Shown here in pieces: positions 1 through 64,000 of a DNA stretch of 64,000 nt. Within the stretch, counting starts at the first letter, position 1. The number at the start of each line of letters is the position of its first letter. Source of the DNA: Nocardia rhamnosiphila NBRC 108938 (GTDB taxonomy: Bacteria; Actinomycetota; Actinomycetes; Mycobacteriales; Mycobacteriaceae). A program made the position numbers and the translations under genes. The notes beneath the pieces were generated by a model, which saw only the letters and a list, made by a program, of their open reading frames with translations, did no database searches and was not told where the DNA came from. The stretch covers positions 682,001 to 746,000 of the forward strand of contig NZ_JOAJ01000003.1 in assembly GCF_000720425.1 (NCBI RefSeq). Reading direction: 5' to 3'.

Positions 1-287
1 ACAAACACATGCGCAGATGGCGTCTCTTCGTTCCGCGCCCGGGTGAGGGGGTCGAAACCGAGGCGCTCGATCACATCATCACCCAGCACCAGACAGGGGT
101 CGGCCACCTTGGATGATTGCCCGGCTCCCGGCAGAGGCGCCACCGGGGGGACCGATATCGCGATCACCGGCGGCGCGGTCGACCGAGGCGAGGAGGCGGT
201 CGGCGCGTCAGGCTTCTCCGAAGCTGAGCAACCAGCCGAAAGGATGACGACCAGGGCAACAGGATACACAGCGGAGATAATTCTCAT
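1..287 (-). CDS. DUF3558-type lipoprotein, partial (runs off left edge)
   Basis: The reading frame opens at an ATG (287) and stays open to the window edge, giving about 95 residues. The N-terminus is a lipoprotein signal with lipobox LSAGC around residue 20, then a Ser/Thr/Pro linker and a segment DPCLVLGDDVIERLGF. That segment parallels DPCRELGDDVVTTAGF in the lipoprotein immediately upstream, so the two are paralogues. An AGGA lies 9 nt before the ATG and the gap from the upstream stop is 12 nt, so they are probably co-transcribed. DUF3558 proteins are exported lipoproteins of unknown function, common in Nocardia and mycobacteria. The C-terminus is not in the window. Confidence 0.75.
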   Translation of the reverse strand, partial: MRIISAVYPVALVVILSAGCSASEKPDAPTASSPRSTAPPVIAISVPPVAPLPGAGQSSKVADPCLVLGDDVIERLGFDPLTRARNEETPSAHVF

Positions 288-299
288 TGAACGATCCTG

Positions 300-908
300 T
301 CAGTCGGGCATCGACGAATCGATTTTCGAGGCAATTTGCGTCATATTATCGCAGGGATTTTCCTGAGTGAGCGCTCCGGCGACGCTCTTACCGACGCTCA
401 GGGTTCCGTATCCCGTCTCTACGACAACGTAGCAAGCCTCTGCCTCAGGACTCAGGTAACTGATGGCTTCACGCCCGTTCACCTGAGTTGGTGTAGCACT
501 TTCCCCTTCTCGCGCCCGGAACTCTTCGAGCGTAATGTTTGTAGAGTTCACGAACAGCGTCCGTGTCGGCGAAACGATTCCGAACCGGTCGCGCTCTTCA
601 TGATCGAATTGGCACCCGACGAATGAATATGTATCGAAGACCCGATCAATCCGTTGGCGCGTCCGGGGGTCGAATCCAGCCGTGGTGACGACGTCGTCTC
701 CGAGTTCACGACATGGATCATGGTTCACCGGGGCGCGGCCCTGGTTGACCTGACTTGATGTCGGCGGAACGGATACGGCGATGTTCGGGGTAGTAGCGCC
801 GGCTGATGGCGTCGGCGGAGTGGCGGGCTCATCGCTGTTGGCACTACAGGCGCTGGCCAGCACGACGGCCAGCAGAGCCGGCACAACGGCTGATCTCATG
901 CTTCTCAC
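300..908 (-). CDS. DUF3558 domain-containing lipoprotein
   Basis: This 202-residue protein has a signal peptide ending in lipobox ASAC near residue 21, a Pro/Thr-rich linker to about residue 60, and a DUF3558 body with DPCRELGDD and four further cysteines (VGCQF, EACYV, ENPCD) that could form disulfides outside the membrane. The GTG at 908 overlaps the stop of the upstream gene (GTGA at 905-908) and has GGAG 5 nt upstream; an ATG at 899 is a weaker alternative. It is the middle gene of a three-gene minus-strand run with the small helical protein before it and a paralogous lipoprotein after it. Function is unknown. Confidence 0.82.
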   Translation of the reverse strand: MRSMRSAVVPALLAVVLASACSANSDEPATPPTPSAGATTPNIAVSVPPTSSQVNQGRAPVNHDPCRELGDDVVTTAGFDPRTRQRIDRVFDTYSFVGCQFDHEERDRFGIVSPTRTLFVNSTNITLEEFRAREGESATPTQVNGREAISYLSPEAEACYVVVETGYGTLSVGKSVAGALTQENPCDNMTQIASKIDSSMPD

Positions 909-1297
909 GGTTCTCCGAGTCCACTGTTGTCCGCTACGAACTGCGTCAGCATGGCATTCGTCTGGTCTGCTTCGGTAATGAGGTTGCCGGATCGAAGGTA
1001 TGCTTCCTGAAGCGTCATCGCCCCCTCGATAAGCTGGTTGAGGACCGCGAGACCGTCCACCGTCTTCTGCGCAAAGCCTTGCTGCAACTCCGTCGACGAT
1101 TGGAAGCCACCGAAGCCCTGCGGGTCGGCCACCGTCTGTAGACGAGTTCGTATCTCCTGAAGACCGATGATCACCTTTTGATATTCGGCAGCGGCTTGGC
1201 GAGCCACGTCCGGCTCATACCTGATTTCTCCTGCGGCCGCGGCGTTGCTGAAGGCTGTGATCTGCGCTTGGCCGTAGTCGATTGCGGTTTGGTTCAT
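905..1297 (-). CDS. small helical protein, ESX/WXG100-like in character, function unknown
   Basis: This 130-residue, Ala/Gln-rich protein has no signal peptide. It is predicted to be two long helices around a Gly/Phe turn (FGGF near residue 63). That resembles WXG100 or ESX-type secreted helical hairpins in size and layout, although the WXG triplet itself is absent. The ATG at 1297 has a GAGGGGGG ribosome site a few bases upstream. The gene overlaps the following DUF3558 lipoprotein by GTGA, so the two are translationally coupled and may act together at the envelope. Assignment to a secretion system is inference only. Confidence 0.7.
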   Translation of the reverse strand: MNQTAIDYGQAQITAFSNAAAAGEIRYEPDVARQAAAEYQKVIIGLQEIRTRLQTVADPQGFGGFQSSTELQQGFAQKTVDGLAVLNQLIEGAMTLQEAYLRSGNLITEADQTNAMLTQFVADNSGLGEP

Positions 1298-1383
1298 CGA
1301 TCGGACCCCCCTCAGCGGCTTCAGTGGCTCAGGCTAACAGATGGGAAGGGCCGGTCAGGTTCACTGGGCTGGGCGCGGAGTTC

Positions 1384-1599
1384 TCAATAATCCAGGTAGA
1401 GCCGTTCACAGGGGAGACGTGGGAGGTCGGCCGGGTTCTCACGGAGGACGGCAGCCGTGTGGGTGCCGTGGTATCCGGTCCACTCTTGGAGGAAGTGTTC
1501 GGCCGCGGTCGGATGGGCTCTGTAGTCGAGGCGGAAGCCCTGAAGGAAGACAGTGAGGTGGACATCGACGCCGAACCGTTGGGGGTCATGAGCGCTCAT
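1384..1599 (-). CDS. hypothetical protein, second gene of recombinase-like operon
   Basis: This 71-residue protein begins at an ATG that overlaps the stop of the upstream gene (ATGA, 1596-1599), the usual sign of a coupled operon partner. It is rich in His and Tyr (ending ERLYLDY) and has no signal or membrane segment. I recognise no family. It is too short for an enzyme and may bind the product of the upstream gene. Confidence 0.6.
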   Translation of the reverse strand: MSAHDPQRFGVDVHLTVFLQGFRLDYRAHPTAAEHFLQEWTGYHGTHTAAVLRENPADLPRLPCERLYLDY

Positions 1600-2255
1600 G
1601 ACTGCGCCGGTCTGAGACCAGTGAGTAGCCGTTGGAGCATCGCGAGGGATGGGCGCATGCCCGAGGTGGTCGGCCCGACCGGTGGGTAAGTGAGGCCGCG
1701 GGAGGCGGCGCGCTCGCGGGGGCTGCGGGTGGCGGGGACGAGTTTGCCGGTTTCGACCAGGAGGGCGAACGCGGCGGCTTTGCGCGGGCAGTCCAAGGGA
1801 TTGCAGTTCAGGTGGGTCTGCATGATGCGGTGGGCGGCGGCGATGCATAGCCGGGTGTCGGGTTCGCTGTGCCAGACCTCGGGCAACCAAATGGGATCGT
1901 GAAGAACCTCATGTGGGTTCGTGCCGACTTTCATCCATAGTTGTCCCGGACATACCGTCATGAGGTCGCAGGTGTCGCAAACTCGGCCGGGGTGGTTCTC
2001 GAGATGCCCGAGGTCGGGGATGATCAGCGTTGTTGTGCCGGTGGCGCGGACGATATCGAGGACATGACCGATAGCGTCCGGAACGGAGTCGGGACCGAGT
2101 CGGACTATGTAGACCAGCGTGTGATGCTGCCAGCGGGCGAGTCGACGGATAGCCTCCACGTCGTGGGCCTCGCAGGGCGAGAGGTCGGTTCGGAGATAGC
2201 CGATCGCGCGGGGGCGATGCGGGTGCTGCTTTTCGTTCACCGGACGCAACGTCAT
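1596..2255 (-). CDS. resolvase-like N-terminal domain protein, actinobacterial
   Basis: The 219-residue product opens with RAIGYLRTDLS and continues AIRRLARWQ..LVYIVRLG. This pattern matches the N-terminal fold of serine recombinases (strand, RxS/xD loop, helix) seen in many actinobacterial small proteins with no recombinase DNA-binding tail. The expected serine position reads YLRTDLS and a full catalytic set is not visible, so it may be a non-recombining regulatory homologue. The C-terminal half has CDTCDLMTVCPGQ, a possible metal-binding Cys cluster. The ATG at 2255 was chosen for AAGGG 10 nt upstream; longer in-frame starts would run into the promoter region of the divergent XRE gene. It overlaps the 71-residue gene by ATGA. 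Confidence 0.6.
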   Translation of the reverse strand: MTLRPVNEKQHPHRPRAIGYLRTDLSPCEAHDVEAIRRLARWQHHTLVYIVRLGPDSVPDAIGHVLDIVRATGTTTLIIPDLGHLENHPGRVCDTCDLMTVCPGQLWMKVGTNPHEVLHDPIWLPEVWHSEPDTRLCIAAAHRIMQTHLNCNPLDCPRKAAAFALLVETGKLVPATRSPRERAASRGLTYPPVGPTTSGMRPSLAMLQRLLTGLRPAQS

Positions 2256-2541
2256 CTGTTCTAATCCCTTTTCGAAAATGGGTTTTCCCGGTGACCGCGC
2301 ATCGCAATTCCTGCCGGCACGGCAATGCGATTGCGGCAGCTTTTCTGAATATTCGCAATGAAAGTATCCGGGCTCGGTATCTATCCGAGTTCGCGGCCAT
2401 CGGGTGGCTACAGTAGACACCGAAAGCTGTTCGCCGGAAAGGCTATTCGTGTCCATATGGCCAGGTCGCGAGGCGTCCAGTATGGGTAGGTCCAGAAAAA
2501 ATAGGTCCGTACTGGACCACAACGAGATAGCGAGGGTGGGC

Positions 2542-3435
2542 ATGGCTATTGGTTCGACTCTTCCACGGCGCGCTTTGGGTCGGCGGCTTCGGGAGCTGCG
2601 GTTCGAATCCAAGAAGAGTCAACTGGCTGCCGGGCTGGCGATCGAGGTGTCCAAGCAGGGCATCGGGCGCTTGGAGGAAGGTCAGCCGGTCCGGATCAGT
2701 ACCGCGCAGTTCAGGGATCTGCTGAATTTCTACGGGGCGGCCGAGGAGGTGCGCGATGAAGTGCTGGGACTGATCCAAGAGGTGAAAGCAGCGAAAGGCG
2801 ATCCGTCTAGAGGGTGGTGGCGCGACTATGCCGACGTGGTCAATCCGCACTTCGATCACTTCATGAGTCTGGAGCAGGCGTGCTCGAGCATGACGACGTT
2901 CCAACTCACCTTGCTGCCAGGGTTGCTCCAGACCCCGGCTTACCGCCGGTGGATCATGGAGACGACCGAGCCGGATATCTCTGCGGCAAACAAGGAGCGG
3001 CACCTCGAGCTGATCGCCAGGAGGCAGCACAAACTGACTGAGAAGCAGCGGTTTTCATTGGAGCTGTTGCTGTCGGAGGCAGCGCTGAGGCACCAGATCG
3101 GCGGTAAGCGGGTAATGGTTGAACAGGTCCGTCAGCTGCTGGAAGCCGGTGAACTACCGAATGTAGCGATCCGGGTTATCCCGTTCGGTGTGGGCGGACA
3201 CTTCGGCCTGATCACTCAGTCGTTCACCTTGTTTGAATTCCCGCCACTGCGCGCCGGCCACGTTCCGGAGCCACCCGTGGTGTTCGTCGAAGGGTTTACC
3301 GGGGCGTTGTTCCTGGAGGATGACGGCCAGATCGATCGCCATCGAAGAGCAGTAGCGACCCTGCGCGATGTAGCGTTGAGCCCAGAGGACACCAGCGGCC
3401 TCATGCGGGACATCTCAGAGGAGTATTCCGAGTGA
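2542..3435 (+). CDS. XRE-family regulator with DUF5753 domain (WhiJ-like)
   Basis: This 297-residue protein has a helix-turn-helix at about residues 12-70 (LGRRLRELRFESKKSQ...SKQGIGRLEEG) followed by a DUF5753 ligand-like domain containing the family signature ALRHQIGG at about residue 185 and VIPFGVG near residue 215. The family is widespread in Streptomyces and Nocardia, and members control development or antibiotic genes. The start at ATG 2542 has GAGGGTGGG just upstream. It overlaps the next gene, a DUF397 protein, by GTGA, the standard pairing for this family (WhiJ with BldB-like partners; in some reports toxin-antitoxin-like). DNA target unknown. Confidence 0.88.
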   Translation: MAIGSTLPRRALGRRLRELRFESKKSQLAAGLAIEVSKQGIGRLEEGQPVRISTAQFRDLLNFYGAAEEVRDEVLGLIQEVKAAKGDPSRGWWRDYADVVNPHFDHFMSLEQACSSMTTFQLTLLPGLLQTPAYRRWIMETTEPDISAANKERHLELIARRQHKLTEKQRFSLELLLSEAALRHQIGGKRVMVEQVRQLLEAGELPNVAIRVIPFGVGGHFGLITQSFTLFEFPPLRAGHVPEPPVVFVEGFTGALFLEDDGQIDRHRRAVATLRDVALSPEDTSGLMRDISEEYSE

Positions 3436-3623
3436 ACGACGATCTATCCGGCGCCAACTGGTTCAAGAGTAGCTATAGCCAGCACGGCGGCGACTGTGTG
3501 GAGGTCGCACACCTCGAAGAGGCAGTTGGAGTCCGTGACTCGAAGGATGTGACAGGGGCGGTGCTCATGTTCACTCCCGCCGAATGGGGCGACTTCCTTC
3601 GAAAGATCTCGTCGGCCAGCTGA
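3432..3623 (+). CDS. DUF397 domain protein, partner of XRE regulator
   Basis: This 63-residue protein has the whole DUF397 pattern: NWFKSSYS near the start, GGDCVEVA, VGVRDSKD, then FTPAEWGDFL at the end. Start GTG overlaps the stop of the XRE gene (GTGA), so the two are translationally coupled. By family knowledge DUF397 proteins bind or modulate their adjacent WhiJ-like regulator. Partnership here is inferred from overlap and family co-occurrence. Confidence 0.88.
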   Translation: MNDDLSGANWFKSSYSQHGGDCVEVAHLEEAVGVRDSKDVTGAVLMFTPAEWGDFLRKISSAS

Positions 3624-3764
3624 AGGCTGCCACTGTTGATCGCCGGCCAGTTGTTCTCCGTGACGATCTCCTTCTCGTCCGTGCACCCTCCGCCCAGCCG
3701 GCGCGATTCGCCGCCTTGGCGACCGCCAACTGTTGCGCGATGACGATCAGTTCGGGCAATCGAT

Positions 3765-3796
3765 ATGGCCCAGCATCGCAGCGGATGCTGGGCCAT
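3765..3796. terminator. 13-bp stem hairpin between convergent genes
   Basis: A perfect inverted repeat (ATGGCCCAGCATC, 6-nt loop, GATGCTGGGCCAT) sits between the DUF397 gene and the convergent RDD gene. There is no U-tract, as is common in high-GC actinobacteria. It probably terminates both transcripts. Confidence 0.6.
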
Positions 3797-3843
3797 GATC
3801 AGGCGTGGGCTGGTCCGTCACTTCCCACGCAGAATGGCTGCGG

Positions 3844-4326
3844 CTATGTGTCGATGACCTGCGTCCCACCCGCCGCGTTGTCGTGCCAACCCTGCTTCGT
3901 CGGGCTCGAGCTGATCGTGAACGCGATGGCGATCGCCGAGATGAACCACAGCAACCCGCCCACCCACGGGATCAGGTTGAGCAGCATGTAGGCGTTGCGG
4001 ACCGCGGAGTCCTTGAGGCTGGGTTTCGGTGCCCTGCCCGACCCGTTGACGTGCAGGCCGAGGAGTTTCTTGCCCGGTGTCGAGCCGGAGGACACTTCGA
4101 AGAGGACGAAGTAGAGCCAGCCGAAGCCTGCGCCGGGGAGGACCGAGACCCAGTCGGGGAGGTCCCAGACCGTGCCGAGGAGCCAGAAGAAGAGGGCGCC
4201 GATGATGCCGGCGATGATCCAGTCGACGAACCTGGCTACCGCGCGTTTGCCCAGGCCGGCAGGTTTGATGCTGCTGGCGGGGCTTGCGGTGGGGCTGTAT
4301 GCGGGGTCGAATCCACCTGCGGTCAT
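3844..4326 (-). CDS. RDD family membrane protein
   Basis: This 160-residue protein starts at ATG 4326 with AGGAGG 5 nt upstream. After a Pro/Ser-rich N-terminus it has an RDD domain: GLGKRAVARFVDWIIAG (the Arg and Asp positions of the family), a first membrane span at about residues 36-52, a second at about 60-78, the conserved STPGKKLLGL loop near residue 85, and a third hydrophobic stretch (LLNLIPWVGGLLWFIS). RDD proteins are small integral membrane proteins; some are linked to transport or ion homeostasis but most are uncharacterised. Confidence 0.85.
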   Translation of the reverse strand: MTAGGFDPAYSPTASPASSIKPAGLGKRAVARFVDWIIAGIIGALFFWLLGTVWDLPDWVSVLPGAGFGWLYFVLFEVSSGSTPGKKLLGLHVNGSGRAPKPSLKDSAVRNAYMLLNLIPWVGGLLWFISAIAIAFTISSSPTKQGWHDNAAGGTQVIDT

Positions 4327-4539
4327 CACGCCTCCTAGCGCACAGTGTGCGGCTCGGTTGCCTGCCGGATGCTGATCACGACATATCGATCCCAAGGATC
4401 GCACAGGGGCGGGGGTCGATGACTGCTCCGACACCGATTCGTGTCCGATTCGAGCTACGGGTTCAACCTCTATTTCTTGCGCAAGTGACAGTGCTACCGC
4501 TCCCCCGAAGCGACGAAGAGCTGGACGGAACGAATCTGT

Positions 4540-4789
4540 TTGCCGATCGATAGCTATGACCGGGGGATCCTCGGGCGGCTGTCCGCGGCCGGAGGACCCG
4601 CCCTGACCTTCGAATCGGCATGGCCGGCCTACCGGCAGCAGTCGCTCTACCCGTACTTCGCCTGGATGATCACCATCGGGCGCGGCGCCCCGATGCCGGA
4701 GTTCCAGCCCGCCGAGGTCTGCGGTGCGATCGTGCACCGCACCGCCACCGCGACCACGGACCTGGAGGCGCTGCGGGCTGTCGGCGACC
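4540..4789 (+). pseudogene. C-terminal fragment of a phosphotransferase-like gene
   Basis: About 83 codons read as the tail of an aminoglycoside-phosphotransferase-family protein (AWPAYRQQSLYPYFAWM, then FQPAEVCGAIVHRTATA and a closing helix DLEALRAVGD). No catalytic region precedes it: the 210 bases upstream hold no kinase motifs in any frame. The frame does not stop at the expected place but runs on antisense through the neighbouring methyltransferase gene. I read this as a relic left by a deletion or insertion, not a functional gene. Identification rests on pattern recall of the family tail. Confidence 0.45.
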
Positions 4790-4791
4790 GA

Positions 4792-5625
4792 CTATTTCTT
4801 GCGGCCCACGGCCGCGTAACCGGCGGCCGGGGGCCGGGGCGCACCGGTCGGCAGCTCGGCCACCTCGGCCGCCGGCGACTGTGCGCCCTCCGGGTACCAG
4901 TTCTCGATCGCGACGATGCCGGGATCCAGCAACTCCAGGTCGCGGAAGAAACGCGAGACCCCGTCGTAGTCGCGTGCCTCCATGTCGATTCCGCTCTGCC
5001 GGTAGGCCTGCACGGTGCCCTGGACCATGGCGGGGTCGAAATCGGTGGTTAGATGCGTCATCACCAGGTACGACCCGGACGGCAACGGTGCGAGCAGGGT
5101 ATCGACGATGTCGTAGATGCGGTCGCCGGGAACGAAATGGCACAGGGCGATGAGGCTCAAGGCCACCGGCCGGTCGAAATCCAAGGTCTCCCGCACCGCG
5201 GCCGCGGACAGGATCCGGTCCGGGGCGGTCAGATCGGATTGCACGTATTGGGTGACGCCGTCGGGTGTTCCGACCAGCAGCGCCCGCGCGTGGGCCAGAA
5301 CGATCGGATCGTTGTCCACGTAGACCACCCGAGCGTCGGGCGTCGTCTCCTGGGCGACCTGGTGCAGATTCGGTTCGGTGGGGATACCGGTGCCGATATC
5401 GAGGAACTGACGGACCCCGAGCTCGCTGAGGTGACGCACCGCGCGCACCATGAAGGCGCGATTGTCCCGCGCCACGCCCCGCACCGACGGGATGGCCTGC
5501 TCGATCTTCGCCGCGGCCTCCCGGTCGGCGGGATAGTTATCCTTACCGCCCAGGAAATAGTCGTAGATGCGGGCGCTGTGTGCCCGGTCCTGCCGAAGGT
5601 CCGCCGAACCCTTGTGGTCTGCCAC
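4792..5625 (-). CDS. SAM-dependent methyltransferase, DUF574 (PF04672) family
   Basis: This 277-residue protein has the family opening HSARIYDYFLGGKDNYPAD and NRAFMVRAVRHL, then the SAM-binding motif FLDIGTGIPT at about residue 96 and VVYVDNDPIVLAHA at about 122. The family is nearly restricted to actinomycetes, with many paralogues per genome and no proven substrate. Start GTG 5625 has GAGGAG 7 nt upstream. Its 3' end abuts the phosphotransferase remnant on the opposite strand. Confidence 0.9.
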   Translation of the reverse strand: MADHKGSADLRQDRAHSARIYDYFLGGKDNYPADREAAAKIEQAIPSVRGVARDNRAFMVRAVRHLSELGVRQFLDIGTGIPTEPNLHQVAQETTPDARVVYVDNDPIVLAHARALLVGTPDGVTQYVQSDLTAPDRILSAAAVRETLDFDRPVALSLIALCHFVPGDRIYDIVDTLLAPLPSGSYLVMTHLTTDFDPAMVQGTVQAYRQSGIDMEARDYDGVSRFFRDLELLDPGIVAIENWYPEGAQSPAAEVAELPTGAPRPPAAGYAAVGRKK

Positions 5626-5889
5626 GATCTACTCCTCACTCCGGCGCCGCTGTCCGCCGCAACGAGTTAACCATCTCCGGGTACACCGCACATCACGGCA
5701 CGGAAACACTTGTGCCGCCGCGATTTCGGTCGGCCGGTCGAGTCATCACGCCGGCGGTGGATGCGGGACCGTCACCACCCCCAGGGCGAGCTGACGACGG
5801 CCACTTCAGGGCTGATTACGCACCAGGGGTCGAAGAGTTCGCGCAGTCCCGGTGAATTCGGGCGAGTTCCCGCGGTCCGGAGGGCATCG

Positions 5890-6672
5890 TCACGACGAAG
5901 CAGCGGGCGGGGCAACGGGCCGCGCACCGTCGATTCCAGAGCAGTGCGGACACTCGCGGAGATCGCGACGGGCATCGCAACCGTCGGCGATATCGCGGAT
6001 CAGCCGGGCGAAACGCTGCGGTTCGGCCAGCGGTAGGTAATGCCCGGCCCGGGGCACCACGAGCAGCCTTGCCCGGGGCGATGCCGCGATGAAACGCTGT
6101 TCGTGGCCGCGGAAATGGTCGCGGCTTCCGTTGATCAGCCAGACGGGGCCGGAGTATCGACGGAGTTCGCCGAGCGGATCGAAATCCGCTGCGGCCTTGG
6201 CGATATCGGGGATCACCTCGGTGGCGATACCGCCCGCCGCGACGGCGGCGGCGACCTGCGCGGGAAGGGTGGCGTCGAAGAGCCGGCGACTGAGCCGCTC
6301 CCCTCCGTCGCGCTGGGTCGACAGGACCAGATGGGCGATCCGGAAGGGAATCGTCAGGGCACTGTTCGGGATACGTGTCGATCCGGCGGCCACCAGACCG
6401 GCAACACGTTCGCCGAGTTCGGCGGACGCCGCGATGGCGACGTGCCCGCCCAGTGAGTGACCGACGACCAGGGCACGACCGCCGACACCGTCGATCGCCG
6501 CGCGGACGGTGTCGATCGCCGCGGGCATCGTGAAACGTTCCCCGCGACGTGCACCGTGCCCGGGAAGGTCCGGGGTGACCACCGGCCGCTCGATGCCGAT
6601 ATCGGCCTCGACGGAGACCCAGCATCGGCCACTGAGCCGGATGCCGTGCAGCAGAACCACGGGAAGAGCCAT
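5890..6672 (-). CDS. alpha/beta hydrolase, divergent from TetR regulator
   Basis: This 260-residue cytosolic enzyme has the alpha/beta hydrolase hallmarks: VVLLHG oxyanion segment at residues 4-9, nucleophile elbow GHSLGG at about 75, an acid in NGSRDHFRG near 190, and catalytic His in PRAGHYLPL near 217. The ATG at 6672 has GGAGG 6 nt upstream. It is transcribed away from a TetR gene across a 84-bp region that carries two perfect palindromes; the first overlaps the likely start of this transcript, so the hydrolase is probably repressed by that TetR. Substrate unknown. Confidence 0.85.
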   Translation of the reverse strand: MALPVVLLHGIRLSGRCWVSVEADIGIERPVVTPDLPGHGARRGERFTMPAAIDTVRAAIDGVGGRALVVGHSLGGHVAIAASAELGERVAGLVAAGSTRIPNSALTIPFRIAHLVLSTQRDGGERLSRRLFDATLPAQVAAAVAAGGIATEVIPDIAKAAADFDPLGELRRYSGPVWLINGSRDHFRGHEQRFIAASPRARLLVVPRAGHYLPLAEPQRFARLIRDIADGCDARRDLRECPHCSGIDGARPVAPPAASS

Positions 6673-6686
6673 GAAGCCTCCAAATA

Positions 6687-6704
6687 CAACGCAACGTTGC
6701 GTTG
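6687..6704. promoter_or_regulatory. TetR operator 1 (18-bp perfect palindrome)
   Basis: CAACGCAACGTTGCGTTG is a perfect 18-bp palindrome centred at 6695/6696, 15 bp upstream of the hydrolase ATG. A TACAGT hexamer reading toward the hydrolase (6707-6712) would start transcription inside it. Its core is identical to operator 2. Confidence 0.8.
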
Positions 6705-6725
6705 CACTGTAGCGAGCCCAATAAA

Positions 6726-6745
6726 ACAACGCAACGTTGCGTTGT
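6726..6745. promoter_or_regulatory. TetR operator 2 (20-bp perfect palindrome)
   Basis: ACAACGCAACGTTGCGTTGT is a perfect 20-bp palindrome centred exactly 40 bp from operator 1, about four helical turns, so two repressor dimers would lie on the same DNA face. A TATTGT hexamer (6745-6750) just beyond it would place transcription start at or next to the TetR ATG (6757), implying a leaderless, self-repressed mRNA. Confidence 0.8.
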
Positions 6746-6756
6746 ATTGTCGTTAT

Positions 6757-7395
6757 ATGGACGAGTCAGCCGATCCGAGCACAACCGCCCGGCCCCGGCG
6801 TGCCGCGGCGATCTTCGCGGCCACCCTCGAACTCCTCGCCACCGCGGGCTACGAGGGCCTGACCATGGAATCTGTCGCGCTGCGCGCCGGTGTCAACAAA
6901 ACGACCCTCTACCGCTGGTGGAAATCGAAGGACGAGGTGCTCGCCGCCGCGCTGACCGGGTCGGATCTGCTCACCTTCCCGGTGCCCGACACCGGGAGCC
7001 TGCGCGGCGACCTCGTCGAAACGACCCGCAGCATCCACGCCCTGCTCACCGACCCCGCGACCGCCCCCATCGCGACCGCCGTCCTGGCGGCCTCCCCCGG
7101 CCGGCCGTCGCTGGCGGCGGTCGGCCGCATGTTCTTCGCCGACCGCGCCGCCCGCGAGCACCCGATTTTTCGCCGGGCGGTCGAACGCGGCGAACTCGAC
7201 GACGAGACCGATCCCCGCCTGGTCATGGACATGCTCGCGGGAGCGATCTGGTTCCGCCTGTTCCTGCGCGCCGAACCGGTCGAGCCGACCGATATCGACT
7301 CGGCTGTCGATATGGTGCTCGGCGGTATCGCCGCACAGCGGCGCGGACCGGCCGGCGGCCGTGCCCGATCCGGTGCGCGGCGTTCCGCCGGCTGA
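6757..7395 (+). CDS. TetR/AcrR family repressor
   Basis: This 212-residue protein has an N-terminal TetR HTH at about residues 15-60 (AIFAATLELLATAGYEGLTM, then VNKTTLYRWWKSKDEVL) and a C-terminal ligand domain of the TetR_C_33 type ending in an Arg/Gly-rich tail. No ribosome site precedes the ATG, which fits a leaderless transcript. It should bind the two palindromes upstream and control itself and the divergent hydrolase. Inducer unknown. Confidence 0.88.
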   Translation: MDESADPSTTARPRRAAAIFAATLELLATAGYEGLTMESVALRAGVNKTTLYRWWKSKDEVLAAALTGSDLLTFPVPDTGSLRGDLVETTRSIHALLTDPATAPIATAVLAASPGRPSLAAVGRMFFADRAAREHPIFRRAVERGELDDETDPRLVMDMLAGAIWFRLFLRAEPVEPTDIDSAVDMVLGGIAAQRRGPAGGRARSGARRSAG

Positions 7396-7428
7396 GCCGG
7401 CCCGGGGCGCGAATGCTTTCCCTGGCTG

Positions 7429-8190
7429 CTACCCCCGCAGGTTGCGGTCGAACAGGGCCAGCAGTTCGCGATAGTGGCGTTCGGCGAACTCGGCGTCGTA
7501 GGCGGCGGTATCCGCCTGGGTGTAGCCATGTTTCGCGTCCGCGTAGACCTCGGTGTGGTGGCGCGCGCCGGCCGCCTCGACTGCCTTGTCGAATTGAGCG
7601 AAATGGTCGGGCGCCTTCTGCAGATCTTCGCCGGCGTGCGCGAAATACAGTTCTCCCGTGATCTTTCCGACGAGCAGATGCGGACTGTCCGCGCTATCGG
7701 TGACCAGCGGACCGCCGTGGAATCCGGCCACCGCCGCGACCCGGTCGGGGAACGCGGCCGCGACCAGCACCGCGAGTCGCGCACCCATGCAGTAGCCGGT
7801 GACACCGACCTTTCCCGCGGCGACCTGCGGCGCTGCGGCCAGCCATGCGAGGTAGGCGGCGGCATCGGACCGCAGCAGCTCGGGGGTCAGCGCGCGGATC
7901 ATCGGGAAGAGTTGCTGGAAGATCTCCGGCCGCGCCTCCGGGTCGATGAAATCCGGTAGCTCGATCACCGGAGCGGGACCGTGCCGGTAGAAGGCGTTCG
8001 GCAGCAGGACGGTGTAGCCGTGCGCGGCAATACGGTCGGCCATGGCTCGCAGGCTGGGCCGCAGACCGAAACCGTCCTGGATCAGCAGCACTCCCGGATG
8101 GGCGGCCCCGTCGTCGGGATGGGTGACGTACGCGTCGGCGACACCGTCGGGGGTCCGGATGTCGACCGACATACCGTGGACTTCGGTCAT
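7429..8190 (-). CDS. dienelactone hydrolase family protein
   Basis: This 253-residue protein has the DLH-family Cys nucleophile in GYCMGARL at about residue 128, an early PGVLLIQDGFG segment and the catalytic His in DAKHGYTQ near 215. These Cys-His-Asp enzymes cleave small lactones or esters. The ATG at 8190 has GGAGG 7 nt upstream. It sits 33 bp from the convergent TetR stop and is probably a single-gene transcript. The specific substrate cannot be inferred. Confidence 0.87.
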   Translation of the reverse strand: MTEVHGMSVDIRTPDGVADAYVTHPDDGAAHPGVLLIQDGFGLRPSLRAMADRIAAHGYTVLLPNAFYRHGPAPVIELPDFIDPEARPEIFQQLFPMIRALTPELLRSDAAAYLAWLAAAPQVAAGKVGVTGYCMGARLAVLVAAAFPDRVAAVAGFHGGPLVTDSADSPHLLVGKITGELYFAHAGEDLQKAPDHFAQFDKAVEAAGARHHTEVYADAKHGYTQADTAAYDAEFAERHYRELLALFDRNLRG

Positions 8191-8334
8191 GGTGAAACCT
8201 CCTGGTGTCGAACGATCTCGAACATACCGGGTTCGGCTCGGCCGGTTCGATCCGGCGTCGGGCCTCCTGATCGTCGTTGGGCGCGGGCACTGTTATTCCG
8301 CGCCGGCAGGGTTCGTCGACTCCCCGGCGTCACT

Positions 8335-8724
8335 TCAGGCCTCTCCGCCTTCCTCCTCGTCGAACCGTGTGCGGGCACGTTCGACCTCGGGCAGTGTGCC
8401 GGTGGCCCAGTGCAGGAGTGCGTCGATGAGGTCCTGCAGCGACCGGCCGAGCGGCGTCAACCGGTACTCGACAGCGATGGGCCGGGTACTGGTGACGATC
8501 CGATCGACCATTCCGTTGCGTTCCAGTCGCCGCAGTGCGGCGGTGAGTGATTTCTGCGTCACCACCGGGATGGCCCGGCGGAGGTCGTTGAAGCGCAGCG
8601 GCCCGTGCTCGCACAGCGCGTCGAGCACCTGCAGCGACCATTTGTCGAGGACCTGATCGAGCAGTTCGCGGTGGGCCTGCGCGAGTTGCGGGCTGCCCGG
8701 GGGCAGTGGCGCGGTTTCCGGCAT
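8335..8724 (-). CDS. HxlR-family winged-helix regulator
   Basis: This 129-residue protein matches the HxlR fold: DKWSLQVLDAL at about residue 25, LRFNDLRRAIPVVTQKSL as the recognition region near 45-60, then ALRRLERNGMVDRIV and VEYRLTPLGRSL. The N-terminal Cys used for redox or aldehyde sensing by many HxlR proteins is absent. ATG 8724 faces a RidA gene across 79 bp containing an AGGTA-N9-TACCT inverted repeat, so it probably regulates that gene. Confidence 0.87.
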   Translation of the reverse strand: MPETAPLPPGSPQLAQAHRELLDQVLDKWSLQVLDALCEHGPLRFNDLRRAIPVVTQKSLTAALRRLERNGMVDRIVTSTRPIAVEYRLTPLGRSLQDLIDALLHWATGTLPEVERARTRFDEEEGGEA

Positions 8725-8759
8725 GACACCTAGTCTCGTTGAAGTTCCCTTCGGACACC

Positions 8760-8778
8760 AGGTACATATCGGATACCT
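8760..8778. promoter_or_regulatory. candidate HxlR operator
   Basis: AGGTA, 9-nt spacer, TACCT forms an inverted repeat midway between the divergent HxlR and RidA genes. Related ACACCTAG and ATACCTAG elements at 8726-8733 and 8773-8780 repeat the half-site. Operator function is inferred from position and symmetry. Confidence 0.45.
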
Positions 8779-8803
8779 AGTTCGATCAGCGAAAGGGATA
8801 TTC

Positions 8804-9214
8804 ATGGCAGTCCAGCTGCTCACACCCGAAGGCATGTTCGCCCCCGTGCCCTACCACCATGTCGCGATCGGCTCGGGCGCCCGCCAGATACATGTGGCCG
8901 GCCAGATCGCGCGCGACGCCGCCGGCAATCCCGTCGCGACGGGTGACCTCGCCGGTCAGGTCGCACACGCCCTGCGCAATACGGCACGCGGGCTGGCGGG
9001 AGCGGGGGCGAGTTTCGCCGATGTCGTCCGGCTGCGCTTCTTCGTCACGCACTGGACCCCGGACAAGTACGACGACTTCGTCGCGGGGATCGAGCGCGTC
9101 GTCGAGGAACTCGGAATACCCCAACCGTTGCCGCCCTTGTCGGCGATAGGTGTCGACTACCTGTTCGAGCCCGATGTGCTGGTCGAGGTGGAGGCGTACG
9201 CCGTGCTGGACTGA
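8804..9214 (+). CDS. RidA family protein (Rid/YjgF/UK114)
   Basis: This 136-residue protein is of normal RidA length, with HVAGQIARDAAGNPV near the start, DVVRLRFFVTHW carrying the conserved Arg, and the end motif VLVEVEAYAVLD. RidA enzymes deaminate reactive enamine/imine intermediates, for example from PLP enzymes; some subgroups lack that activity. ATG 8804 has GAAAGGGA upstream. It is divergent from the HxlR gene and probably under its control. Confidence 0.85.
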   Translation: MAVQLLTPEGMFAPVPYHHVAIGSGARQIHVAGQIARDAAGNPVATGDLAGQVAHALRNTARGLAGAGASFADVVRLRFFVTHWTPDKYDDFVAGIERVVEELGIPQPLPPLSAIGVDYLFEPDVLVEVEAYAVLD

Positions 9215-9251
9215 GTGGTGGCAGGAGCGCGCGAGAAGCGTCCCCCGAAGG

Positions 9252-9836
9252 CTACGCGTGCAGAGTGGGACGGTAGATGAGCTCTTGGATATTGCCGTCT
9301 AGCGTCCGGCTCTCGATCAGCTCCAGATCGAAATCGGCCGCGCCGCCGAAGATCGGCTCCGTGCCGGTCCGCCCGGTGATCACCGGGAAGATCGTCACCT
9401 GCACCCGGTCGACCAGACCGGCGGCCAGCAGCGCCCAGTTCATCGACAGGCTTCCGTGTGACCGCAACGGCACCTCGGACTCCTCTTTGAGCCGGGCGAC
9501 GATATCGACGGCGTCCCCGCCCGCGACGGTCGCTTCCGGCCAGTCGAGCGGCCCTGCCAGAGTGCTCGACACCACCGTCGCGGGCAGGTTCCACATCCGG
9601 GTGACCCAGGGGTCACCCACCCCGGACTCTTCGTGGCTCGCGCCCAGCATCTCCACGAACTGCCGAAAGGTATTGGCGCCGAATATCATCCGCTGCTCGG
9701 TGCCGAACAGTTCGAATCGGTGGTCGAGCAGTTCGGGGCCCTGTTTACCCCAGTAGCCACCCCAGTCGCCGCCTTCTCCGTAGGAGCCGTAGCCGTCGAG
9801 GCTGGAGAAGACGTCGAAGGTATAGGTGGCGGTCAT
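9252..9836 (-). CDS. dihydrofolate reductase family protein (RibD C-terminal type)
   Basis: This 194-residue protein has the DHFR/RibD-C layout: TFDVFSSLDGYGS at the start, MIFGANTFRQFVEML, VVAGGDAVDIVARLKEE, then SLSMNWALLAAGLVDRVQV and FPVITG. This fits the stand-alone actinobacterial subgroup that binds NADPH; true DHFR or riboflavin activity is not implied. It converges with the RidA gene across 37 bp. Start ATG 9836. Confidence 0.85.
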   Translation of the reverse strand: MTATYTFDVFSSLDGYGSYGEGGDWGGYWGKQGPELLDHRFELFGTEQRMIFGANTFRQFVEMLGASHEESGVGDPWVTRMWNLPATVVSSTLAGPLDWPEATVAGGDAVDIVARLKEESEVPLRSHGSLSMNWALLAAGLVDRVQVTIFPVITGRTGTEPIFGGAADFDLELIESRTLDGNIQELIYRPTLHA

Positions 9837-10175
9837 GATGCTCTCCTCGGATGCGGTGATCGGGCACGTACGGGTACAGACCCGGGAGCACGACGAAACT
9901 CATCGGAGTCGCGCTCCGGATACGGCCGAGGCGGTCACGCGAGCGCCGCATCGGCGCGGCCTGGGCATCGGACCGGCCTTCGCGCGATTCGCCTCGCGTC
10001 AGAGGCCACCGGGAACTCGGTGGGCAGTGCGCATAGCAGCCACCTGTCGGAGCAGCCGAAGCGCAGTGCGGAGGGCAGCGACTTGCCATAGGCACAGCCG
10101 GAGCGCGATAGCCGACCGGTGGGAGCAAGAACTCGCGGCCGTCGGGGAACCCGGGCAAGCCGGCTGACGATACGC
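9837..10175. other. intergenic, no supported gene
   Basis: About 340 bases between the DHFR-like start and the ilvC terminator. Open frames exist on both strands but have no ribosome sites, no recognisable domains and Arg-rich antisense-like composition. The promoter of the DHFR-like gene must lie at the left end. Confidence 0.5.
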
Positions 10176-10215
10176 AAAGGGGCCCTCCCGCGACAACATG
10201 CGGAAGGGCCCCTTT
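10176..10215 (-). terminator. ilvC terminator hairpin
   Basis: AAAGGGGCCCT and AGGGCCCCTTT form an 11-bp stem around an 18-nt loop, 22 bp beyond the ilvC stop. It should end the ilvBNC transcript and could also work on the opposite strand. Confidence 0.75.
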
Positions 10216-10237
10216 CGGCGCTGGATCGGCGAACCGC

Positions 10238-11350
<1,113 letters not shown>

Positions 11351-11854
11351 TTAGCGGGTGGCGGTGATCGACTTGGGTCCGCGGCCCACGGCCACCACCC
11401 CGGATTGCACGATCTCCCGGATGCCGTACGGCTCGAGCATGCGCAGCAGCGCGTCGAGCTTGGACCGGGTGCCGGTCGCCTCGACGGTGAGCGCGTCGGG
11501 CGAGACGTCGATGACCTTGGCGCGGAACAGGTTGACCGATTCGATCACCTGGGTGCGCACGCTGGCGTCGGCACGGACCTTCACCAGGATCAGCTCGCGG
11601 GCCACGGAGGTCTCCGGGTCCTGTTCGACGATCTTGATCACATTCACCAGCTTGTTGAGCTGTTTGGTGACCTGCTCCAGCGGCAGATCGTCCACGGTGA
11701 CCACAATGGTCATCCGGGAGATCTCCTTGACCTCGGTCGCACCGACGGCCAGCGATTCGATATTGAATCCGCGCCGGGAGAACAGACTGGCCACCCGGGC
11801 CAGCACGCCCGGCTTGTCCTCGACCAGGACGCTGAGGGTGTGGGTGGTGCTCAT
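11351..11854 (-). CDS. ilvN: acetolactate synthase small (regulatory) subunit
   Basis: This 167-residue protein carries an N-terminal ACT domain ([29 protein letters not shown], quoted here in parts: [11 protein letters not shown] and RRGFNIESL) and a C-terminal ALS_ss_C domain. It activates IlvB and confers feedback inhibition by valine. ATG 11854 overlaps the ilvB stop (ATGA), securing equal synthesis of the subunits. Confidence 0.97.
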
Positions 11855-13776
11855 GACGGGTTCCCCTCGGTCTCGGCCTGCTCGCGGTTCATGGCCTCGT
11901 GGATGATGGCGGGTTCGGCGGCCGCCTCGTCCTCGTCGAACAGCGGGCGGATACCGCGCGCGGCCATGATCTCGTCGTTGCTGGTGCCGGCGGCGACCAT
12001 CGGCCACACCTGGGCGTCCTTGCCGACGATGAAGTCGATCACCACGGGACGGTCGTTGATCGACTGGGCCTCGCGGATCGCGGCCTCGACATCCTCTTCC
12101 TTCTCCACCCGGATGCCGTGGCAGCCCAAGGCCTCGGCGAGCTTCACGAAATCGGGGATGCGCAGACCGTGGGTCTTGAGGTCGGTATTGGAGTAGCGCT
12201 GGTCGTAGAACAGGGTCTGCCACTGGCGGACCATGCCCAGGTTGCCGTTGTTGATCAGCGCGACCTTGATCGGCACACCCTCCACCGCGCAGGTGGCGAG
12301 TTCCTGATTGGTCATCTGGAAGCAGCCGTCACCGTCGACCGCCCACACCTCACGGTCGGGCTGACCCATCTTGGCGCCCATCGCGGCCGGGACCGCGTAT
12401 CCCATGGTTCCGGCGCCGCCGGAGTTCAGCCAGGTCCGCGGCTTCTCGTACTTGATGAACTGGGCGGCCCACATCTGGTGCTGGCCGACACCCGCGCAGT
12501 AGATGGCGTCGGGACCGGCCAGGCGGCCCAGGGTCTCGATGACGTATTCCGGCGACACCGATCCGTCCGACGGCTTGCTCCAGCCGAGCGGGTAGGAGTC
12601 GCGGATGCCGTCGAGGTAGGCCCGCCAGGCGGTCAGGTCGAGTTCGAAACCGGCCGGGTCGGCGCGCAGGGTCTCGATGAGTTCGGTGATCACCTCGCGG
12701 CAGTCGCCGACGATCGGCACATCCGCGTGCCGGTTCTTACCGATCTCGGCCGGATCGATATCGGCGTGGATGACCTTGGCCCCCGGGGCGAAGGAATCCA
12801 GCTGCCCGGTGACGCGGTCGTCGAAGCGGGCGCCGAGGGTGACCAGCAGATCGGATTTCTGCAGGGCGGCCACCGCGGCCACGGTGCCGTGCATTCCCGG
12901 CATACCCATATTGAGTTCGTGGCTGTCGGGGAACGCGCCGCGCGCCATCAGGGTGGTGACCACCGGGATACCGGTGAGCTCGGCGAGCTCCAGCAGTTCG
13001 GCCGACGCCTCGGACTTGATCACACCACCGCCGACGTACAGCACCGGCTGACGCGACTCGGCGATCAGCCGGGCGGCCTCGCGCACCTGCTTACCGTGCG
13101 GTTTGGTGACCGGACGGTAGCCGGGCAGCCGCATCTCCGGCGGCCAGCCGAAGGTGGTCTGCTCCTGCAGCACATCCTTGGGGATGTCCACCAGCACCAC
13201 CCCGGGCCGTCCGCTCGACGCCAGGTAGAAGGCCTCGGCGAGGATCCGCGGGATATCGGCGCCCTCTTTGATCAGGAAGTTGTGTTTGGTGATCGGCATG
13301 GTGATGCCGGAGATATCGGCTTCTTGGAAGGCATCGGTGCCGATCAGGCTACGGCCGACCTGACCGGTGATCGCGACCATCGGCACCGAGTCCATCTGGG
13401 CGTCCGCGATCGGGGTCACCAGATTGGTCGCGCCGGGACCGGAGGTCGCCATACACACACCGACCTTGCCGGTGGCCTGGGCGTATCCGGTGGCCGCGTG
13501 ACCCGCGCCCTGCTCGTGCCGCACGAGCACATGGCGCACCTTGGTCGAATCGAAGAGCGGATCGTAAACAGGAAGGACAGCACCGCCCGGAATACCGAAT
13601 ACCGTGTCGACACCGAGCTCCTCGAGGGAGCGGACGACGGACTGCGCGCCGGTGACCCGCTCGGGCGGGACCTGGCGGCGGTTCGCCTGGGTGGTCGGAG
13701 CGCCGGCCGGAGCCGACGGGTTCGAAGGCGCGGGCCTGCGGGCCGCGGGCCCGGGCCGGGTAGTTGGTGCGCTCAC
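11851..13776 (-). CDS. ilvB: acetolactate synthase large (catalytic) subunit
   Basis: This ThDP- and FAD-dependent enzyme condenses pyruvate with pyruvate or 2-ketobutyrate, the first common step to branched-chain amino acids. The 641-residue protein has a Pro/Ala-rich N-terminal extension of about 40 residues, then [14 protein letters not shown] with catalytic Glu in [14 protein letters not shown], a central FAD domain ([23 protein letters not shown]) and the ThDP motif [14 protein letters not shown] to ALINNG near residue 500. Start GTG 13776 has AAGGA upstream. Expression is probably set by the leader peptide and attenuator upstream. Confidence 0.97.
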
Positions 13777-13818
13777 CGTCTTGGTTCCTTACTGCTTGTC
13801 GTTCACTGGTCCCGACAT

Positions 13819-13853
13819 AAAAAAGCCCTCGACAGCCGGCGGCTGTTCGAGGG
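13819..13853 (-). promoter_or_regulatory. ilvB transcription attenuator (intrinsic terminator)
   Basis: Read on the minus strand, CCCTCGAACAGCC and GGCTGTCGAGGG form a stem with one bulge and a GCC loop followed by six T residues, a textbook intrinsic terminator 42 bp before the ilvB start. It lies just after a short ORF rich in Leu-Val-Ile codons, so it fits attenuation. An 8-nt element inside the ORF (13911-13918) is complementary to 13855-13862 next to the stem, which could form the competing structure. Confidence 0.8.
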
Positions 13854-13901
13854 TGGCGCGTCGCAGTGCGAGCTGACGTATTCGACTCCGGATCGTCTGG
13901 C

Positions 13902-13949
13902 TCAGCGCTGGACGCGCCGGCCGATTACGAGCATCTCGTTTCGATTCAC
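13902..13949 (-). CDS. ilvB leader peptide
   Basis: A 15-codon ORF (GTG 13949) reads MNRNEMLVIGRRVQR. Consecutive Leu-Val-Ile codons at residues 7-9 plus a later Val are what a branched-chain amino acid sensing leader needs: stalling there would free the downstream attenuator. The GTG is 7 nt after a TACCGT -10 box, so the mRNA may be leaderless at this codon. ATG 13955 would add two residues, and ATG 13934 would give a 10-residue form. Role inferred from known ilv attenuation in actinobacteria and enterobacteria. Confidence 0.7.
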   Translation of the reverse strand: MNRNEMLVIGRRVQR

Positions 13950-13956
13950 GCGCATG

Positions 13957-13986
13957 ACGGTATGTGTGCGTGTGGTGCGGAGTCAA
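13957..13986 (-). promoter_or_regulatory. ilvB operon promoter
   Basis: TTGACT (13981-13986) and TACCGT (13957-13962) on the minus strand are separated by 18 nt, a good housekeeping-sigma promoter. Transcription would begin near 13949-13950, at the leader GTG. Confidence 0.6.
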
Positions 13987-14001
13987 ACAGCTGACCGCTG
14001 A

Positions 14002-14020
14002 CTTCCCATTATGTGGGAAG
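14002..14020. promoter_or_regulatory. inverted repeat upstream of ilvB promoter
   Basis: CTTCCCA, 5-nt spacer, TGGGAAG forms a perfect 7-bp inverted repeat directly upstream of the ilvB -35 box and 45 bp before the divergent PH-domain gene. It is a candidate operator for either direction. The binding protein is unknown. Confidence 0.4.
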
Positions 14021-14065
14021 GTAGCGGGTGCTCACGCCGGTCCACCATGATGCGAGGATGGTGAG

Positions 14066-14722
14066 GTGTCATCACCGCATCAGTCCGTGCCACCTCCTGA
14101 ATCGTCCCACAACCCCGCCGCCGCGGAGGTAACGGGTGGGGATACGGCGCCGCCCGGACCGCGGCGTGTGATCCGCACGACAGGTCTGTCCTACCTCGGC
14201 GTGTTCATTCTCGCGATGTGCGTGTTCTTCCCCATCGTCGGCTGGCCGGCCGGGCTGTTCTGGCTCGCGTTGATCCCCCTTGCCGTGCTCGTCTGGATCG
14301 TGCGGACACAGACGACGGTCTCGCCGGCCGGACTGGACCTGCGGTCGGTCTTCTCCTCCCGGCACATCGACTGGGCACAGGTGAAAGGACTGAGCATCCC
14401 CAAACGGGGGTTCGTCCGCGTCCATCTGGACGACGACAGCGAGGTACCGCTGCCGGCGGTGAGCTACGACCGGCTGCGTGACCTGGTGGACGCCTCCGGC
14501 GGGCGCATCCCGGACCCGTTCGCGGTCCCCGGCCCCGCCCCGGCCGACGCCGACGCTTCCGCCACCGACGCGGGCGCATCCGATGACAGCGCGTCCGGCA
14601 CCGAGGCAGATCCCGCAGCCGCCGACCGGCCTTCGACCGCCGGCTCCGACACGCCGCGTGGCGCCTCCCCCACCCCCGGGGCTGCCGATACCGACCCCGG
14701 GCCCGCTCCCGAACGGGAGTAG
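14066..14722 (+). CDS. PH domain-containing membrane protein (Cfp6-like)
   Basis: This 218-residue protein has two adjacent hydrophobic spans (about residues 45-80, LGVFILAMCVFFPIVGW and LFWLALIPLAVLVWIV) followed by a short bacterial PH domain of the PF10756 type (TTVSPAGLDLRSVFSSRHIDW and VKGLSIPKRGFVRVHL), then an Ala/Pro/Asp-rich disordered tail of about 65 residues. Position opposite ilvB matches cfp6 (Rv3004) of M. tuberculosis. The tail is much longer than in Cfp6. Start GTG 14066 has GAGGATGG upstream. Function unknown. Confidence 0.8.
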   Translation: MSSPHQSVPPPESSHNPAAAEVTGGDTAPPGPRRVIRTTGLSYLGVFILAMCVFFPIVGWPAGLFWLALIPLAVLVWIVRTQTTVSPAGLDLRSVFSSRHIDWAQVKGLSIPKRGFVRVHLDDDSEVPLPAVSYDRLRDLVDASGGRIPDPFAVPGPAPADADASATDAGASDDSASGTEADPAAADRPSTAGSDTPRGASPTPGAADTDPGPAPERE

Positions 14723-14818
14723 CCTGGAAAATCGCCGATCGCACCCGACCGCGGTCCCCGCGCCGGGCGATACGGCGCTGTCGCAACTTTCAGCCCCGCG
14801 ACCCGACCGAGGACACTC

Positions 14819-16660
14819 ATGCCACCGCTTCGTTCCCGAACAACCACCATCGGCCGTAATGCCGCCGGCGCCCGCGCCCTGTGGCGGGCCACCGGTATGA
14901 CCGATTCCGATTTCGGTAAGCCGATCGTCGCCATCGCCAACTCCTACACCCAGTTCGTGCCCGGGCACGTACATCTCAAGGACGTCGGTGAGATCGTGGC
15001 CGGCGCGGTGCGGGAAGCGGGCGGGGTACCGCGGGAGTTCCACACCATCGCGGTGGACGACGGAATCGCCATGGGCCACGGCGGCATGCTCTATTCGCTG
15101 CCCAGCCGGGAGATCATCGCCGATTCGGTGGAGTACATGGTGAACGCGCACACCGCCGACGCGCTGGTGTGCATCTCCAACTGCGACAAGATCACCCCGG
15201 GCATGCTGAACGCCGCCATGCGGTTGAACATCCCGACCGTCTTCGTCTCCGGCGGGCCGATGGAGGCCGGTAAGGCCGTGGTCGTGGGCGGGGTCGCGCA
15301 GGCCCCGACCGACCTCATCACCGCGATCTCGGCCAGCGCGAATTCCGCCGTGACCGATGAAGGATTGAGCGAGGTCGAGCGCAGCGCCTGTCCGACCTGC
15401 GGTTCCTGCTCCGGCATGTTCACCGCCAACTCGATGAACTGCCTCACCGAGGCCCTGGGCCTCGCGCTGCCGGGCAACGGGTCGACGCTGGCCACCCATG
15501 CCGCGCGCCGTGCCCTGTTCGAGCGTGCGGGCACGATCGTCGTCGATATCGCGACCCGCTGGTACCGCGACGACGACGCGTCGGTGCTGCCGCGCAATGT
15601 CGCGAACGAGAAGGCCTTCCGCAACGCCATGGCCCTGGACGTGGCGATGGGCGGGTCCACCAATACCGTCCTGCACACGCTGGCCGCGGCGCAGGAAGGC
15701 GAGATCGATTTCGATCTGCACACCATCGAAACCATCAGCCGCAAGGTGCCGACCCTGTCCAAGGTCTCACCGAACTCGGACTATCACATGGAGGACGTCC
15801 ACCGGGCCGGCGGTATCCCCGCCATCCTCGGTGAGCTGCGCCGGGCCGGTCTGCTGGAAACCGATGTGACCACCGTGCACAGCGCGTCGGTGGACGAATG
15901 GCTCGACACCTGGGACATCCGTTCCGGCAAGGCATCCGAGGAAGCGCTGGAACTCTTCCACGCGGCGCCGGGCGGGGTGCGCACCACCGAACCCTTCTCG
16001 ACCGAGAACCGCTGGTCGTCGCTGGACACCGATGCCGCGGGCGGCTGCATCCGCGATATCGAACACGCCTACACCGCCGAAGGTGGGCTGGTCGTGTTGC
16101 GCGGCAATATCGCGGTCGACGGCGCGGTGCTCAAAACCGCCGGTATCGACGAGGAACTGTTCTCCTTCGAGGGCCCCGCCGTGGTGGTGGAGTCCCAGGA
16201 GGAAGCCGTCTCGGTGATCCTGGGCAAGAAGATCCGGCCCGGTGATGTGCTCGTGGTTCGGTACGAGGGTCCGGCCGGCGGGCCGGGGATGCAGGAGATG
16301 CTGCATCCGACCGCCTTCCTCAAGGGCGCGGGCCTGGGCAAACAGTGCGCTCTGATCACCGACGGCCGGTTCTCCGGCGGCACCTCGGGCCTGTCGATCG
16401 GCCATATCTCGCCGGAGGCGGCCAGCGGCGGTGTGATCGGCCTGGTCGAGAACGGCGACCGGATCCGCATCAATGTCGCGACCCGCACCCTGGAAGTCCT
16501 CGTCGACGAGGCGGCGCTGGCCGAACGCCGGGCCAAGATGGAAGCCCGCGAGCGGCCGTGGCAGCCGCAGAACCGGGAACGGCCGGTCACCACCGCGCTG
16601 CGCGCCTATGCCGCGCTGGCGACCTCCGCCGACAAGGGCGCGGTCCGGCACGTGCCCTGA
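14819..16660 (+). CDS. ilvD: dihydroxy-acid dehydratase
   Basis: IlvD dehydrates the dihydroxy acids made by IlvC to the 2-keto acid precursors of valine, leucine and isoleucine. The 613-residue protein has the Fe-S cysteines in [11 protein letters not shown] (about residue 123) and [18 protein letters not shown] (about 190-210), the [13 protein letters not shown] segment, and [18 protein letters not shown] near 520. The ATG at 14819 gives the family opening [20 protein letters not shown]. It lies divergently beyond the PH-domain gene, separate from ilvBNC. Confidence 0.96.
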
Positions 16661-16679
16661 TCCGTCCCTGCAGCGACGA

Positions 16680-16713
16680 AAAGGCGCTCCCGCGGATCCG
16701 CGGGAGCGCCTTT
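16680..16713. terminator. bidirectional terminator between ilvD and doxX
   Basis: A perfect 34-bp palindrome centred on GGATCC (AAAGGCGCTCCCGCGGA then its complement) with A and T tracts at the two ends lies between the convergent ilvD and DoxX genes. It should stop transcripts from both sides. Confidence 0.85.
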
Positions 16714-16726
16714 ACGTCTCGCTATG

Positions 16727-17590
16727 TCAGTCGAAGGGACCGATACCGGTGAGCGGGTTGCCGTTCTGGAGCCACCAGTAGGTGAGCACCGCGGCGGCGA
16801 CCGCCAGGACGAAGACCACGCACGATCCCGCCCCCGGCCGGACCGCCCAGCCCCGTCCGCGGTCGAGCGACCAGCGTCCGGGCCCGGTGAAGATGAGGGC
16901 GGCCGCGGCGCCGGCGAGGATACTCTCCATCTCGACCGCGCCCGGGCCGGCCTTGTACTGGAACCCGGGATACATCCCCTGCTTCCAGAACCAGGCGTCC
17001 AGGATCACCGCCAGCACCGCGCCCGCGGCCAGCGGGGTGGCCAGACCCAGGATCAGCAGCGCCCCGCCGCCCACCTCGCCGGCGGTCACCATGGCGGCGG
17101 CCAGCGAGGGATGTTGCCAGCCGCTGCTCTCCATCATGGTTTTGGTGCCGTCCAGACCGGGGCCGTGGAACCAGCCCGTCAGTTTCTGGAGGCCGTGGTA
17201 GAGGAAGGTGGCTCCCACGACCAGTCGCAGAATGAAGAGCCCGAAGTCGAGGGTGCCGCGGCGGAAATCGCCGTTGCGACGGCGCAGGCCCCCGTTGGGC
17301 TGATTACCGGCCGGCGGAATGCTCGCGTAGTCGTAGGTGTCGTCGCGGCCCCCGGCACCGCCGGGGCCGGCGGGACCCGGCGTATCGGCGGGTGTGCCAC
17401 CGGTGGTCGCCGATGCGTTCACCGGAATCTCCTTCGTCATGGCCACTGGGGGGAACTGGCCGGTCGGGGAATCGTAGGGACTCCCGACCCCGCCCGCGGT
17501 GGTCGATACCGCGCGCTGCTCTCCGGTAGACAGATTCCCGGGCCCCGCGGCCTCGGAGGACGCGGACCCGTTTCTCGCCTTGGCACTCAC
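16727..17590 (-). CDS. DoxX family membrane protein
   Basis: The 287-residue product has a hydrophilic Gly/Pro/Thr-rich N-terminus of about 110 residues and then four membrane segments of the DoxX fold (LRLVVGATFLYHGLQKLTGWF, HPSLAAAMVTAGEVGGGALLILGL, LAAGAVLAVILDAWF, and a last span before WWLQNGNPLTGIGPFD). In M. tuberculosis the gene at this place, Rv3005c, forms a membrane oxidoreductase complex with SodA and SseA, so a role in oxidative stress is plausible. The start is uncertain: GTG 17590 has GAGGA directly before it, and ATG 17440 begins an alternative shorter form. Confidence 0.85.
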   Translation of the reverse strand: MSAKARNGSASSEAAGPGNLSTGEQRAVSTTAGGVGSPYDSPTGQFPPVAMTKEIPVNASATTGGTPADTPGPAGPGGAGGRDDTYDYASIPPAGNQPNGGLRRRNGDFRRGTLDFGLFILRLVVGATFLYHGLQKLTGWFHGPGLDGTKTMMESSGWQHPSLAAAMVTAGEVGGGALLILGLATPLAAGAVLAVILDAWFWKQGMYPGFQYKAGPGAVEMESILAGAAAALIFTGPGRWSLDRGRGWAVRPGAGSCVVFVLAVAAAVLTYWWLQNGNPLTGIGPFD

Positions 17591-17760
17591 TCCTCAACAG
17601 TAAGCCGACCGACCGCCCGGCACCGGCTGAATCGGCGGCGTGTCCGAGCCACGCACCGGCCCCGTGTCACAGGGCGGACGAACCGCTCCAGGTGGACGCT
17701 TCTCGCCGCGGCGGGGCCTTCGGGGCACGGGCGGCGTCGTTTCCACTACGTTGGGAGATT

Positions 17761-18867
17761 ATGAGGTCGGTTGGCGCGCGGCGCGTGACGGTGGGGCTGG
17801 TACTCGGAGCGTTGGTGCTCAGTGGATGCGCCCGATTCGACGATTCCGCATCCAGTCCGTTCACCCCCGAACCGACGCTGGAGGGCGCGGAACTCGAGCC
17901 GAAGAAACCCGAGCAGTCCGAGAGTTCCACCACCCGGCCCAGCGGTCCGTGTATCGACCCGGACCCGGCCGTGGTGGTGAGCTGCCTCGACACCACCGGC
18001 GGACTGGTCGAGATGGGCGGGTACGCGCTGGTGGCCGAACGCCGTACCGGCCGGATCCTGCAGGTGGCACCGGAACAGCAGCCGATCGAAGTGGCCCGGG
18101 TCGACGTCGACCCCGCGGGCGACGGCGGGTTGAGCGATATCGCGATCTCCCCCACCTATGCCGAAGACGGGTTGATCTACGCCTATGTCACCACGCCCAG
18201 CGACAACCGGGTGGTGCGCTTCGCCGAAGGCGGGCCGGCGAAACCGGTATTGACGGGAATCCCCAAGGGCGCCACCGGTAATCGCGGTGCGATCGAATGG
18301 TCGAAACCCGATCAGATGCTGGTGCTCACCGGCGACACCGGCGATCCCGCCGCGGCCGCCGATCCCGGGAGCCGGGCCGGAAAACTGCTGCGGGTGAACA
18401 ATCCGAGCTCCAGCGGGGAGGCCCCCACCGAGGTCGCGGTCGCCGGAATCGGCTCGGCCGGCGATATCTGCCTCGGCGGTGACCAGATCTGGATCACCGA
18501 CCGCACCCCCACCATGGACCGGCTCCAGCGGATCGGCCCCGACGGTGTGGTCACCACCGCTTGGACCTGGCCCGACCGGCCGGGTGTGGCCGGGTGCGCG
18601 GTGACGCCCGAGGGCGTCGCGATCTCGCTGACCGACGCGAAAGCGCTCGCCATGGCCGCGCCGGACCCCAAAACCTTCGCGGTCACGGCACCCCCGAGCG
18701 TTTTCGTCGCCAACAAATACGGCCGCCTGCTCGGCGCGTCCCCGGCGATGGACGGGACGATCTGGGTGTCGACGGCGAACAAATCCGACGGCGGCGAGCC
18801 GACACCGAACGACGACCGGGTCGTGCGTATCCCGCCGCCGTCCGCCGGTGGGGGCGGACCGGACTAG
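17761..18867 (+). CDS. lppZ: PQQ-dependent sugar dehydrogenase-like lipoprotein (LppZ)
   Basis: This 368-residue lipoprotein has signal and lipobox LVLSGC around residue 22, a Pro/Glu/Ser-rich linker, and a six-bladed propeller of the glucose/sorbosone dehydrogenase type (GGYALVAERRTGRILQV, GLSDIAISPTYAEDGLIYAY, LVLTGDTGDPAAAADPGSRAG, taken in parts). Catalytic competence and PQQ binding are not established for the family. Location after doxX matches Rv3006 lppZ. ATG 17761 has GGGAGA upstream. It is predicted to be anchored on the outer face of the cytoplasmic membrane. Confidence 0.85.
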   Translation: MRSVGARRVTVGLVLGALVLSGCARFDDSASSPFTPEPTLEGAELEPKKPEQSESSTTRPSGPCIDPDPAVVVSCLDTTGGLVEMGGYALVAERRTGRILQVAPEQQPIEVARVDVDPAGDGGLSDIAISPTYAEDGLIYAYVTTPSDNRVVRFAEGGPAKPVLTGIPKGATGNRGAIEWSKPDQMLVLTGDTGDPAAAADPGSRAGKLLRVNNPSSSGEAPTEVAVAGIGSAGDICLGGDQIWITDRTPTMDRLQRIGPDGVVTTAWTWPDRPGVAGCAVTPEGVAISLTDAKALAMAAPDPKTFAVTAPPSVFVANKYGRLLGASPAMDGTIWVSTANKSDGGEPTPNDDRVVRIPPPSAGGGGPD

Positions 18868-18888
18868 AAAGAGCGAACATCCATCGGG

Positions 18889-20055
18889 TCAAGAGTGGGC
18901 GAAGGGCCCCGGCTCGATGAATACCCGCTCGGCGAATCGTTCGCCGATGAGGAGATGTGTGGCGGCATCGGGATGCAGCCGATCGGGGAGCGGTCGCTCG
19001 GCGAAATCCGCTGTGCCGTAGAGGTCCGGTCCGTCGAGGTAATGCAGGTTCGGATCCTCGACGGCCCGCTGTTCCACGATGCGTGCGAGTTCGGTACGCA
19101 TCCGGGTCAGCGTCAGCCGGGTGGGATCGTCCGGGTCACCGTCGGCGCGGAAGACCACGCTGCCGTCGACGATTTCCGGGGCGCAGGGACCGGGGGTGTG
19201 CTCGTGGATGGGGCACAGGATCGCGGACACGACCAGCAGTGGCGTAGTGGGGTGACCGTCGCGGACGGTGTCGAGGAAACCGTGCACTGCGGAGGTGAAC
19301 GCGCGCGACCGCATCGCGTCGGCGTTGACCAGGTTGATGCCGATCTCCAGGCTGATCATATCGGCCGGGACGTCGCGGATGGTGCGGGCGGCGAACTGGT
19401 CGAGCAGGGCGTTGCCGCGGAGACCGAGGTTGAGCACGTCCACGCCGGCGGCGCGGGCGGCGGTGGCGACCCAGGTCGCGGTGGGTCGTTCGGCATTGGA
19501 GCCGTGGCTGATCGAGCTGCCGTAGTGCACCCAGGCGCGGTCGGGTGCCGGTGCGGGCTCGATCGGTGCGTCGGTGCGCAGCGCGATCAGTTCGAGGGAC
19601 TCGGTGTGCGGTAACCAGATCTCGACGGTCTTGGGCACCGCGGGCAGATCGGCGAAACGCACCGTGCCCGCCGGTCCGTGTGCGGTATCGATGGCTCCGC
19701 TGGTGGCGTCGATCCGGTGCACGATGCCGGTGGGAATGCTCGCCGCGCCGGACAGTCGGCCGTCCACCAGGATCTCGAACACCCCTCGCGGCAGCGCGAG
19801 CCCATTGGTGAATTCGACACGGGTGGGCAGTGCATCCAGTTCGACGACGGTGGCCCGGGTTCGGAACGCCACGCGCGCACCGGTGGGCTGGGCCTCGACC
19901 ATCGTCAGGAAAGAGTCCTCGAATCGGCGGCGCGCGGCCGTGGGAAACCGGTGCGGCCGGACGCCGTGCGTGGTCGGCTCGAGCTCGAGCGCGCCGCGCA
20001 CCAGGCGGTCGTCGACCTGGGTGATCATCAGCTCGCCACGATCGGGCACATTCAT
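18889..20055 (-). CDS. SGNH/GDSL-type hydrolase
   Basis: This 388-residue protein has a beta-rich N-terminal domain of about 175 residues and then a C-terminal SGNH esterase domain: block I YGSSISHGSN with the nucleophilic Ser, GLRGNALLDQF, ISLEIGINLVN as block III, and LHPD near the end supplying catalytic Asp/His. No signal peptide is visible, so it is probably cytosolic. Start ATG 20055 has GAGAGG upstream. It converges on lppZ with 21 bp between. Substrate unknown; related enzymes act on esters of sugars or lipids. Confidence 0.8.
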   Translation of the reverse strand: MNVPDRGELMITQVDDRLVRGALELEPTTHGVRPHRFPTAARRRFEDSFLTMVEAQPTGARVAFRTRATVVELDALPTRVEFTNGLALPRGVFEILVDGRLSGAASIPTGIVHRIDATSGAIDTAHGPAGTVRFADLPAVPKTVEIWLPHTESLELIALRTDAPIEPAPAPDRAWVHYGSSISHGSNAERPTATWVATAARAAGVDVLNLGLRGNALLDQFAARTIRDVPADMISLEIGINLVNADAMRSRAFTSAVHGFLDTVRDGHPTTPLLVVSAILCPIHEHTPGPCAPEIVDGSVVFRADGDPDDPTRLTLTRMRTELARIVEQRAVEDPNLHYLDGPDLYGTADFAERPLPDRLHPDAATHLLIGERFAERVFIEPGPFAHS

Positions 20056-20250
20056 GCGGGTGAGCCTCTCATCGGCGGCCGGGCGCCGTCCACTGCATGC
20101 GACTGTGTCAGGGCACGTCGCGCACGGTGCCGGGAACGCCGCACAGCCGGGGGGACCCGAATGAGCTGGGCGGCGTCGCGCACTTCACCGTCGAGCTCGG
20201 TCGGCGCCGGCAATGCCGATACCGCGCCGCACGACACCGGACCGGCCCGC

Positions 20251-20889
20251 TCAAAGAGTTCTGGCCGCGACCGGCTGCCGGAGGATCGTGCGGAGTTTCT
20301 CGGGCGCCACCTTGCGGGCGTCACCGAGATAGATCTCGTGGTGCCGGCCGACCATCCGGAACCCGTTGTCCGGCACGAATTCGTCATGCATCCGTGCCAG
20401 CACCTCGGTCTCGCCGTCGTAGGAGCCGATGTGCAGCGTCTGCACACAGCGCCCCTCGGACAGGCCGTCCAGGCGTACATCGAGCAGACGCGCCGGTCGA
20501 TTCTTCGCCGCGACCCCTTCGACGGCGGCCGCGAACAGGCCGGGTTCTATCCAGTCGGGGACCATGATCATCAACGTCCAGTCCCAGCGGGACTTGTCAC
20601 GCGCGGCGGTGAAGGCATCCATATCGTCGGCCCACCACAAACCCTCCAGCGGCATGACGACATAGTCCCGTCCGAGCTCACGTTTGCTGGCGAACTTGAG
20701 TGCGTAGGCCAGGGGGTAGAGCGCCTCGGTCGCGTGCGCGAAGGCGGGGTCGGTATTGGGATCACCGTGACCGTCGATCATGAGGTACCGCAGATCGGGC
20801 ACGTCCACCACCTCGAATCGACCCTGCCGGGCGCGATAGGCCGCGATCTCTTTTTTGAAGTCGACCTTGTCAGCCGTCTTGTTCACCAT
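20251..20889 (-). CDS. GyrI-like small-molecule-binding domain protein
   Basis: This 212-residue protein is a full-length GyrI-like (SOUL-type beta-alpha-beta) domain: YRARQGRFEVVDVPDLRYLMIDG in parts at residues 18-40, LEGLWWADD near 80, LHIGSYDGETEVLARMHDEF near 155, and HHEIYLGDARKVAPEKLRTILR at the end. Such proteins bind or hydrolyse small lipophilic molecules. It overlaps the upstream PadR regulator by 20 bp, so the pair is one operon and this domain may provide ligand handling for it. Confidence 0.8.
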   Translation of the reverse strand: MVNKTADKVDFKKEIAAYRARQGRFEVVDVPDLRYLMIDGHGDPNTDPAFAHATEALYPLAYALKFASKRELGRDYVVMPLEGLWWADDMDAFTAARDKSRWDWTLMIMVPDWIEPGLFAAAVEGVAAKNRPARLLDVRLDGLSEGRCVQTLHIGSYDGETEVLARMHDEFVPDNGFRMVGRHHEIYLGDARKVAPEKLRTILRQPVAARTL

Positions 20890-21406
20890 CGGATACCTGG
20901 ACTCGCCGCGCGAGCCACGACCTCTCTGCCTCCAGGAGGCTCAGCGAATAGGAGAAAACCTCGCGCGCGGGGAGCGCGAGGGGGGATTGCGCGGACGCCG
21001 CCGCCTCGATCGCGGCGATACGTGCCCGTACCTGCCCGAGGCGTTCGGCCAGCGCCCGGGTGTATTCCGGCTCGGTGAGCAGCGGCAGATTCGAGACACC
21101 CACGAGAAAGGGGTTCGATACCGGATGCGGTTCCGCGACGAGCGCGAGCACCGCGCGGGTGGCCACCTCCCGCCCCGCCGCGGTGGCGTGGAAGACACGC
21201 CGGCCCTTCGCGGCGGCCGGAACCTCGGGCGCGTGCAGGAACCCGCGTTTCTCCAGTTTGGTGAGCAGATAGTAGATCGAGGAGAACCCGATCTCGGTCC
21301 ACTGCCGTATCCCCCGGCGCTCGATGACCTGCTCGAGGTCGTAGCCGTGCTGTGGGGACTCGATGATCAGACCGAGGATGACGAGTTCGGACGGTGTGAG
21401 CTCCAC
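20870..21406 (-). CDS. PadR-family transcriptional regulator
   Basis: This 178-residue protein has the PadR winged helix at residues 1-90 (SELVILGLIIESPQHGYDLE, SIYYLLTKLEKRGFL) and a helical C-terminal dimerisation arm (EYTRALAERLGQVRARIAAIEAA, in part). The GTG start at 21406 lies 6 nt after TAGAAT, which would make the mRNA leaderless. That -10 box is one arm of an inverted repeat, consistent with self-repression. Overlaps the GyrI-like gene downstream. Confidence 0.86.
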   Translation of the reverse strand: MELTPSELVILGLIIESPQHGYDLEQVIERRGIRQWTEIGFSSIYYLLTKLEKRGFLHAPEVPAAAKGRRVFHATAAGREVATRAVLALVAEPHPVSNPFLVGVSNLPLLTEPEYTRALAERLGQVRARIAAIEAAASAQSPLALPAREVFSYSLSLLEAERSWLARRVQVSDGEQDG

Positions 21407-21412
21407 CTGCCC

Positions 21413-21428
21413 ATTCTAGCACTAGAAT
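21413..21428. promoter_or_regulatory. candidate PadR operator overlapping -10 box
   Basis: ATTCTAG, CA, CTAGAAT is a perfect 7-bp inverted repeat immediately before the padR start. The minus-strand -10 hexamer TAGAAT lies within its right-hand arm as transcribed. Binding would block RNA polymerase. Confidence 0.55.
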
Positions 21429-21435
21429 ACTTGGC

Positions 21436-21523
21436 GGAGCGTCCCCGGAGCGTCCCCGGAGCGTCCCCGGAGCGTCCCCGGAGCGTCCCCGGAGCGTCCC
21501 CGGAGCGTCCCCGGAGCGTCCCC
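21436..21523. repeat. 11-bp tandem repeat, eight perfect copies
   Basis: GGAGCGTCCCC is repeated eight times without a mismatch, plus a partial ninth unit (GGAGC), from 30 to 117 bp upstream of the PadR start and 70 bp beyond the gatB stop. A unit of 11 bp is one helical turn, so every copy faces the same side. This is a VNTR-type minisatellite likely to vary in copy number between strains. Confidence 0.95.
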
Positions 21524-21537
21524 GGAGCCACAACACG

Positions 21538-21576
21538 GAACCGGCCCGCCCCGCACGAGGCGGGACGAGCCGGTTC
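21538..21576 (-). terminator. gatB terminator hairpin
   Basis: GAACCGGC and GCCGGTTC close an inverted repeat with a further pairing CCCGC-family stem inside, 16 bp beyond the gatB stop. No T-tract. Likely end of the gatB transcript. Confidence 0.5.
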
Positions 21577-21592
21577 AGGAATTTCCGGGAAG

Positions 21593-23101
21593 CTATCCGC
21601 CGCAGGCGGCGAGGACCAGTTCGCGGACCCGGGCCGCATCGGCCTGCCCCCGCGTGGCCTTCATGACATCGCCGACGATCTTGCCCGCGGCCTGCACCTT
21701 GCCGGAGCGGATCTTGTCGGCGATATCGGGGTTGGCGGCCAGCGCCTTGTCGACCTCGGCCTGCAGCGCGCTGTCGTCGCTGACCATGCCCAGGCCCTTG
21801 CTCTCCACGATATGGGCCGGATCGCCTGCACCGTCGAGCACCAGGTCGACCACCTGTTTGGCGACCTTGTTGTTCACCGTCTTGGCCTCCACCAGACCGA
21901 TCACCTCGGCCACCTGCGCGGGCGTGATCGGCAGGTCCTCGAGAGCGACATCGCGCTCGTTGGCCTTCTCGGTAAGGTAGGCGACCCACCAGGAACGCGC
22001 CTCCTTGGCGGGCGCGCCGGCATCGACCGTGGCAATGATCAGGTCCAGCGCACCGGCGTTCACCAGATCGCGCATCACCTCGTCGGAGACACCCCAATCC
22101 GACTGGATGCGCGCGCGGCGCAGCCACGGATATTCGGGAATGGTGCCGCGCAGCCCGTCCACCCAGGCCGTATCGGGCGCGACCGGCTCCAGATCGGGTT
22201 CGGGGAAATAGCGGTAGTCCTCGGCGGTCTCCTTGCGGCGGCCCGGGGAGGTGGAACCGTCGGCCTCGTGGAAGTGCCGGGTCTCCTGGATCACCTCACC
22301 GCCGGTCGCCAGCACCGCACCCTGGCGGCGCATCTCGAACCGGACCGCGACCTCGACGCTCTTGAGCGAGTTCACGTTCTTGGTCTCGGTGCGGGTGCCG
22401 AAGACCTCGGCGCCGACCGGCATGAGCGAGACATTGGCGTCGCAGCGCAGCGAACCGTGTTCCATCCGGACATCGGAGACGTCCAGGGATTTCAGCAGAT
22501 CGCGCAGGGCGGTGACATACGCGCGCGCGACCTCTGGCGCGCGATCGCCGGCGCCGGTGACGGGTTTGGTGACGATCTCGATCAGGGGCACCCCGGCCCG
22601 GTTGTAGTCGAGCAGGGAATGACTCGCCCCATGGATACGCCCGGTCGCACCGCCGACGTGCACCGATTTACCGGTGTCCTCCTCCATGTGCGCGCGCTCG
22701 ATCTCCACCCGGAAGGTGGTGCCGTCGTCGAGCGGGACTTCGAGATAGCCGTCGGTGGCGATGGGTTCGTCGTACTGGCTGATCTGGTAGTTCTTCGGCT
22801 GGTCGGGGTAGAAGTAGTTCTTGCGCGCGAACCGGCCCCACGGGGTGATCGAACAGTTGAGCGCCAGACCGATCCGCACCGCCGACTCCACGGCCGCCTG
22901 GTTGACCACCGGCAGCGAACCGGGCAGGCCCAGGCACACCGGGCAGACCTGGGTGTTGGGGTCGGCGCCGAAGGTGGTCGGGCAACCGCAGAACATCTTG
23001 GTGGCGGTATTCAACTCGACATGGACCTCCATGCCGAGCACCGGCTCGTACCGGGTGACGACCTCGGCGTAGTCCATGAGTTCGACGGTGGGTGCGCTCA
23101 T
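21593..23101 (-). CDS. gatB: aspartyl/glutamyl-tRNA(Asn/Gln) amidotransferase subunit B
   Basis: GatB recognises Glu-tRNA(Gln) or Asp-tRNA(Asn) and phosphorylates the misacylated residue so that ammonia from GatA can amidate it. The 502-residue protein has the kinase domain signature [15 protein letters not shown] at the start, zinc-type cysteines in [11 protein letters not shown] and [28 protein letters not shown], and a C-terminal YqeY-like tail domain ending [17 protein letters not shown] 23101 chosen for family start. It is unlinked to gatCA here (18 kb away), as in M. tuberculosis but with a much larger gap. Confidence 0.97.
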
Positions 23102-23144
23102 GGCCCACAGTCTATGCAAGCAGGTGCGGCCCTTCGGTGGGCGG

Positions 23145-24530
23145 TCAGTCCCCCCGGACCCGGACGCCGAGCCAGCCGGTGACCGTATCGAGCGCCGCCG
23201 GATCGATGGTCGTCTCGATGGACTCGTACTCGGTGGGCAGGCCGGTCCCGGCGGGCTGCATCAGATGGTTGAGACCGTCCAGCACCGTGACGGTGGCATC
23301 CGGGCCGGCACCCAGCAGATCACGCATGGGCTGCGCGTTCTGCGCCGGCGGAACCTGCACATCCTTGGACCCGAAGAACGCCAGCACCGGCATCCGCAGC
23401 GCGGACAGCGCGGGAGCCGGATCGTGGGAGACCAGCGCGGCCATATACGGGGTGTTCTCCCCGGTGAGGGCCTCGGAGATCGCGCGCAGATCCTTGGGCA
23501 GCGTGCGGTTATAGGTTTCCGACAGCCGCGCCGCCCTGGTGAGTAGACCGGCCCGCAGCGCCGCCGTCCAGTCCCGCAGGAAGGCGAGATGGGTGTCCAG
23601 TTGCTCGGGGGTGGCGCCGGCCTCGGTGAAGGTCCGGCGGCCCTGGGCCAGGACGATATCGGTGCCCGGGACGGCGGGTGCGGCCATCAGGATCGTGAAC
23701 GCGATGGCGTTTTCGGGCCGTGCGGCGACGAGCGGCGCCAGATAACCGCCCTCGGAGTGCCCGAGCAGCCCGATACGACCGGAGTCGATCTCCGGGCGCT
23801 CGTGCAGGAAACGCAGGCCGGCCTCGACATCACCGGTCAGGTCGGCGTAATTGGCCTGGTTCAGGTTGCCGCCGGTACCGCCGACCCCGCGATCGTCGGT
23901 GCGCAGCACCGCGTACCCCGCGCGGGTGAGGGTATCGGCGAGCAGGAGGAAGGGTTGATGTCCGGCGATCTCCTCATTGCGGTCCTGGGGTCCGCTGCCG
24001 CCGATGAGGACGACCGCCGGCAGCGGGCCGGGGGCCGCCGCGGGACGGGTCAGGGTGCCCGCGACGGTGATACCGCCGCTCGGATACGAAACATCCTCGG
24101 AGAGGTAGGGATACGGCGGCGCGGGTTGCTGGGGACGGGCCGGGGGCCCGACCGGCCGGCGGTTCAGCCGCAGCCCGAAACTGTGCCCGGCCTGGCGGAA
24201 GTCACCCACGATCGCATCGGCCGATTCGTCGAGCCGGCCCGCGAACCGCGCGTCGCCCGGCACATCAGGTACCCCGAATTCCACCCGCTCGGGTTCGGCC
24301 ACGACCCCGGCCAGAGCACGGCCCGCGACCTTTTCGGCGGGGATATCGATCCGTCCGCTGTGCCGGCCGGTGAACTCGACCGCGACCACGACCGGCGCCC
24401 CGGGCACCTCGATGGCGCCGTGCCATTGCCCGCGCACCCGGTCGTCGACGGCGCCGCCCGGGCAACCGGCGAACACCGGGACGAGCATCGAGAGAACCGC
24501 AACCAGCAACACTCCCCTGCCATGGCGCAT
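23145..24530 (-). CDS. alpha/beta hydrolase lipoprotein
   Basis: This 461-residue lipoprotein has signal and lipobox VFAGC near residue 22, an N-terminal beta domain of about 130 residues, then an alpha/beta hydrolase core: [13 protein letters not shown] as oxyanion region, nucleophile elbow GHSEGGYLA near 255, the acid in [11 protein letters not shown] near 390, and a His in DGLNHLMQP. Similar secreted peptidase-like or esterase proteins are common in actinobacteria. ATG 24530 has no clear ribosome site. It lies 43 bp upstream of gatB on the same strand. Confidence 0.82.
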
Positions 24531-24633
24531 GGTGCGACTGTATCCCCGCGCCACGGCCGGACCGGGGCGAAGCACCGAGGTCGCACCGAGGTTTTCGGCC
24601 GGACCGCGGATTCCGGCCCCGCCGAGACGGCGC

Positions 24634-25668
24634 TCAGCCGAAGAAGGCCCGGGCTTCGTCGTAGCGGTCGGCCGGAACACGTTTGAGCTGTTTGGTCGCC
24701 TCGTGCAACGGCACCAGCCCGATCTCGGTACCCCGCAGGGCCACCATCTGACCGAAATGCCCGGCGTGCACGGCCTCGGCCGCGTGCAGGCCGAACCGGG
24801 TCGCCAGCACCCGGTCGTACGGGGACGGGCTGCCGCCGCGCTGCACGTGCCCGAGCACCGTGGTGCGGACCTCTTTGCCGATACGGCGTTCGATCTCCAC
24901 CCCCAGCTGCTGCGCGACCCCGGTGAATCGTTCGTGCCCGAATTCGTCGATCCCACCCTCCCGCAGGGAGAACCCGGTATCGGGGGCGGGATGCGCGCCC
25001 TCGGCGACCACGCAGATGAAATGTTTGTCCCCGCGCTGGAAGCGGCTCTTGATGAGTGCGCACACCTCGGTCACGTCGAAGGGCTGTTCGGGGACCAGGG
25101 TCAGGTGGGCGCCCGCCGCCATACCGGCGTGCACGGCGATCCAGCCCGCATGCCGGCCCATGACCTCCACCAGCATCACCCGCTGATGGGATTCCGCGGT
25201 GGTGTGCAACCGGTCGATGGCCTCGGTGGCGATGGACAGGGCGGTGTCGTGGCCGAAGGTGACATCGGTGCAGTCGATATCGTTGTCGATGGTCTTCGGG
25301 ACGCCGACGACCGGAACGCCTTCCTCGGACAGCCAGCTGGCGGCGGTCAGCGTGCCCTCCCCGCCGATCGGGATGAGCGCTTCGATGCCGTTGTCGTCGA
25401 GGGTCCGGCGGATCTGCCCCAGGCCCGCGCGCAGGATATCGGGGTTGGTACGCGCCGTACCGAGCATGGTGCCACCCTTGGCGAGCAGGCGGTCGGTGCG
25501 ATCGTCGTTCTGAATTCGGATCTTGCGGTCCTCGAGTAATCCGCGCCAGCCGTCCTCGAAGCCCACGATCGCGTCACCGTAGCGGCCGTTCGCGGTGCGA
25601 ACGACAGCGCGGATCACCGCGTTCAGTCCCGGGCAGTCCCCACCTCCGGTCAGGATTCCGATGCGCAT
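24634..25668 (-). CDS. pfkA: 6-phosphofructokinase
   Basis: PfkA phosphorylates fructose 6-phosphate to the 1,6-bisphosphate in glycolysis. The 344-residue protein has the P-loop-like start [27 protein letters not shown] with Gly rather than Asp at the cofactor-selecting position (favouring ATP over PPi), [12 protein letters not shown] with catalytic Asp, and [15 protein letters not shown] 25668 matches the family start. Neighbourhood with gatB matches Rv3010c. Confidence 0.95.
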
Positions 25669-25756
25669 GGCGCCCATCTTGCCCGCTGCGCGACACCTTT
25701 GCCGCGTCGGGCCCGTGAATGTCCGGTAACACCCGCGCACCGCGCGGGCCCGCCGG

Positions 25757-26671
25757 TCACCGGGCCGGGCAGGACCCGCCGGTGAACTCGCCCAGATGCT
25801 GTGAGATCAAGCCCGCCATCTCGTCGAGGAGATTCATCCCATCGGAGAAGGTGCCCGAATCCGGTTGCGCGGCAAGCGCTATCGCCACCGAACCGCCGCT
25901 GGCCGGTACCAGGCCGAACTGACGCACCAGGTAGGCGCCCTCGGTGTCCGGACCCCAGCCGCCCTTGAACTCGGCCGCATCGAACACCGATCCGAGACCC
26001 CACTGCTGGTTCGCGCTGACCGAACCCATCAACTGCACGACCTTGTCCGACCCCGGAAGGCAGGGCAGTTTCGAGGCGAACCGCACCTGATCGGCGAGCG
26101 ACCATTCGGACTGGCCGAACGACGAGTACTCCGCGCGCTTCGGCTTCTCGGCCACGACGGTGACACTGTCCCCGCCCTCACGCAGCACGGCCTGCACCGA
26201 TTGGGCGGCCTCGCGCGGGGTGCCCAGCGCGGACCACAGACTGTCCGCGGCGGTGTTGTCCGACGCGGTGATGGCGGCCGAGACAGCGTAGGACTGACCG
26301 CCGGGATTCTTCCGTTCCGCGGCCACCACCAGCGGGACCTTCATCGTCGACCATGCGGGACCGGTGGTCCACTTCCCCAGTCCGACGAACTGCGCCCCGC
26401 CCACCGGCATGATCGCCAGACCCAGCTTTCCTTTCGCCGACTGCTCGAGCACCGTGAAATCGGCGGCCAGCGTGCCCGGAATGGTGATCGAGACCTTGCC
26501 GCCCGGCGCTTCGGCCGCCGCCTGGGTGATCGAGGTGGTCAGTGGGCGTTTCTCGGGCTCCGATCCGCAGGACGACGCGAAGGCCGCGACGAGCAGGCAG
26601 ACGGTGACCGCGAGCAGGCGGCGAACCGGTGGGAGTTCCCGTTTCTTATCGGCCGACACTTCTCTCCGCAT
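25757..26671 (-). CDS. beta-lactamase-fold serine hydrolase lipoprotein
   Basis: This 304-residue lipoprotein has signal and lipobox ASSC near residue 34. The body carries the three class A penicillin-recognising marks: SxxK as STMK in [16 protein letters not shown] in [13 protein letters not shown], and KGG in [12 protein letters not shown]. The Glu166-type general base region is not obvious, so it may be a penicillin-interacting or esterase-like relative rather than a resistance enzyme. ATG 26671 was chosen because a basic n-region precedes the hydrophobic core. Located downstream of the Ser/Thr kinase gene on the same strand. Confidence 0.75.
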
Positions 26672-26805
26672 GGCTCTTGCGATCTCCCACAGTCCCGATG
26701 ATTCGTACCCGGTCGGAAAACCGTACTCCATCGGCGGCCCCGGCCCGGATCGGATGAGCCCGCCGAACCGGCGATCGAGTGCCCGGTTCCGTATCGACCG
26801 GCAGG

Positions 26806-29258
26806 TCAGTAGAGGTAGACGACGGCGTTGTTCCCGCCCCGGCAGGTGACCACACCGTCCGCGGCGACGCATTCCAGCGTGTAGGCCTGACCGGTCACCG
26901 GACTGGTGGCCTCGACGGAGACCGGATCGCCTTCGGCCGAGACGACGGTGGGATCGAGGTAGGCCTGCCGGACCGCCTCGGCGAATTCGCAACTGGTCAC
27001 CGCGGTACCGGTTGCCGCCGAACCGTATTCGGAGCCGCCCGGTGCCGACCCCGAACAGGGCTGCGCACCCGTCGGCAGATCGGGCCGGCGCGTGGTGGTG
27101 GTCGCCGACGTGGTGGTGGTGGTGGTGCTTGTGCGCGCGGACGTGGTGGTGGAGGGTTCGGCGCTGTTACCGGCCGCGGAGGTCTGTTCGGGCGCCGAGG
27201 TGATGGCGGCGCCGGTCGTATCGGCGGCGCCGGTGGATTCCGGGCCGCCGGAGCCGCCGAGGAATTGGATACCGAGTACTGCGAGGATGACCACCACCGC
27301 GAACACCCCGACACCGGTCAGTATCGGAACGACCTTGGATCGTCCGCCGCCGGGAGCGGTATCGCGTACCTGCGCGTTCGCGGCGTAACTGTCGCGATAG
27401 CCGGCCTCGTAGGCGGCCGCGTAGGGGTCGGCCGGGGGTGGGCCGGGATCGTCGGCCCGGTAGCCGTAGTTGTCGTCCGGCGCCGGGGCGTCGTAGCGGC
27501 CGGTCGGTTCGGACGGCGGGTACTGCGGCCGGTAGGCGCGGCCCGCCTCCTCGGCGGAGTAAGCAGCCCCGACTGATCCACCGGCTGATAGGCCCCGGCC
27601 GCCTCCTCGGCGGAGTAAGCGAGTCCCGCGGGCGCCTCGTCCACCGGCTGATAGGCCCGGGTCGCCTCCTCGGCGGAATAGGCGAACCCCGAGGAAGCCT
27701 GATCCACCGGCTGATAGGCCCGGGTCGCCTCCTCGGCGGAATAGGCGAACCCCGAGGAAGCCTGATCCACCGGCTGATAGGCGCGAGTCGCCTCCTCGGC
27801 GGAATAGGCGAACCCCGAGGAAGCCTGATCCACCGGCTGATAGGCGCGAGTCGCCTCCTCGGCGGAATAGGCGAGCCCCGAGGAAGCCTGATCCACCGGC
27901 CGGTAGGCGCGCGTCGCGTCCTCGGCGGAGTAGGGCGCGGGCGCCTCGTCCACCGGTTGGAAGACACGGGTGGTCTCCTCGGCCCCCGGGAGCGGATAGC
28001 CGGGTTCGCCGTAGACGCGGGTCGCCTGGTCGTGCGGGTAGAAGTCCGCCACCGGCATACCCCCGGTCGCGGGCGCCGGATCCTCGTACTGTGACGGATC
28101 GGCGGCCGGATGCAACTGCTCGTTTTGGTAGAGGTGCGCGTCCGGGAACGGCCGGATACCGCCGGCCGGGGCCTCGGGGTCGTCGGCGGGGTCGTCGGCC
28201 GGTAGCGGCGTGAATTCGGTTTCGGTAGGCCGGAACGAGGTCGGGTCGCCGGGGATGATCGCGGGCAGTGTGGTGGCCGGGTCCGGCGCTCCCTCGTCAC
28301 GCGGCATCCGGACCACCAGGGTGGGAATGCCACCGGTCGGTGGCGCGGACGGACTCGGCACATCGGGGGTAGCGGGAGATTCGCCAGGCAGCGGCTCCGG
28401 CCCGGCCGGATACGGGGCGCGCGCCGGGGAATTCAGCGCGGTACGGGCAGCTACAGCTAGTTCACCTGCGGTAGCGAAACGCTCGTTCGGGTCCTTGGCC
28501 ATACCCCATGCGATCACATCATCGAGACCGGCCGGTAATCCGGTTCGCTGCACGCTTGCTCGTGGGGGCGGGTCGGTGAGATGCGAGCGGATCAACACGC
28601 CCACACTGGTCGTCGGGAACGGCGTCGCCCCGGTCAGGCATTCGTGCAGCACACAGGCGAGGGAATAGATATCGGCACGCGCGGTCACCGGGCCGCTGTC
28701 GAACCGCTCCGGCGCCATATAGGTATAGGAACCGATCGCCACACCCGCCTGGGTCACCCCGGTATCGCTCTCGTGGCGGGCGATTCCGAAATCGGCCAGA
28801 TAGGCGAAGTCGGCCGGGGTGACGAGAATATTCGCCGGTTTCACATCACGGTGCACCAGGCCGCCCTCGTGCGCGGCGTCCAGCGCGGCGGCGATCTGCT
28901 CGATCACACTCACCGCCCGCTGCGGGCTCAGCGGCCCCTCGGCCTGCAACAGCGTCCGCAGGTCGGTGCCCTGCACGAGTCGCATATCGATGAACAGGCG
29001 GCCGTCGATAACACCCCAGTCGTGGATCGGGATGATGTGCGGTTCGGCGAGGCGGGCCGCGGCCTGCGATTCCCGGCGGAACCGGATCTGGTATTCGGGG
29101 TCGCCGGCGAGCGCGTCGGAGAGCAGCTTGAGCGCGACGACCCGCTCCTTCACGGTGTCGTAGGCCTCGTAGACCTCGCCCATTCCGCCTTTACCCAGCA
29201 ATGAGCGCAGCTCGTAGGGACCGAACCACCGACCGACTTCGGAGCCAGGCGCCTGCAC
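26806..29258 (-). CDS. transmembrane Ser/Thr protein kinase, PknD/PknE-like, interrupted by a frameshift
   Basis: The kinase domain (residues 13-275) has GKGGMGEVY at 22-30, the ATP-site Lys 44, HRDVKPANIL at 136-145, DFG at 156-158 and APE in YMAPERF, all intact. A Pro-rich juxtamembrane linker with 21-residue tandem repeats follows. In the CCCC run at 27567-27570 one base is missing relative to the repeat consensus. Upstream of it the frame ends prematurely at 27318; in the next frame the linker resumes (AAYSAEEAGRAY), then a membrane span (VGVFAVVVILAVLGIQFLGG), a Thr/Ser stretch and a Cys-containing external domain to 26806. Start GTG 29258 has AGAGGA upstream. Either a true frameshift mutation or a homopolymer sequence error. 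Confidence 0.85.
27575..27960 (-). repeat. 63-bp in-frame tandem repeats in kinase linker
   Basis: About six units of 63 bp encode 21-residue repeats of the form YSAEEATRAYQPVDQASSGFA. The four central units are nearly identical. Unit spacing is exactly 63 bp from 27578 onward; the last unit (27545-27600) is 7 bp short, where the frame is lost. The repeats should be prone to slipped-strand length change. Confidence 0.9.
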
Positions 29259-29322
29259 CCGTCCATCCTCTCCACACGCGGGCACCATCTCAACCGACCG
29301 CGGATCGCACCCGGGCTGCCCG

Positions 29323-30015
29323 TCAGACCCTGGATTGTCCAGGGGAGACCACACCGTGGTCAAACGCGTAGACGATGGCCGCCGCGCGGTCACGCACGCC
29401 CAGCTTCCCGAAGATATGACCCACATGGGATTTCACGGTCACCTCGGAGATTCCGAGCGCGTGGGCGATTTCACTGTTGGCCCGGCCGCGGCCGATCAGG
29501 GCCAGGACCTCGCGTTCCCGGGAGGTCAGCTCGACGGCCACGGCGGACGAGGCGGGGGCGGCGGCGGTACTGCGGTAGGCGGACAACACCCGCCCGGTGA
29601 CGGCGGGGTCGAGCCAGGCGCCGCCGGCGGCGACGGTGCGGACGGCGCGGATCAGGTCCTCGGCGGGGGAATCCTTGAGCAGGAACCCGGCCGCGCCCGC
29701 ACGCAGGGCACCGGACAGCAGCTGATCGTCGTCGAAGGTGGTGAGAACGAGAACCGGGGGTTCGGGAGCGCGGGCGCGCAGGATACGGGTGGCCTCGATA
29801 CCGCCGACCCGTTTCATCCGCAGATCCATCAGCACGATATCGGGGCTGTGTGCGGCGACCGCCGCGAGCACCTCGTCACCGTCGGCGCATTCGCTGATCC
29901 GGAAACCGTCGCGCCGCCGCAGAATGCGCCGCAATCCACCGCGGACGAGTTCCTGATCATCGGCGATCAGCACCTCGACCACCTGCGGCTCGGTATCGGC
30001 CGACCTGGTCAACAT
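29323..30015 (-). CDS. NarL/LuxR-family response regulator
   Basis: This 230-residue protein has a receiver domain with acidic pair D19/D20, phosphoacceptor D64 (IVLMDLRM) and K114 (FLLKDS), and a C-terminal LuxR HTH at about 165-225 (LTSREREVLALIGRGRANSEIA, in part). Its ATG 30015 overlaps the stop of a tiny ORF (ATGTTGA), so its translation is coupled to that ORF, and its GGGAGGA ribosome site lies inside it. The cognate sensor is the histidine kinase gene upstream on the same strand. Targets unknown; the gene ends 64 bp before the Ser/Thr kinase start. Confidence 0.92.
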   Translation of the reverse strand: MLTRSADTEPQVVEVLIADDQELVRGGLRRILRRRDGFRISECADGDEVLAAVAAHSPDIVLMDLRMKRVGGIEATRILRARAPEPPVLVLTTFDDDQLLSGALRAGAAGFLLKDSPAEDLIRAVRTVAAGGAWLDPAVTGRVLSAYRSTAAAPASSAVAVELTSREREVLALIGRGRANSEIAHALGISEVTVKSHVGHIFGKLGVRDRAAAIVYAFDHGVVSPGQSRV

Positions 30016-30080
30016 TCCTCCCTCGGCGCAGGTTCATGCGGTCCGCGGACGCCACAGCGAAGGCGGAGGTATCGCCTCAC
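30009..30080 (-). CDS. tiny ORF B, second of a tandem pair before response regulator
   Basis: A 23-codon ORF starts at GTG 30080 after GGAGGAACT and encodes MRRYLRLRCG, VRG, then PHEP and a tail ending REEC. It overlaps tiny ORF A by GTGA and the response regulator by ATGTTGA. Relative to ORF A it has four synonymous third-position changes (CTT/CTC, TGC/TGT, GGT/GGC, CAC/CAT) and one in-frame 9-bp insertion, a pattern of selection on peptide sequence. The GAG GAA codons double as the ribosome site of the regulator. No family recognised. Confidence 0.65.
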   Translation of the reverse strand: MRRYLRLRCGVRGPHEPAPREEC

Positions 30081-30139
30081 AGTTCCTCCTTTTGAACAGG
30101 TTCGTGCGGACCGCAGCGAAGGCGAAGGTATCGCCTCAT
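30077..30139 (-). CDS. tiny ORF A, first of a tandem pair before response regulator
   Basis: A 20-codon ORF starts at ATG 30139 with GGGAGG 4 nt upstream and encodes MRRYLRLRCG, then PHEP and a tail KEEL. Its AAG GAG GAA codons form the ribosome site for ORF B, whose GTG overlaps its stop. It follows the histidine kinase stop by 132 bp. The first ten residues are identical in A and B. Basic and Cys-containing; could be a leader, a coupling device or a bioactive micropeptide. Function unknown. Confidence 0.65.
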   Translation of the reverse strand: MRRYLRLRCGPHEPVQKEEL

Positions 30140-30271
30140 CGTGCCTCCCATGGGTTCGCGGTCGCCGCCGGCGGTGGATCCGCACTCGGCCGGCCGGCCG
30201 GTCGTCGTCGGTGCCGGGCCGCCGGACCCACGCGCCGGGCCGCGCGCGGTCGCCCTGACCGGCGCAGCCTC

Positions 30272-31750
30272 TCATGCCGGACGCGGTTCGTCGCCGCGGC
30301 CGGGACCCGGGTCGTGGTCGGCGATGATCTCCGAAATCGGACAGCGCAGCCGGTCCCGGCTCGGGGCCGCGGCGCTCGCGGGACGCTCGTCCAGCGGGAA
30401 CTCCGCGCGTACGAGCCACCCGCCGGCCTCCGGACCGACCCTGATGCGACCGCCCAGCCCGTCGGACCGGTGCCGCATGCCGGCGACCCCGGTCCCCCGG
30501 CCGAGCTGTGGAGGCAGGCCGCGGGGGATCGTATTGTGCACGCGCACGACGGCCGAGCGGCCGTCCACGGCCACCTTCAGCTCGACGTCCGCGCCCGGGG
30601 CGTGTTTGGCGATATTGGCCAGCGATTCCTGACAGATTCGATAGAGCGCCAGCCCGACCGCCGCCGACACCCCGGATAGATCGCCGGTGAAACGCCGGTT
30701 CACCGTGAGGCCGGCGTTGACGAAGTCGTCGACGAGGGCGGGGATATCACCGGCGCCGGGTTCGACCCCGGCCGCCGAGGGCACCGAATCCAGCAGGCCG
30801 ACCGTGCGCCGGATATCGGCCATGGCCTGGCGGCCCAGTCGTTCGGCGTCGACGAGGGCGTCGGCCGCCTCGTCCACATCGCGATCGGAGGTCAGTGCGT
30901 GCCGGGCGGCCGTCACGTGCAGCAGGGTCACGGTGAGCGAATGGGCGATGACATCGTGTACTTCGCGCGCGATCCGGTTGCGTTCGGCGGCCGCGGCCTG
31001 CGCGGCGCGCGCGCTCTGGTTCTCCCGTTCCTGGTACAGGAACAGGCGCTGATACTGCAGCATCACCCCCACCAGCCAGCCGAGCAGGATCCCGAGCGCA
31101 TACATGGGGAAGCCGGTACGCAGCGAGTAGTTGCCCCACACTGCCTCCCCGATGAAGGCGAACGCGAGCAGTTCGGCCGCGGCGACCACCGCCAGCAGGA
31201 CACTCAGCCGCTTCGGGGCGATCGCCGCGATCTCGGCGATACCGACCATCAGCACGAAGGGCGCGAAATCGGAGTCCACCGGCTGGACGAAGAACAGCGC
31301 CGCCGCGATCATCGTGGCGGCGAACAGGGGCAGCGGCCGCGGCACGATCCCGAACAGCACGTAGATCGGGCCGGAGGCGAACAACAGCACCAGCGCGATC
31401 ACCGGCAGTGCGGTGGGGAAGTATTCGTGCCGCTGCAGGCAGGCCACCACGCCGATGACGAAGAACGCCAGATCGGTGAACAGCACGACCTTGGGCGGAT
31501 AGTCGAAGGGCAGTTCGCGCAGCGGGTGCGGGGCCCCGGGGAGCAGTTTCGCCAGCAGAGCGTCCAGCCGGCGGCGGCCGCGGGCCCACCGTCCGGGCCT
31601 TACCGCCGCTTCCGCTTCCTCCGGGGCCCGGTCCGTCGTCGTGACCGGCGGTTCCGGGGCGTCCGGATCGGATCCGCCCATGGCGCCACCGCCCACCGGC
31701 CGCGCACGGTCCCCCGCGGCGGCAACCGGTGTGAGGCGGCTCTCACTCAT
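30272..31750 (-). CDS. two-component sensor histidine kinase, NarL-system type (HisKA_3)
   Basis: The 492-residue protein has a Pro/Ala-rich cytoplasmic N-terminus, then about six membrane spans between residues 90 and 235 without a periplasmic domain, a coiled linker with RENQSARAAQAAAAERNRIA, the HisKA_3 phosphoacceptor His in REVHDVIAHSL, and a HATPase domain (ESLANIAKHAPG, GRGTGVAGMRHR). This fits intramembrane-sensing kinases. ATG 31750 was taken as start; an upstream in-frame start at 31786 is possible. Operon order: kinase, two tiny ORFs, response regulator. Confidence 0.9.
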   Translation of the reverse strand: MSESRLTPVAAAGDRARPVGGGAMGGSDPDAPEPPVTTTDRAPEEAEAAVRPGRWARGRRRLDALLAKLLPGAPHPLRELPFDYPPKVVLFTDLAFFVIGVVACLQRHEYFPTALPVIALVLLFASGPIYVLFGIVPRPLPLFAATMIAAALFFVQPVDSDFAPFVLMVGIAEIAAIAPKRLSVLLAVVAAAELLAFAFIGEAVWGNYSLRTGFPMYALGILLGWLVGVMLQYQRLFLYQERENQSARAAQAAAAERNRIAREVHDVIAHSLTVTLLHVTAARHALTSDRDVDEAADALVDAERLGRQAMADIRRTVGLLDSVPSAAGVEPGAGDIPALVDDFVNAGLTVNRRFTGDLSGVSAAVGLALYRICQESLANIAKHAPGADVELKVAVDGRSAVVRVHNTIPRGLPPQLGRGTGVAGMRHRSDGLGGRIRVGPEAGGWLVRAEFPLDERPASAAAPSRDRLRCPISEIIADHDPGPGRGDEPRPA

Positions 31751-31941
31751 CTGTCCAGGGTAAGCACCCCCGGGGCCGCTCGGCATCCTGCTACGGCCGG
31801 TTCCCGGCTCCGACCACGGTAGGACAGCGATTCACATCCACGGCACGACGATTTACCGGCGCCGGATTCCTAACGTGGAACACGAGGTCGCCGTACCACC
31901 GGGCCGGCGAAACCCGGCCCCCGACCGAAAGGGCTCGGATC

Positions 31942-32247
31942 ATGTCTTGGGAAGATCAGCACCTGCGCACCGAGATCCTGCACACCGTCCTCGACCGCGC
32001 CGCCCACGATCCGGCGCGACCGGACCTCTTCGACGACATCCCGCACCTCGACCGCCTGTTCGGCGGGCCGCAGGGAGTACTTGCGGCGCTGCGCTATCGG
32101 TGGAACATCCATGTGGACGCCAAGCTGGAGCTGGACCCGGGCCGCTGCTGGACCACCGAAGAGGCCCGGCTCGAGCTGGCAACCGAACAACCCGTGCTCT
32201 ACGCGGTGCTCGACGCGCGCACGGCGTCACCCGTGCCGGTGGCCTGA
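31942..32247 (+). CDS. conserved hypothetical protein
   Basis: This 101-residue soluble protein starts at ATG 31942 with AAAGGG 8 nt upstream. It has LRTEILHTVLDRAAHDPARP, FDDIPHLDRLFGGPQGVLAALRYRW (in parts) and a C-terminal ELATEQPVLYAVLD segment. I recognise it only as an actinobacterial small protein of unknown function, isolated between two minus-strand signalling operons and converging on a Ser/Thr kinase gene 19 bp away. Confidence 0.7.
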   Translation: MSWEDQHLRTEILHTVLDRAAHDPARPDLFDDIPHLDRLFGGPQGVLAALRYRWNIHVDAKLELDPGRCWTTEEARLELATEQPVLYAVLDARTASPVPVA

Positions 32248-32266
32248 TCGGGCCGCGCGGCGGCGC

Positions 32267-34327
32267 TCACAGCGGGGCGTCCGACCACCACCGGTCGATA
32301 TCGCTGCGGGCTCCCGCACCCCAGTAGCGGACGAACAACAGCGAATTGCTTCGGGGCGAATCGGTTCTGGCGCCGAAACCGACCACCATATTCGCGGTGG
32401 ACCGGCCCCGATCGCCGGGTTCCTCCCACAGATGCGCGGTATAGGGTTCCCCACTCTTGGCACCCGAGACCGAATCGTGGGGCGGCAGACTCTCGACCAC
32501 CTCCATGGTGTCCTCGGCGTCCGGGTAGGTGATGATCGTGTAGTCGAGCCGGGTGGCCTCCAGCGAGCGCTGCCGGCAGTCCCAGATCGATTCCCACGGG
32601 CGGGTTTCCAGGATCTCGTCGAAGACCGGGACCACTTCGAGTATCGGGATCTGTTCACCGGGCTCGTACTGACTGCACAGCGCGTCCTGATACCCGAAAC
32701 CGTCCAGCTCCGACCCCTGCGGCAGCAGGGTGGGGAACAGCCGCCGGGTGCGGTCGCCCGGTTCTGTCCCCGGCGAGGTCTCGGATTCACCGCTGGTACC
32801 GGTCGGGCCCCGTTCGAGCGTGGCGGGTTGAGTAGCGGCCGGCGCACCGTCGGAACCGGAATCGTTGTTGCCCACCACCACCAGAACAGCCGCCACGATC
32901 ACGGCCAGCACGATGAGCGGGATCAGAATGGCCACCGCGATCCACGGCGCCCGGCTACGCCGGCGCGCGGCCGGAGCCGGGTGATAGCCGTGGTACTGCC
33001 CGGGCGTCGGATGTCGCGGGACGGCCTGCACAGGCATCCCCCCGGTGCGCTCGACCCCCGCGCTCTGCGCCGCCCCGGCGGGGCCGGTGTGTTCCACGGC
33101 CGGCCCCGGGCGCACCGCCGGCCCCGGCGGGGTCACGACCGGCTGGGCGCCGGTGTGTTCGATATCGCCCGCCCGCGCCGGCGCACCGGCCGGAGCTGTG
33201 GTCACGCCACCGGTGCGTTCCACGCCCGGTCCCGGCGCACCGGGCGGCAGCGCGGCACCGGCGCGAGCGGCCGGGCCGCCCGCGTATCCACCCTCGGCGT
33301 AACCGCCGGTCGCCCCCGCGGCCGCACCTGGTGGTCCGGTGGGCGTTCCCGGTGGTCCCGCGGGCGCACCGGGCGGACCCGTCGGCGCCGGCGCAGCGCC
33401 GGGCACGGCCGAATAACCGCCCGCCGCACCGTGATACACCGTTCCGGGACCGCTCGCCTCGGTCGGCGGCGCATAGTTCTGGGTGGGCGCCGGGGCGGTG
33501 AGCGCCTGCTCGGCGGCCCGCGCGAACTCGACGCAGGTGCGGTACCGGTGACCGGGATGTTTGGCCATCGCCTTCGCCAGCACCGGATCCAGTCCCGGCG
33601 GCAGCCCCGGGCGTTTCACCGCCAGCGGCGGCGGGGCGAGTTGCAGATTGCCGTGGATGATGTCGGCGGGGTTGGGTGAATCGAACGGCGCCATTCCGGT
33701 GAGCAGCCAGTACAGCGCGCAGGCCAGCGAATACTGATCCGATCGGCCGTCCATGTCGCCGCCGGTCATCTGTTCCGGCGAGGCGAAGGCGAGGGTGGCG
33801 GTGAACATACCGGTCTGGGTCAACCGCACTGTTTCCGCGCGTAATCGGGCCAATCCGAAATCGGTGAGGAAAACGCGCTCACCCTGACCGGGATTGGCGC
33901 GGGCGAGCAGGATATTGGACGGTTTCACATCGCGGTGCAGAACCCCCATACCGTGCGCGTAATCGAGCGCGTCGGCCACGCCGGCAATGATCTGGACCGC
34001 TTTCTCCGGAGCCAGGGCCAGCGGATTGACCGTGCCGGCATCGGCGCCGTCGATGTACTGCATGCACATCCACAGGTGATCGCCCTCCACGCCCCGGTCG
34101 TAGACCGTGACGATGCTCGGATGGTCGAGCGCGGCAGCGAGATCGGCTTCCCGTTCGAACCGGGTGCGGATCGCGGCGTCGGCGAACAATTCCGGTTTGA
34201 GCAGCTTCAACGCGGTCTGTTTCCCGAGCCGGGGATGCCGGGCCAGATATACGGCGCCCATTCCGCCTTCGCCGAGCAACCGCTCGACGGTGAACCCGGC
34301 GAACACGTCACCGTTGTTGAGCAACAC
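32267..34327 (-). CDS. transmembrane Ser/Thr protein kinase
   Basis: The 686-residue protein has a kinase domain at residues 10-270: GEGGMGAVY at 19-27, Lys 41, HRDVKPSNIL at 131-140, DFG at 156-158, and SPEQ in place of APE. A Pro/Ala/Gly-rich linker of about 180 residues (repeated GPPGAPAGPPG units) leads to one membrane span (WIAVAILIPLIVLAVIVAAVLVVV, about residue 460) and an external domain of about 190 residues with three Cys. Start GTG 34327 has AAGGGGG upstream. It lies 107 bp after a response regulator and may belong to that operon. Confidence 0.92.
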   Translation of the reverse strand: MLLNNGDVFAGFTVERLLGEGGMGAVYLARHPRLGKQTALKLLKPELFADAAIRTRFEREADLAAALDHPSIVTVYDRGVEGDHLWMCMQYIDGADAGTVNPLALAPEKAVQIIAGVADALDYAHGMGVLHRDVKPSNILLARANPGQGERVFLTDFGLARLRAETVRLTQTGMFTATLAFASPEQMTGGDMDGRSDQYSLACALYWLLTGMAPFDSPNPADIIHGNLQLAPPPLAVKRPGLPPGLDPVLAKAMAKHPGHRYRTCVEFARAAEQALTAPAPTQNYAPPTEASGPGTVYHGAAGGYSAVPGAAPAPTGPPGAPAGPPGTPTGPPGAAAGATGGYAEGGYAGGPAARAGAALPPGAPGPGVERTGGVTTAPAGAPARAGDIEHTGAQPVVTPPGPAVRPGPAVEHTGPAGAAQSAGVERTGGMPVQAVPRHPTPGQYHGYHPAPAARRRSRAPWIAVAILIPLIVLAVIVAAVLVVVGNNDSGSDGAPAATQPATLERGPTGTSGESETSPGTEPGDRTRRLFPTLLPQGSELDGFGYQDALCSQYEPGEQIPILEVVPVFDEILETRPWESIWDCRQRSLEATRLDYTIITYPDAEDTMEVVESLPPHDSVSGAKSGEPYTAHLWEEPGDRGRSTANMVVGFGARTDSPRSNSLLFVRYWGAGARSDIDRWWSDAPL

Positions 34328-34434
34328 GACCCCCTTCAGGCGACCGACAGACTGGTGAGCCTACCGGGCACAGCGCGCCGTTTCCCCCGTGACAACGGGA
34401 ATCAGGGCACTTCATGGAATACCTGACAGTCCGT

Positions 34435-35097
34435 TCAGCCGGGGGTGACCAACCCGGATTCGTAGGCCAGCACCACGGCCTGCGCGCGGTCGCGCAGATC
34501 CAATTTGGTGAAGACCTTGGACACATGAGTTTTGACCGTCTGCTCGGCGATGAACAGCGCCGTGGCGATTTCGGTATTCGACATACCCCGGGCGATGAGT
34601 TCGAGTATCTCGCGCTCGCGCGGGGTCAGTGAGGCCAGCGCCGGGGCCGGGGCGCGCCGGGCCGCGCGGCGGCTGGTCACTTCCGCGATGAGCCGGCGGG
34701 TGACGGTCGGCGCGAGCAGCGCCTCCCCGGCGGCGACGACCCGCACCGCCCGCACCAGTTCCTCGGCCGGGGCGTCCTTGAGCAGGAAGCCACTGGCGCC
34801 GATCCCGAGCGCCTCGTACACGTAGTCGTCGATATCGAAGGTGGTGAGCATGAGCACGCGCACCGGCGGATCGAATCCGGCCCCCAGAATCGAGCGGGCC
34901 GCGTCGAGCCCGTTCATCTCCGGCATACGCACATCCATCAGCACCACATCGGGTCGTAACCGCGCCGATTCGGCGACCGCCACTTTTCCGTTGGGCGCGT
35001 CGCCGACGACACTGATATCGGGTTGGGCGGCGAGCAATGCTCCGAATCCCTGCCGCACCATGGCCTGATCGTCGGCGATCAACACGGTTATTGCCAC
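34435..35097 (-). CDS. NarL/LuxR-family response regulator
   Basis: This 220-residue protein has receiver residues D9/D10, phosphoacceptor D55 (VVLMDVRMPE) and K107 (FLLKDAP), and a LuxR HTH at about 150-215 (LTPREREILELIARGMSNTE, then TVKTHVSKVFTKLDL). It is downstream of its cognate histidine kinase by 130 bp, with a hairpin between them, and upstream of a transmembrane Ser/Thr kinase. No tiny ORFs are present in this second system. Confidence 0.92.
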   Translation of the reverse strand: MAITVLIADDQAMVRQGFGALLAAQPDISVVGDAPNGKVAVAESARLRPDVVLMDVRMPEMNGLDAARSILGAGFDPPVRVLMLTTFDIDDYVYEALGIGASGFLLKDAPAEELVRAVRVVAAGEALLAPTVTRRLIAEVTSRRAARRAPAPALASLTPREREILELIARGMSNTEIATALFIAEQTVKTHVSKVFTKLDLRDRAQAVVLAYESGLVTPG

Positions 35098-35139
35098 GGG
35101 CCCAGCTTAATTCCCGGACGAAACCGGCGTGCGCCGAGC

Positions 35140-35166
35140 GTCCGGCGGCGAAGACCGCCGCCGGAC
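35140..35166 (-). terminator. hairpin between histidine kinase and response regulator genes
   Basis: GTCCGGCGGCG, 5-nt loop, CGCCGCCGGAC is a perfect 11-bp stem in the 130-bp spacer. No T-tract. It could be a partial terminator or an mRNA-processing or stabilising stem that sets the kinase to regulator ratio. Confidence 0.5.
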
Positions 35167-35227
35167 CCGGTATTGCGCACGCCCGCGGCGCCATCCCGCG
35201 GGCCGGGACGCCACCGGAATCCGCGGG

Positions 35228-36469
35228 TCAGCGCGCGCCCGGCTGTGCGGAGGCGGGCAGCGCGAACTCCACGGCGGGCGCGAGCGGCAACCGCGCGTGG
35301 ACCCGGAATCCGCCGTCGGCGGCGGGTCCCACGTCGACCCGGCCGCCGACGGCGAGCGCGCGCGCCTGCATACCCGGGATACCGTGCCCGCCCGTACCGC
35401 CGCCGGGGGCACCGCTGCCCGGGCCGTTGACCACGGTCAGATCGACCTCCCCTGTGCAGGCGATCGTGACCTGCACGGGTGCGCCCGGGGCGTGCCGGCT
35501 GGCATTGGCCAGCGATTCCTGGACGATCCGGTACAGCGCGGAACCGACGGTATCCGGGATCGCGGCCAGCGTTCCGTCGACCGACCAGGTGAGATCCACC
35601 CCGGCGCGGGCCGCACCGATGAACAGCGCTTCCAGATCGGCGGCGGTCGGTTGGGGCGCGTGCTCGGCGAGCTGTCCGTCGCTGCGCAGCACACCGAGCA
35701 GCCCGCGGATCTCGTTCAGCGCCTCCCGTGCGGTGGCGCCGATCGATTCGAACTCGGCGCGCGCCGCGTCGTTCACGCCCTCCACCCGGTAGGGCGCGGT
35801 CTGCGCCTGCACCACCACCAGCGACATATGGTGGGCCACCACATCGTGCAGGTCGCGCGCGATGCGCGCCTTCTCCTCAAGAATCGTGCGGCGTGCCCGT
35901 TCCAGATCGCTGAGTTCGGTCTGCTTGCTCAGCTCGGTCCGGGAGCGGATCAGCGACCGCACCAGCAGCGCGACGAAGACCAGCCCGCCGAGTGAGACCG
36001 GCCAGGCCCACGGGTCGGCGTCGATACCCTCGGCCGACAGTGCCGCGCCCAGCAGCAGCGAGGTCGCCCCCCACACCACCGCGAGCAGTTGCAGGGGCGA
36101 GCGCAAGGCCACCGCGAACACCAGGAAATACAGCGCGACGATATGCACCACCTGGACCGGGATCTCCTCCCCCGGCAGGTTCGGCACGGCCAACGCGATG
36201 AACAGCGCCGAGCCCGCCGAGACGGCCCAGCCCAGCAGCGCGTTCCTGCTCATCAGCAGTACCGGCAGCGCGGCGAACGCGGCGATCAGCGGCGCGATCG
36301 GCGCGGGCACGTCATGGGTGAGGAACAGGGTGGGCCACGCCACCGAGAACAGTGTCACCGCCGTCAGGACCGAGGCGGCGTCGAGCCACCAGCGCAGACC
36401 CAGGCCGACGATCAGGCCCCACAGGCCCCGCCGCCGGCGCACCGGCACCGCGATGCTCGTATCGTTCAT
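35228..36469 (-). CDS. two-component sensor histidine kinase (HisKA_3)
   Basis: This 413-residue protein has about six N-terminal membrane spans (residues 30-165), a coiled-coil linker (TELSKQTELSDLERARRTIL, in part), the phosphoacceptor His in RDLHDVVAHHMSLVVVQ, and HATPase motifs ESLANASRHAPG and GGHGIPGMQARA. ATG 36469 has a GGGGG ribosome site. Paired with the NarL-type regulator downstream. The signal is unknown; no large external domain. Confidence 0.9.
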   Translation of the reverse strand: MNDTSIAVPVRRRRGLWGLIVGLGLRWWLDAASVLTAVTLFSVAWPTLFLTHDVPAPIAPLIAAFAALPVLLMSRNALLGWAVSAGSALFIALAVPNLPGEEIPVQVVHIVALYFLVFAVALRSPLQLLAVVWGATSLLLGAALSAEGIDADPWAWPVSLGGLVFVALLVRSLIRSRTELSKQTELSDLERARRTILEEKARIARDLHDVVAHHMSLVVVQAQTAPYRVEGVNDAARAEFESIGATAREALNEIRGLLGVLRSDGQLAEHAPQPTAADLEALFIGAARAGVDLTWSVDGTLAAIPDTVGSALYRIVQESLANASRHAPGAPVQVTIACTGEVDLTVVNGPGSGAPGGGTGGHGIPGMQARALAVGGRVDVGPAADGGFRVHARLPLAPAVEFALPASAQPGAR

Positions 36470-36635
36470 GCCCCCGACACTAGGAACTCCGGCCCCGGCG
36501 CACCTCATACCGTGGGGTGAATTACGGCCGGTACACCAGGGCTAGCCCCGTACCGGCGTAGGTTCCGGGATCGGCGCGCAAACACCACCCGAGCGGGACG
36601 GCCGCGACCGCCTTCCGTTCATAACGTCCTCGGCC

Positions 36636-37370
36636 ATGGCTGTCTCGAACAATGCCGTGCGCCACCCGGCCCGGCTGTCCCCGCAGACCGCGCGGCGCGC
36701 GGCGACCGCCGCGGCCGGCTTCGCCGCGGCGGTATCCCTGCTGTCGGCGCCCGCGGCCGATGCCGCCGGCCCCGCACCCCGGCCGGTCGCCGCGGCGGCG
36801 GTTCGCGCGCTCACCACCCCGGGAACGGTCGCCGCGATACCCGCGGATTTCCGCGCGGTGGCCGGCTACGCCCCGGCGCGGGTCGACGGGATGCTGGTCG
36901 CGCCGCACGGGTCCTGTTCCTCCCCGGTAGCGCTGCCGGCGGAGTTCGATACCGCCTGCAAGGCCCACGACCTCGGCTACGACCTGCTGCGGTACGCCGA
37001 CCGCACCGGCGCCCCGCTCGGCCCCTGGGCCCGGCAGGAGCTGGACCGGACCCTCGCCGAACGGATGCGCGCCGCGTGCGCGCAGCGGCCGCAGCCACTC
37101 CCGCGCGCCCGCTGCGCCGTGATGGCCGAGGCCGCCGAGATCGCCGTGGATCTCAATTCGATGCGGCAGGACTACGGCGTACCGGTCGCGGAGGACTTTC
37201 CCCTGGCCGGCGCCGTCACCGCGTGGCTGCCGCGGATCTGCGGCCTGCTCCTGTTCGCCACGGCCGTCTTGTTCCTGCGCCGCCCGGTCGCCGCGCCGCT
37301 GCTCCCGGCCGCCGGGACCCGCCGTCCGATCCGCCCGCACCACGCCGTCGCCGGGGGTTCCCATGTCTGA
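36636..37370 (+). CDS. secreted or membrane-tethered phospholipase A2-like protein (1)
   Basis: This 244-residue protein has a Sec signal peptide to about residue 43 (ending APAADA), a prokaryotic phospholipase A2-like domain, and a C-terminal membrane span (about 190-215). The active-site motif C108-x2-H111-D112-LGYDLLRY and four Cys (94, 108, 148, 160) match the His-Asp dyad and two disulfides of the bacterial PLA2 family. Calcium-loop residues are not certain. The gene overlaps the next one by 8 bp. Cys spacing is identical to the second copy at 39573. Enzyme activity is inferred from motif only. Confidence 0.72.
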   Translation: MAVSNNAVRHPARLSPQTARRAATAAAGFAAAVSLLSAPAADAAGPAPRPVAAAAVRALTTPGTVAAIPADFRAVAGYAPARVDGMLVAPHGSCSSPVALPAEFDTACKAHDLGYDLLRYADRTGAPLGPWARQELDRTLAERMRAACAQRPQPLPRARCAVMAEAAEIAVDLNSMRQDYGVPVAEDFPLAGAVTAWLPRICGLLLFATAVLFLRRPVAAPLLPAAGTRRPIRPHHAVAGGSHV

Positions 37371-39444
37371 CACGACCACAGCCGTACCCGTCCCGAACCC
37401 GTCGCGCCCCGGGCCCCGCACCGGCCTGTCCGGCCACGCCACGGCACCCGCCCGGCCACAGCTTCACACCGACCTACCCGACGACGTTCCGACACCTGCT
37501 TGGCCACGGCCCCACACCGGCCGACCCGCCGACGTCCCGACACCCGCCCGGCCCGACACCGGCCTACTCGCCGACGTCCCGACACCCAGCCGGCCACGGC
37601 CCCATACCGGCCGACCTGCCGACGTCCTTACACCCGGCCGGTCTCGGACTCGCACCGGCACACCCGGGAGCGTCCCGTCGCTCGTTCGGTCACAAACCCG
37701 CCCCGACGCTGCCGGCGACAACCCGACACCGCCTCACACCGGCACGCCCGGGAGCGTCCCGGCAGCGGCGGAACCCCGCTTCGGCCGACTCGACGAAGTG
37801 CCGACGCCCTCGCAGCCCCGCCCTCCCGCCGGCCTGTCCGAAAGCGTCCCGGCACTCTCCCTGCCCCGCCCCCGCACCGGCCTACCCGACGACGACCTCG
37901 GGGCACCCTCTGTACCCGGCACCGGCCGACCCGACGATGTCCCGGCTCCCTCGCAGCCCCACACTCGCACCGATTCGCCCGATCAGGTCCCGACACCCGC
38001 GCAACCCCGGTCTCGCACCGAGCCAGCCGATCACGTACCGACGCCAGCGCAACCCCGGTGTCGCAAGGGCCCGCTCGGATACATCCGGACCCGGCTACCG
38101 CGGCATTGGCCACCCGTAGCGACCACACTCGCCGTCGGTGCCGGAACCGTGGTGTCCCTGGCACCCGGCCTGCTGCCCCGGACCGCGGCCGCGCAGGCCG
38201 TACTCACCGCGGTGACCGTGGTCGTGGCGCTCGGTATCGCGCGGCTCATCCGTCTCGTGGCCCGGTACACCGCGGGGCGTGCTCCGGTCGCCACACCGCG
38301 AGCCCGGCGGTTGGTGTTCGCGGCCACCGCGGCCGGCGTTCTCGGCGCGGTGGTGCACGCCGCACGCTGGCAGCACATACTGCGGTCGGCGATGGATGTG
38401 GCGCCGACCGGCCCGGGCCACTGGGTCGGGTGGGCGGTCGGCGCGACCCTGCTCACCGTCGCGACGGTGGTGGTGGGCCGCGGGTGCGGCCGGGCGCTCC
38501 GGCGGATCGGCTGGTCGCGGGCGCTGGTGATGACGGTGGTCGCGGGGCTGCCGATGGCCCTGTTCGCGGTTCCCGCGGCGGTGGGCTGGGGCGACCGGAC
38601 CTATGCCGCCGCGAACGCCACCGCCGACCCGGGCCTGGTGCGGCCGGTGGCGGTGTCCCGGTCCGGGAGCGCCGCGTCGATGGTGGACTGGTCGACGCTG
38701 GGGCGCGAGGGGCAGCGGTTCGTCACCGCCGGGCCGCCGGGTGCGGTCCGGGTCTATATCGGGCTCCGCTCGGCGCCGGACCTGGCCGCGCGCGCCGCGC
38801 TGGCGGTCCGGGAACTGGATCGGGCCGGTGGCTTCGACCGCTCCGATCTGGTGATCGCCGTGCCCACCGGATCGGGCTGGGTGGACGCGCGGGCGCTGCA
38901 GGGTTTCGATACCCGATTCGGCGGCGAGGTGGCGGTGGTCGCGTTGCAGTACTCGTACGCGCCGAGCTGGGCCACCTTCGTCTTCGGCCGGGACGCGGCG
39001 ACGGCCTCGGCGCGGGCGCTGGTCACCGCCGTCGAACAGCACATGGCCACGTTGCCGGATCCGCCCCGGCTGCACCTGTACGGGCAAAGCCTCGGCGCGC
39101 TCGGCGGTAGCACGGTGTTCGCGGGCGCCGCCGAGCAGAATCGCCGGGTGTGTTCGGCGCTGTGGGCCGGGATGCCCGGCGGCGGTGGGCCCGCGCCCGG
39201 TGCGCGCACCGCGGTACTGGCCAATACGTCCGACCCGGTCGTGCACTGGTCACTCGACCTGCTGTGGCGGCCGCCGGATCTCACCGCCGCCCGCCGTGAC
39301 GCGCCCACCCCGCCCTGGCTGCCCGTGGCCGGTTTCCTGCAGACCACCGCGGATCTGCTGGGCGCCCTCGGCGCGCCACCGGGACACGGCCACCGGTACG
39401 ACACCGATCAGGGGACCGCGCTGCCCGGCTGCGGCCCGGCGTGA
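37363..39444 (+). CDS. membrane alpha/beta hydrolase (PF10081-type) with Pro/Thr-rich repeat N-terminus
   Basis: The 693-residue protein has three parts: a Pro/Thr/Arg-rich imperfect repeat region (about residues 30-240); five hydrophobic spans (about 250-410; TTLAVGAGTVVSLAPGLL, ARRLVFAATAAGVLGAVVHA and others); and a C-terminal alpha/beta hydrolase domain with VRVYIGLRSAPDL, nucleophile S576 in LYGQSLGALGG, and a late His in HGHRYDTDQG. It fits the actinobacterial alpha/beta-hydrolase family PF10081 with its PF15420 membrane part. Membership in a coupled run with two PLA2-like genes suggests lipid or ester turnover at the envelope. Substrate unknown. Confidence 0.78.
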   Translation: MSDTTTAVPVPNPSRPGPRTGLSGHATAPARPQLHTDLPDDVPTPAWPRPHTGRPADVPTPARPDTGLLADVPTPSRPRPHTGRPADVLTPGRSRTRTGTPGSVPSLVRSQTRPDAAGDNPTPPHTGTPGSVPAAAEPRFGRLDEVPTPSQPRPPAGLSESVPALSLPRPRTGLPDDDLGAPSVPGTGRPDDVPAPSQPHTRTDSPDQVPTPAQPRSRTEPADHVPTPAQPRCRKGPLGYIRTRLPRHWPPVATTLAVGAGTVVSLAPGLLPRTAAAQAVLTAVTVVVALGIARLIRLVARYTAGRAPVATPRARRLVFAATAAGVLGAVVHAARWQHILRSAMDVAPTGPGHWVGWAVGATLLTVATVVVGRGCGRALRRIGWSRALVMTVVAGLPMALFAVPAAVGWGDRTYAAANATADPGLVRPVAVSRSGSAASMVDWSTLGREGQRFVTAGPPGAVRVYIGLRSAPDLAARAALAVRELDRAGGFDRSDLVIAVPTGSGWVDARALQGFDTRFGGEVAVVALQYSYAPSWATFVFGRDAATASARALVTAVEQHMATLPDPPRLHLYGQSLGALGGSTVFAGAAEQNRRVCSALWAGMPGGGGPAPGARTAVLANTSDPVVHWSLDLLWRPPDLTAARRDAPTPPWLPVAGFLQTTADLLGALGAPPGHGHRYDTDQGTALPGCGPA
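37440..38080 (+). repeat. degenerate Pro/Thr-rich coding repeats
   Basis: The 5' third of the hydrolase gene encodes about a dozen imperfect units of 15-20 residues around the phrase DVPTPARPRPHTGRPA. Nucleotide identity between units is high in places (the GACACCCGCCCGG and CACACCGGCC words recur), implying recent slippage. Probably an extended, disordered cytoplasmic or surface segment. Confidence 0.75.
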
Positions 39445-39572
39445 CAGCTCCGCTACCGTCGCGGCGCCGGGTTTGCCGGCCGGATGCGGGCTGCCACCGC
39501 GGCGGTCGTGGCTATCGGGAGCGGGACCTGCCGTGCGGGCCCACCACTCCGTAACGCTTAAGGTGTCCCACC

Positions 39573-40505
39573 ATGGCTTCACCCCGTAACGATCACCCGC
39601 GCCGGCCCCGGCGCCGGTTCCGGCGGATCTCGCTGCCGGCGTTCACCGGTGCCGCGCTGTTCGGTCTGGTGATCACCGCCGTGCCGGCGCCGACCTCCGA
39701 GGCCGTCGGTATCGACGGTTCGGTCACGGCACCGGCCGGGCTGGCGGTGGTGGATCTGACCTCGGGTGACGCGGTGATGGACACCGTGGCGGCCATCCCG
39801 CGGGATTTCGCGGACCGGCTCGGCTACCAGCCCGTCGTCCGGCAGGGCGTGCTCGTGGCTCCGGACGGCAGCTGTTCCTCACCGGTCGAGCTGCCACCGG
39901 AATTCGATACCGCCTGTATGGCCCACGACCTCGGGTACGACCTGCTGCGATACGCCGATCGCACCGGCGCCCCACTGGGGCCGTGGGCCCGGCAGGCCCT
40001 GGACCGGACGTTGAGCGTCCGGCTGCACCAGGCCTGCGAAACGCATACCGAACCGGTGGTGCGCACCCGCTGCGAGACGCTGGCCGGGATCGCGGCCACC
40101 GCGGTGGAGTTGAATTCGCGCCGGCAGCACTACGGGGTCCCGGTGGTGGAGACTTTGAGCCAGGTGGCGGCCCAGGCCGCCACGGATCATCCGACCCGGC
40201 CCTGGCTGCTGCGCGCGGTCGCGCTCGGCCTGGCGACGATGGCCGCCCTGGTCTTCGGGATCCGCCGCCTGCACCGACGGATCCGGCGCACGACGGCACC
40301 CGGTGTCCGCATCCCGGTCGGGGCCGTCCGGCCCGGCCGCGCCACCGGCCTGCCGCGGCCCGCGTTCACCCGTCTGCTGCTGCCGTATGCCCGACGGTTG
40401 CCCGGCTTCGCGACCCCGCCCGCGGCCGCCCCACCCGACCCCGCGTTTCCGGCCGGGGTGCAGCTGTTGCCGGCCGCCACGCCGCCACTCGCCCGGACCG
40501 GCTGA
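39573..40505 (+). CDS. secreted or membrane-tethered phospholipase A2-like protein (2)
   Basis: This 310-residue paralogue of the gene at 36636 has an Arg-rich n-region, a signal/anchor at residues 21-44, and the same PLA2-like core: C115-x2-H118-D119-LGYDLLRYADRTGAPLGPWA (in part), with Cys at 101, 115, 155 and 167 in identical spacing. A membrane span near 205-222 and a basic Pro-rich tail of about 85 residues, longer than in copy 1, follow. It begins 128 bp after the hydrolase. Catalytic role inferred from the His-Asp motif and Cys pattern. Confidence 0.72.
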   Translation: MASPRNDHPRRPRRRFRRISLPAFTGAALFGLVITAVPAPTSEAVGIDGSVTAPAGLAVVDLTSGDAVMDTVAAIPRDFADRLGYQPVVRQGVLVAPDGSCSSPVELPPEFDTACMAHDLGYDLLRYADRTGAPLGPWARQALDRTLSVRLHQACETHTEPVVRTRCETLAGIAATAVELNSRRQHYGVPVVETLSQVAAQAATDHPTRPWLLRAVALGLATMAALVFGIRRLHRRIRRTTAPGVRIPVGAVRPGRATGLPRPAFTRLLLPYARRLPGFATPPAAAPPDPAFPAGVQLLPAATPPLARTG

Positions 40506-40546
40506 CCACGGTTGACCCGACTTGAAACACGTTCTAATTTGGGGAC

Positions 40547-40990
40547 GTGCTTGTTGTGGACGACGTGGTCGAGGTGGACGCTCCTGCCGAGGTGGTGTGG
40601 TCGGTGCTCACCGATTTCGACCGGTACGGCGACTGGAATCCATTCATCAGCCGCTGCCGGGCGGATCTGACGGTGGGTGCGCCGATCGATATGAGGGTCG
40701 AGCAGCTCGCGCCCCGGCCGATCCGGATGCGCGAATGGATCCGCAGCGTCACCGCGGGCCGGGAATTCAGCTACTCCATGAAACCGATCCCCCTCGGCGC
40801 GCTGCGCAGCAAACGCTCGCACACGCTGACCCCGCTGGCCGGTGACCGCACCCGCTACGAATCCCATTTCGAACTCGACGGCTGGCTCGCCCCGCTGGTC
40901 GGCCTGCTGTTCGGGCGCGGATTCAAGAAGGGGTTTCCCGGGATGACCACCGCGGTCGAACGGGAAGCCGAGCGGCGGCACGCCCGCTGA
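40547..40990 (+). CDS. SRPBCC (polyketide cyclase-like) domain protein
   Basis: This 147-residue protein is a single START/Bet v1-like SRPBCC domain: VVEVDAPAEVVWSVLTDFDRYGDWNPF in parts at residues 6-33, VGAPIDMRVE, and ESHFELDGWLAPLVGLLFG near 105. Such proteins bind lipids or hydrophobic ligands. Start GTG 40547. It follows the PLA2-like/hydrolase triad on the same strand with a 41-bp gap and could handle their lipid products, which is conjecture. Confidence 0.82.
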   Translation: MLVVDDVVEVDAPAEVVWSVLTDFDRYGDWNPFISRCRADLTVGAPIDMRVEQLAPRPIRMREWIRSVTAGREFSYSMKPIPLGALRSKRSHTLTPLAGDRTRYESHFELDGWLAPLVGLLFGRGFKKGFPGMTTAVEREAERRHAR

Positions 40991-41002
40991 TCCGCCCAGG
41001 AA

Positions 41003-41042
41003 CACCGAGGGCGGTGGTCCATTCGGACCACCGCCCTCGGTG
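41003..41042. terminator. bidirectional terminator, 18-bp stem
   Basis: CACCGAGGGCGGTGGTCC, 4-nt loop, and its exact complement lie between the convergent SRPBCC and gatA genes. One of the longest perfect stems in the window; no T-tract. Confidence 0.85.
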
Positions 41043-41070
41043 AACTCTCGCCGTTCCCGGCGGACCGGTA

Positions 41071-42549
41071 TCAGGCGATATCGCCGCGGGCCGCCTCATA
41101 GGCCGCGCCCACCCGGTACAACCGGTCGTCGGCCAGCGCCGGCGCCATGATCTGCAGACCCACCGGCATCCCGTCGTCGCCGCTCAGTCCGGACGGGACC
41201 GACATGGCCGGATGCCCGGCCAGGTTGGTGGGCAGGGTGCACAGGTCGGACAGGTACATGGCCAGCGGATCGTCGACCTTCTCGCCCAGCTTCCACGGCG
41301 TGAACGGACTGGTCGGGGAGACCAGCACGTCCACCTGCTCGTAGGCCTTGTCGAAATCACGCGCGATCAGCGTGCGGACCTTGAGCGCCTGGCCGTAGTA
41401 GGCGTCGTAGTAGCCCGCCGAGAGCGCGTAGGTGCCGATCATGATCCGTCGTTTGACCTCCGGACCGAATCCGGCGGCGCGGGTCGCGGCCATGACCTGC
41501 TCGGCGCTGTGGTGACCGTCGTCGGCCACCCGCAGGCCGTAGCGCATGGCATCGAACCGGGCCAGGTTGGAGGAGACCTCGCTGGGCAGGATCAGATAGT
41601 AGGACGCCAGGGCGTACTCGAAATGCGGGCAGGACACCTCGACCACTTCGGCGCCCAGATCCTTCAGCACGCCGACCGCGGCGTCGAAGGAGGCGAGCAC
41701 ACCGTGCTGGTAGCTGTCGGAGTGCAGTTCCTTCACCACGCCGATCTTCACCCCGCGCAGATCCCCCGACGCGCCCTTCCGGGCAGCGTCGACCACGGCC
41801 GGGACCGCGACGTCACGGGAGGTGGAATCGCGCGGATCGTGTCCGGCGATCACCTCGTGCAGCAGAGCGGTGTCCAGCACCGTCCGGCCGCATGGACCGC
41901 CCTGGTCGAGCGAGGACGCGCAGGCGACGAGTCCGTACCGGGACACGGTGCCGTAGGTGGGCTTGGTGCCGACGGTCGCGGTGACCGCGGCCGGCTGCCG
42001 GATCGAGCCGCCGGTGTCGGTGCCGATGGCCAGCGGCGCCTGATAAGACGCCAGCGCCGCCGCCGAACCGCCGCCGGAGCCGCCGGGGATCCGGGTGGTG
42101 TCCCACGGGTTGCGGGTCGGCCCGTAGGCGGAGTTCTCGGTGGAGGAGCCCATCGCGAACTCGTCCATATTGGTCTTGCCCAGGATCGGGATCCCGGCGG
42201 CCCGCAGCCGGGTGGTCAGCGTGGCGTCGTAGGGTGCGACCCAGTTCTCGAGGATCTTCGACGCGCAGGTGGTGGGCATATCGGTCGTGGTGAACACGTC
42301 CTTGAGTGCCAGCGGCACCCCCGCCAGCGGCGAGGCGGGCACCTCACCGGCGGACAGGGCGGCGTCCACCTCGGCCGCGGCGGCGAGCGCCTGCTCTTCC
42401 GCGACGTGCAGGAAGGCGTGGTACTCCCCGTCGACCTCGGCGATCCGGTCCAGATGGGCCCGGGTCACCTCCACCGAGGAGACTTCGCCACCGTGGATGC
42501 GGCTCGCGAGGTCGGCCGCGCCGAGCCGGGTCAGTTCGCTCGCGCTCAT
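41071..42549 (-). CDS. gatA: aspartyl/glutamyl-tRNA(Asn/Gln) amidotransferase subunit A
   Basis: GatA is the glutaminase of the GatCAB complex. The 492-residue amidase has the Lys-cisSer-Ser triad: Lys in [13 protein letters not shown], the amidase signature [14 protein letters not shown], and the nucleophile Ser in [16 protein letters not shown] 42549 overlaps the gatC stop (ATGA). Order gatC-gatA with gatB elsewhere follows the mycobacterial arrangement. Confidence 0.97.
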
Positions 42550-42845
42550 TCGGCCTCCCCCAGGATCTGCGGAACCAGGAACCGCTGTTCCTCGGCGGCG
42601 GGTGCGCCGGACAGCGCCTGATCCGGAGTGAGACCGGGGCGAACCTCGTCGGGGCGGGTCACGTTTGTCACCGGATCCGGCGACGCGGTGGCCGGGACAT
42701 CGGCGGCGGCGACCTCGGAGATGGTCCGCACATGGCTGAGGATCGAATCCAGCTGCCCGGCGAACTGGTCGAGTTCGTCCTCGGACAGGGCGAGCCTGGA
42801 CAGCCGGGCGAGGTGTGCGACCTCGTCGCGGGAGATGGCGGTCAC
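42546..42845 (-). CDS. gatC: aspartyl/glutamyl-tRNA(Asn/Gln) amidotransferase subunit C
   Basis: This 99-residue protein stabilises GatA-GatB. It has the family pattern [20 protein letters not shown] (in part), a central belt [15 protein letters not shown], and the C-terminal [15 protein letters not shown] and [11 protein letters not shown]. Start GTG 42845 has AAAGGGG upstream. Coupled to gatA by ATGA. Confidence 0.96.
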
Positions 42846-43148
42846 CGCGAACCCCTTTCGGCGATAGTTTGGACTGCGGATCACAAGCATCGAACAGCCT
42901 AATGGTGTGGCCGGACCGGGCTACCCGGCAGGCCGCGCGGGCCGCGGCCACCGGTCCGCGCGAGGGTCCGCCGGAGCCGGCCGCAGGCCGCGCCGAAATC
43001 TGAAAGTTACGCATTTCACACCATTCGCCACCTGTGACCCCCGTTCCGGGCGCACAATTCGACTCGATAACCCCCGGCAATGGGTGTAAGGATGGGCAGA
43101 CCGGGTATTCGTTGTAAGCCTCGGCCGCAGAAGGAAAGGGAAACGCAC

Positions 43149-43799
43149 GTGTCTTATCTGCTCCGCGTGCAACTTCCGGATCGTCCGGGAAGCCTCGGGT
43201 CGCTAGCCGTAGCGTTGGGAACGGTCGGCGCCGATATCCTTTCCCTGGACGTGGTGGAGCGTGGTGCCGGCTACGCGGTCGACGATCTCGTGGTCGAGAT
43301 CGCCCCCAACGCCCTGCCCGACACCCTCATCACCGCCGCGGAATCGCTCGGCGATGTCCGCGTCGATTCCATCCGCCCCTACTCCGGCGTGCTCGACACC
43401 CATCGCGAGCTCGAATTGATCGACAATGTGGCCAACGCCCGCGACGATCGGCTCCAGGTGCTGGTCGACGGGGCCCCGCGGGTGCTGCGGGTCGGCTGGA
43501 GCACCGTCCTGGACATGGGGACGCACGGCGCCTACCGCGTGGTGGGCAGTCAGAGCGCGCCGCAGACCCAGGCGGCGTCGGTGCCGTGGATGCCGCTGCA
43601 GAAACCGACCGCGCTCGACGGCAATGCCGACTGGGTCCCCGAGATCTGGCGCGATATGGACACCAAACTGGCCGCCGCGCCGCTCGGAACCTCCAGCAAG
43701 GCACTCCTGCTCGGCCGTCCCGGCGGGCCCGATTTCCGACCCTCGGAGATCGCGCGGCTGGGCTACCTCGCCGGAATCGTCGCCACCGTCCTGGGCTGA
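43149..43799 (+). CDS. ACT domain-containing protein (Rv3013-like)
   Basis: This 216-residue protein has an N-terminal ACT domain ([22 protein letters not shown], in part, then [12 protein letters not shown]) and a C-terminal half with [14 protein letters not shown] and [22 protein letters not shown] domains bind amino acids and regulate metabolism. Divergent from gatCA, as Rv3013 is in M. tuberculosis. Start GTG 43149 has AAAGGGAAA upstream. Ligand unknown. Confidence 0.83.
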
Positions 43800-43816
43800 G
43801 TCCCGCCGGCGGTGAA

Positions 43817-44152
43817 CTACCGCTCGGCGCCCGGCTCGACGATGCGCCACCGATCCGGCCTACCCGGTGGGTAGGCGACGGTGAGCGTGTCCCCGACCGA
43901 CGGCCAATAGGCCGCATCCCACACCATGCGCCCGTAGACCACCTTCCCCGGCTCGGACGGCCCGGACAGGTTCCCCGTGACGGTGACGAACTGCTCGCCC
44001 ATCGCCTCGGGACGCGGACTCACCCCCGTCAGATACAGCGAACCGATCTCCGCGTCCGCGGGCATACGCCCACCCCGCCGCCCGCGGAACACCAGCACGA
44101 GCATTCCCACCAGTGCGGCCACCATGATCGCCAGCATCGCCAGTTCGAACAC
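43817..44152 (-). CDS. small membrane-anchored hypothetical protein
   Basis: This 111-residue protein has an N-terminal membrane span (LAMLAIMVAALVGMLVLVF) followed by a basic stop-transfer FRGRRGG and a beta-rich soluble domain (GSLYLTGVSP, QFVTVTGNL, VVYGRMVWD, GDTLTVAYPPG). Start GTG 44152. Convergent with the ACT gene, 17 bp apart. I recognise no named family. Confidence 0.7.
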   Translation of the reverse strand: MFELAMLAIMVAALVGMLVLVFRGRRGGRMPADAEIGSLYLTGVSPRPEAMGEQFVTVTGNLSGPSEPGKVVYGRMVWDAAYWPSVGDTLTVAYPPGRPDRWRIVEPGAER

Positions 44153-44541
44153 TCCACCATGCTAGGCCCCGCAGCGTCGCGCCGGCCGCCGACGCCCGGG
44201 GCGTCGCGATTCCGTGGCGCACACCACTCCCGAGGGAAGTCGCCGTGGCGGCGCCCGGGCATGCCACGCGGCCCGTATTTCCCGCACCGCCCGGACGGGA
44301 AATACGGCCTGGTCCCGCACTGATGGAATCCGGCTCGCCGGCCGCGCACCAGGACAGCCGGCACCACAGCCGGGCTTCTGCCTTACGCACCGGTGACTTG
44401 TTCGGACGAATGACGATGCGACGGCGAAAGTTCGGCCGCCCGGCCCGCCGACCATCACTTCTGCGAGACCGACGCGCCCGCGCATGAGTCGTGCGGGACG
44501 GGGTATTTCAGATCCACCGGACATGGAAGGAAGCGATCGTC
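44153..44541. other. intergenic with 12-bp hairpin, no supported gene
   Basis: About 390 bases without a supported gene. A perfect inverted repeat CCGTATTTCCCG, 11-nt spacer, CGGGAAATACGG lies at 44273-44307; it has no T-tract and is far from any stop codon on either strand, so it may be regulatory rather than terminator. Promoters for the two flanking divergent genes should lie here. Confidence 0.5.
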
Positions 44542-44775
44542 ATGCCGGAATCAACGATTCGAGCAGGTGCAATGGGTAGCCGAGTAGCAAGCCTCGTAGT
44601 ACTGGTCTGGTTCGTGGCGGGGATCGTCGCCGCGTGGCAACGGGGCTATTTCAACGATCCACCGGAGCAGTGCTCCCACTTCGCGACGCTGGCGGTGACC
44701 GTGGTGGCCGGTCCACTCAATTACGTCGGCCTCAACCCGAAGATGGGCTGCAACCTGCCGGAACCCAGCCGGTAG
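44542..44775 (+). CDS. small membrane protein
   Basis: This 77-residue protein has ATG 44542 with AAGGAAG upstream, a membrane span at about residues 15-32 (VASLVVLVWFVAGIVAA), then WQRGYFNDPPEQC, a second hydrophobic stretch (FATLAVTVVAGPLNYVG) and a final NPKMGCNLPEP. Two Cys face the same side if both spans cross. Function unknown; small proteins of this shape occur in many actinomycetes. Confidence 0.65.
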   Translation: MPESTIRAGAMGSRVASLVVLVWFVAGIVAAWQRGYFNDPPEQCSHFATLAVTVVAGPLNYVGLNPKMGCNLPEPSR

Positions 44776-44812
44776 AACCGGATCCCGGTCGCCGCCCCGC
44801 GGCGGCCGGGAG

Positions 44813-46060
44813 TCAGGACACCGTGAGAGTACTGGCACCGCCCGCGGCACGCCGGACGGTCCAGACACTGGTGCGGGTCCGCGCGGAGCGGCCGTTTCCC
44901 CGGTCCACCAGTGCCCGATCACCGGTGGTGTACACCAGTTGCGCACCGCGCGTATTGGTTTCCGGATTCTGGAACAGCTGCACGAGCCGGTCGGTCTCCT
45001 CCACCGTCAGCCGCGCGCCGATATCGTCGACCACGAGCACTTTCCCCGCGTCGAGCGAGTCGAGCAGTATCGGTAGCAACCGCAGCAGGGCCCGGGTCGC
45101 CGAGGATTCCTCGGCCAGGGTGAAAACGGGCTCCACATCGGCGTGTACGAGCCGCAGCCCGACACCGTGCCGCCCGACCATCCGGGTGTAGAGCGCATCG
45201 CGCGCATTGCGCATATTGGTCAGTTCGCGGGCCAGCTGAGTGGCGTTCAAACCGCTGTCCTGTTCCAGCTGCGCGGCATAGGCCGCCGAGCCGGCCGCGC
45301 GATCGATCTGTTCCCCGAGTACGGCGATATCGGCGTCGAGATCGCGCAGGTAGTCGGCGTAGCCGGGGTCGTTCTGGGCGATCAGCAGATCGGTGATACC
45401 GAGGTCCGCGGATTGCAGCAGGGTCAGTAGCCGGGCGGCGTTCTCGGTGGAGCGCGACAGATGCGAACCCAGCCGCAGCTCGATCGAGGCGATATCGGCG
45501 GAACCGGCCGACACCTCGAGCATGGTCTCGAACCACCGGTAGGCCGGGACCAGCGCCTCGGCGTACATCTGCCCGGCCAGGCTCAGCAGCAGGGCGTTCG
45601 GGCGTACCAGCGGCACCAGCGCGGTGATCCCGAACCGCGCCGGCTCGAACATCGGCCCGACCCGGATCGCCTCACCCTCGCGTTCGAAAACGATCCGCTT
45701 GCGGGACCGCGGATGGCTGTAGAGCCATTCGGCGGCGACATCGGCGGCGTCCAACCGGAGGCCGTAAGTGTAGGGCACGCCCTCGGCCACGAATACGGCC
45801 TCGAAATCGCTCGGCTGCCCGGGCAGCGCGAGATGGGGAGCCCGAACCGGACCGGCGTAGGGGTCCCAGCCGCTCACCGAGTGCAACACCGCGTCCCGCA
45901 TATGCCCCAGGGCGTCGACCAGATTGGATTTACCGGCGGCCGGGCCGCCGTGGACGGCGGTCACCGGTACCGCGACCGGCGCGGTCGCGCCGCGGGTCAA
46001 CCGCAATTCCTGTAGATCCGCCAGCGATTTGTGGTTGGACACCCGAAAACTGCGCAACAT
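44813..46060 (-). CDS. AAA-family ATPase (AAA15/OLD-like, no nuclease domain)
   Basis: This 415-residue protein starts LRSFRVSNHKSLADLQEL, the characteristic AAA15/SMC-like opening, with Walker A GGPAAGKSNLVDA (Lys 44), a long helical middle (residues 170-290), a signature-like region and Walker B LVVDDIGARLT near 340. The usual C-terminal TOPRIM nuclease of OLD proteins is absent and the second Walker B acid is Asp-Asp. Such solitary ATPases often work in phage defence with a partner, but no candidate partner adjoins it: ligA follows 72 bp later. Role unknown. Confidence 0.78.
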   Translation of the reverse strand: MLRSFRVSNHKSLADLQELRLTRGATAPVAVPVTAVHGGPAAGKSNLVDALGHMRDAVLHSVSGWDPYAGPVRAPHLALPGQPSDFEAVFVAEGVPYTYGLRLDAADVAAEWLYSHPRSRKRIVFEREGEAIRVGPMFEPARFGITALVPLVRPNALLLSLAGQMYAEALVPAYRWFETMLEVSAGSADIASIELRLGSHLSRSTENAARLLTLLQSADLGITDLLIAQNDPGYADYLRDLDADIAVLGEQIDRAAGSAAYAAQLEQDSGLNATQLARELTNMRNARDALYTRMVGRHGVGLRLVHADVEPVFTLAEESSATRALLRLLPILLDSLDAGKVLVVDDIGARLTVEETDRLVQLFQNPETNTRGAQLVYTTGDRALVDRGNGRSARTRTSVWTVRRAAGGASTLTVS

Positions 46061-46131
46061 CCCGCCATCCTGCCGTGTAGGGACCCGGTCCCGCAGGATC
46101 GGTACCGGTCGTGTCCCCGACCGCGCCGCCG

Positions 46132-48617
<2,486 letters not shown>

Positions 48618-49652
48618 TCACCCGGCGACGAGGGACTCCGGGTCCTCCGCGAAGGCCTTCGCGGTGTCGACGGCCAGGCACAGCGCGTCCCGGGCCCAGC
48701 TCAGCGGTGCCGCCGCGAGACCGCAGGCCGGACTCACCGTCACCCGCCGCGCCAGGTCGGCGCGCGGGAAACCGAGCCGATCGACCAGCCGGGCGCCCGG
48801 TTCGGCGATCTCCCGCCAGGTCGGCGCGGCCGCGGGGCGCGTGGTGGGCACCAGCCCGAGAACCAGGTGTTTGCCCCCGTCCAGCGCCTCCCCCAGCGCG
48901 TCCAGACCGGCGGTACCCGAGACCGCGGCCAGATCGAACCCCAGCGCGGCCGCGGACGTCTGCCCCAGGAAGGCCAGTGGCGGCGGGCTCGCGCAACTGT
49001 GCACCATCGTGGGCACACCCTGGGATGCCAGCACCGTTTCCAGGATCGCCAGTGCGTCCGGCTCCGGTACGGCCGCAACCGTGTTCAGCACACTCGCCCC
49101 ACGCAGCGAGCCGGCCAGTACGGCGCCCAGCGACGGTTCGTCCAGCTGCAGCACCACCTCCGCCTCGAGCCGCGACCCGACCTCGGCGATATGCGCGGCC
49201 AGGCCCTCGGCCAGCGATTCGGCCAGATCGCGTACCGCGCCCCGATCGGTGAGTACCCGGTGCCCACCGGCCAGCTCCACCTGCGCGGCGAGGGTCAGCG
49301 GCCCGGCGGCCTGCACCTTCACCGGGCGGCCGGATCCACGCAGACCGGCGTTCTCCCAGGCTTCTTGGAGGGCATCCAGATCGGTCCGCAGCAGATCACT
49401 CGCACGCCGCGAGACCGAACCCGGCCGGGCGGCCAGTCGGTAGCCACGCGGGGTGGTGTCGAACCGCATATCCACGAGCAGCGCCGATACCCGCCCGACC
49501 ATATCCGCGCCCACGCCGCGGGCCGGTAGTTCCACCAGATGCGGCAGGCCGGTCAGCTCGCCGACGATCACCGTCGCGGCTTCCCGGGGATCGGTACCCG
49601 GCCACGACCCCACCCCCGTCGCGATCCCGGCCGGGAGACCGGACAGGTTCAT
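48618..49652 (-). CDS. MetE C-terminal-like protein (Rv3015c type)
   Basis: This 344-residue TIM-barrel protein resembles the C-terminal half of cobalamin-independent methionine synthase: [16 protein letters not shown] at the start, [20 protein letters not shown] near 165, and VHSCASPPP with a potential zinc-binding His-x-Cys near 217; ending VSPACGLAA carries the second Cys. It lacks the N-terminal MetE domain, so full methionine synthase activity is doubtful. ATG 49652 overlaps the mnmA stop (ATGA). Confidence 0.82.
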
Positions 49653-50749
49653 CGTCGTGCGCCCGCCGGCGCGGTACGCGCGGTCGCGGTGATGGTGCCG
49701 CTGCCGAGCACGGCGTCACCCGCGCTGTCGGGCCGGTACAGCACCACGGCCTGCCCCCGCGCGACCCCGCTGAGCGGTTCGCGCAGCCGCACCGCGAGAC
49801 CGTCGCCGACCGCCTCGGCGGTCGCGGGCGCGGTGCCGCCGTGCGCGCGGACCTGCACCACGCAGTCGAACGGTTCGGTGGGTGCCGCACCGCCGGTCCA
49901 GATGGCCCGGTCGGCCTCGATGGACCACACCAGCAGATCGTCGGCCGAGCCGACGCGCACGGTGCCCGAATCGGGATCGATATCGGTGACGTAGCGCGGT
50001 TTGCCGTCGGGGCCCGGCCCGGGCAGACCCAGACCCTTGCGCTGACCGATGGTGAATCCGTGCACGCCCTCGTGCCGGCCCAGCTCCGCGCCGCCCGAGT
50101 CGACGATGGCGCCGGGGCGGATCCCGATCTTCGCGCCCAGGAAGGCCCGGGTGTCCCCGGACGGGATGAAGCAGATGTCGTGGCTGTCCGGCTTGTTCGC
50201 GACTGCGAGGCCTCGTTCGGCCGCCTCGGCCCGGATCTGCGGCTTGGGCGTATCCCCCACCGGGAACATGGCCCGCGACAGCTGCTCGGCGGTCAGCACC
50301 GCGAGCACATAGGACTGGTCCTTGTCCGCGTCGACCGCCCGGCGCAGCACACCGTCGGCGAGCCGGGCGTAGTGGCCGGTGACCACCGCGTCGAAGCCGA
50401 GCGCCACCGCCCGGTCGGCGAGCGCCGAGAACTTGATCTTCTCGTTGCAGCGCAGGCAGGGGTTGGGTGTCTCCCCCGCCGCGTAGGACTCGACGAAATC
50501 ATCGATCACGTCTTCTTTGAAACGGTCGGCGAAATCCCAGACGTAGAAAGGGATGCCGAGCACATCGGCGGCCCGGCGGGCATCGCCCGCGTCCTCCTTC
50601 GAACAGCAGCCGCGCGATCCGGTGCGCAACGTACCGGGCGCACTCGACAGCGCCAGATGCACTCCGACCACCTCGTGCCCGGCGTCGACGGCCCGTGCCG
50701 CCGCCACCGCGGAATCGACTCCACCACTCATCGCGGCGAGCACTCGCAT
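49649..50749 (-). CDS. mnmA: tRNA-specific 2-thiouridylase
   Basis: MnmA transfers persulfide sulfur to U34 of Lys, Glu and Gln tRNAs. The 366-residue protein has the PP-loop [11 protein letters not shown], catalytic Cys in [12 protein letters not shown] and the second in [12 protein letters not shown], and the C-terminal beta-barrel ([10 protein letters not shown]). It lies 3 bp after the cysteine desulfurase stop and overlaps the following MetE-like gene, so the sulfur donor and acceptor are co-expressed. Confidence 0.96.
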
Positions 50750-50752
50750 ACG

Positions 50753-51979
50753 CTACGCACCTCCTCTCGCACCGGCCAGACCCGCGGCCCTGGCTCGTTC
50801 CACCACCTGCGGCAGTACTTCCAGTACTGCCTCTATATCGGACCGCTGCGAGGTGTGTCCAAGGGAAAACCGCAGCGACCCCCGCGCTTCACGGGCCCCG
50901 ACACCCATCGCGACCAGGACATGACTGGGCGAGGCCACCCCGGCCGTGCACGCCGAACCGGTCGAACATTCGATCCCCGCGGCATCCAGCAGCATCAGCA
51001 GCGAATCACCCTCACAGCCGGGGAAGGTGAAGTGCGCGTTGCCGGGCAGCCGCCGGTCGTCGTGGGGTCCGTTGAGTATCGCGTCCGGGAGGGCCTGCCG
51101 CACGCCCGCGATCAGGTCGTCGCGCAGTCCGGACAGTTCCGCGGACCGGGCCGGCATCTCGGCCACGGTCTGCCGCAGGGCCGCGGCCAGCCCGGCCACC
51201 GCCGCGACATCCGAGGTCCCCGAGCGCAGGTCCCGTTCGTGGCCGCCGCCGTGCAGCAGCGGCACACAACCCACCTGGCGGCCGAGCAGGAGTACGCCGA
51301 CGCCGTGCGGCCCGCCCAGTTTGTGCCCGGCGAAACTCGCGGCGGCAAGCCCGGCGGCACCGAAATCGATCGGCAGCTGCGCGGCGGCCTGCACCGCGTC
51401 GCTGTGTATCGGCACTCCGGCGTCCCGCGCGATCTCGGCCAGCTCCCGGATCGGCTGGATCGCCCCGACCTCGTTGTTGGCCCACATCACGGTGACCAGC
51501 GCGATCTCGCCGGGATGCGCGGCCAGTTCGGCGCGCAGCGTCTCCGGGGAGACGATTCCCTCGGCGTCCACCGGCAACCAGGTGACCTGGGCGCCCTCGT
51601 GCCGCTCCAGCCATTCCACGGCGTCGAGCACCGCGTGGTGCTCGACGGCGGCGGCCAGGATCCGATTACAGCGCGGGTCCGCGTCCCGCCGGGCCCAGTA
51701 GATCCCTTTGACCGCGAGATTGTCGCTCTCGGTCCCGCCGGAACAGAGGATGACCTCGGAGGGGCGGGCGCCGAGATCCGCGGCGATCGATTCGCGCGAC
51801 TCCTCCAGCCGGCGCCGGGCCGCCCGGCCCGAGCCGTGCAGCGAGGACGCGTTTCCGACCTGCGCGAAGGCAGCCGTCATCGCCTCGATCGCGGCGGGCA
51901 GCATCGGTGTGGTCGCCGCATGATCGAGGTAGACCGTCGTGTGCACACCGCTGACAGCACCCGGGAAAGCCGACTTCAT
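50753..51979 (-). CDS. cysteine desulfurase (IscS/NifS family)
   Basis: This PLP enzyme releases sulfur from cysteine for tRNA thiolation by MnmA and possibly Fe-S assembly. The 408-residue protein has [28 protein letters not shown], the PLP Lys in [15 protein letters not shown], and the active-site Cys in [12 protein letters not shown]. Starts compete: ATG 51979 and GTG 51946, the latter giving the usual family N-terminus; neither has a strong ribosome site. Position matches M. tuberculosis Rv3025c (iscS). Confidence 0.93.
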
Positions 51980-52681
51980 GACCGACAAAGCCTATCCCAC
52001 CGTTGACCTGCACATCTTTCGGGTCTACCCCTGCTTTCTACGATTTTTCTACGATCTGCATGCGATTCACAACAGTGCAGGCACCACCGACATTCCGGAG
52101 CCACACGCCCGGTGGAGAACTTGGTGCCAGGCATACCGGCCGTCCGGGGCTCGCGACAGATGGGCACGCCCCGGCCGGGAGCGGCCCAGTTGGAGCCGGC
52201 TGGCTGCTGAGTTCGTCTATTGCTCTGAGAAGGAGGAGTAAGGGCGCCCGCCGGCTGCTCTCGTCATGCCACGCGACGTACCGACGGGATCCGTCCTCGA
52301 GGGGGCTGGGCATATGTCGATGACGGATCAGGTCACCATGCGGCTCGGCGAGCCGGCCCGAAACAGTGACAGCTTCCGCGGCTGTCGAAGCTGATGGACC
52401 GCTTCGAGGCGCGGGAGTGGATCATTCGCCGAATCGACCCGAGCGACGGACGCGGGAGGAACGATGTCGTGCCGAGTCGACGAACGAATCCAGCCCGGGG
52501 TCGTCACGGCCCGGATCATGCCAACGGGTACGCGCCGGCGACGATGGAGCGGGCAGCGACACGGGCGTTGTTCGCTCGCCACGAGGGGGTGAACGCACGA
52601 GTGAGAAGTCGTGGTGCAGACTCGCCTCGATTGCCGGAGTGGGCAGTGCCGCGATCTCGATAGCGTCGACGCGAATTGTTC
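51980..52681. other. long intergenic region at start of accessory block
   Basis: About 700 bases with no convincing gene. The left 100 bases are AT-richer and carry a doubled TTCTACGAT at about 52037-52060, probably the iscS promoter zone. The remainder contains short frames on both strands, none with ribosome site plus recognisable domain; composition is less GC3-biased than flanking genes, as in decayed DNA. This is where conserved gene order breaks off until 59 kb. Confidence 0.5.
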
Positions 52682-53209
52682 TCACGGTTTCGACCAGCGC
52701 TCATGGGCGGACTGCCGGGTGATGTGCGCGGCCCGGCCGATATCGGTCCAAGAAGCTCCGCCTGCGCGGGCCTGACGCACAGCTTCATTGCGCCGGTGTT
52801 CGGCTTCGGCGATTTCGTCGGTGATCACCTCGATCTGTCGGAGCGCTTGGAACGGGCGGATATGGGCGTACCAGTCCCGCATCGCAGCATCTCCGAATGC
52901 GCCGGAGTCCTCGGCGAATCCGTGACCATCGTTGAAACAGTAGTGGGTATCGGCGTCATCGGCTGTCCGTGTTCGTGCCCAGACCGGGCCCCGCCAGTGA
53001 ATGCGCCCACTACCTTCCGCAACGCATGCCACCTGCCAGCCGGTGATCTCCTCTTCGGCGCGATAGTGCCCGCGGTCGACCATGGGCGAACCATCCGGGG
53101 TGTGGGTGACCGGGATGCCTTCGCTGCTGTATCCCCGGCCGCTGTAGCCGTCTGCGAACAGCTGCATGATCCATCCCTTGTGCTGTCCATCTTCGGTGCT
53201 TCTACTCAT
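52682..53209 (-). CDS. HTH-tailed hypothetical protein
   Basis: This 175-residue protein has a Tyr/Gly-rich N-terminal beta domain (GYSGRGYSSEGIPV, GHYRAEEEITGWQVAC) and a C-terminal helix-turn-helix at about residues 145-172 (AGGASWTDIGRAAHITRQSA, then HERW). The HTH matches short actinobacterial DNA-binding tails of mobile-element-associated proteins. It overlaps a small upstream ORF by 8 bp. Function unknown. Confidence 0.62.
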   Translation of the reverse strand: MSRSTEDGQHKGWIMQLFADGYSGRGYSSEGIPVTHTPDGSPMVDRGHYRAEEEITGWQVACVAEGSGRIHWRGPVWARTRTADDADTHYCFNDGHGFAEDSGAFGDAAMRDWYAHIRPFQALRQIEVITDEIAEAEHRRNEAVRQARAGGASWTDIGRAAHITRQSAHERWSKP

Positions 53210-53390
53210 ACCTGCCTTTGAATCTGTTGCCTGAATTTCCTGACAGTTTATCGGCTGTCAGGAACTCCTGACATTCCTCTGCCTCCTCGGCGGCAGTGCA
53301 GCGGGCTGCGAGCAGTTGCGCGCTGTCGGTGTTGTCCTGGTGCGTACCGGCGGTGGTGAGGGCGTGCAGCGCGAGGTCGGGACCGGACAT
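53202..53390 (-). CDS. small hypothetical protein coupled to HTH gene
   Basis: A 62-residue acidic frame (SGPDLALHALTTAGTHQDNT and AEEAEECQEFLTADKLSG) ends 8 bp inside the start of the HTH gene. GTG 53393 and ATG 53390 are adjacent starts with no ribosome site, so it may be leaderless. It is divergent from the dehydrogenase-like gene at 53454. The overlap favours a real operon partner, but the frame is short. Confidence 0.5.
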   Translation of the reverse strand: MSGPDLALHALTTAGTHQDNTDSAQLLAARCTAAEEAEECQEFLTADKLSGNSGNRFKGRYE

Positions 53391-53453
53391 CACCCGAGTA
53401 AACGACGATTGCCGCGGGTGTGCTAAGACTGGTTCCTAGCAAAGGGGCCTCCG

Positions 53454-54605
53454 GTGCACCAGCTCAGTCTCGGCGTCGTCGCGCGTTCACGAAAAGAGAA
53501 CGAACGGCGGTTGCCGATCCACCCCCACCACCTCGACCGGATCGACGCCGATCTCCGGAAAACCATCTACCTCGAACACGGCTACGGTGAGCCCTTCGGC
53601 GTGCCCGACGAACAATTGGCGGGCATGGTCGCCGGGATGCGCACACGCGAGCAACTCGTCGCCGAGTGCGAGGTCATCCTTCTGGCCAAGCCGCTGCGGG
53701 AGGACGTCGCCGAACTGCGGACCGGCCAGGTGCTGTGGGGCTGGCCCCACTGTGTGCAGGACGCCGAGCTGACCCAACTGGCCATCGACCGTCGACTGAC
53801 CGTGATCGCGTTCGAGGCGATGAACCACTGGCGACGCGACGGCTCGTTCGGCCTGCACGTCTTCCACAAGAACAACGAGCTGGCCGGCTACTGCTCGGTG
53901 CTGCACGCCTTGCAGTCGATCGGGTCGACCGGGGACTACGGCCGCCGACTGCGAGCGGCGGTGATCGGCTTCGGGGCGACCGCGCGCGGCGCGGTGACCG
54001 CGCTGAACGCCCACGGGATCCACGACGTCGAGGTTCTCACCGCCCGTGGCCTCAGCACCGTCGGATCGCCGATCCATTCCGCCACGATGGTGCATTTCGA
54101 CCACGACGCGAACAACCCGGGCGACCCGCGTCGCAGCTACGCACACACCGAATCCGGCCGGGTGCCGCTGGCCGGGTTCCTCGCCGAGCACGACATCGTC
54201 GTCAATTGCGTGCTGCAGGACACCGACGCGCCGCTGACCTTCCTCATCGAAGACGACCTCGCCGCTTTCGCCCCGGGTAGCCTCATCGTCGACGTCTCCT
54301 GCGACGAAGCCATGGGCTTCAGCTGGGCGCAGCCCACGACGTTCACCCGGCCGACCCTCCCGGTCGGCGACGGGGTCACCTATTACGCTGTCGATCACAG
54401 CCCGTCCTACCTGTGGAACTCGGCGACCTGGGAGATCAGCGAAGCGCTGCTGCCGCACCTGCGGTCGGTCCTTTCCGAACACTCCACCTGGGGCGATCAC
54501 GAAACCGTCCGACGCGCGATCGAGATCCGCGACGGCACGATCCAGAACCCCGCGATCCTGTCTTTCCAACAGCGCCTACCGCGATACCCGCACCACCGCC
54601 GCTGA
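53454..54605 (+). CDS. alanine dehydrogenase/N5-(carboxyethyl)ornithine synthase superfamily enzyme
   Basis: This 383-residue protein has the two domains of the AlaDH/PNT superfamily: VVARSRKENERRLPIHPHHL near the start with the substrate-binding Arg/Lys/His set, VILLAKPLREDV, EAMNHW, then the Rossmann loop AVIGFGATARGAVTALNAHG (about residue 165) and SLIVDVSCDEAMGFSW near 280. It most resembles proteins annotated N5-(carboxyethyl)ornithine synthase, which reductively couples an amino acid side chain to pyruvate. Exact substrate uncertain. Start GTG 53454 has AAAGGGG upstream. Confidence 0.75.
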   Translation: MHQLSLGVVARSRKENERRLPIHPHHLDRIDADLRKTIYLEHGYGEPFGVPDEQLAGMVAGMRTREQLVAECEVILLAKPLREDVAELRTGQVLWGWPHCVQDAELTQLAIDRRLTVIAFEAMNHWRRDGSFGLHVFHKNNELAGYCSVLHALQSIGSTGDYGRRLRAAVIGFGATARGAVTALNAHGIHDVEVLTARGLSTVGSPIHSATMVHFDHDANNPGDPRRSYAHTESGRVPLAGFLAEHDIVVNCVLQDTDAPLTFLIEDDLAAFAPGSLIVDVSCDEAMGFSWAQPTTFTRPTLPVGDGVTYYAVDHSPSYLWNSATWEISEALLPHLRSVLSEHSTWGDHETVRRAIEIRDGTIQNPAILSFQQRLPRYPHHRR

Positions 54606-54789
54606 ACACCGGCGACCGCGCCCACGCTGAACTCGTCGAACGCCTGTCGCGCAGACCACGAGGATGAGATGACCGTGACTCGAAGAGGTGCGCCGGCCCC
54701 TTGACCGACCACGCGGTGTTCTCCATGACGCCGGACCACTGCGGCAGGGCCCGCTGCCGAACTTCCACCGTCCGCATGACCATTGCCCG

Positions 54790-55845
54790 CTATTCGAGGT
54801 AATCCCGAAGCAACTGTGAGCGCGATGGGTGACGTAGCTTCGACATCGTCTTCGACTCGATCTGCCGGATCCGCTCACGGGTGACGCCGTAGACCTTCCC
54901 GATGTCGTCGAGCGTTCGAGGCCGCCCATCACCCAGGCCGTAACGCAGGCGCATGACACCGGCTTCGCGCTCGCTGAGCGTGTCGAGTACGGACCGCAAC
55001 TGCTCCTGCAGCAGGGTGAACGCTACCTTCTCGACGGCTACGACAGCCTCGGAGTCTTCGATGAAATCGCCGAACTGGGTCGTGCCCTCGTCACCGAGCG
55101 TCTGGTCCAACGAGATCGGCTCCCGTGCGATTTGCCGAACCTCGAGAACCTTCTCGGGTGTAATACCCAATTCTGCGGCAAGCTCGTGTGCTGTTGCCTC
55201 GCGGCCCAGCTGCTGAAGCAGTTCGCGCTCCACACGCCCGAGCTTGTTGATGATCTCCACTATGTGCACGGGGATTCGTATGGTGCGGGCCTGGTCGGCC
55301 ATGGCGCGAGAAATCGCCTGGCGAATCCACCATGTAGCGTAGGTCGAGAACTTGAAGCCTCTGCCGTAGTCGAACTTTTCGACCGCTCGCAGCAGACCCA
55401 GATTGCCCTCCTGGATCAGGTCGAGGAAGGCCATGCCCCGCCCGGTGTACCGTTTTGCGATCGACACCACCAGCCGAAGGTTTGCCTGGAGCAGATGATC
55501 TTTGGCCGCGATGCCGTCCTCAATAATCCAGGTCAGGTCTCGGCGACGTGCGATCGTGAGACCCGCGGGTCCCGCGCATTCGGCCTGCAGTTTCTGCACC
55601 GCATACAGACCGACTTCGATCCGGACCGCGAGATCGACCTCCTCGGTCGCGGAGAGTAGAGGAACTCGCCCGATCTGCTTCAGATACGCCCGTGTCGAGT
55701 CCCCGCCGGCGGTGAGCTCGGCTTCCTTGCGCGCCCGGCGCAGCGCCGGAGACTCGTCCTCATGCACGATGTCGTCCGCAACGTCTCGCTCCGCCGAGGT
55801 GCCAGTGGAATCTTCGCCATTTATTTCGCCTGCGGTCGTTGCCAC
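54790..55845 (-). CDS. RNA polymerase sigma-70 factor, group 2 (SigB-like)
   Basis: This 351-residue protein has regions 1.2 ([16 protein letters not shown]), 2.1-2.4 ([53 protein letters not shown]), 3.0-3.2 and 4.2 ([20 protein letters not shown]). Region 1.1 is short, so it is a group 2 sigma rather than the long principal sigma. GTG 55845 was chosen because GGAGAGG lies 5 nt upstream. Its regulon is not visible. It lies among accessory genes, downstream of nothing conserved. Confidence 0.9.
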
Positions 55846-55972
55846 ATTCACCTCTCCGAGTGATTCGGGCGACATCGCGATTCGAGAAACAGGACCGCGG
55901 AGAGGCCTCGAGCGGCTCGGCAATCACCGGGACCAATGACCAGCGTACCGGTCGACACACGAAGTGAGGCGA

Positions 55973-56280
55973 CTACCGGCACCAGCCGATACCTTCCGGT
56001 CGGGTGGCGATCTGCCATTTGGTCAACGTGTCGAGTTCTCGGTGGAGCAGGGCCGGAAGGACCCGAAGCCGCGGACGTAGATCGGCAGCCGGCCGTCGGC
56101 CGAATCGCCCGCGCGAGCGCGATGGTCGGGGCGGCTGATACGAGGAACGACTGCCTGCTTCACCGGCGACGTAACCGGGTTCCGGTGGGCACGATAGTGC
56201 AGCATCCGGACCAGCACAGAGACGGACCGCCCACCGGCCGGGCAGCGCACGCACCGGGCGCCGCCCCGGCCAGAACCGGC
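55973..56280 (-). pseudogene. decayed N-terminal remnant of a PatA-like acyltransferase
   Basis: Just after the 48-codon ORF at 56281, the minus strand reads RPVRALPGRWAVRL, closely matching RLVRALPHRSAVRL near the start of the intact acyltransferase at 57726. Similarity fades after about 35 codons, the frame is broken, and no catalytic HxxxxD is left. I read it as a degenerate copy of the acyltransferase in a duplicated unit. Confidence 0.5.
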
Positions 56281-56427
56281 CTACCTGGAACCGGTGTCCG
56301 GGCGGGTGGCGATGTCCGGCTCGGGCACCGCGGTAAGGAACACCGGTTGCGGCGCATCGGCCGGTACCGAGTACGGCTCGGGTTCGGCGGGGACGTGACT
56401 GAACAGTCCGGGGTTGTCGTCGTGCAT
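56281..56427 (-). CDS. 48-residue ORF, copy 1 (PatA-associated)
   Basis: ATG 56427 opens a 48-codon frame MHDDNPGLFSHVPAEPEPY with a Pro/Thr tail, followed directly by the acyltransferase remnant. It is a paralogue of the ORF at 57729 (about 70 percent identical residues by eye, same length, same GATCGGAGCACGA leader before ATG). Preservation of length and frame beside a decayed neighbour implies this small ORF is itself maintained. Function unknown; acidic and Pro-rich. Confidence 0.55.
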   Translation of the reverse strand: MHDDNPGLFSHVPAEPEPYSVPADAPQPVFLTAVPEPDIATRPDTGSR

Positions 56428-56862
56428 GTTCGTGCTCCGATCTTCGGTGTGCGCTGCCGGTGAGAAGTCGCGGCAGGCAGGGTCGAGATGCGCGGCCCGT
56501 GGTGGTGTGGTCCGGCGGCCCGGGCCTTCCGGGAATACTCATCCGAACCCGGAGACACTCCGCGCCGGAATGCCGAGCGGAGCAACCCTCGCCCGGAGGT
56601 AATGGGACTGCAGCAGTTCGAAAGCAGGATGGGACGTCAGGGGTACGAAGGAACAGCGTCGGGACCCGCAAATCGCCGTCTACCTGCGCAAACAGGTAAA
56701 TCATGAGAAACATCGGAAAGCATCGGGGACCTGCGGAAACGCTGTGCCGACTTCATGACCAGTAAAGGATAGCTGTCAGGAGTCGGCGCTTATTCCCCCG
56801 GCTCGCGAGCGGCCGACGTGGGCAGATCCGGCGCCCGCCCGAGCGGACCCGGCGGCGCCCCC
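56428..56862. other. upstream part of duplicated unit; no supported gene
   Basis: The part from 56428 to about 56600 is a diverged copy of 57876-58060 (shared words GCTCCGATCTTCGGTGTGCG, CATCCGAA and GCCGAGCGGAGC), so it likely holds the same promoter and leader. Beyond 56600 nothing is recognisable up to the acyltransferase stop at 56863. Confidence 0.5.
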
Positions 56863-57726
56863 TCATCCCTCAGTCCAGACCCGCTGCAACATGTGCCAGT
56901 CCGCGGGATGGGCGGCGATACCGGCGGCGAACCGGTCGGCCAGCTCCTGGGTGGCGTCCCGGACCCCGCGGGAGGTATCGATCGGGTCGCCGACCGAGAA
57001 TCCCCATCCGTCCGTCGTGAACCAGCAGTGCACGGGCAACAGCGGCGCGCCCGTATCGATGGCCAGCCGCGCGGGACCGGCGGGTAGCCGCGCCGGCGCC
57101 CCGAAGAAGGTCACCGGCACGCCCCGGCCGGACAGATCGCGCTCACCGAGCAGACAGACCACACCACCCGCGCGCAGCCGGTCGGTGAGCAGCCGGAACG
57201 GGGGCGTGTCGCCGCCGGTGAGCGGGATGATCTCGAAGCCGAGCCCCTCCCGGAAGCGGACGAACCGGCGGAACAGCGACTCCGGCCGCAGACGCTCGGC
57301 GACCACGGTCGGCGTACCGACCCGCTGCACGAGCCAGACCCCGGCGAGGTCCCAGTTCCCGCTGTGCGGCAGGGCGATCACCACCCCGCGACCGGCGGCG
57401 TACGCCTCCCGGATCCGGTGGAGTCCGGTGGCCGCGGACTCGATGGTGTCCGCCAGCGCATCCGGATCCATCGCGGGCAATCGGAAGGCCTCCCGCCAAT
57501 ACCTGGCATAGGAGCGCAGACTCGCCCGGACCAGTTCCGGCGGAACCTGCGCGGGGTCGACGCCGAGGACCCGGGCGAGGTTGCGCCGCAGCTGGACCGG
57601 ACCGCCGTCACGACGGGCAATCCGGTCGGCGGCCGTGTCGAACAGGCGAACCGCCGAGCGGTGCGGCAGGGCCCGTACCAGGCGCCAGCCCGCCGCATAG
57701 CCGAGGTCCTGCGCCCGGCCCGACAT
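56863..57726 (-). CDS. lysophospholipid acyltransferase of PatA type (phosphatidylinositol mannoside acyltransferase-like)
   Basis: This 287-residue protein fits the LpxL/HtrB superfamily member PatA (Rv2611c): DLGYAAGWRLVRALPHRSAV at the start, ARVLGVDPAQVPPELV, the catalytic HxxxxD in ALPHSGNWDLAG near 125, ERLRPESLFRRFV, RDLSGRGVPVTFFGAPARLP and the end AAHPADWHMLQRVW. PatA acylates the mannose of PIMs at the membrane inner face. Outside the usual pgsA-patA operon, so probably an extra paralogue. ATG 57726 starts 2 nt after the 48-codon ORF stop with AGGT inside it, indicating coupling. Confidence 0.82.
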   Translation of the reverse strand: MSGRAQDLGYAAGWRLVRALPHRSAVRLFDTAADRIARRDGGPVQLRRNLARVLGVDPAQVPPELVRASLRSYARYWREAFRLPAMDPDALADTIESAATGLHRIREAYAAGRGVVIALPHSGNWDLAGVWLVQRVGTPTVVAERLRPESLFRRFVRFREGLGFEIIPLTGGDTPPFRLLTDRLRAGGVVCLLGERDLSGRGVPVTFFGAPARLPAGPARLAIDTGAPLLPVHCWFTTDGWGFSVGDPIDTSRGVRDATQELADRFAAGIAAHPADWHMLQRVWTEG

Positions 57727-57728
57727 CG

Positions 57729-57875
57729 TTACCTGGTACCGGCGTCCGGCGCGGCGGGACTGTCGGTCTCGGGAGCCGCGGTGAGGAAGACCGGGCGGTG
57801 ATCGTCGGCCGGTAACGCGTACGGCTCGGGTTCGGCGGGGACGTGACTGAACAGCCCGGGATGGTCGTCGTGCAT
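57729..57875 (-). CDS. 48-residue ORF, copy 2, coupled to PatA-like gene
   Basis: ATG 57875 with GGAG 8 nt upstream opens MHDDHPGLFSHVPAEPEPY, VFLTAAPE and a Pro/Ala tail, 48 codons ending 2 nt before the acyltransferase ATG. Paralogous to the ORF at 56281. No signal or membrane segment. Conserved coupling in one copy and survival in the other suggests a regulator or small partner of the acyltransferase; this is inference. Confidence 0.6.
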   Translation of the reverse strand: MHDDHPGLFSHVPAEPEPYALPADDHRPVFLTAAPETDSPAAPDAGTR

Positions 57876-58357
57876 GGTCGTGCTCCGATCTTCGGTGTGC
57901 GCTGCCGGCACGAGTTCCGTACGGCAGAGGTCGAGGGGGGTGGGTCCCGCGCCGGCGGTCCGATTCGGATCGGGGCCGGGACCTTTCGGGGATACCCATC
58001 CGAAACCCATGGCACTCGGCGCCGGGCTGCCGAGCGGAGCTTCCGTGGGCCCGGGGGCAAGTCGCGGCCGGGTCCCGCGGATTCGGCAGCCGGACGGCTG
58101 CTCGACGGTGTTCCTCACCACCGTAGCCGTATATGTCACCGCTGTGTCCCGCACGCCGCAAACCCCGTGTGGCGGCGCGGCTCGGGGTGGCGGGTGAAAC
58201 CACCCGGTCGGCGGTCGCGCCGATCACCCCGCTTGACACCTACCTATTGAACGTACCGTTATTCAGCGGTACGGTAATCGGTGTATCAATAAGCACTCGC
58301 GGAGTGCGATCCGCCCCGGAGGACGAACGGGGGCGTGACCGAGTGAGGACCCCACCG
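57876..58357. other. divergent promoter region
   Basis: The left part (to about 58060) is the leader of the 48-codon ORF, duplicated at 56428-56600. The right part holds the promoter of the secreted Asp/Trp-rich protein with TTGACA at 58233-58238 and an inverted repeat over its -10 region. No other gene is supported. Confidence 0.55.
58252..58273. promoter_or_regulatory. inverted repeat over promoter of secreted protein gene
   Basis: CGTACCG, 8-nt spacer, CGGTACG is a perfect 7-bp inverted repeat 14 bp after a consensus -35 TTGACA (58233-58238), so it covers the -10 region. The 18-nt core ACCGTTRTTCAGCGGTAC recurs at 58940-58957 beyond the stop of the gene. A repressor operator is likely; protein unknown. 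Confidence 0.6.
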
Positions 58358-58924
58358 ATGAACCGAAACCACGAACAGCGCGCCCGCCGTCTCGCGGCGC
58401 GGATCGCCGCGCTCGCCGTCATCACCCTCGCGCCGCTGGCCGCCGGTGCCGGCCCCGCCCTGGCCGATCAGATCGGCGCGACCCACGTCAGCAGCGATTC
58501 CAGCGACAGCTTCGGCGATAGCTCCGGCTGGGACAGCAACGGCTGGGACGACAACGATCATCAGGCCTGGGACGGCGACAACGACGATTTCGGCTGGGAC
58601 GACAACGGCCACTACGGCTACAAGGACCACCACCGGCAGGATTACGACGGCTGGGAGGACCACCTCAACAGCGGCGACAATCAGTATCCCGACCGCGATT
58701 CGCACAACGACCGCGGCCGCGACTACGACCGGCCCGCCGATTGGGACCACCACGAGACTCCCCGTGGCGGGGGCGGCGCGCCGCCGAACTGGAATATGCC
58801 CAACCCCTACATCCCGCCGCCCCCGCCCAGCCTGCTTCCGCAGGTCCTGCTGCCGGTGCTGCCGCCGTTGCCCTTCGCACTGCCGGGCCTGCCCGCCCTG
58901 CCGGGCACGGGCAGCGCACGCTGA
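58358..58924 (+). CDS. secreted Asp/Trp/Gly-rich protein
   Basis: This 188-residue protein has a Sec signal peptide (residues 1-36, twin Arg stretch then AALAVITLAPLAAGA, cleavage near ALADQ). The mature part is highly acidic with recurring WD[SD]N and Asp-Asn pairs (GWDSNGWDDNDHQ, FGWDDNGHYGYKDHH), His/Tyr-rich, then a Pro-rich C-terminus. Composition suggests calcium or metal binding or a surface matrix role. No family recognised. ATG 58358 has GAGGA upstream. Probably tightly controlled by the operator-like repeat upstream. Confidence 0.7.
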   Translation: MNRNHEQRARRLAARIAALAVITLAPLAAGAGPALADQIGATHVSSDSSDSFGDSSGWDSNGWDDNDHQAWDGDNDDFGWDDNGHYGYKDHHRQDYDGWEDHLNSGDNQYPDRDSHNDRGRDYDRPADWDHHETPRGGGGAPPNWNMPNPYIPPPPPSLLPQVLLPVLPPLPFALPGLPALPGTGSAR

Positions 58925-58939
58925 TACAGCGGCTAAGTG

Positions 58940-58957
58940 ACCGTTGTTCAGCGGTAC
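58940..58957. repeat. second copy of operator-like element
   Basis: ACCGTTGTTCAGCGGTAC matches 17 of 18 bases of the promoter element at 58255-58272. It lies 15 bp after the stop of the secreted protein gene. Could allow looping, or be a relic of duplication. Confidence 0.6.
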
Positions 58958-59031
58958 ATAATTGAGCGAGTCGATATATAGCAGTAGAAAGGCCGGGCCC
59001 ACCCCGGTGGACCCGGCCGAAACCGCTCGGT

Positions 59032-59961
59032 TCAGACGGGGGTGACCGCCACTTTCGTCAGCTGCCGGCCCGCTGCCGCCAGGACCGCGTGCGCGGCGTC
59101 CGAAAGCTCTTCGGCGCGCACCGCTCGCTCACACCGCCGGGCCAGCTCTTTCCGATCGGCGCCCGCCTGTTCCACCGGCGCCAAGACCACCTCAGCGGTC
59201 AGGTTCCTGGTGCGCAGTACCCGCACGATCGACCCGACCAGGGTGTCGTCCCCGACGAAACCCGGGAGGGTGGACCGGTTACCGTGCGCGTCCAGGTACC
59301 GCAGCCGGACCGGCTGCACCGGGGTCGCGGTATCGACCGCGGCCTGGAACAGCGCGGGCCGCAACGACCCGTAGGCACGGCCACACCAGGTGGTGCCCTC
59401 CGGGAAGAATCCGATCCGTTCACCCGCGGCGAGCCGGTGCCCGACCCGCTCGATCACCTCCGGCAGGCGGCGCAGGCGTTCCCGCTCGATCGGGATGACC
59501 CGCATCACCCGGGCGAGCGTGCCGAGCACCGGCCAATCGATCAGATCCGCCCGCGCCACGAAGGCGAGCGGCTGCACCGAGGCGAGGACGACGATATCCG
59601 TCCAGCCGATATGTCCACAGGCGACGAGCACTCCGGTGCCCGGCGCGGCGTACCGCGGCCCGATCGCCGCGGCTCCCGTGCGCCGGTCCACCACCCGCAG
59701 CCGGATACCGCACGCATGCAGGAGGGTGCGGGCGAACCGCCGCTGCACTCCCGAACGCCGGGACGGCGGCGTGACGAGGTGCACGAACGGATAGGCGAGC
59801 AGCACCGATACGGCTCCCGCTGCCCGCAACCCGGCCCGGGCGACACCGATCTCGGGGCGTTGCTGCACACAACCGGTCCCGCACGGGCTCACCGGCATCC
59901 AGGCGTGCGGAGCGGCAGCCTGCACCGGCGCCCGGTCCACGCGCTGTGCGACGGTTTCCAT
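59032..59961 (-). CDS. 1-acyl-sn-glycerol-3-phosphate acyltransferase-like (PlsC; OlsA candidate)
   Basis: This 309-residue protein has an N-terminal hydrophobic segment (AAGAVSVLLAYPFVHLV) and PlsC motifs: catalytic HxxxxD in VACGHIGWTDIVV near 118, motif II RVIPIERERLRRL, and FPEGTTWCG near 188. It adds a fatty acyl group to a lipid acceptor at the membrane. Its partner 4 bp upstream is an OlsB-like GNAT acyltransferase, so the pair may make an ornithine-type lipid. Position matches Rv3026c. Confidence 0.85.
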   Translation of the reverse strand: METVAQRVDRAPVQAAAPHAWMPVSPCGTGCVQQRPEIGVARAGLRAAGAVSVLLAYPFVHLVTPPSRRSGVQRRFARTLLHACGIRLRVVDRRTGAAAIGPRYAAPGTGVLVACGHIGWTDIVVLASVQPLAFVARADLIDWPVLGTLARVMRVIPIERERLRRLPEVIERVGHRLAAGERIGFFPEGTTWCGRAYGSLRPALFQAAVDTATPVQPVRLRYLDAHGNRSTLPGFVGDDTLVGSIVRVLRTRNLTAEVVLAPVEQAGADRKELARRCERAVRAEELSDAAHAVLAAAGRQLTKVAVTPV

Positions 59962-59965
59962 CGCG

Positions 59966-60793
59966 TCACCGCCCGCCGTCGAAATTCGCGGCCGCGCCGC
60001 GTAACCGATCCAGATACCGGGTGTTGATGGTGTCGAGTCCCAGCAACACCACGAAATCTGCCACGGCGAAATCCGGATCGTGCGCGGGCTCCCCGCAGAT
60101 CTCGGCGCCGAGCCGCAGGTAGCCGTTGAGCAGCGGCGGCAGTTTGGGGCGGCCGGGGGCGGGCAGTTCGTCGAGGGCCACCCCGTCGACCACTACGGGA
60201 CGATAGGGGCGAACGCGCTTCTCGGGCGCGCAGGCGTGTTTGCCGAGCAGGAGATCGCGGACGCCGCGCACATTGACCCCCGCCGGGTCGCCGGGGCTGT
60301 TCCGCATGGGGACCGAGGCACATCCCATCACCCAGTCGTAACCGGTGAGCTGGATGTAGTGCAGGATGCCCGCCCACATGAGGGTGAGCACCGAACCGTT
60401 GCGATGGTCGGGGACCACGCAGGCCCGGCCCATCTCCACGGTCCGCATACCCGCCGGGTCGAGATTCGTGAGGTCGAATTCGGTGGCGGTGTAGTACCCA
60501 CCGGCGGCCGCGACCTTGTCCGGCGGCAACATCCGGTAGCACCCGACGAATTCGCCGGTGACCTCGTCGCGGACCAGCATGTGGTCACAGTGTTCGTCGA
60601 ACCGGTCCGCGTCCAGCCCCGTGCCGTCGTCGGGGATCCGGAAACCCGGCTCATTGGCGAATACGTTGTATCGCAACCGCTGCGCCGCGATGCGATGGTC
60701 GGTGTCGGAGGAGACGATCAGTGCGTATCGGGACCGGTGATCCTCGCCGGCGGCCGGTCGAGCCGGGGCCGTCAGCACGGACGTAATAGCCAT
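59966..60793 (-). CDS. GNAT-family N-acyltransferase, OlsB/hemolysin-like
   Basis: This 275-residue protein has the OlsB-type GNAT fold: RYALIVSSDTDHRIAAQRLRYNVF (in part) at residues 20-45, DEHCDHMLVRDEVTGEFVGCYRML (in part), the Glu-Gly-x-Arg-like VEMGRACV near 155, and a C-terminal region ending LGLDTINTRYLDRLRG. OlsB acylates the amino group of ornithine with a 3-hydroxy acyl chain. Co-transcribed with the PlsC-like gene, position equals Rv3027c. Product lipid not proven. ATG 60793. Confidence 0.83.
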   Translation of the reverse strand: MAITSVLTAPARPAAGEDHRSRYALIVSSDTDHRIAAQRLRYNVFANEPGFRIPDDGTGLDADRFDEHCDHMLVRDEVTGEFVGCYRMLPPDKVAAAGGYYTATEFDLTNLDPAGMRTVEMGRACVVPDHRNGSVLTLMWAGILHYIQLTGYDWVMGCASVPMRNSPGDPAGVNVRGVRDLLLGKHACAPEKRVRPYRPVVVDGVALDELPAPGRPKLPPLLNGYLRLGAEICGEPAHDPDFAVADFVVLLGLDTINTRYLDRLRGAAANFDGGR

Positions 60794-61015
60794 AATGCTC
60801 AGCAGGCCAGCCCGACACGGCGCCCGGGCGTCCACAACATGTCGCAGACATGCCGGTTCGGTTAACGAGACGCAGGTCACACCCGACGTTCACCGATCGG
60901 TCCCCGCATGTTCGCGTGAACAGCGGAAACGGCGCCACCGTTGGACCGGACGCAACCTGGAATTCGCCGCTCGGACGCGTCGCGGGCCCGCCGGACGGGC
61001 CCGCCCCACGCGGTA

Positions 61016-62320
61016 TTACGCGACGAAACGTTCGGGTTCGCGCACCCGCTCCAGGTGTTTCCGGTCCACCTCCTCGAACCCCGGCCGCCCGGTCCCGATG
61101 AACGCCACCAGCCACGACAGGACCGCGGCGAACCGGTTCCGGAAGCCCACCAGGTAGAACAGGTGCACGGCCAGCCAGATGAACCACGCGAACACACCCC
61201 GGAAGGTGATCTTGTCATTCAGCTTCGTGACGGCGCTGAACCGGCTGATCACCGCCATGCTGCCCTTGTCCCAGTACACGAACGAAGTACCTGGGTGCTT
61301 GTCGCGGCTGATGATGTCGGCCGCGTGCCGCCCCTCCTGCATGGCCACCGGCGACTGGCCCGGGTAGCCGTTGAGCGAGGTCATATCGCCGATCGCGTAG
61401 ATATCGGCATAGCCGCCGACGGTGAGGTCGGGGTTGATCAGCAGTCGTCCGGCACGGTCGGTCTCGCAACCGGTGGCCTCGGCCAGCAGTTTCGCGAAAC
61501 CGCCCGCCTGCACGCCCGCCGACCACACGATGGTCTCGGCGTCGATCTGCCGCTCGGCGCCCGCTTTGTCCTTGACCGTGACGTGCCCGTCCTCGATATC
61601 GGTGACGAAGGTGCCCAGCAGCACTTCGACCCCACTGCGGGTCAGTGATTTCTTCGCGTACTCCGACAGCCCGCCGCCGAACGGCGGTAGGACCGCACCG
61701 GCGCCCTCGACCAGGGTCACCGAGACTTCCTCGTGGTAGTACCGCTTCGCCAGCTCCTTCAGCTGTCCCGCGACCTCCACACCGGTGGCCCCGGCGCCGA
61801 CCACGACGAACGACAGCAGCCGCCGCCTGGTCTCCTCGTCGGCCTGGGCCGCCTCGCGGAACACCCGCGAGATCTGGGCCCGCAGCAGCTTGGCGTCGTC
61901 GATGGTCTTGAGCGAGTAGGTCTTGTCGGCGAAGTCGTCACGACCGAAATACGACTGGCTCGCCCCGGTGGCCGCGATCAGCGATCCGTAGCGGATCCGG
62001 CGGACCTCCTCGCCGGTGCGGTAGGTCAGGATGGCGGCGTCGGGTTCGATGGCGGTGACCTCGCCCAGCCGGACGTCGGCCTCCTTGTGCCGGCGCAGAA
62101 TGTTCGCGATCGGGGGTGCGATCTCCGCGGACGCCAACACCCCGGTGGCGACCTGATAGAGCAGCGGCTGGAACAGGTGTTCCGGCGTGCTCGAGATCAG
62201 GACATAGTCCACTCCCGCTTTGGCCAGTTGTTTGGCCGCGGCGAGTCCGCCGAACCCCGAACCGATGATCACGACGTCCGCGTACTCGACGCCGGCGCCG
62301 ACCTCAGTGACCTTGTGCAT
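61016..62320 (-). CDS. ndh: NAD(P)/FAD-dependent type II NADH dehydrogenase-like protein
   Basis: The 434-residue protein fits NDH-2: FAD loop VVIIGSGFGGLAAAKQLAKAG (in part) at residue 15, FQPLLYQVATG near 55, NAD loop FVVVGAGATGVEVAGQLKEL (in part) near 160, and IYAIGDMTSLNGYPGQSPVAMQ near 300 (in part). The hydrophobic C-terminus (GVFAWFIWLAVHLFYLVGF) anchors it at the membrane. It passes electrons from NADH to menaquinone without proton pumping. ATG 62320 has AAGGAGG 6 nt upstream. Divergent from a LysR gene. Confidence 0.9.
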   Translation of the reverse strand: MHKVTEVGAGVEYADVVIIGSGFGGLAAAKQLAKAGVDYVLISSTPEHLFQPLLYQVATGVLASAEIAPPIANILRRHKEADVRLGEVTAIEPDAAILTYRTGEEVRRIRYGSLIAATGASQSYFGRDDFADKTYSLKTIDDAKLLRAQISRVFREAAQADEETRRRLLSFVVVGAGATGVEVAGQLKELAKRYYHEEVSVTLVEGAGAVLPPFGGGLSEYAKKSLTRSGVEVLLGTFVTDIEDGHVTVKDKAGAERQIDAETIVWSAGVQAGGFAKLLAEATGCETDRAGRLLINPDLTVGGYADIYAIGDMTSLNGYPGQSPVAMQEGRHAADIISRDKHPGTSFVYWDKGSMAVISRFSAVTKLNDKITFRGVFAWFIWLAVHLFYLVGFRNRFAAVLSWLVAFIGTGRPGFEEVDRKHLERVREPERFVA

Positions 62321-62431
62321 GACAGCCTCCTTCACTCATTAGGAACCGTCATCCGTAAGGCAGATATTTCAGGGTTCAGGGCGCATAATTGAGATGACTC
62401 TTATCTGTTCTGGTCATGAATGGAGATCGAA

Positions 62432-63289
62432 GTGGAACTCCGCCAGCTCACGTACTACGTCGCGGTGTGCGAGGAGCTCAGCTTCAGCCGGGCGGCGGCC
62501 CGGTGCTTCATCTCACAATCGGCGATCAGCCACCAGATCGCCCGGCTCGAACACGACCTGGGCGTCCAGCTCTTCGAGCGTTCGACCCGTTCGGTCGTCC
62601 CCACCGACGCGAGCACCAGGCTACTACCGCTCGCCAAGCAGATGCTAGGTCTGGAATCGGCCATCCGCGCCTCCATTCGTACCACCGGCCCCCGCATCCG
62701 GCTCGCGGCGAATATGTCGTTCGCCACCCGGTCGCTGTCGGCCATCGCCGGCACCCGCGAGGCGCATCCCGGCGCGGAAATCGAATTCGTCATCAAACCG
62801 TTCCGCCAGCGGGTCGCGGCCGTCGCGGACGGGGACTGCGATCTGGCGCTGATCCGCGGCAGTGTGCAGCAGGCCGGACTCGTCGTCGAGCAACTATGGG
62901 TGGAAGACCTCACGCTGGCCACCGCGCCCGCGCATCCGCTGGCCGGCCGCACCGACGTCACCCTCGCCGAACTCAGCGCCTACCCGCTGCTCCTCCCGCC
63001 GGAGTCCGAGCAGTTCCTCCTGCACAACGTCATCCGGACCGCCTTCGCCGACCTGCCCACCGGCCCGACCTTCGGCCCGCCCATCCCACCGGACCACACC
63101 GCGACAATGGAGCTGATCAACCATCCCGACGCCTGGACGGTTCTCTACGCCAACAGCTCCACCGAGGGCATCGCCGCGCTGCCGCTGGCCGACCACCGCC
63201 TCCGCATCCCCGTCTCGGCCGTCCTGCGCGCCGACACCCGGCGTACCCCCATCCTCGATTCGCTGCTCGCGGGCCTGCACTGCGCTTAG
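62432..63289 (+). CDS. LysR-family transcriptional regulator
   Basis: This 285-residue protein opens with the classic LysR HTH (ELRQLTYYVAVCEELSFSRA, then FISQSAISHQIARLEHDLG) followed by the two-lobed effector domain. GTG 62432 was chosen: GGAG lies 7 nt upstream and the family start ELRQL follows directly; ATG 62420 adds four residues. It is divergent from ndh across about 110 bp containing ATAA-N12-TTAT (62387-62406) as a possible LysR site, so it may control ndh. Confidence 0.88.
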   Translation: MELRQLTYYVAVCEELSFSRAAARCFISQSAISHQIARLEHDLGVQLFERSTRSVVPTDASTRLLPLAKQMLGLESAIRASIRTTGPRIRLAANMSFATRSLSAIAGTREAHPGAEIEFVIKPFRQRVAAVADGDCDLALIRGSVQQAGLVVEQLWVEDLTLATAPAHPLAGRTDVTLAELSAYPLLLPPESEQFLLHNVIRTAFADLPTGPTFGPPIPPDHTATMELINHPDAWTVLYANSSTEGIAALPLADHRLRIPVSAVLRADTRRTPILDSLLAGLHCA

Positions 63290-63512
63290 CCACCACCCCC
63301 GCCGGTCGCGGTCGTCCGGATCATCCCCCAGGGGAAACGCGGTCGGCCCGGCACGCACTCCGCGCACCGGGCCTACCGCCCCGGCAGCCGGGCAGTGGCT
63401 ACCGGAACATCGGTGGCGTCGCCGGTTCGGCTCGGCGGTCCACCGGCAACCCGAGTGGCGAGGGGGCCGGCTCGGGTCGGTTCGGGATGCCGTCCCATGA
63501 CGGCGGAAAGTG

Positions 63513-63824
63513 CTACCGCGGTGGGGGCACCCGATCGTCACGGTGGCGGAGCACCGCCCCCTCGGGCACCGGCTGTACCTCGCCGCTTCTCAGGATGATC
63601 ACACCGGGGCTGCCCGCGGGCAGCTGGTAACCCGGCAGCTCCCGCTCGATGTCCTCGCGCAGGATCACGCGGTCGATATCGGTCCGCTCCTGCCCGTTGA
63701 TGATGATCTTCTTGTCGGGGCCCGGGTCGGCGCCGGCCGCGCCGGCACCGGCCACCGCCGCGCCCGCTACTCCCACTCCACAGACCAGGGCCGCGAAGGC
63801 TCTACTCGCAGGTTTCAGCTTCAC
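63513..63824 (-). CDS. small secreted hypothetical protein
   Basis: This 103-residue protein has a Sec signal (residues 1-32; LVCGVGVAGAAVAGAGA, cleavage after GAAGA) and a mature domain of about 70 residues with KKIIINGQERTDIDRVIL and GVIILRSGEVQPVPEGAVL. Start GTG 63824 has AAGGAG upstream. Function unknown; a stand-alone gene between the LysR gene and a possible gene at the right edge. Confidence 0.68.
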   Translation of the reverse strand: MKLKPASRAFAALVCGVGVAGAAVAGAGAAGADPGPDKKIIINGQERTDIDRVILREDIERELPGYQLPAGSPGVIILRSGEVQPVPEGAVLRHRDDRVPPPR

Positions 63825-63956
63825 TGTGAAACTCCTTGTCGCACCGCGTTTTTGCCGACCGAACCCGGTCGGACCTCGGATAACGACGACGGTAGTTCGC
63901 GTCGCTGTGCACAGGCCGGGGAGACAGCTGGGAGTCTGCTGGGAACCGGGCCGGAT

Positions 63957-64000
63957 TCAGTCGCCGCAGAACAGGCAGTCGCAGGGCCGGCCCACCTCAC
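63957..64000 (-). CDS. possible C-terminal end of a gene entering from right edge
   Basis: A minus-strand frame enters from the edge and ends in EVGRPCDCLFCGD before a TGA at 63957-63959. The CxC-x2-C cluster could bind metal. Only 14 codons are visible, so this is a weak call. Confidence 0.3.
   Translation of the reverse strand, partial: EVGRPCDCLFCGD

Follow-up and report, generated by a model that had tools for sequence, protein, structure and literature searches.

Introduction

MIRUs insert into DTGA sites. The passages on MIRUs considered here, in a 2025 review citing Supply et al. (PMC12548453) and in a paper dealing with senX3-regX3 (PMC4213456), concern mycobacteria only. According to the former, MIRUs appear to be mobile, to enter at start codons and to couple their own ORF to the gene at a spacing of -4 nt; according to the latter, MIRUs of 77 and 53 bp, variable among strains, lie between the kinase and the regulator of senX3-regX3, and the region that they occupy is stated to have promoter activity.

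The two micro-ORFs analyzed in this work are located between a histidine kinase and a response regulator gene in a 64-kb stretch of Nocardia DNA (hereinafter, the window). Like the MIRUs of those passages, the Nocardia units are short, dispersed and placed at start codons, with an internal ORF that appears to be coupled at -4 nt (PMC12548453), and they form tandem arrays between a kinase and a regulator (PMC4213456); moreover, 77 + 4 and 53 + 4 bp in the MIRUs, as 68 + 4 and 59 + 4 bp in Nocardia, amount to whole codons. The genus and the unit length differ, and the likeness would be one of architecture rather than of compared sequence. Single features are shared with REP/RAYT and other Y1-mobilised repeats (non-autonomous, short, and dispersed) and with regulatory leader ORFs (a short ORF directly ahead of a gene). 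Among the open-access papers listed, judged by their titles and the openings of their abstracts, none was found on such repeats in Nocardia.

We consider it very probable, on the basis of the comparisons reported below, that the micro-ORFs form an array of two units of an interspersed repeat, non-autonomous and MIRU-like, which is seated at a start codon and couples translation. Classed by its architecture, this repeat probably constitutes a new family of mobile, translation-coupled repeats in Nocardia that resembles the MIRUs.

Organization of the Kinase-Regulator Junction

The features of the junction, given in window coordinates, are the following:

29323..30012, (-) strand: response regulator (Response_reg and GerE/LuxR domains), with its start taken as TTG 30012
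30009..30080, (-) strand: repeat unit B / ORF B, a 68-bp unit plus the TTGA overlap; 23 codons, GTG start, TGA stop within TTGA
30013..30139, (-) strand: whole insert of 127 bp (59 + 68), absent here in the related genomes G003, G004 and G014
30017..30022, (-) strand: GGGAGG, predicted ribosome site for the regulator, within ORF B (read from the sequence)
30077..30139, (-) strand: repeat unit A / ORF A, a 59-bp unit plus the next overlap; 20 codons, ATG start, TGA stop within GTGA
30084..30090, (-) strand: AGGAGGA, predicted ribosome site for ORF B, within ORF A (read from the sequence)
30144..30149, (-) strand: GGGAGG, now ahead of ORF A; in G003 and G014, the same motif immediately precedes the start of the regulator
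30272..31753, (-) strand: histidine kinase (HisKA_3, with HATPase_c under its curated cut-off), from a domain search; the start at 31753 was chosen, the open-reading-frame list having 31786

The original prediction, made from this stretch of DNA, had placed two ORFs of 20 and 23 codons between the kinase and the regulator and had them overlapping each other by GTGA; both statements were borne out. ORF A (20 codons plus the stop) encodes the peptide MRRYLRLRCGPHEPVQKEEL, and ORF B (23 codons plus the stop) the peptide MRRYLRLRCGVRGPHEPAPREEC, with GTG taken as M. Unit A, at 59 bp, lacks 9 of the usual 68 bp (a 9-bp deletion), and together with the overlap it measures 63 bp, that is, 21 codons including the stop. 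The four synonymous third-base changes predicted between the two copies (CTT/CTC, TGC/TGT, GGT/GGC, and CAC/CAT) and the 9-bp in-frame indel are recognizable by eye; the copies are also unlike in the start codon and in several codons of the tail.

Other statements held only in part. An overlap between ORF B and the regulator does exist, but instead of ATGTTGA, with an ATG at 30015, it is rather TTGA, with the regulator starting from the TTG at 30012. We prefer this start because of the register of the repeat family and of the relatives, and because the TTG lies 4 nt behind GGAGG, whereas the ATG at 30015 lies only 1 nt behind it; in N. jinanensis, the same TTGACCAGG regulator start directly follows the array. 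Similarly, the proposed relay of translation is retained as a relay-like architecture, as far as it can be read from the stop-start overlaps and from the putative ribosome sites that each ORF carries for the next one, but it would not include the kinase, since the kinase stop (30272) is located 132 nt ahead of ORF A, with no overlap, and the putative ribosome site of ORF A (GGGAGG at 30144..30149) was probably the former ribosome site of the regulator. That the second two-component system (34-36 kb) lacks the units was confirmed by a profile search of the 64-kb window, which matched these two units only.

A Dispersed Repeat Found in Part of the Genus

The two micro-ORFs are two units of a dispersed repeat of about 68 bp, which is not peculiar to the kinase-regulator operon and is far beyond chance. 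A 26-base core was found at 30 places in the genome harboring the window with up to three mismatches, while the reversed control gave 0. With a shorter core, matched in 12 of 60 genomes (this one included), the places were 44 in this genome, 25 in G015 and 13 in G030. The 29 stretches fetched around core places, together with the window, yielded 65 hits with a profile built from 21 gapless units, of which the three weakest were dropped, leaving the 62 above 13 bits. A sequence-only model of 29 units gave at least 73 matches in the same genome at E<=0.001 (the best 150 of 13757 candidates being scored), some of them falling outside the stretches analyzed.

As regards the range of the family, a longer core was present in 17 of 150 genomes of the genus, again with this one included, in 1 to 65 copies each. 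The carriers in the exact-pattern scan belonged without exception to Nocardia (N. fusca, N. jinanensis, N. carnea, N. flavorosea, N. testacea, and one MAG). For the numbered genomes the genus is likewise taken to be Nocardia, as the places in G103 correspond to those found on N. fusca contigs. In an even sample of 397 genomes from the order, the matches outside the genus were all single hits of 21.8-23.5 bits; since the best 12 candidates per genome were scored, weak copies could have been missed there. A 101-genome search gave no strong match outside the genus either. The repeat had no match in the plasmid and phage collections, which rules against its carriage by a plasmid or a phage, and the peptides of the micro-ORFs had none in NCBIfam.

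Unit Structure and Seating at Gene Starts

The repeat is dispersed, is seated at start codons and stop-start overlaps, varies in unit number among species, and preserves the geometry of a ribosome site plus a start. Its layout consists of DTGA, followed by GGCGATACC... or TGCGATACC..., then by ...CTCCGCGGACCGCAT..., a ribosome site, usually four bases, and a further DTGA. The usual length is 68 bp, which corresponds, with the 4-bp overlap, to 24 codons; as the unit length leaves a remainder of 2 when divided by 3, length plus overlap gives whole codons and the units are stackable. A typical unit would have a start codon within DTGA and a short in-frame ORF, with a ribosome site close to the end and a closing DTGA, in which the TGA would stop the ORF of the unit and the D-T-G would start the next one. 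In 34 of the 62 units a frame ends at the right DTGA, and 26 of these also have an ATG, GTG or TTG start.

The seats of the arrays were compared with control positions located 20-400 nt further on. At the right end, 24 of the 33 arrays of this genome have a DTGA no more than 3 nt from where it is expected, with the remaining nine lacking one within that distance; 22 of the 24 open an ORF of at least 120 codons (control, 60/1815, 3.3%), and all 24 are preceded, 2-12 nt upstream, by a ribosome-site motif. At the left end, a TGA is found within 3 nt in 18/33 arrays, and 16/33 close at least 120 open codons (control, 23/1815, 1.3%). The named species gave 32/53 right ends (control, 95/2915) and 18/53 left ends (control, 41/2915), when duplicates and arrays less than 420 nt from the end of a locus are omitted. 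Arrays contain from one to five units in the loci of this genome and from one to eight in the named species.

Pfam (E<=1e-8) matched 15 of the 16 downstream proteins tested. The genes behind the units encode dehydrogenases (including an aldehyde dehydrogenase), thiolases, a CoA-transferase, a pantoate ligase, a NUDIX protein, a P450, parts of ABC transporters, and others. A subfamily occurs at three loci (L048, L059, and L060), where only the first 37 or so positions of the unit are conserved, with GGCCCGGAGGCGGTAGT or a near variant ahead of them and a different 3' half.

Empty Sites, Unit Number, and a Possible Mechanism

No unit is present at the kinase-regulator junction of G003, G004 and G014, whose regulators are 87-89% identical to the one in the window. 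The G003 junction runs uninterrupted from GGGAGGAACT to ATGACCAGG, where the genome analyzed here has GGGAGGCACG, the 127-bp insert, and TTGACCAGG. The regulator lies directly behind the array also in N. fusca (95% identity), which harbors three units at the junction, and in N. jinanensis (93% identity), which harbors six. The number of units is therefore two, three and six in these genomes and zero in the somewhat more distant G003, G004 and G014; directly upstream of the more distant regulator orthologs listed, no unit was seen by eye, the G015 contig ending within the gene.

At the kinase-regulator locus of N. fusca the junctions read CTGATG, so that coupling would rest there on a TGATG overlap instead of the 4-nt DTGA one. 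The fifth of the N. jinanensis units measures 66 bp and has lost its stop; its ORF is fused with that of the sixth one, and the end still falls within the TTGA of the regulator, which suggests that it is the coupling, and not the peptide, that stays. In the same N. jinanensis array (L097, ~1400-1720), the kinase frame enters the first unit, and the repeat supplies the last codons of the kinase.

Two other loci offer a similar picture: L058 has a bare ATGA between two genes in G003 and G014 and two units in the genome analyzed, and L044 is empty in G005. The empty sites at these three loci put the insertion at the start codon. Among the ortholog rows, which were counted by hand and include some places fetched twice, 17 of 61 have DTGA-DTGA spacings corresponding exactly to zero, one, two or three units of 68 bp (-4, 64, 132, and 200 bp), and 44 do not.

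Empty and full sites carry, by themselves, no direction of change, and we infer that the difference reflects gain by insertion rather than loss. Ribosomes entering at the former site of the gene would translate the micro-ORFs in turn and re-initiate on the regulator; given such re-initiation from unit to unit, the insertion would be tolerated and roughly neutral for the expression of the regulator. Tandem growth would then probably occur by slippage or by recombination between units.

As far as the mobilising function is concerned, a Y1 transposase (PF01797) was found in 5 of 11 carrier genomes (G000, G030, G106, G003, and G014) and in 0 of 11 non-carriers, that is, in 5 of 22 overall. This is the point of contact with REP/RAYT and the other Y1-mobilised repeats, from which the Nocardia unit differs in having no covarying consensus fold and in the distribution of the transposase itself, for which four of the five genomes richest in copies (G103, G111, G147, and G148) gave no match, nor did G015. 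The association is suggestive but could stem from shared ancestry, and a Y1 transposase is at most a candidate mobiliser, since those four genomes gave no match.

Unit Number as a Possible Regulatory Setting

A different possibility is that the number of units sets the ratio between regulator and kinase and is selected in each species. This idea, which is compatible with that of a coupling repeat, finds some agreement in the unit numbers observed at the junction in related species (two, three, six, or none) and in the senX3-regX3 system, where the MIRU number varies and where, according to the passage concerned, two conflicting studies had used strains with different arrays, the authors adding other reasons as well (PMC4213456). 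In addition, the ribosome sites of the array in the window have a predicted accessibility of 0.20, below that of shuffled sequences (0.40, sd 0.17). However, the unit number is also variable at many unrelated loci, and across the 24 arrays whose expected right end has a TGA the predicted accessibility was no different from that of shuffles (mean z 0.0, 12/24 below). On these sequence data, selection of the unit number in each species appears unlikely. The accessibility result led us to reject the idea that a CCTCC stretch sequesters the ribosome site and so enforces coupling. The "gain-setting coupler" of the original prediction is conceivable as a side effect of the coupling repeat.

Is the Peptide under Selection?

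The alternative according to which the conserved RYLRLRxGLR is a functional basic micropeptide, acting on the kinase, on the membrane or on some other target, has to be weighed against the pattern of substitutions. Among 116 distinct units, the Fitch steps at the first, second and third codon positions were 44/35/86 over codons 3-8 and 10-12, 97/93/126 over codons 3-15, and 76/68/70 over the spacer codons 16-19. Likewise, synonymous changes among 31 units of the genome analyzed were 62/156 in codons 3-15 (46.8 expected) and, less markedly, 132/398 in codons 2-22 (116.3 expected). A third-base excess, of the kind from which the original prediction had derived selection on the peptide, is found in codons 3-8 and 10-12. 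Nevertheless, it derives from few codons (mostly 5, 7 and 10, and to a lesser extent 3), and selection for translation or on a source copy could mimic it; moreover, the second position of codon 9 varies freely (C/Y/F/S), its 31 steps placing it among the fastest sites. Of 141 units whose right DTGA falls close to the expected end, 106 measure 68 bp; the length of the other 35 is in frame in 12 and out of frame in 23, which corresponds to the third expected under neutrality. As the units share descent, none of these counts is made up of independent cases.

A frame-changing indel at an orthologous locus had been set beforehand as evidence against such selection, and one is present in the 66-bp fifth unit of N. 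jinanensis, with its fused ORF. The link with two-component signalling was not supported either: copies also lie ahead of unrelated genes, and the kinase-regulator junction has no unit in G003, G004 and G014. Selection on the peptide would hence be weak at best, and we read these patterns as a constraint, past or partial, on translation as such, with no convincing peptide function. The micro-ORFs are probably no signalling micropeptide of the kinase-regulator operon, and we regard a functional micropeptide in general as very improbable.

It is hardly credible that the unit is a cis-acting RNA element, an attenuating leader or a regulator-binding DNA site that is open by chance: its 5' half is strongly conserved at the nucleotide level, but the consensus fold (RNAalifold, 29 units) reaches -3.5 kcal/mol with compensatory change in 0 of 7 predicted pairs, Rfam gave no match near threshold, the recurrent ends are stop-start overlaps plus ribosome sites, and the downstream genes belong to unrelated families. 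A conserved RNA structure was accordingly rejected, and the unit differs from regulatory leader ORFs both in its dispersal before unrelated genes and in the lack of an attenuator-like structure in the unit alignment.

A Second Repeat Family in the Genus

Returning to the coupling repeat, a second dispersed repeat, beginning with GTGAGCGAGCGTC, is present at 14 places in G005 and two in G007, and both G007 copies lie at the orthologous kinase-regulator junction. In G005 it occurs in tandem with a period of 80 bp (80 + 4 bp giving 28 codons) and, as judged by eye, has GTGA/ATGA junctions. At L175 and L177-L182 of G005 and at L146 of G007, this repeat (GTGAGCGAGCGTCAGCGAG...) contains an ORF of 27 residues. 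It resembles the 68-bp unit in its GTGA/ATGA junctions and in a length of 2 mod 3, whereas its sequence and its peptide (VSERQRVNR...) are unrelated; the same genus thus shows a comparable design in a different sequence. A further duplication, a 69-bp tandem one starting with GTGAGACATCC, is found at the same junction in G002, just upstream of the regulator ortholog (L141). It was considered as another dispersed family and discarded, since the pattern occurs at only two places in G002 and is a local tandem duplication.

We might speculate, and do so tentatively, that self-stackable coupling repeats seated at start codons (2 mod 3, DTGA, and their own ribosome site) arose several times without shared sequence, as the 68-bp and 80-bp repeats and the MIRUs, that they recur at kinase-regulator junctions, and that the number of units acts there as a slowly evolving dial of the regulator-to-kinase ratio.

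Implications and Other Repeats in the Window

The occurrence in Nocardia of a family with the architecture of MIRUs, its empty sites and the presence of a second, unrelated family make an insertion rule testable, according to which an operon can receive an element at a start codon without being silenced, provided that the element carries a start, an ORF, a ribosome site and a stop in the right frame. From a practical viewpoint, a genome-wide search for repeats should precede any claim of a peptide function for conserved micro-ORFs next to genes, and the variation in unit number could be used to type these Nocardia species.

The window also contains repeats of other kinds. A Ser/Thr kinase gene (26806-29261) harbors 5.7 copies of a 63-bp repeat (27573-27934); at 26806-27306 a different frame contains a membrane-like segment, and the gene may be frameshifted past the 63-bp repeat. 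A perfect 11-bp tandem repeat, CGGAGCGTCCC, is present in 8.5 copies at 21435-21528.
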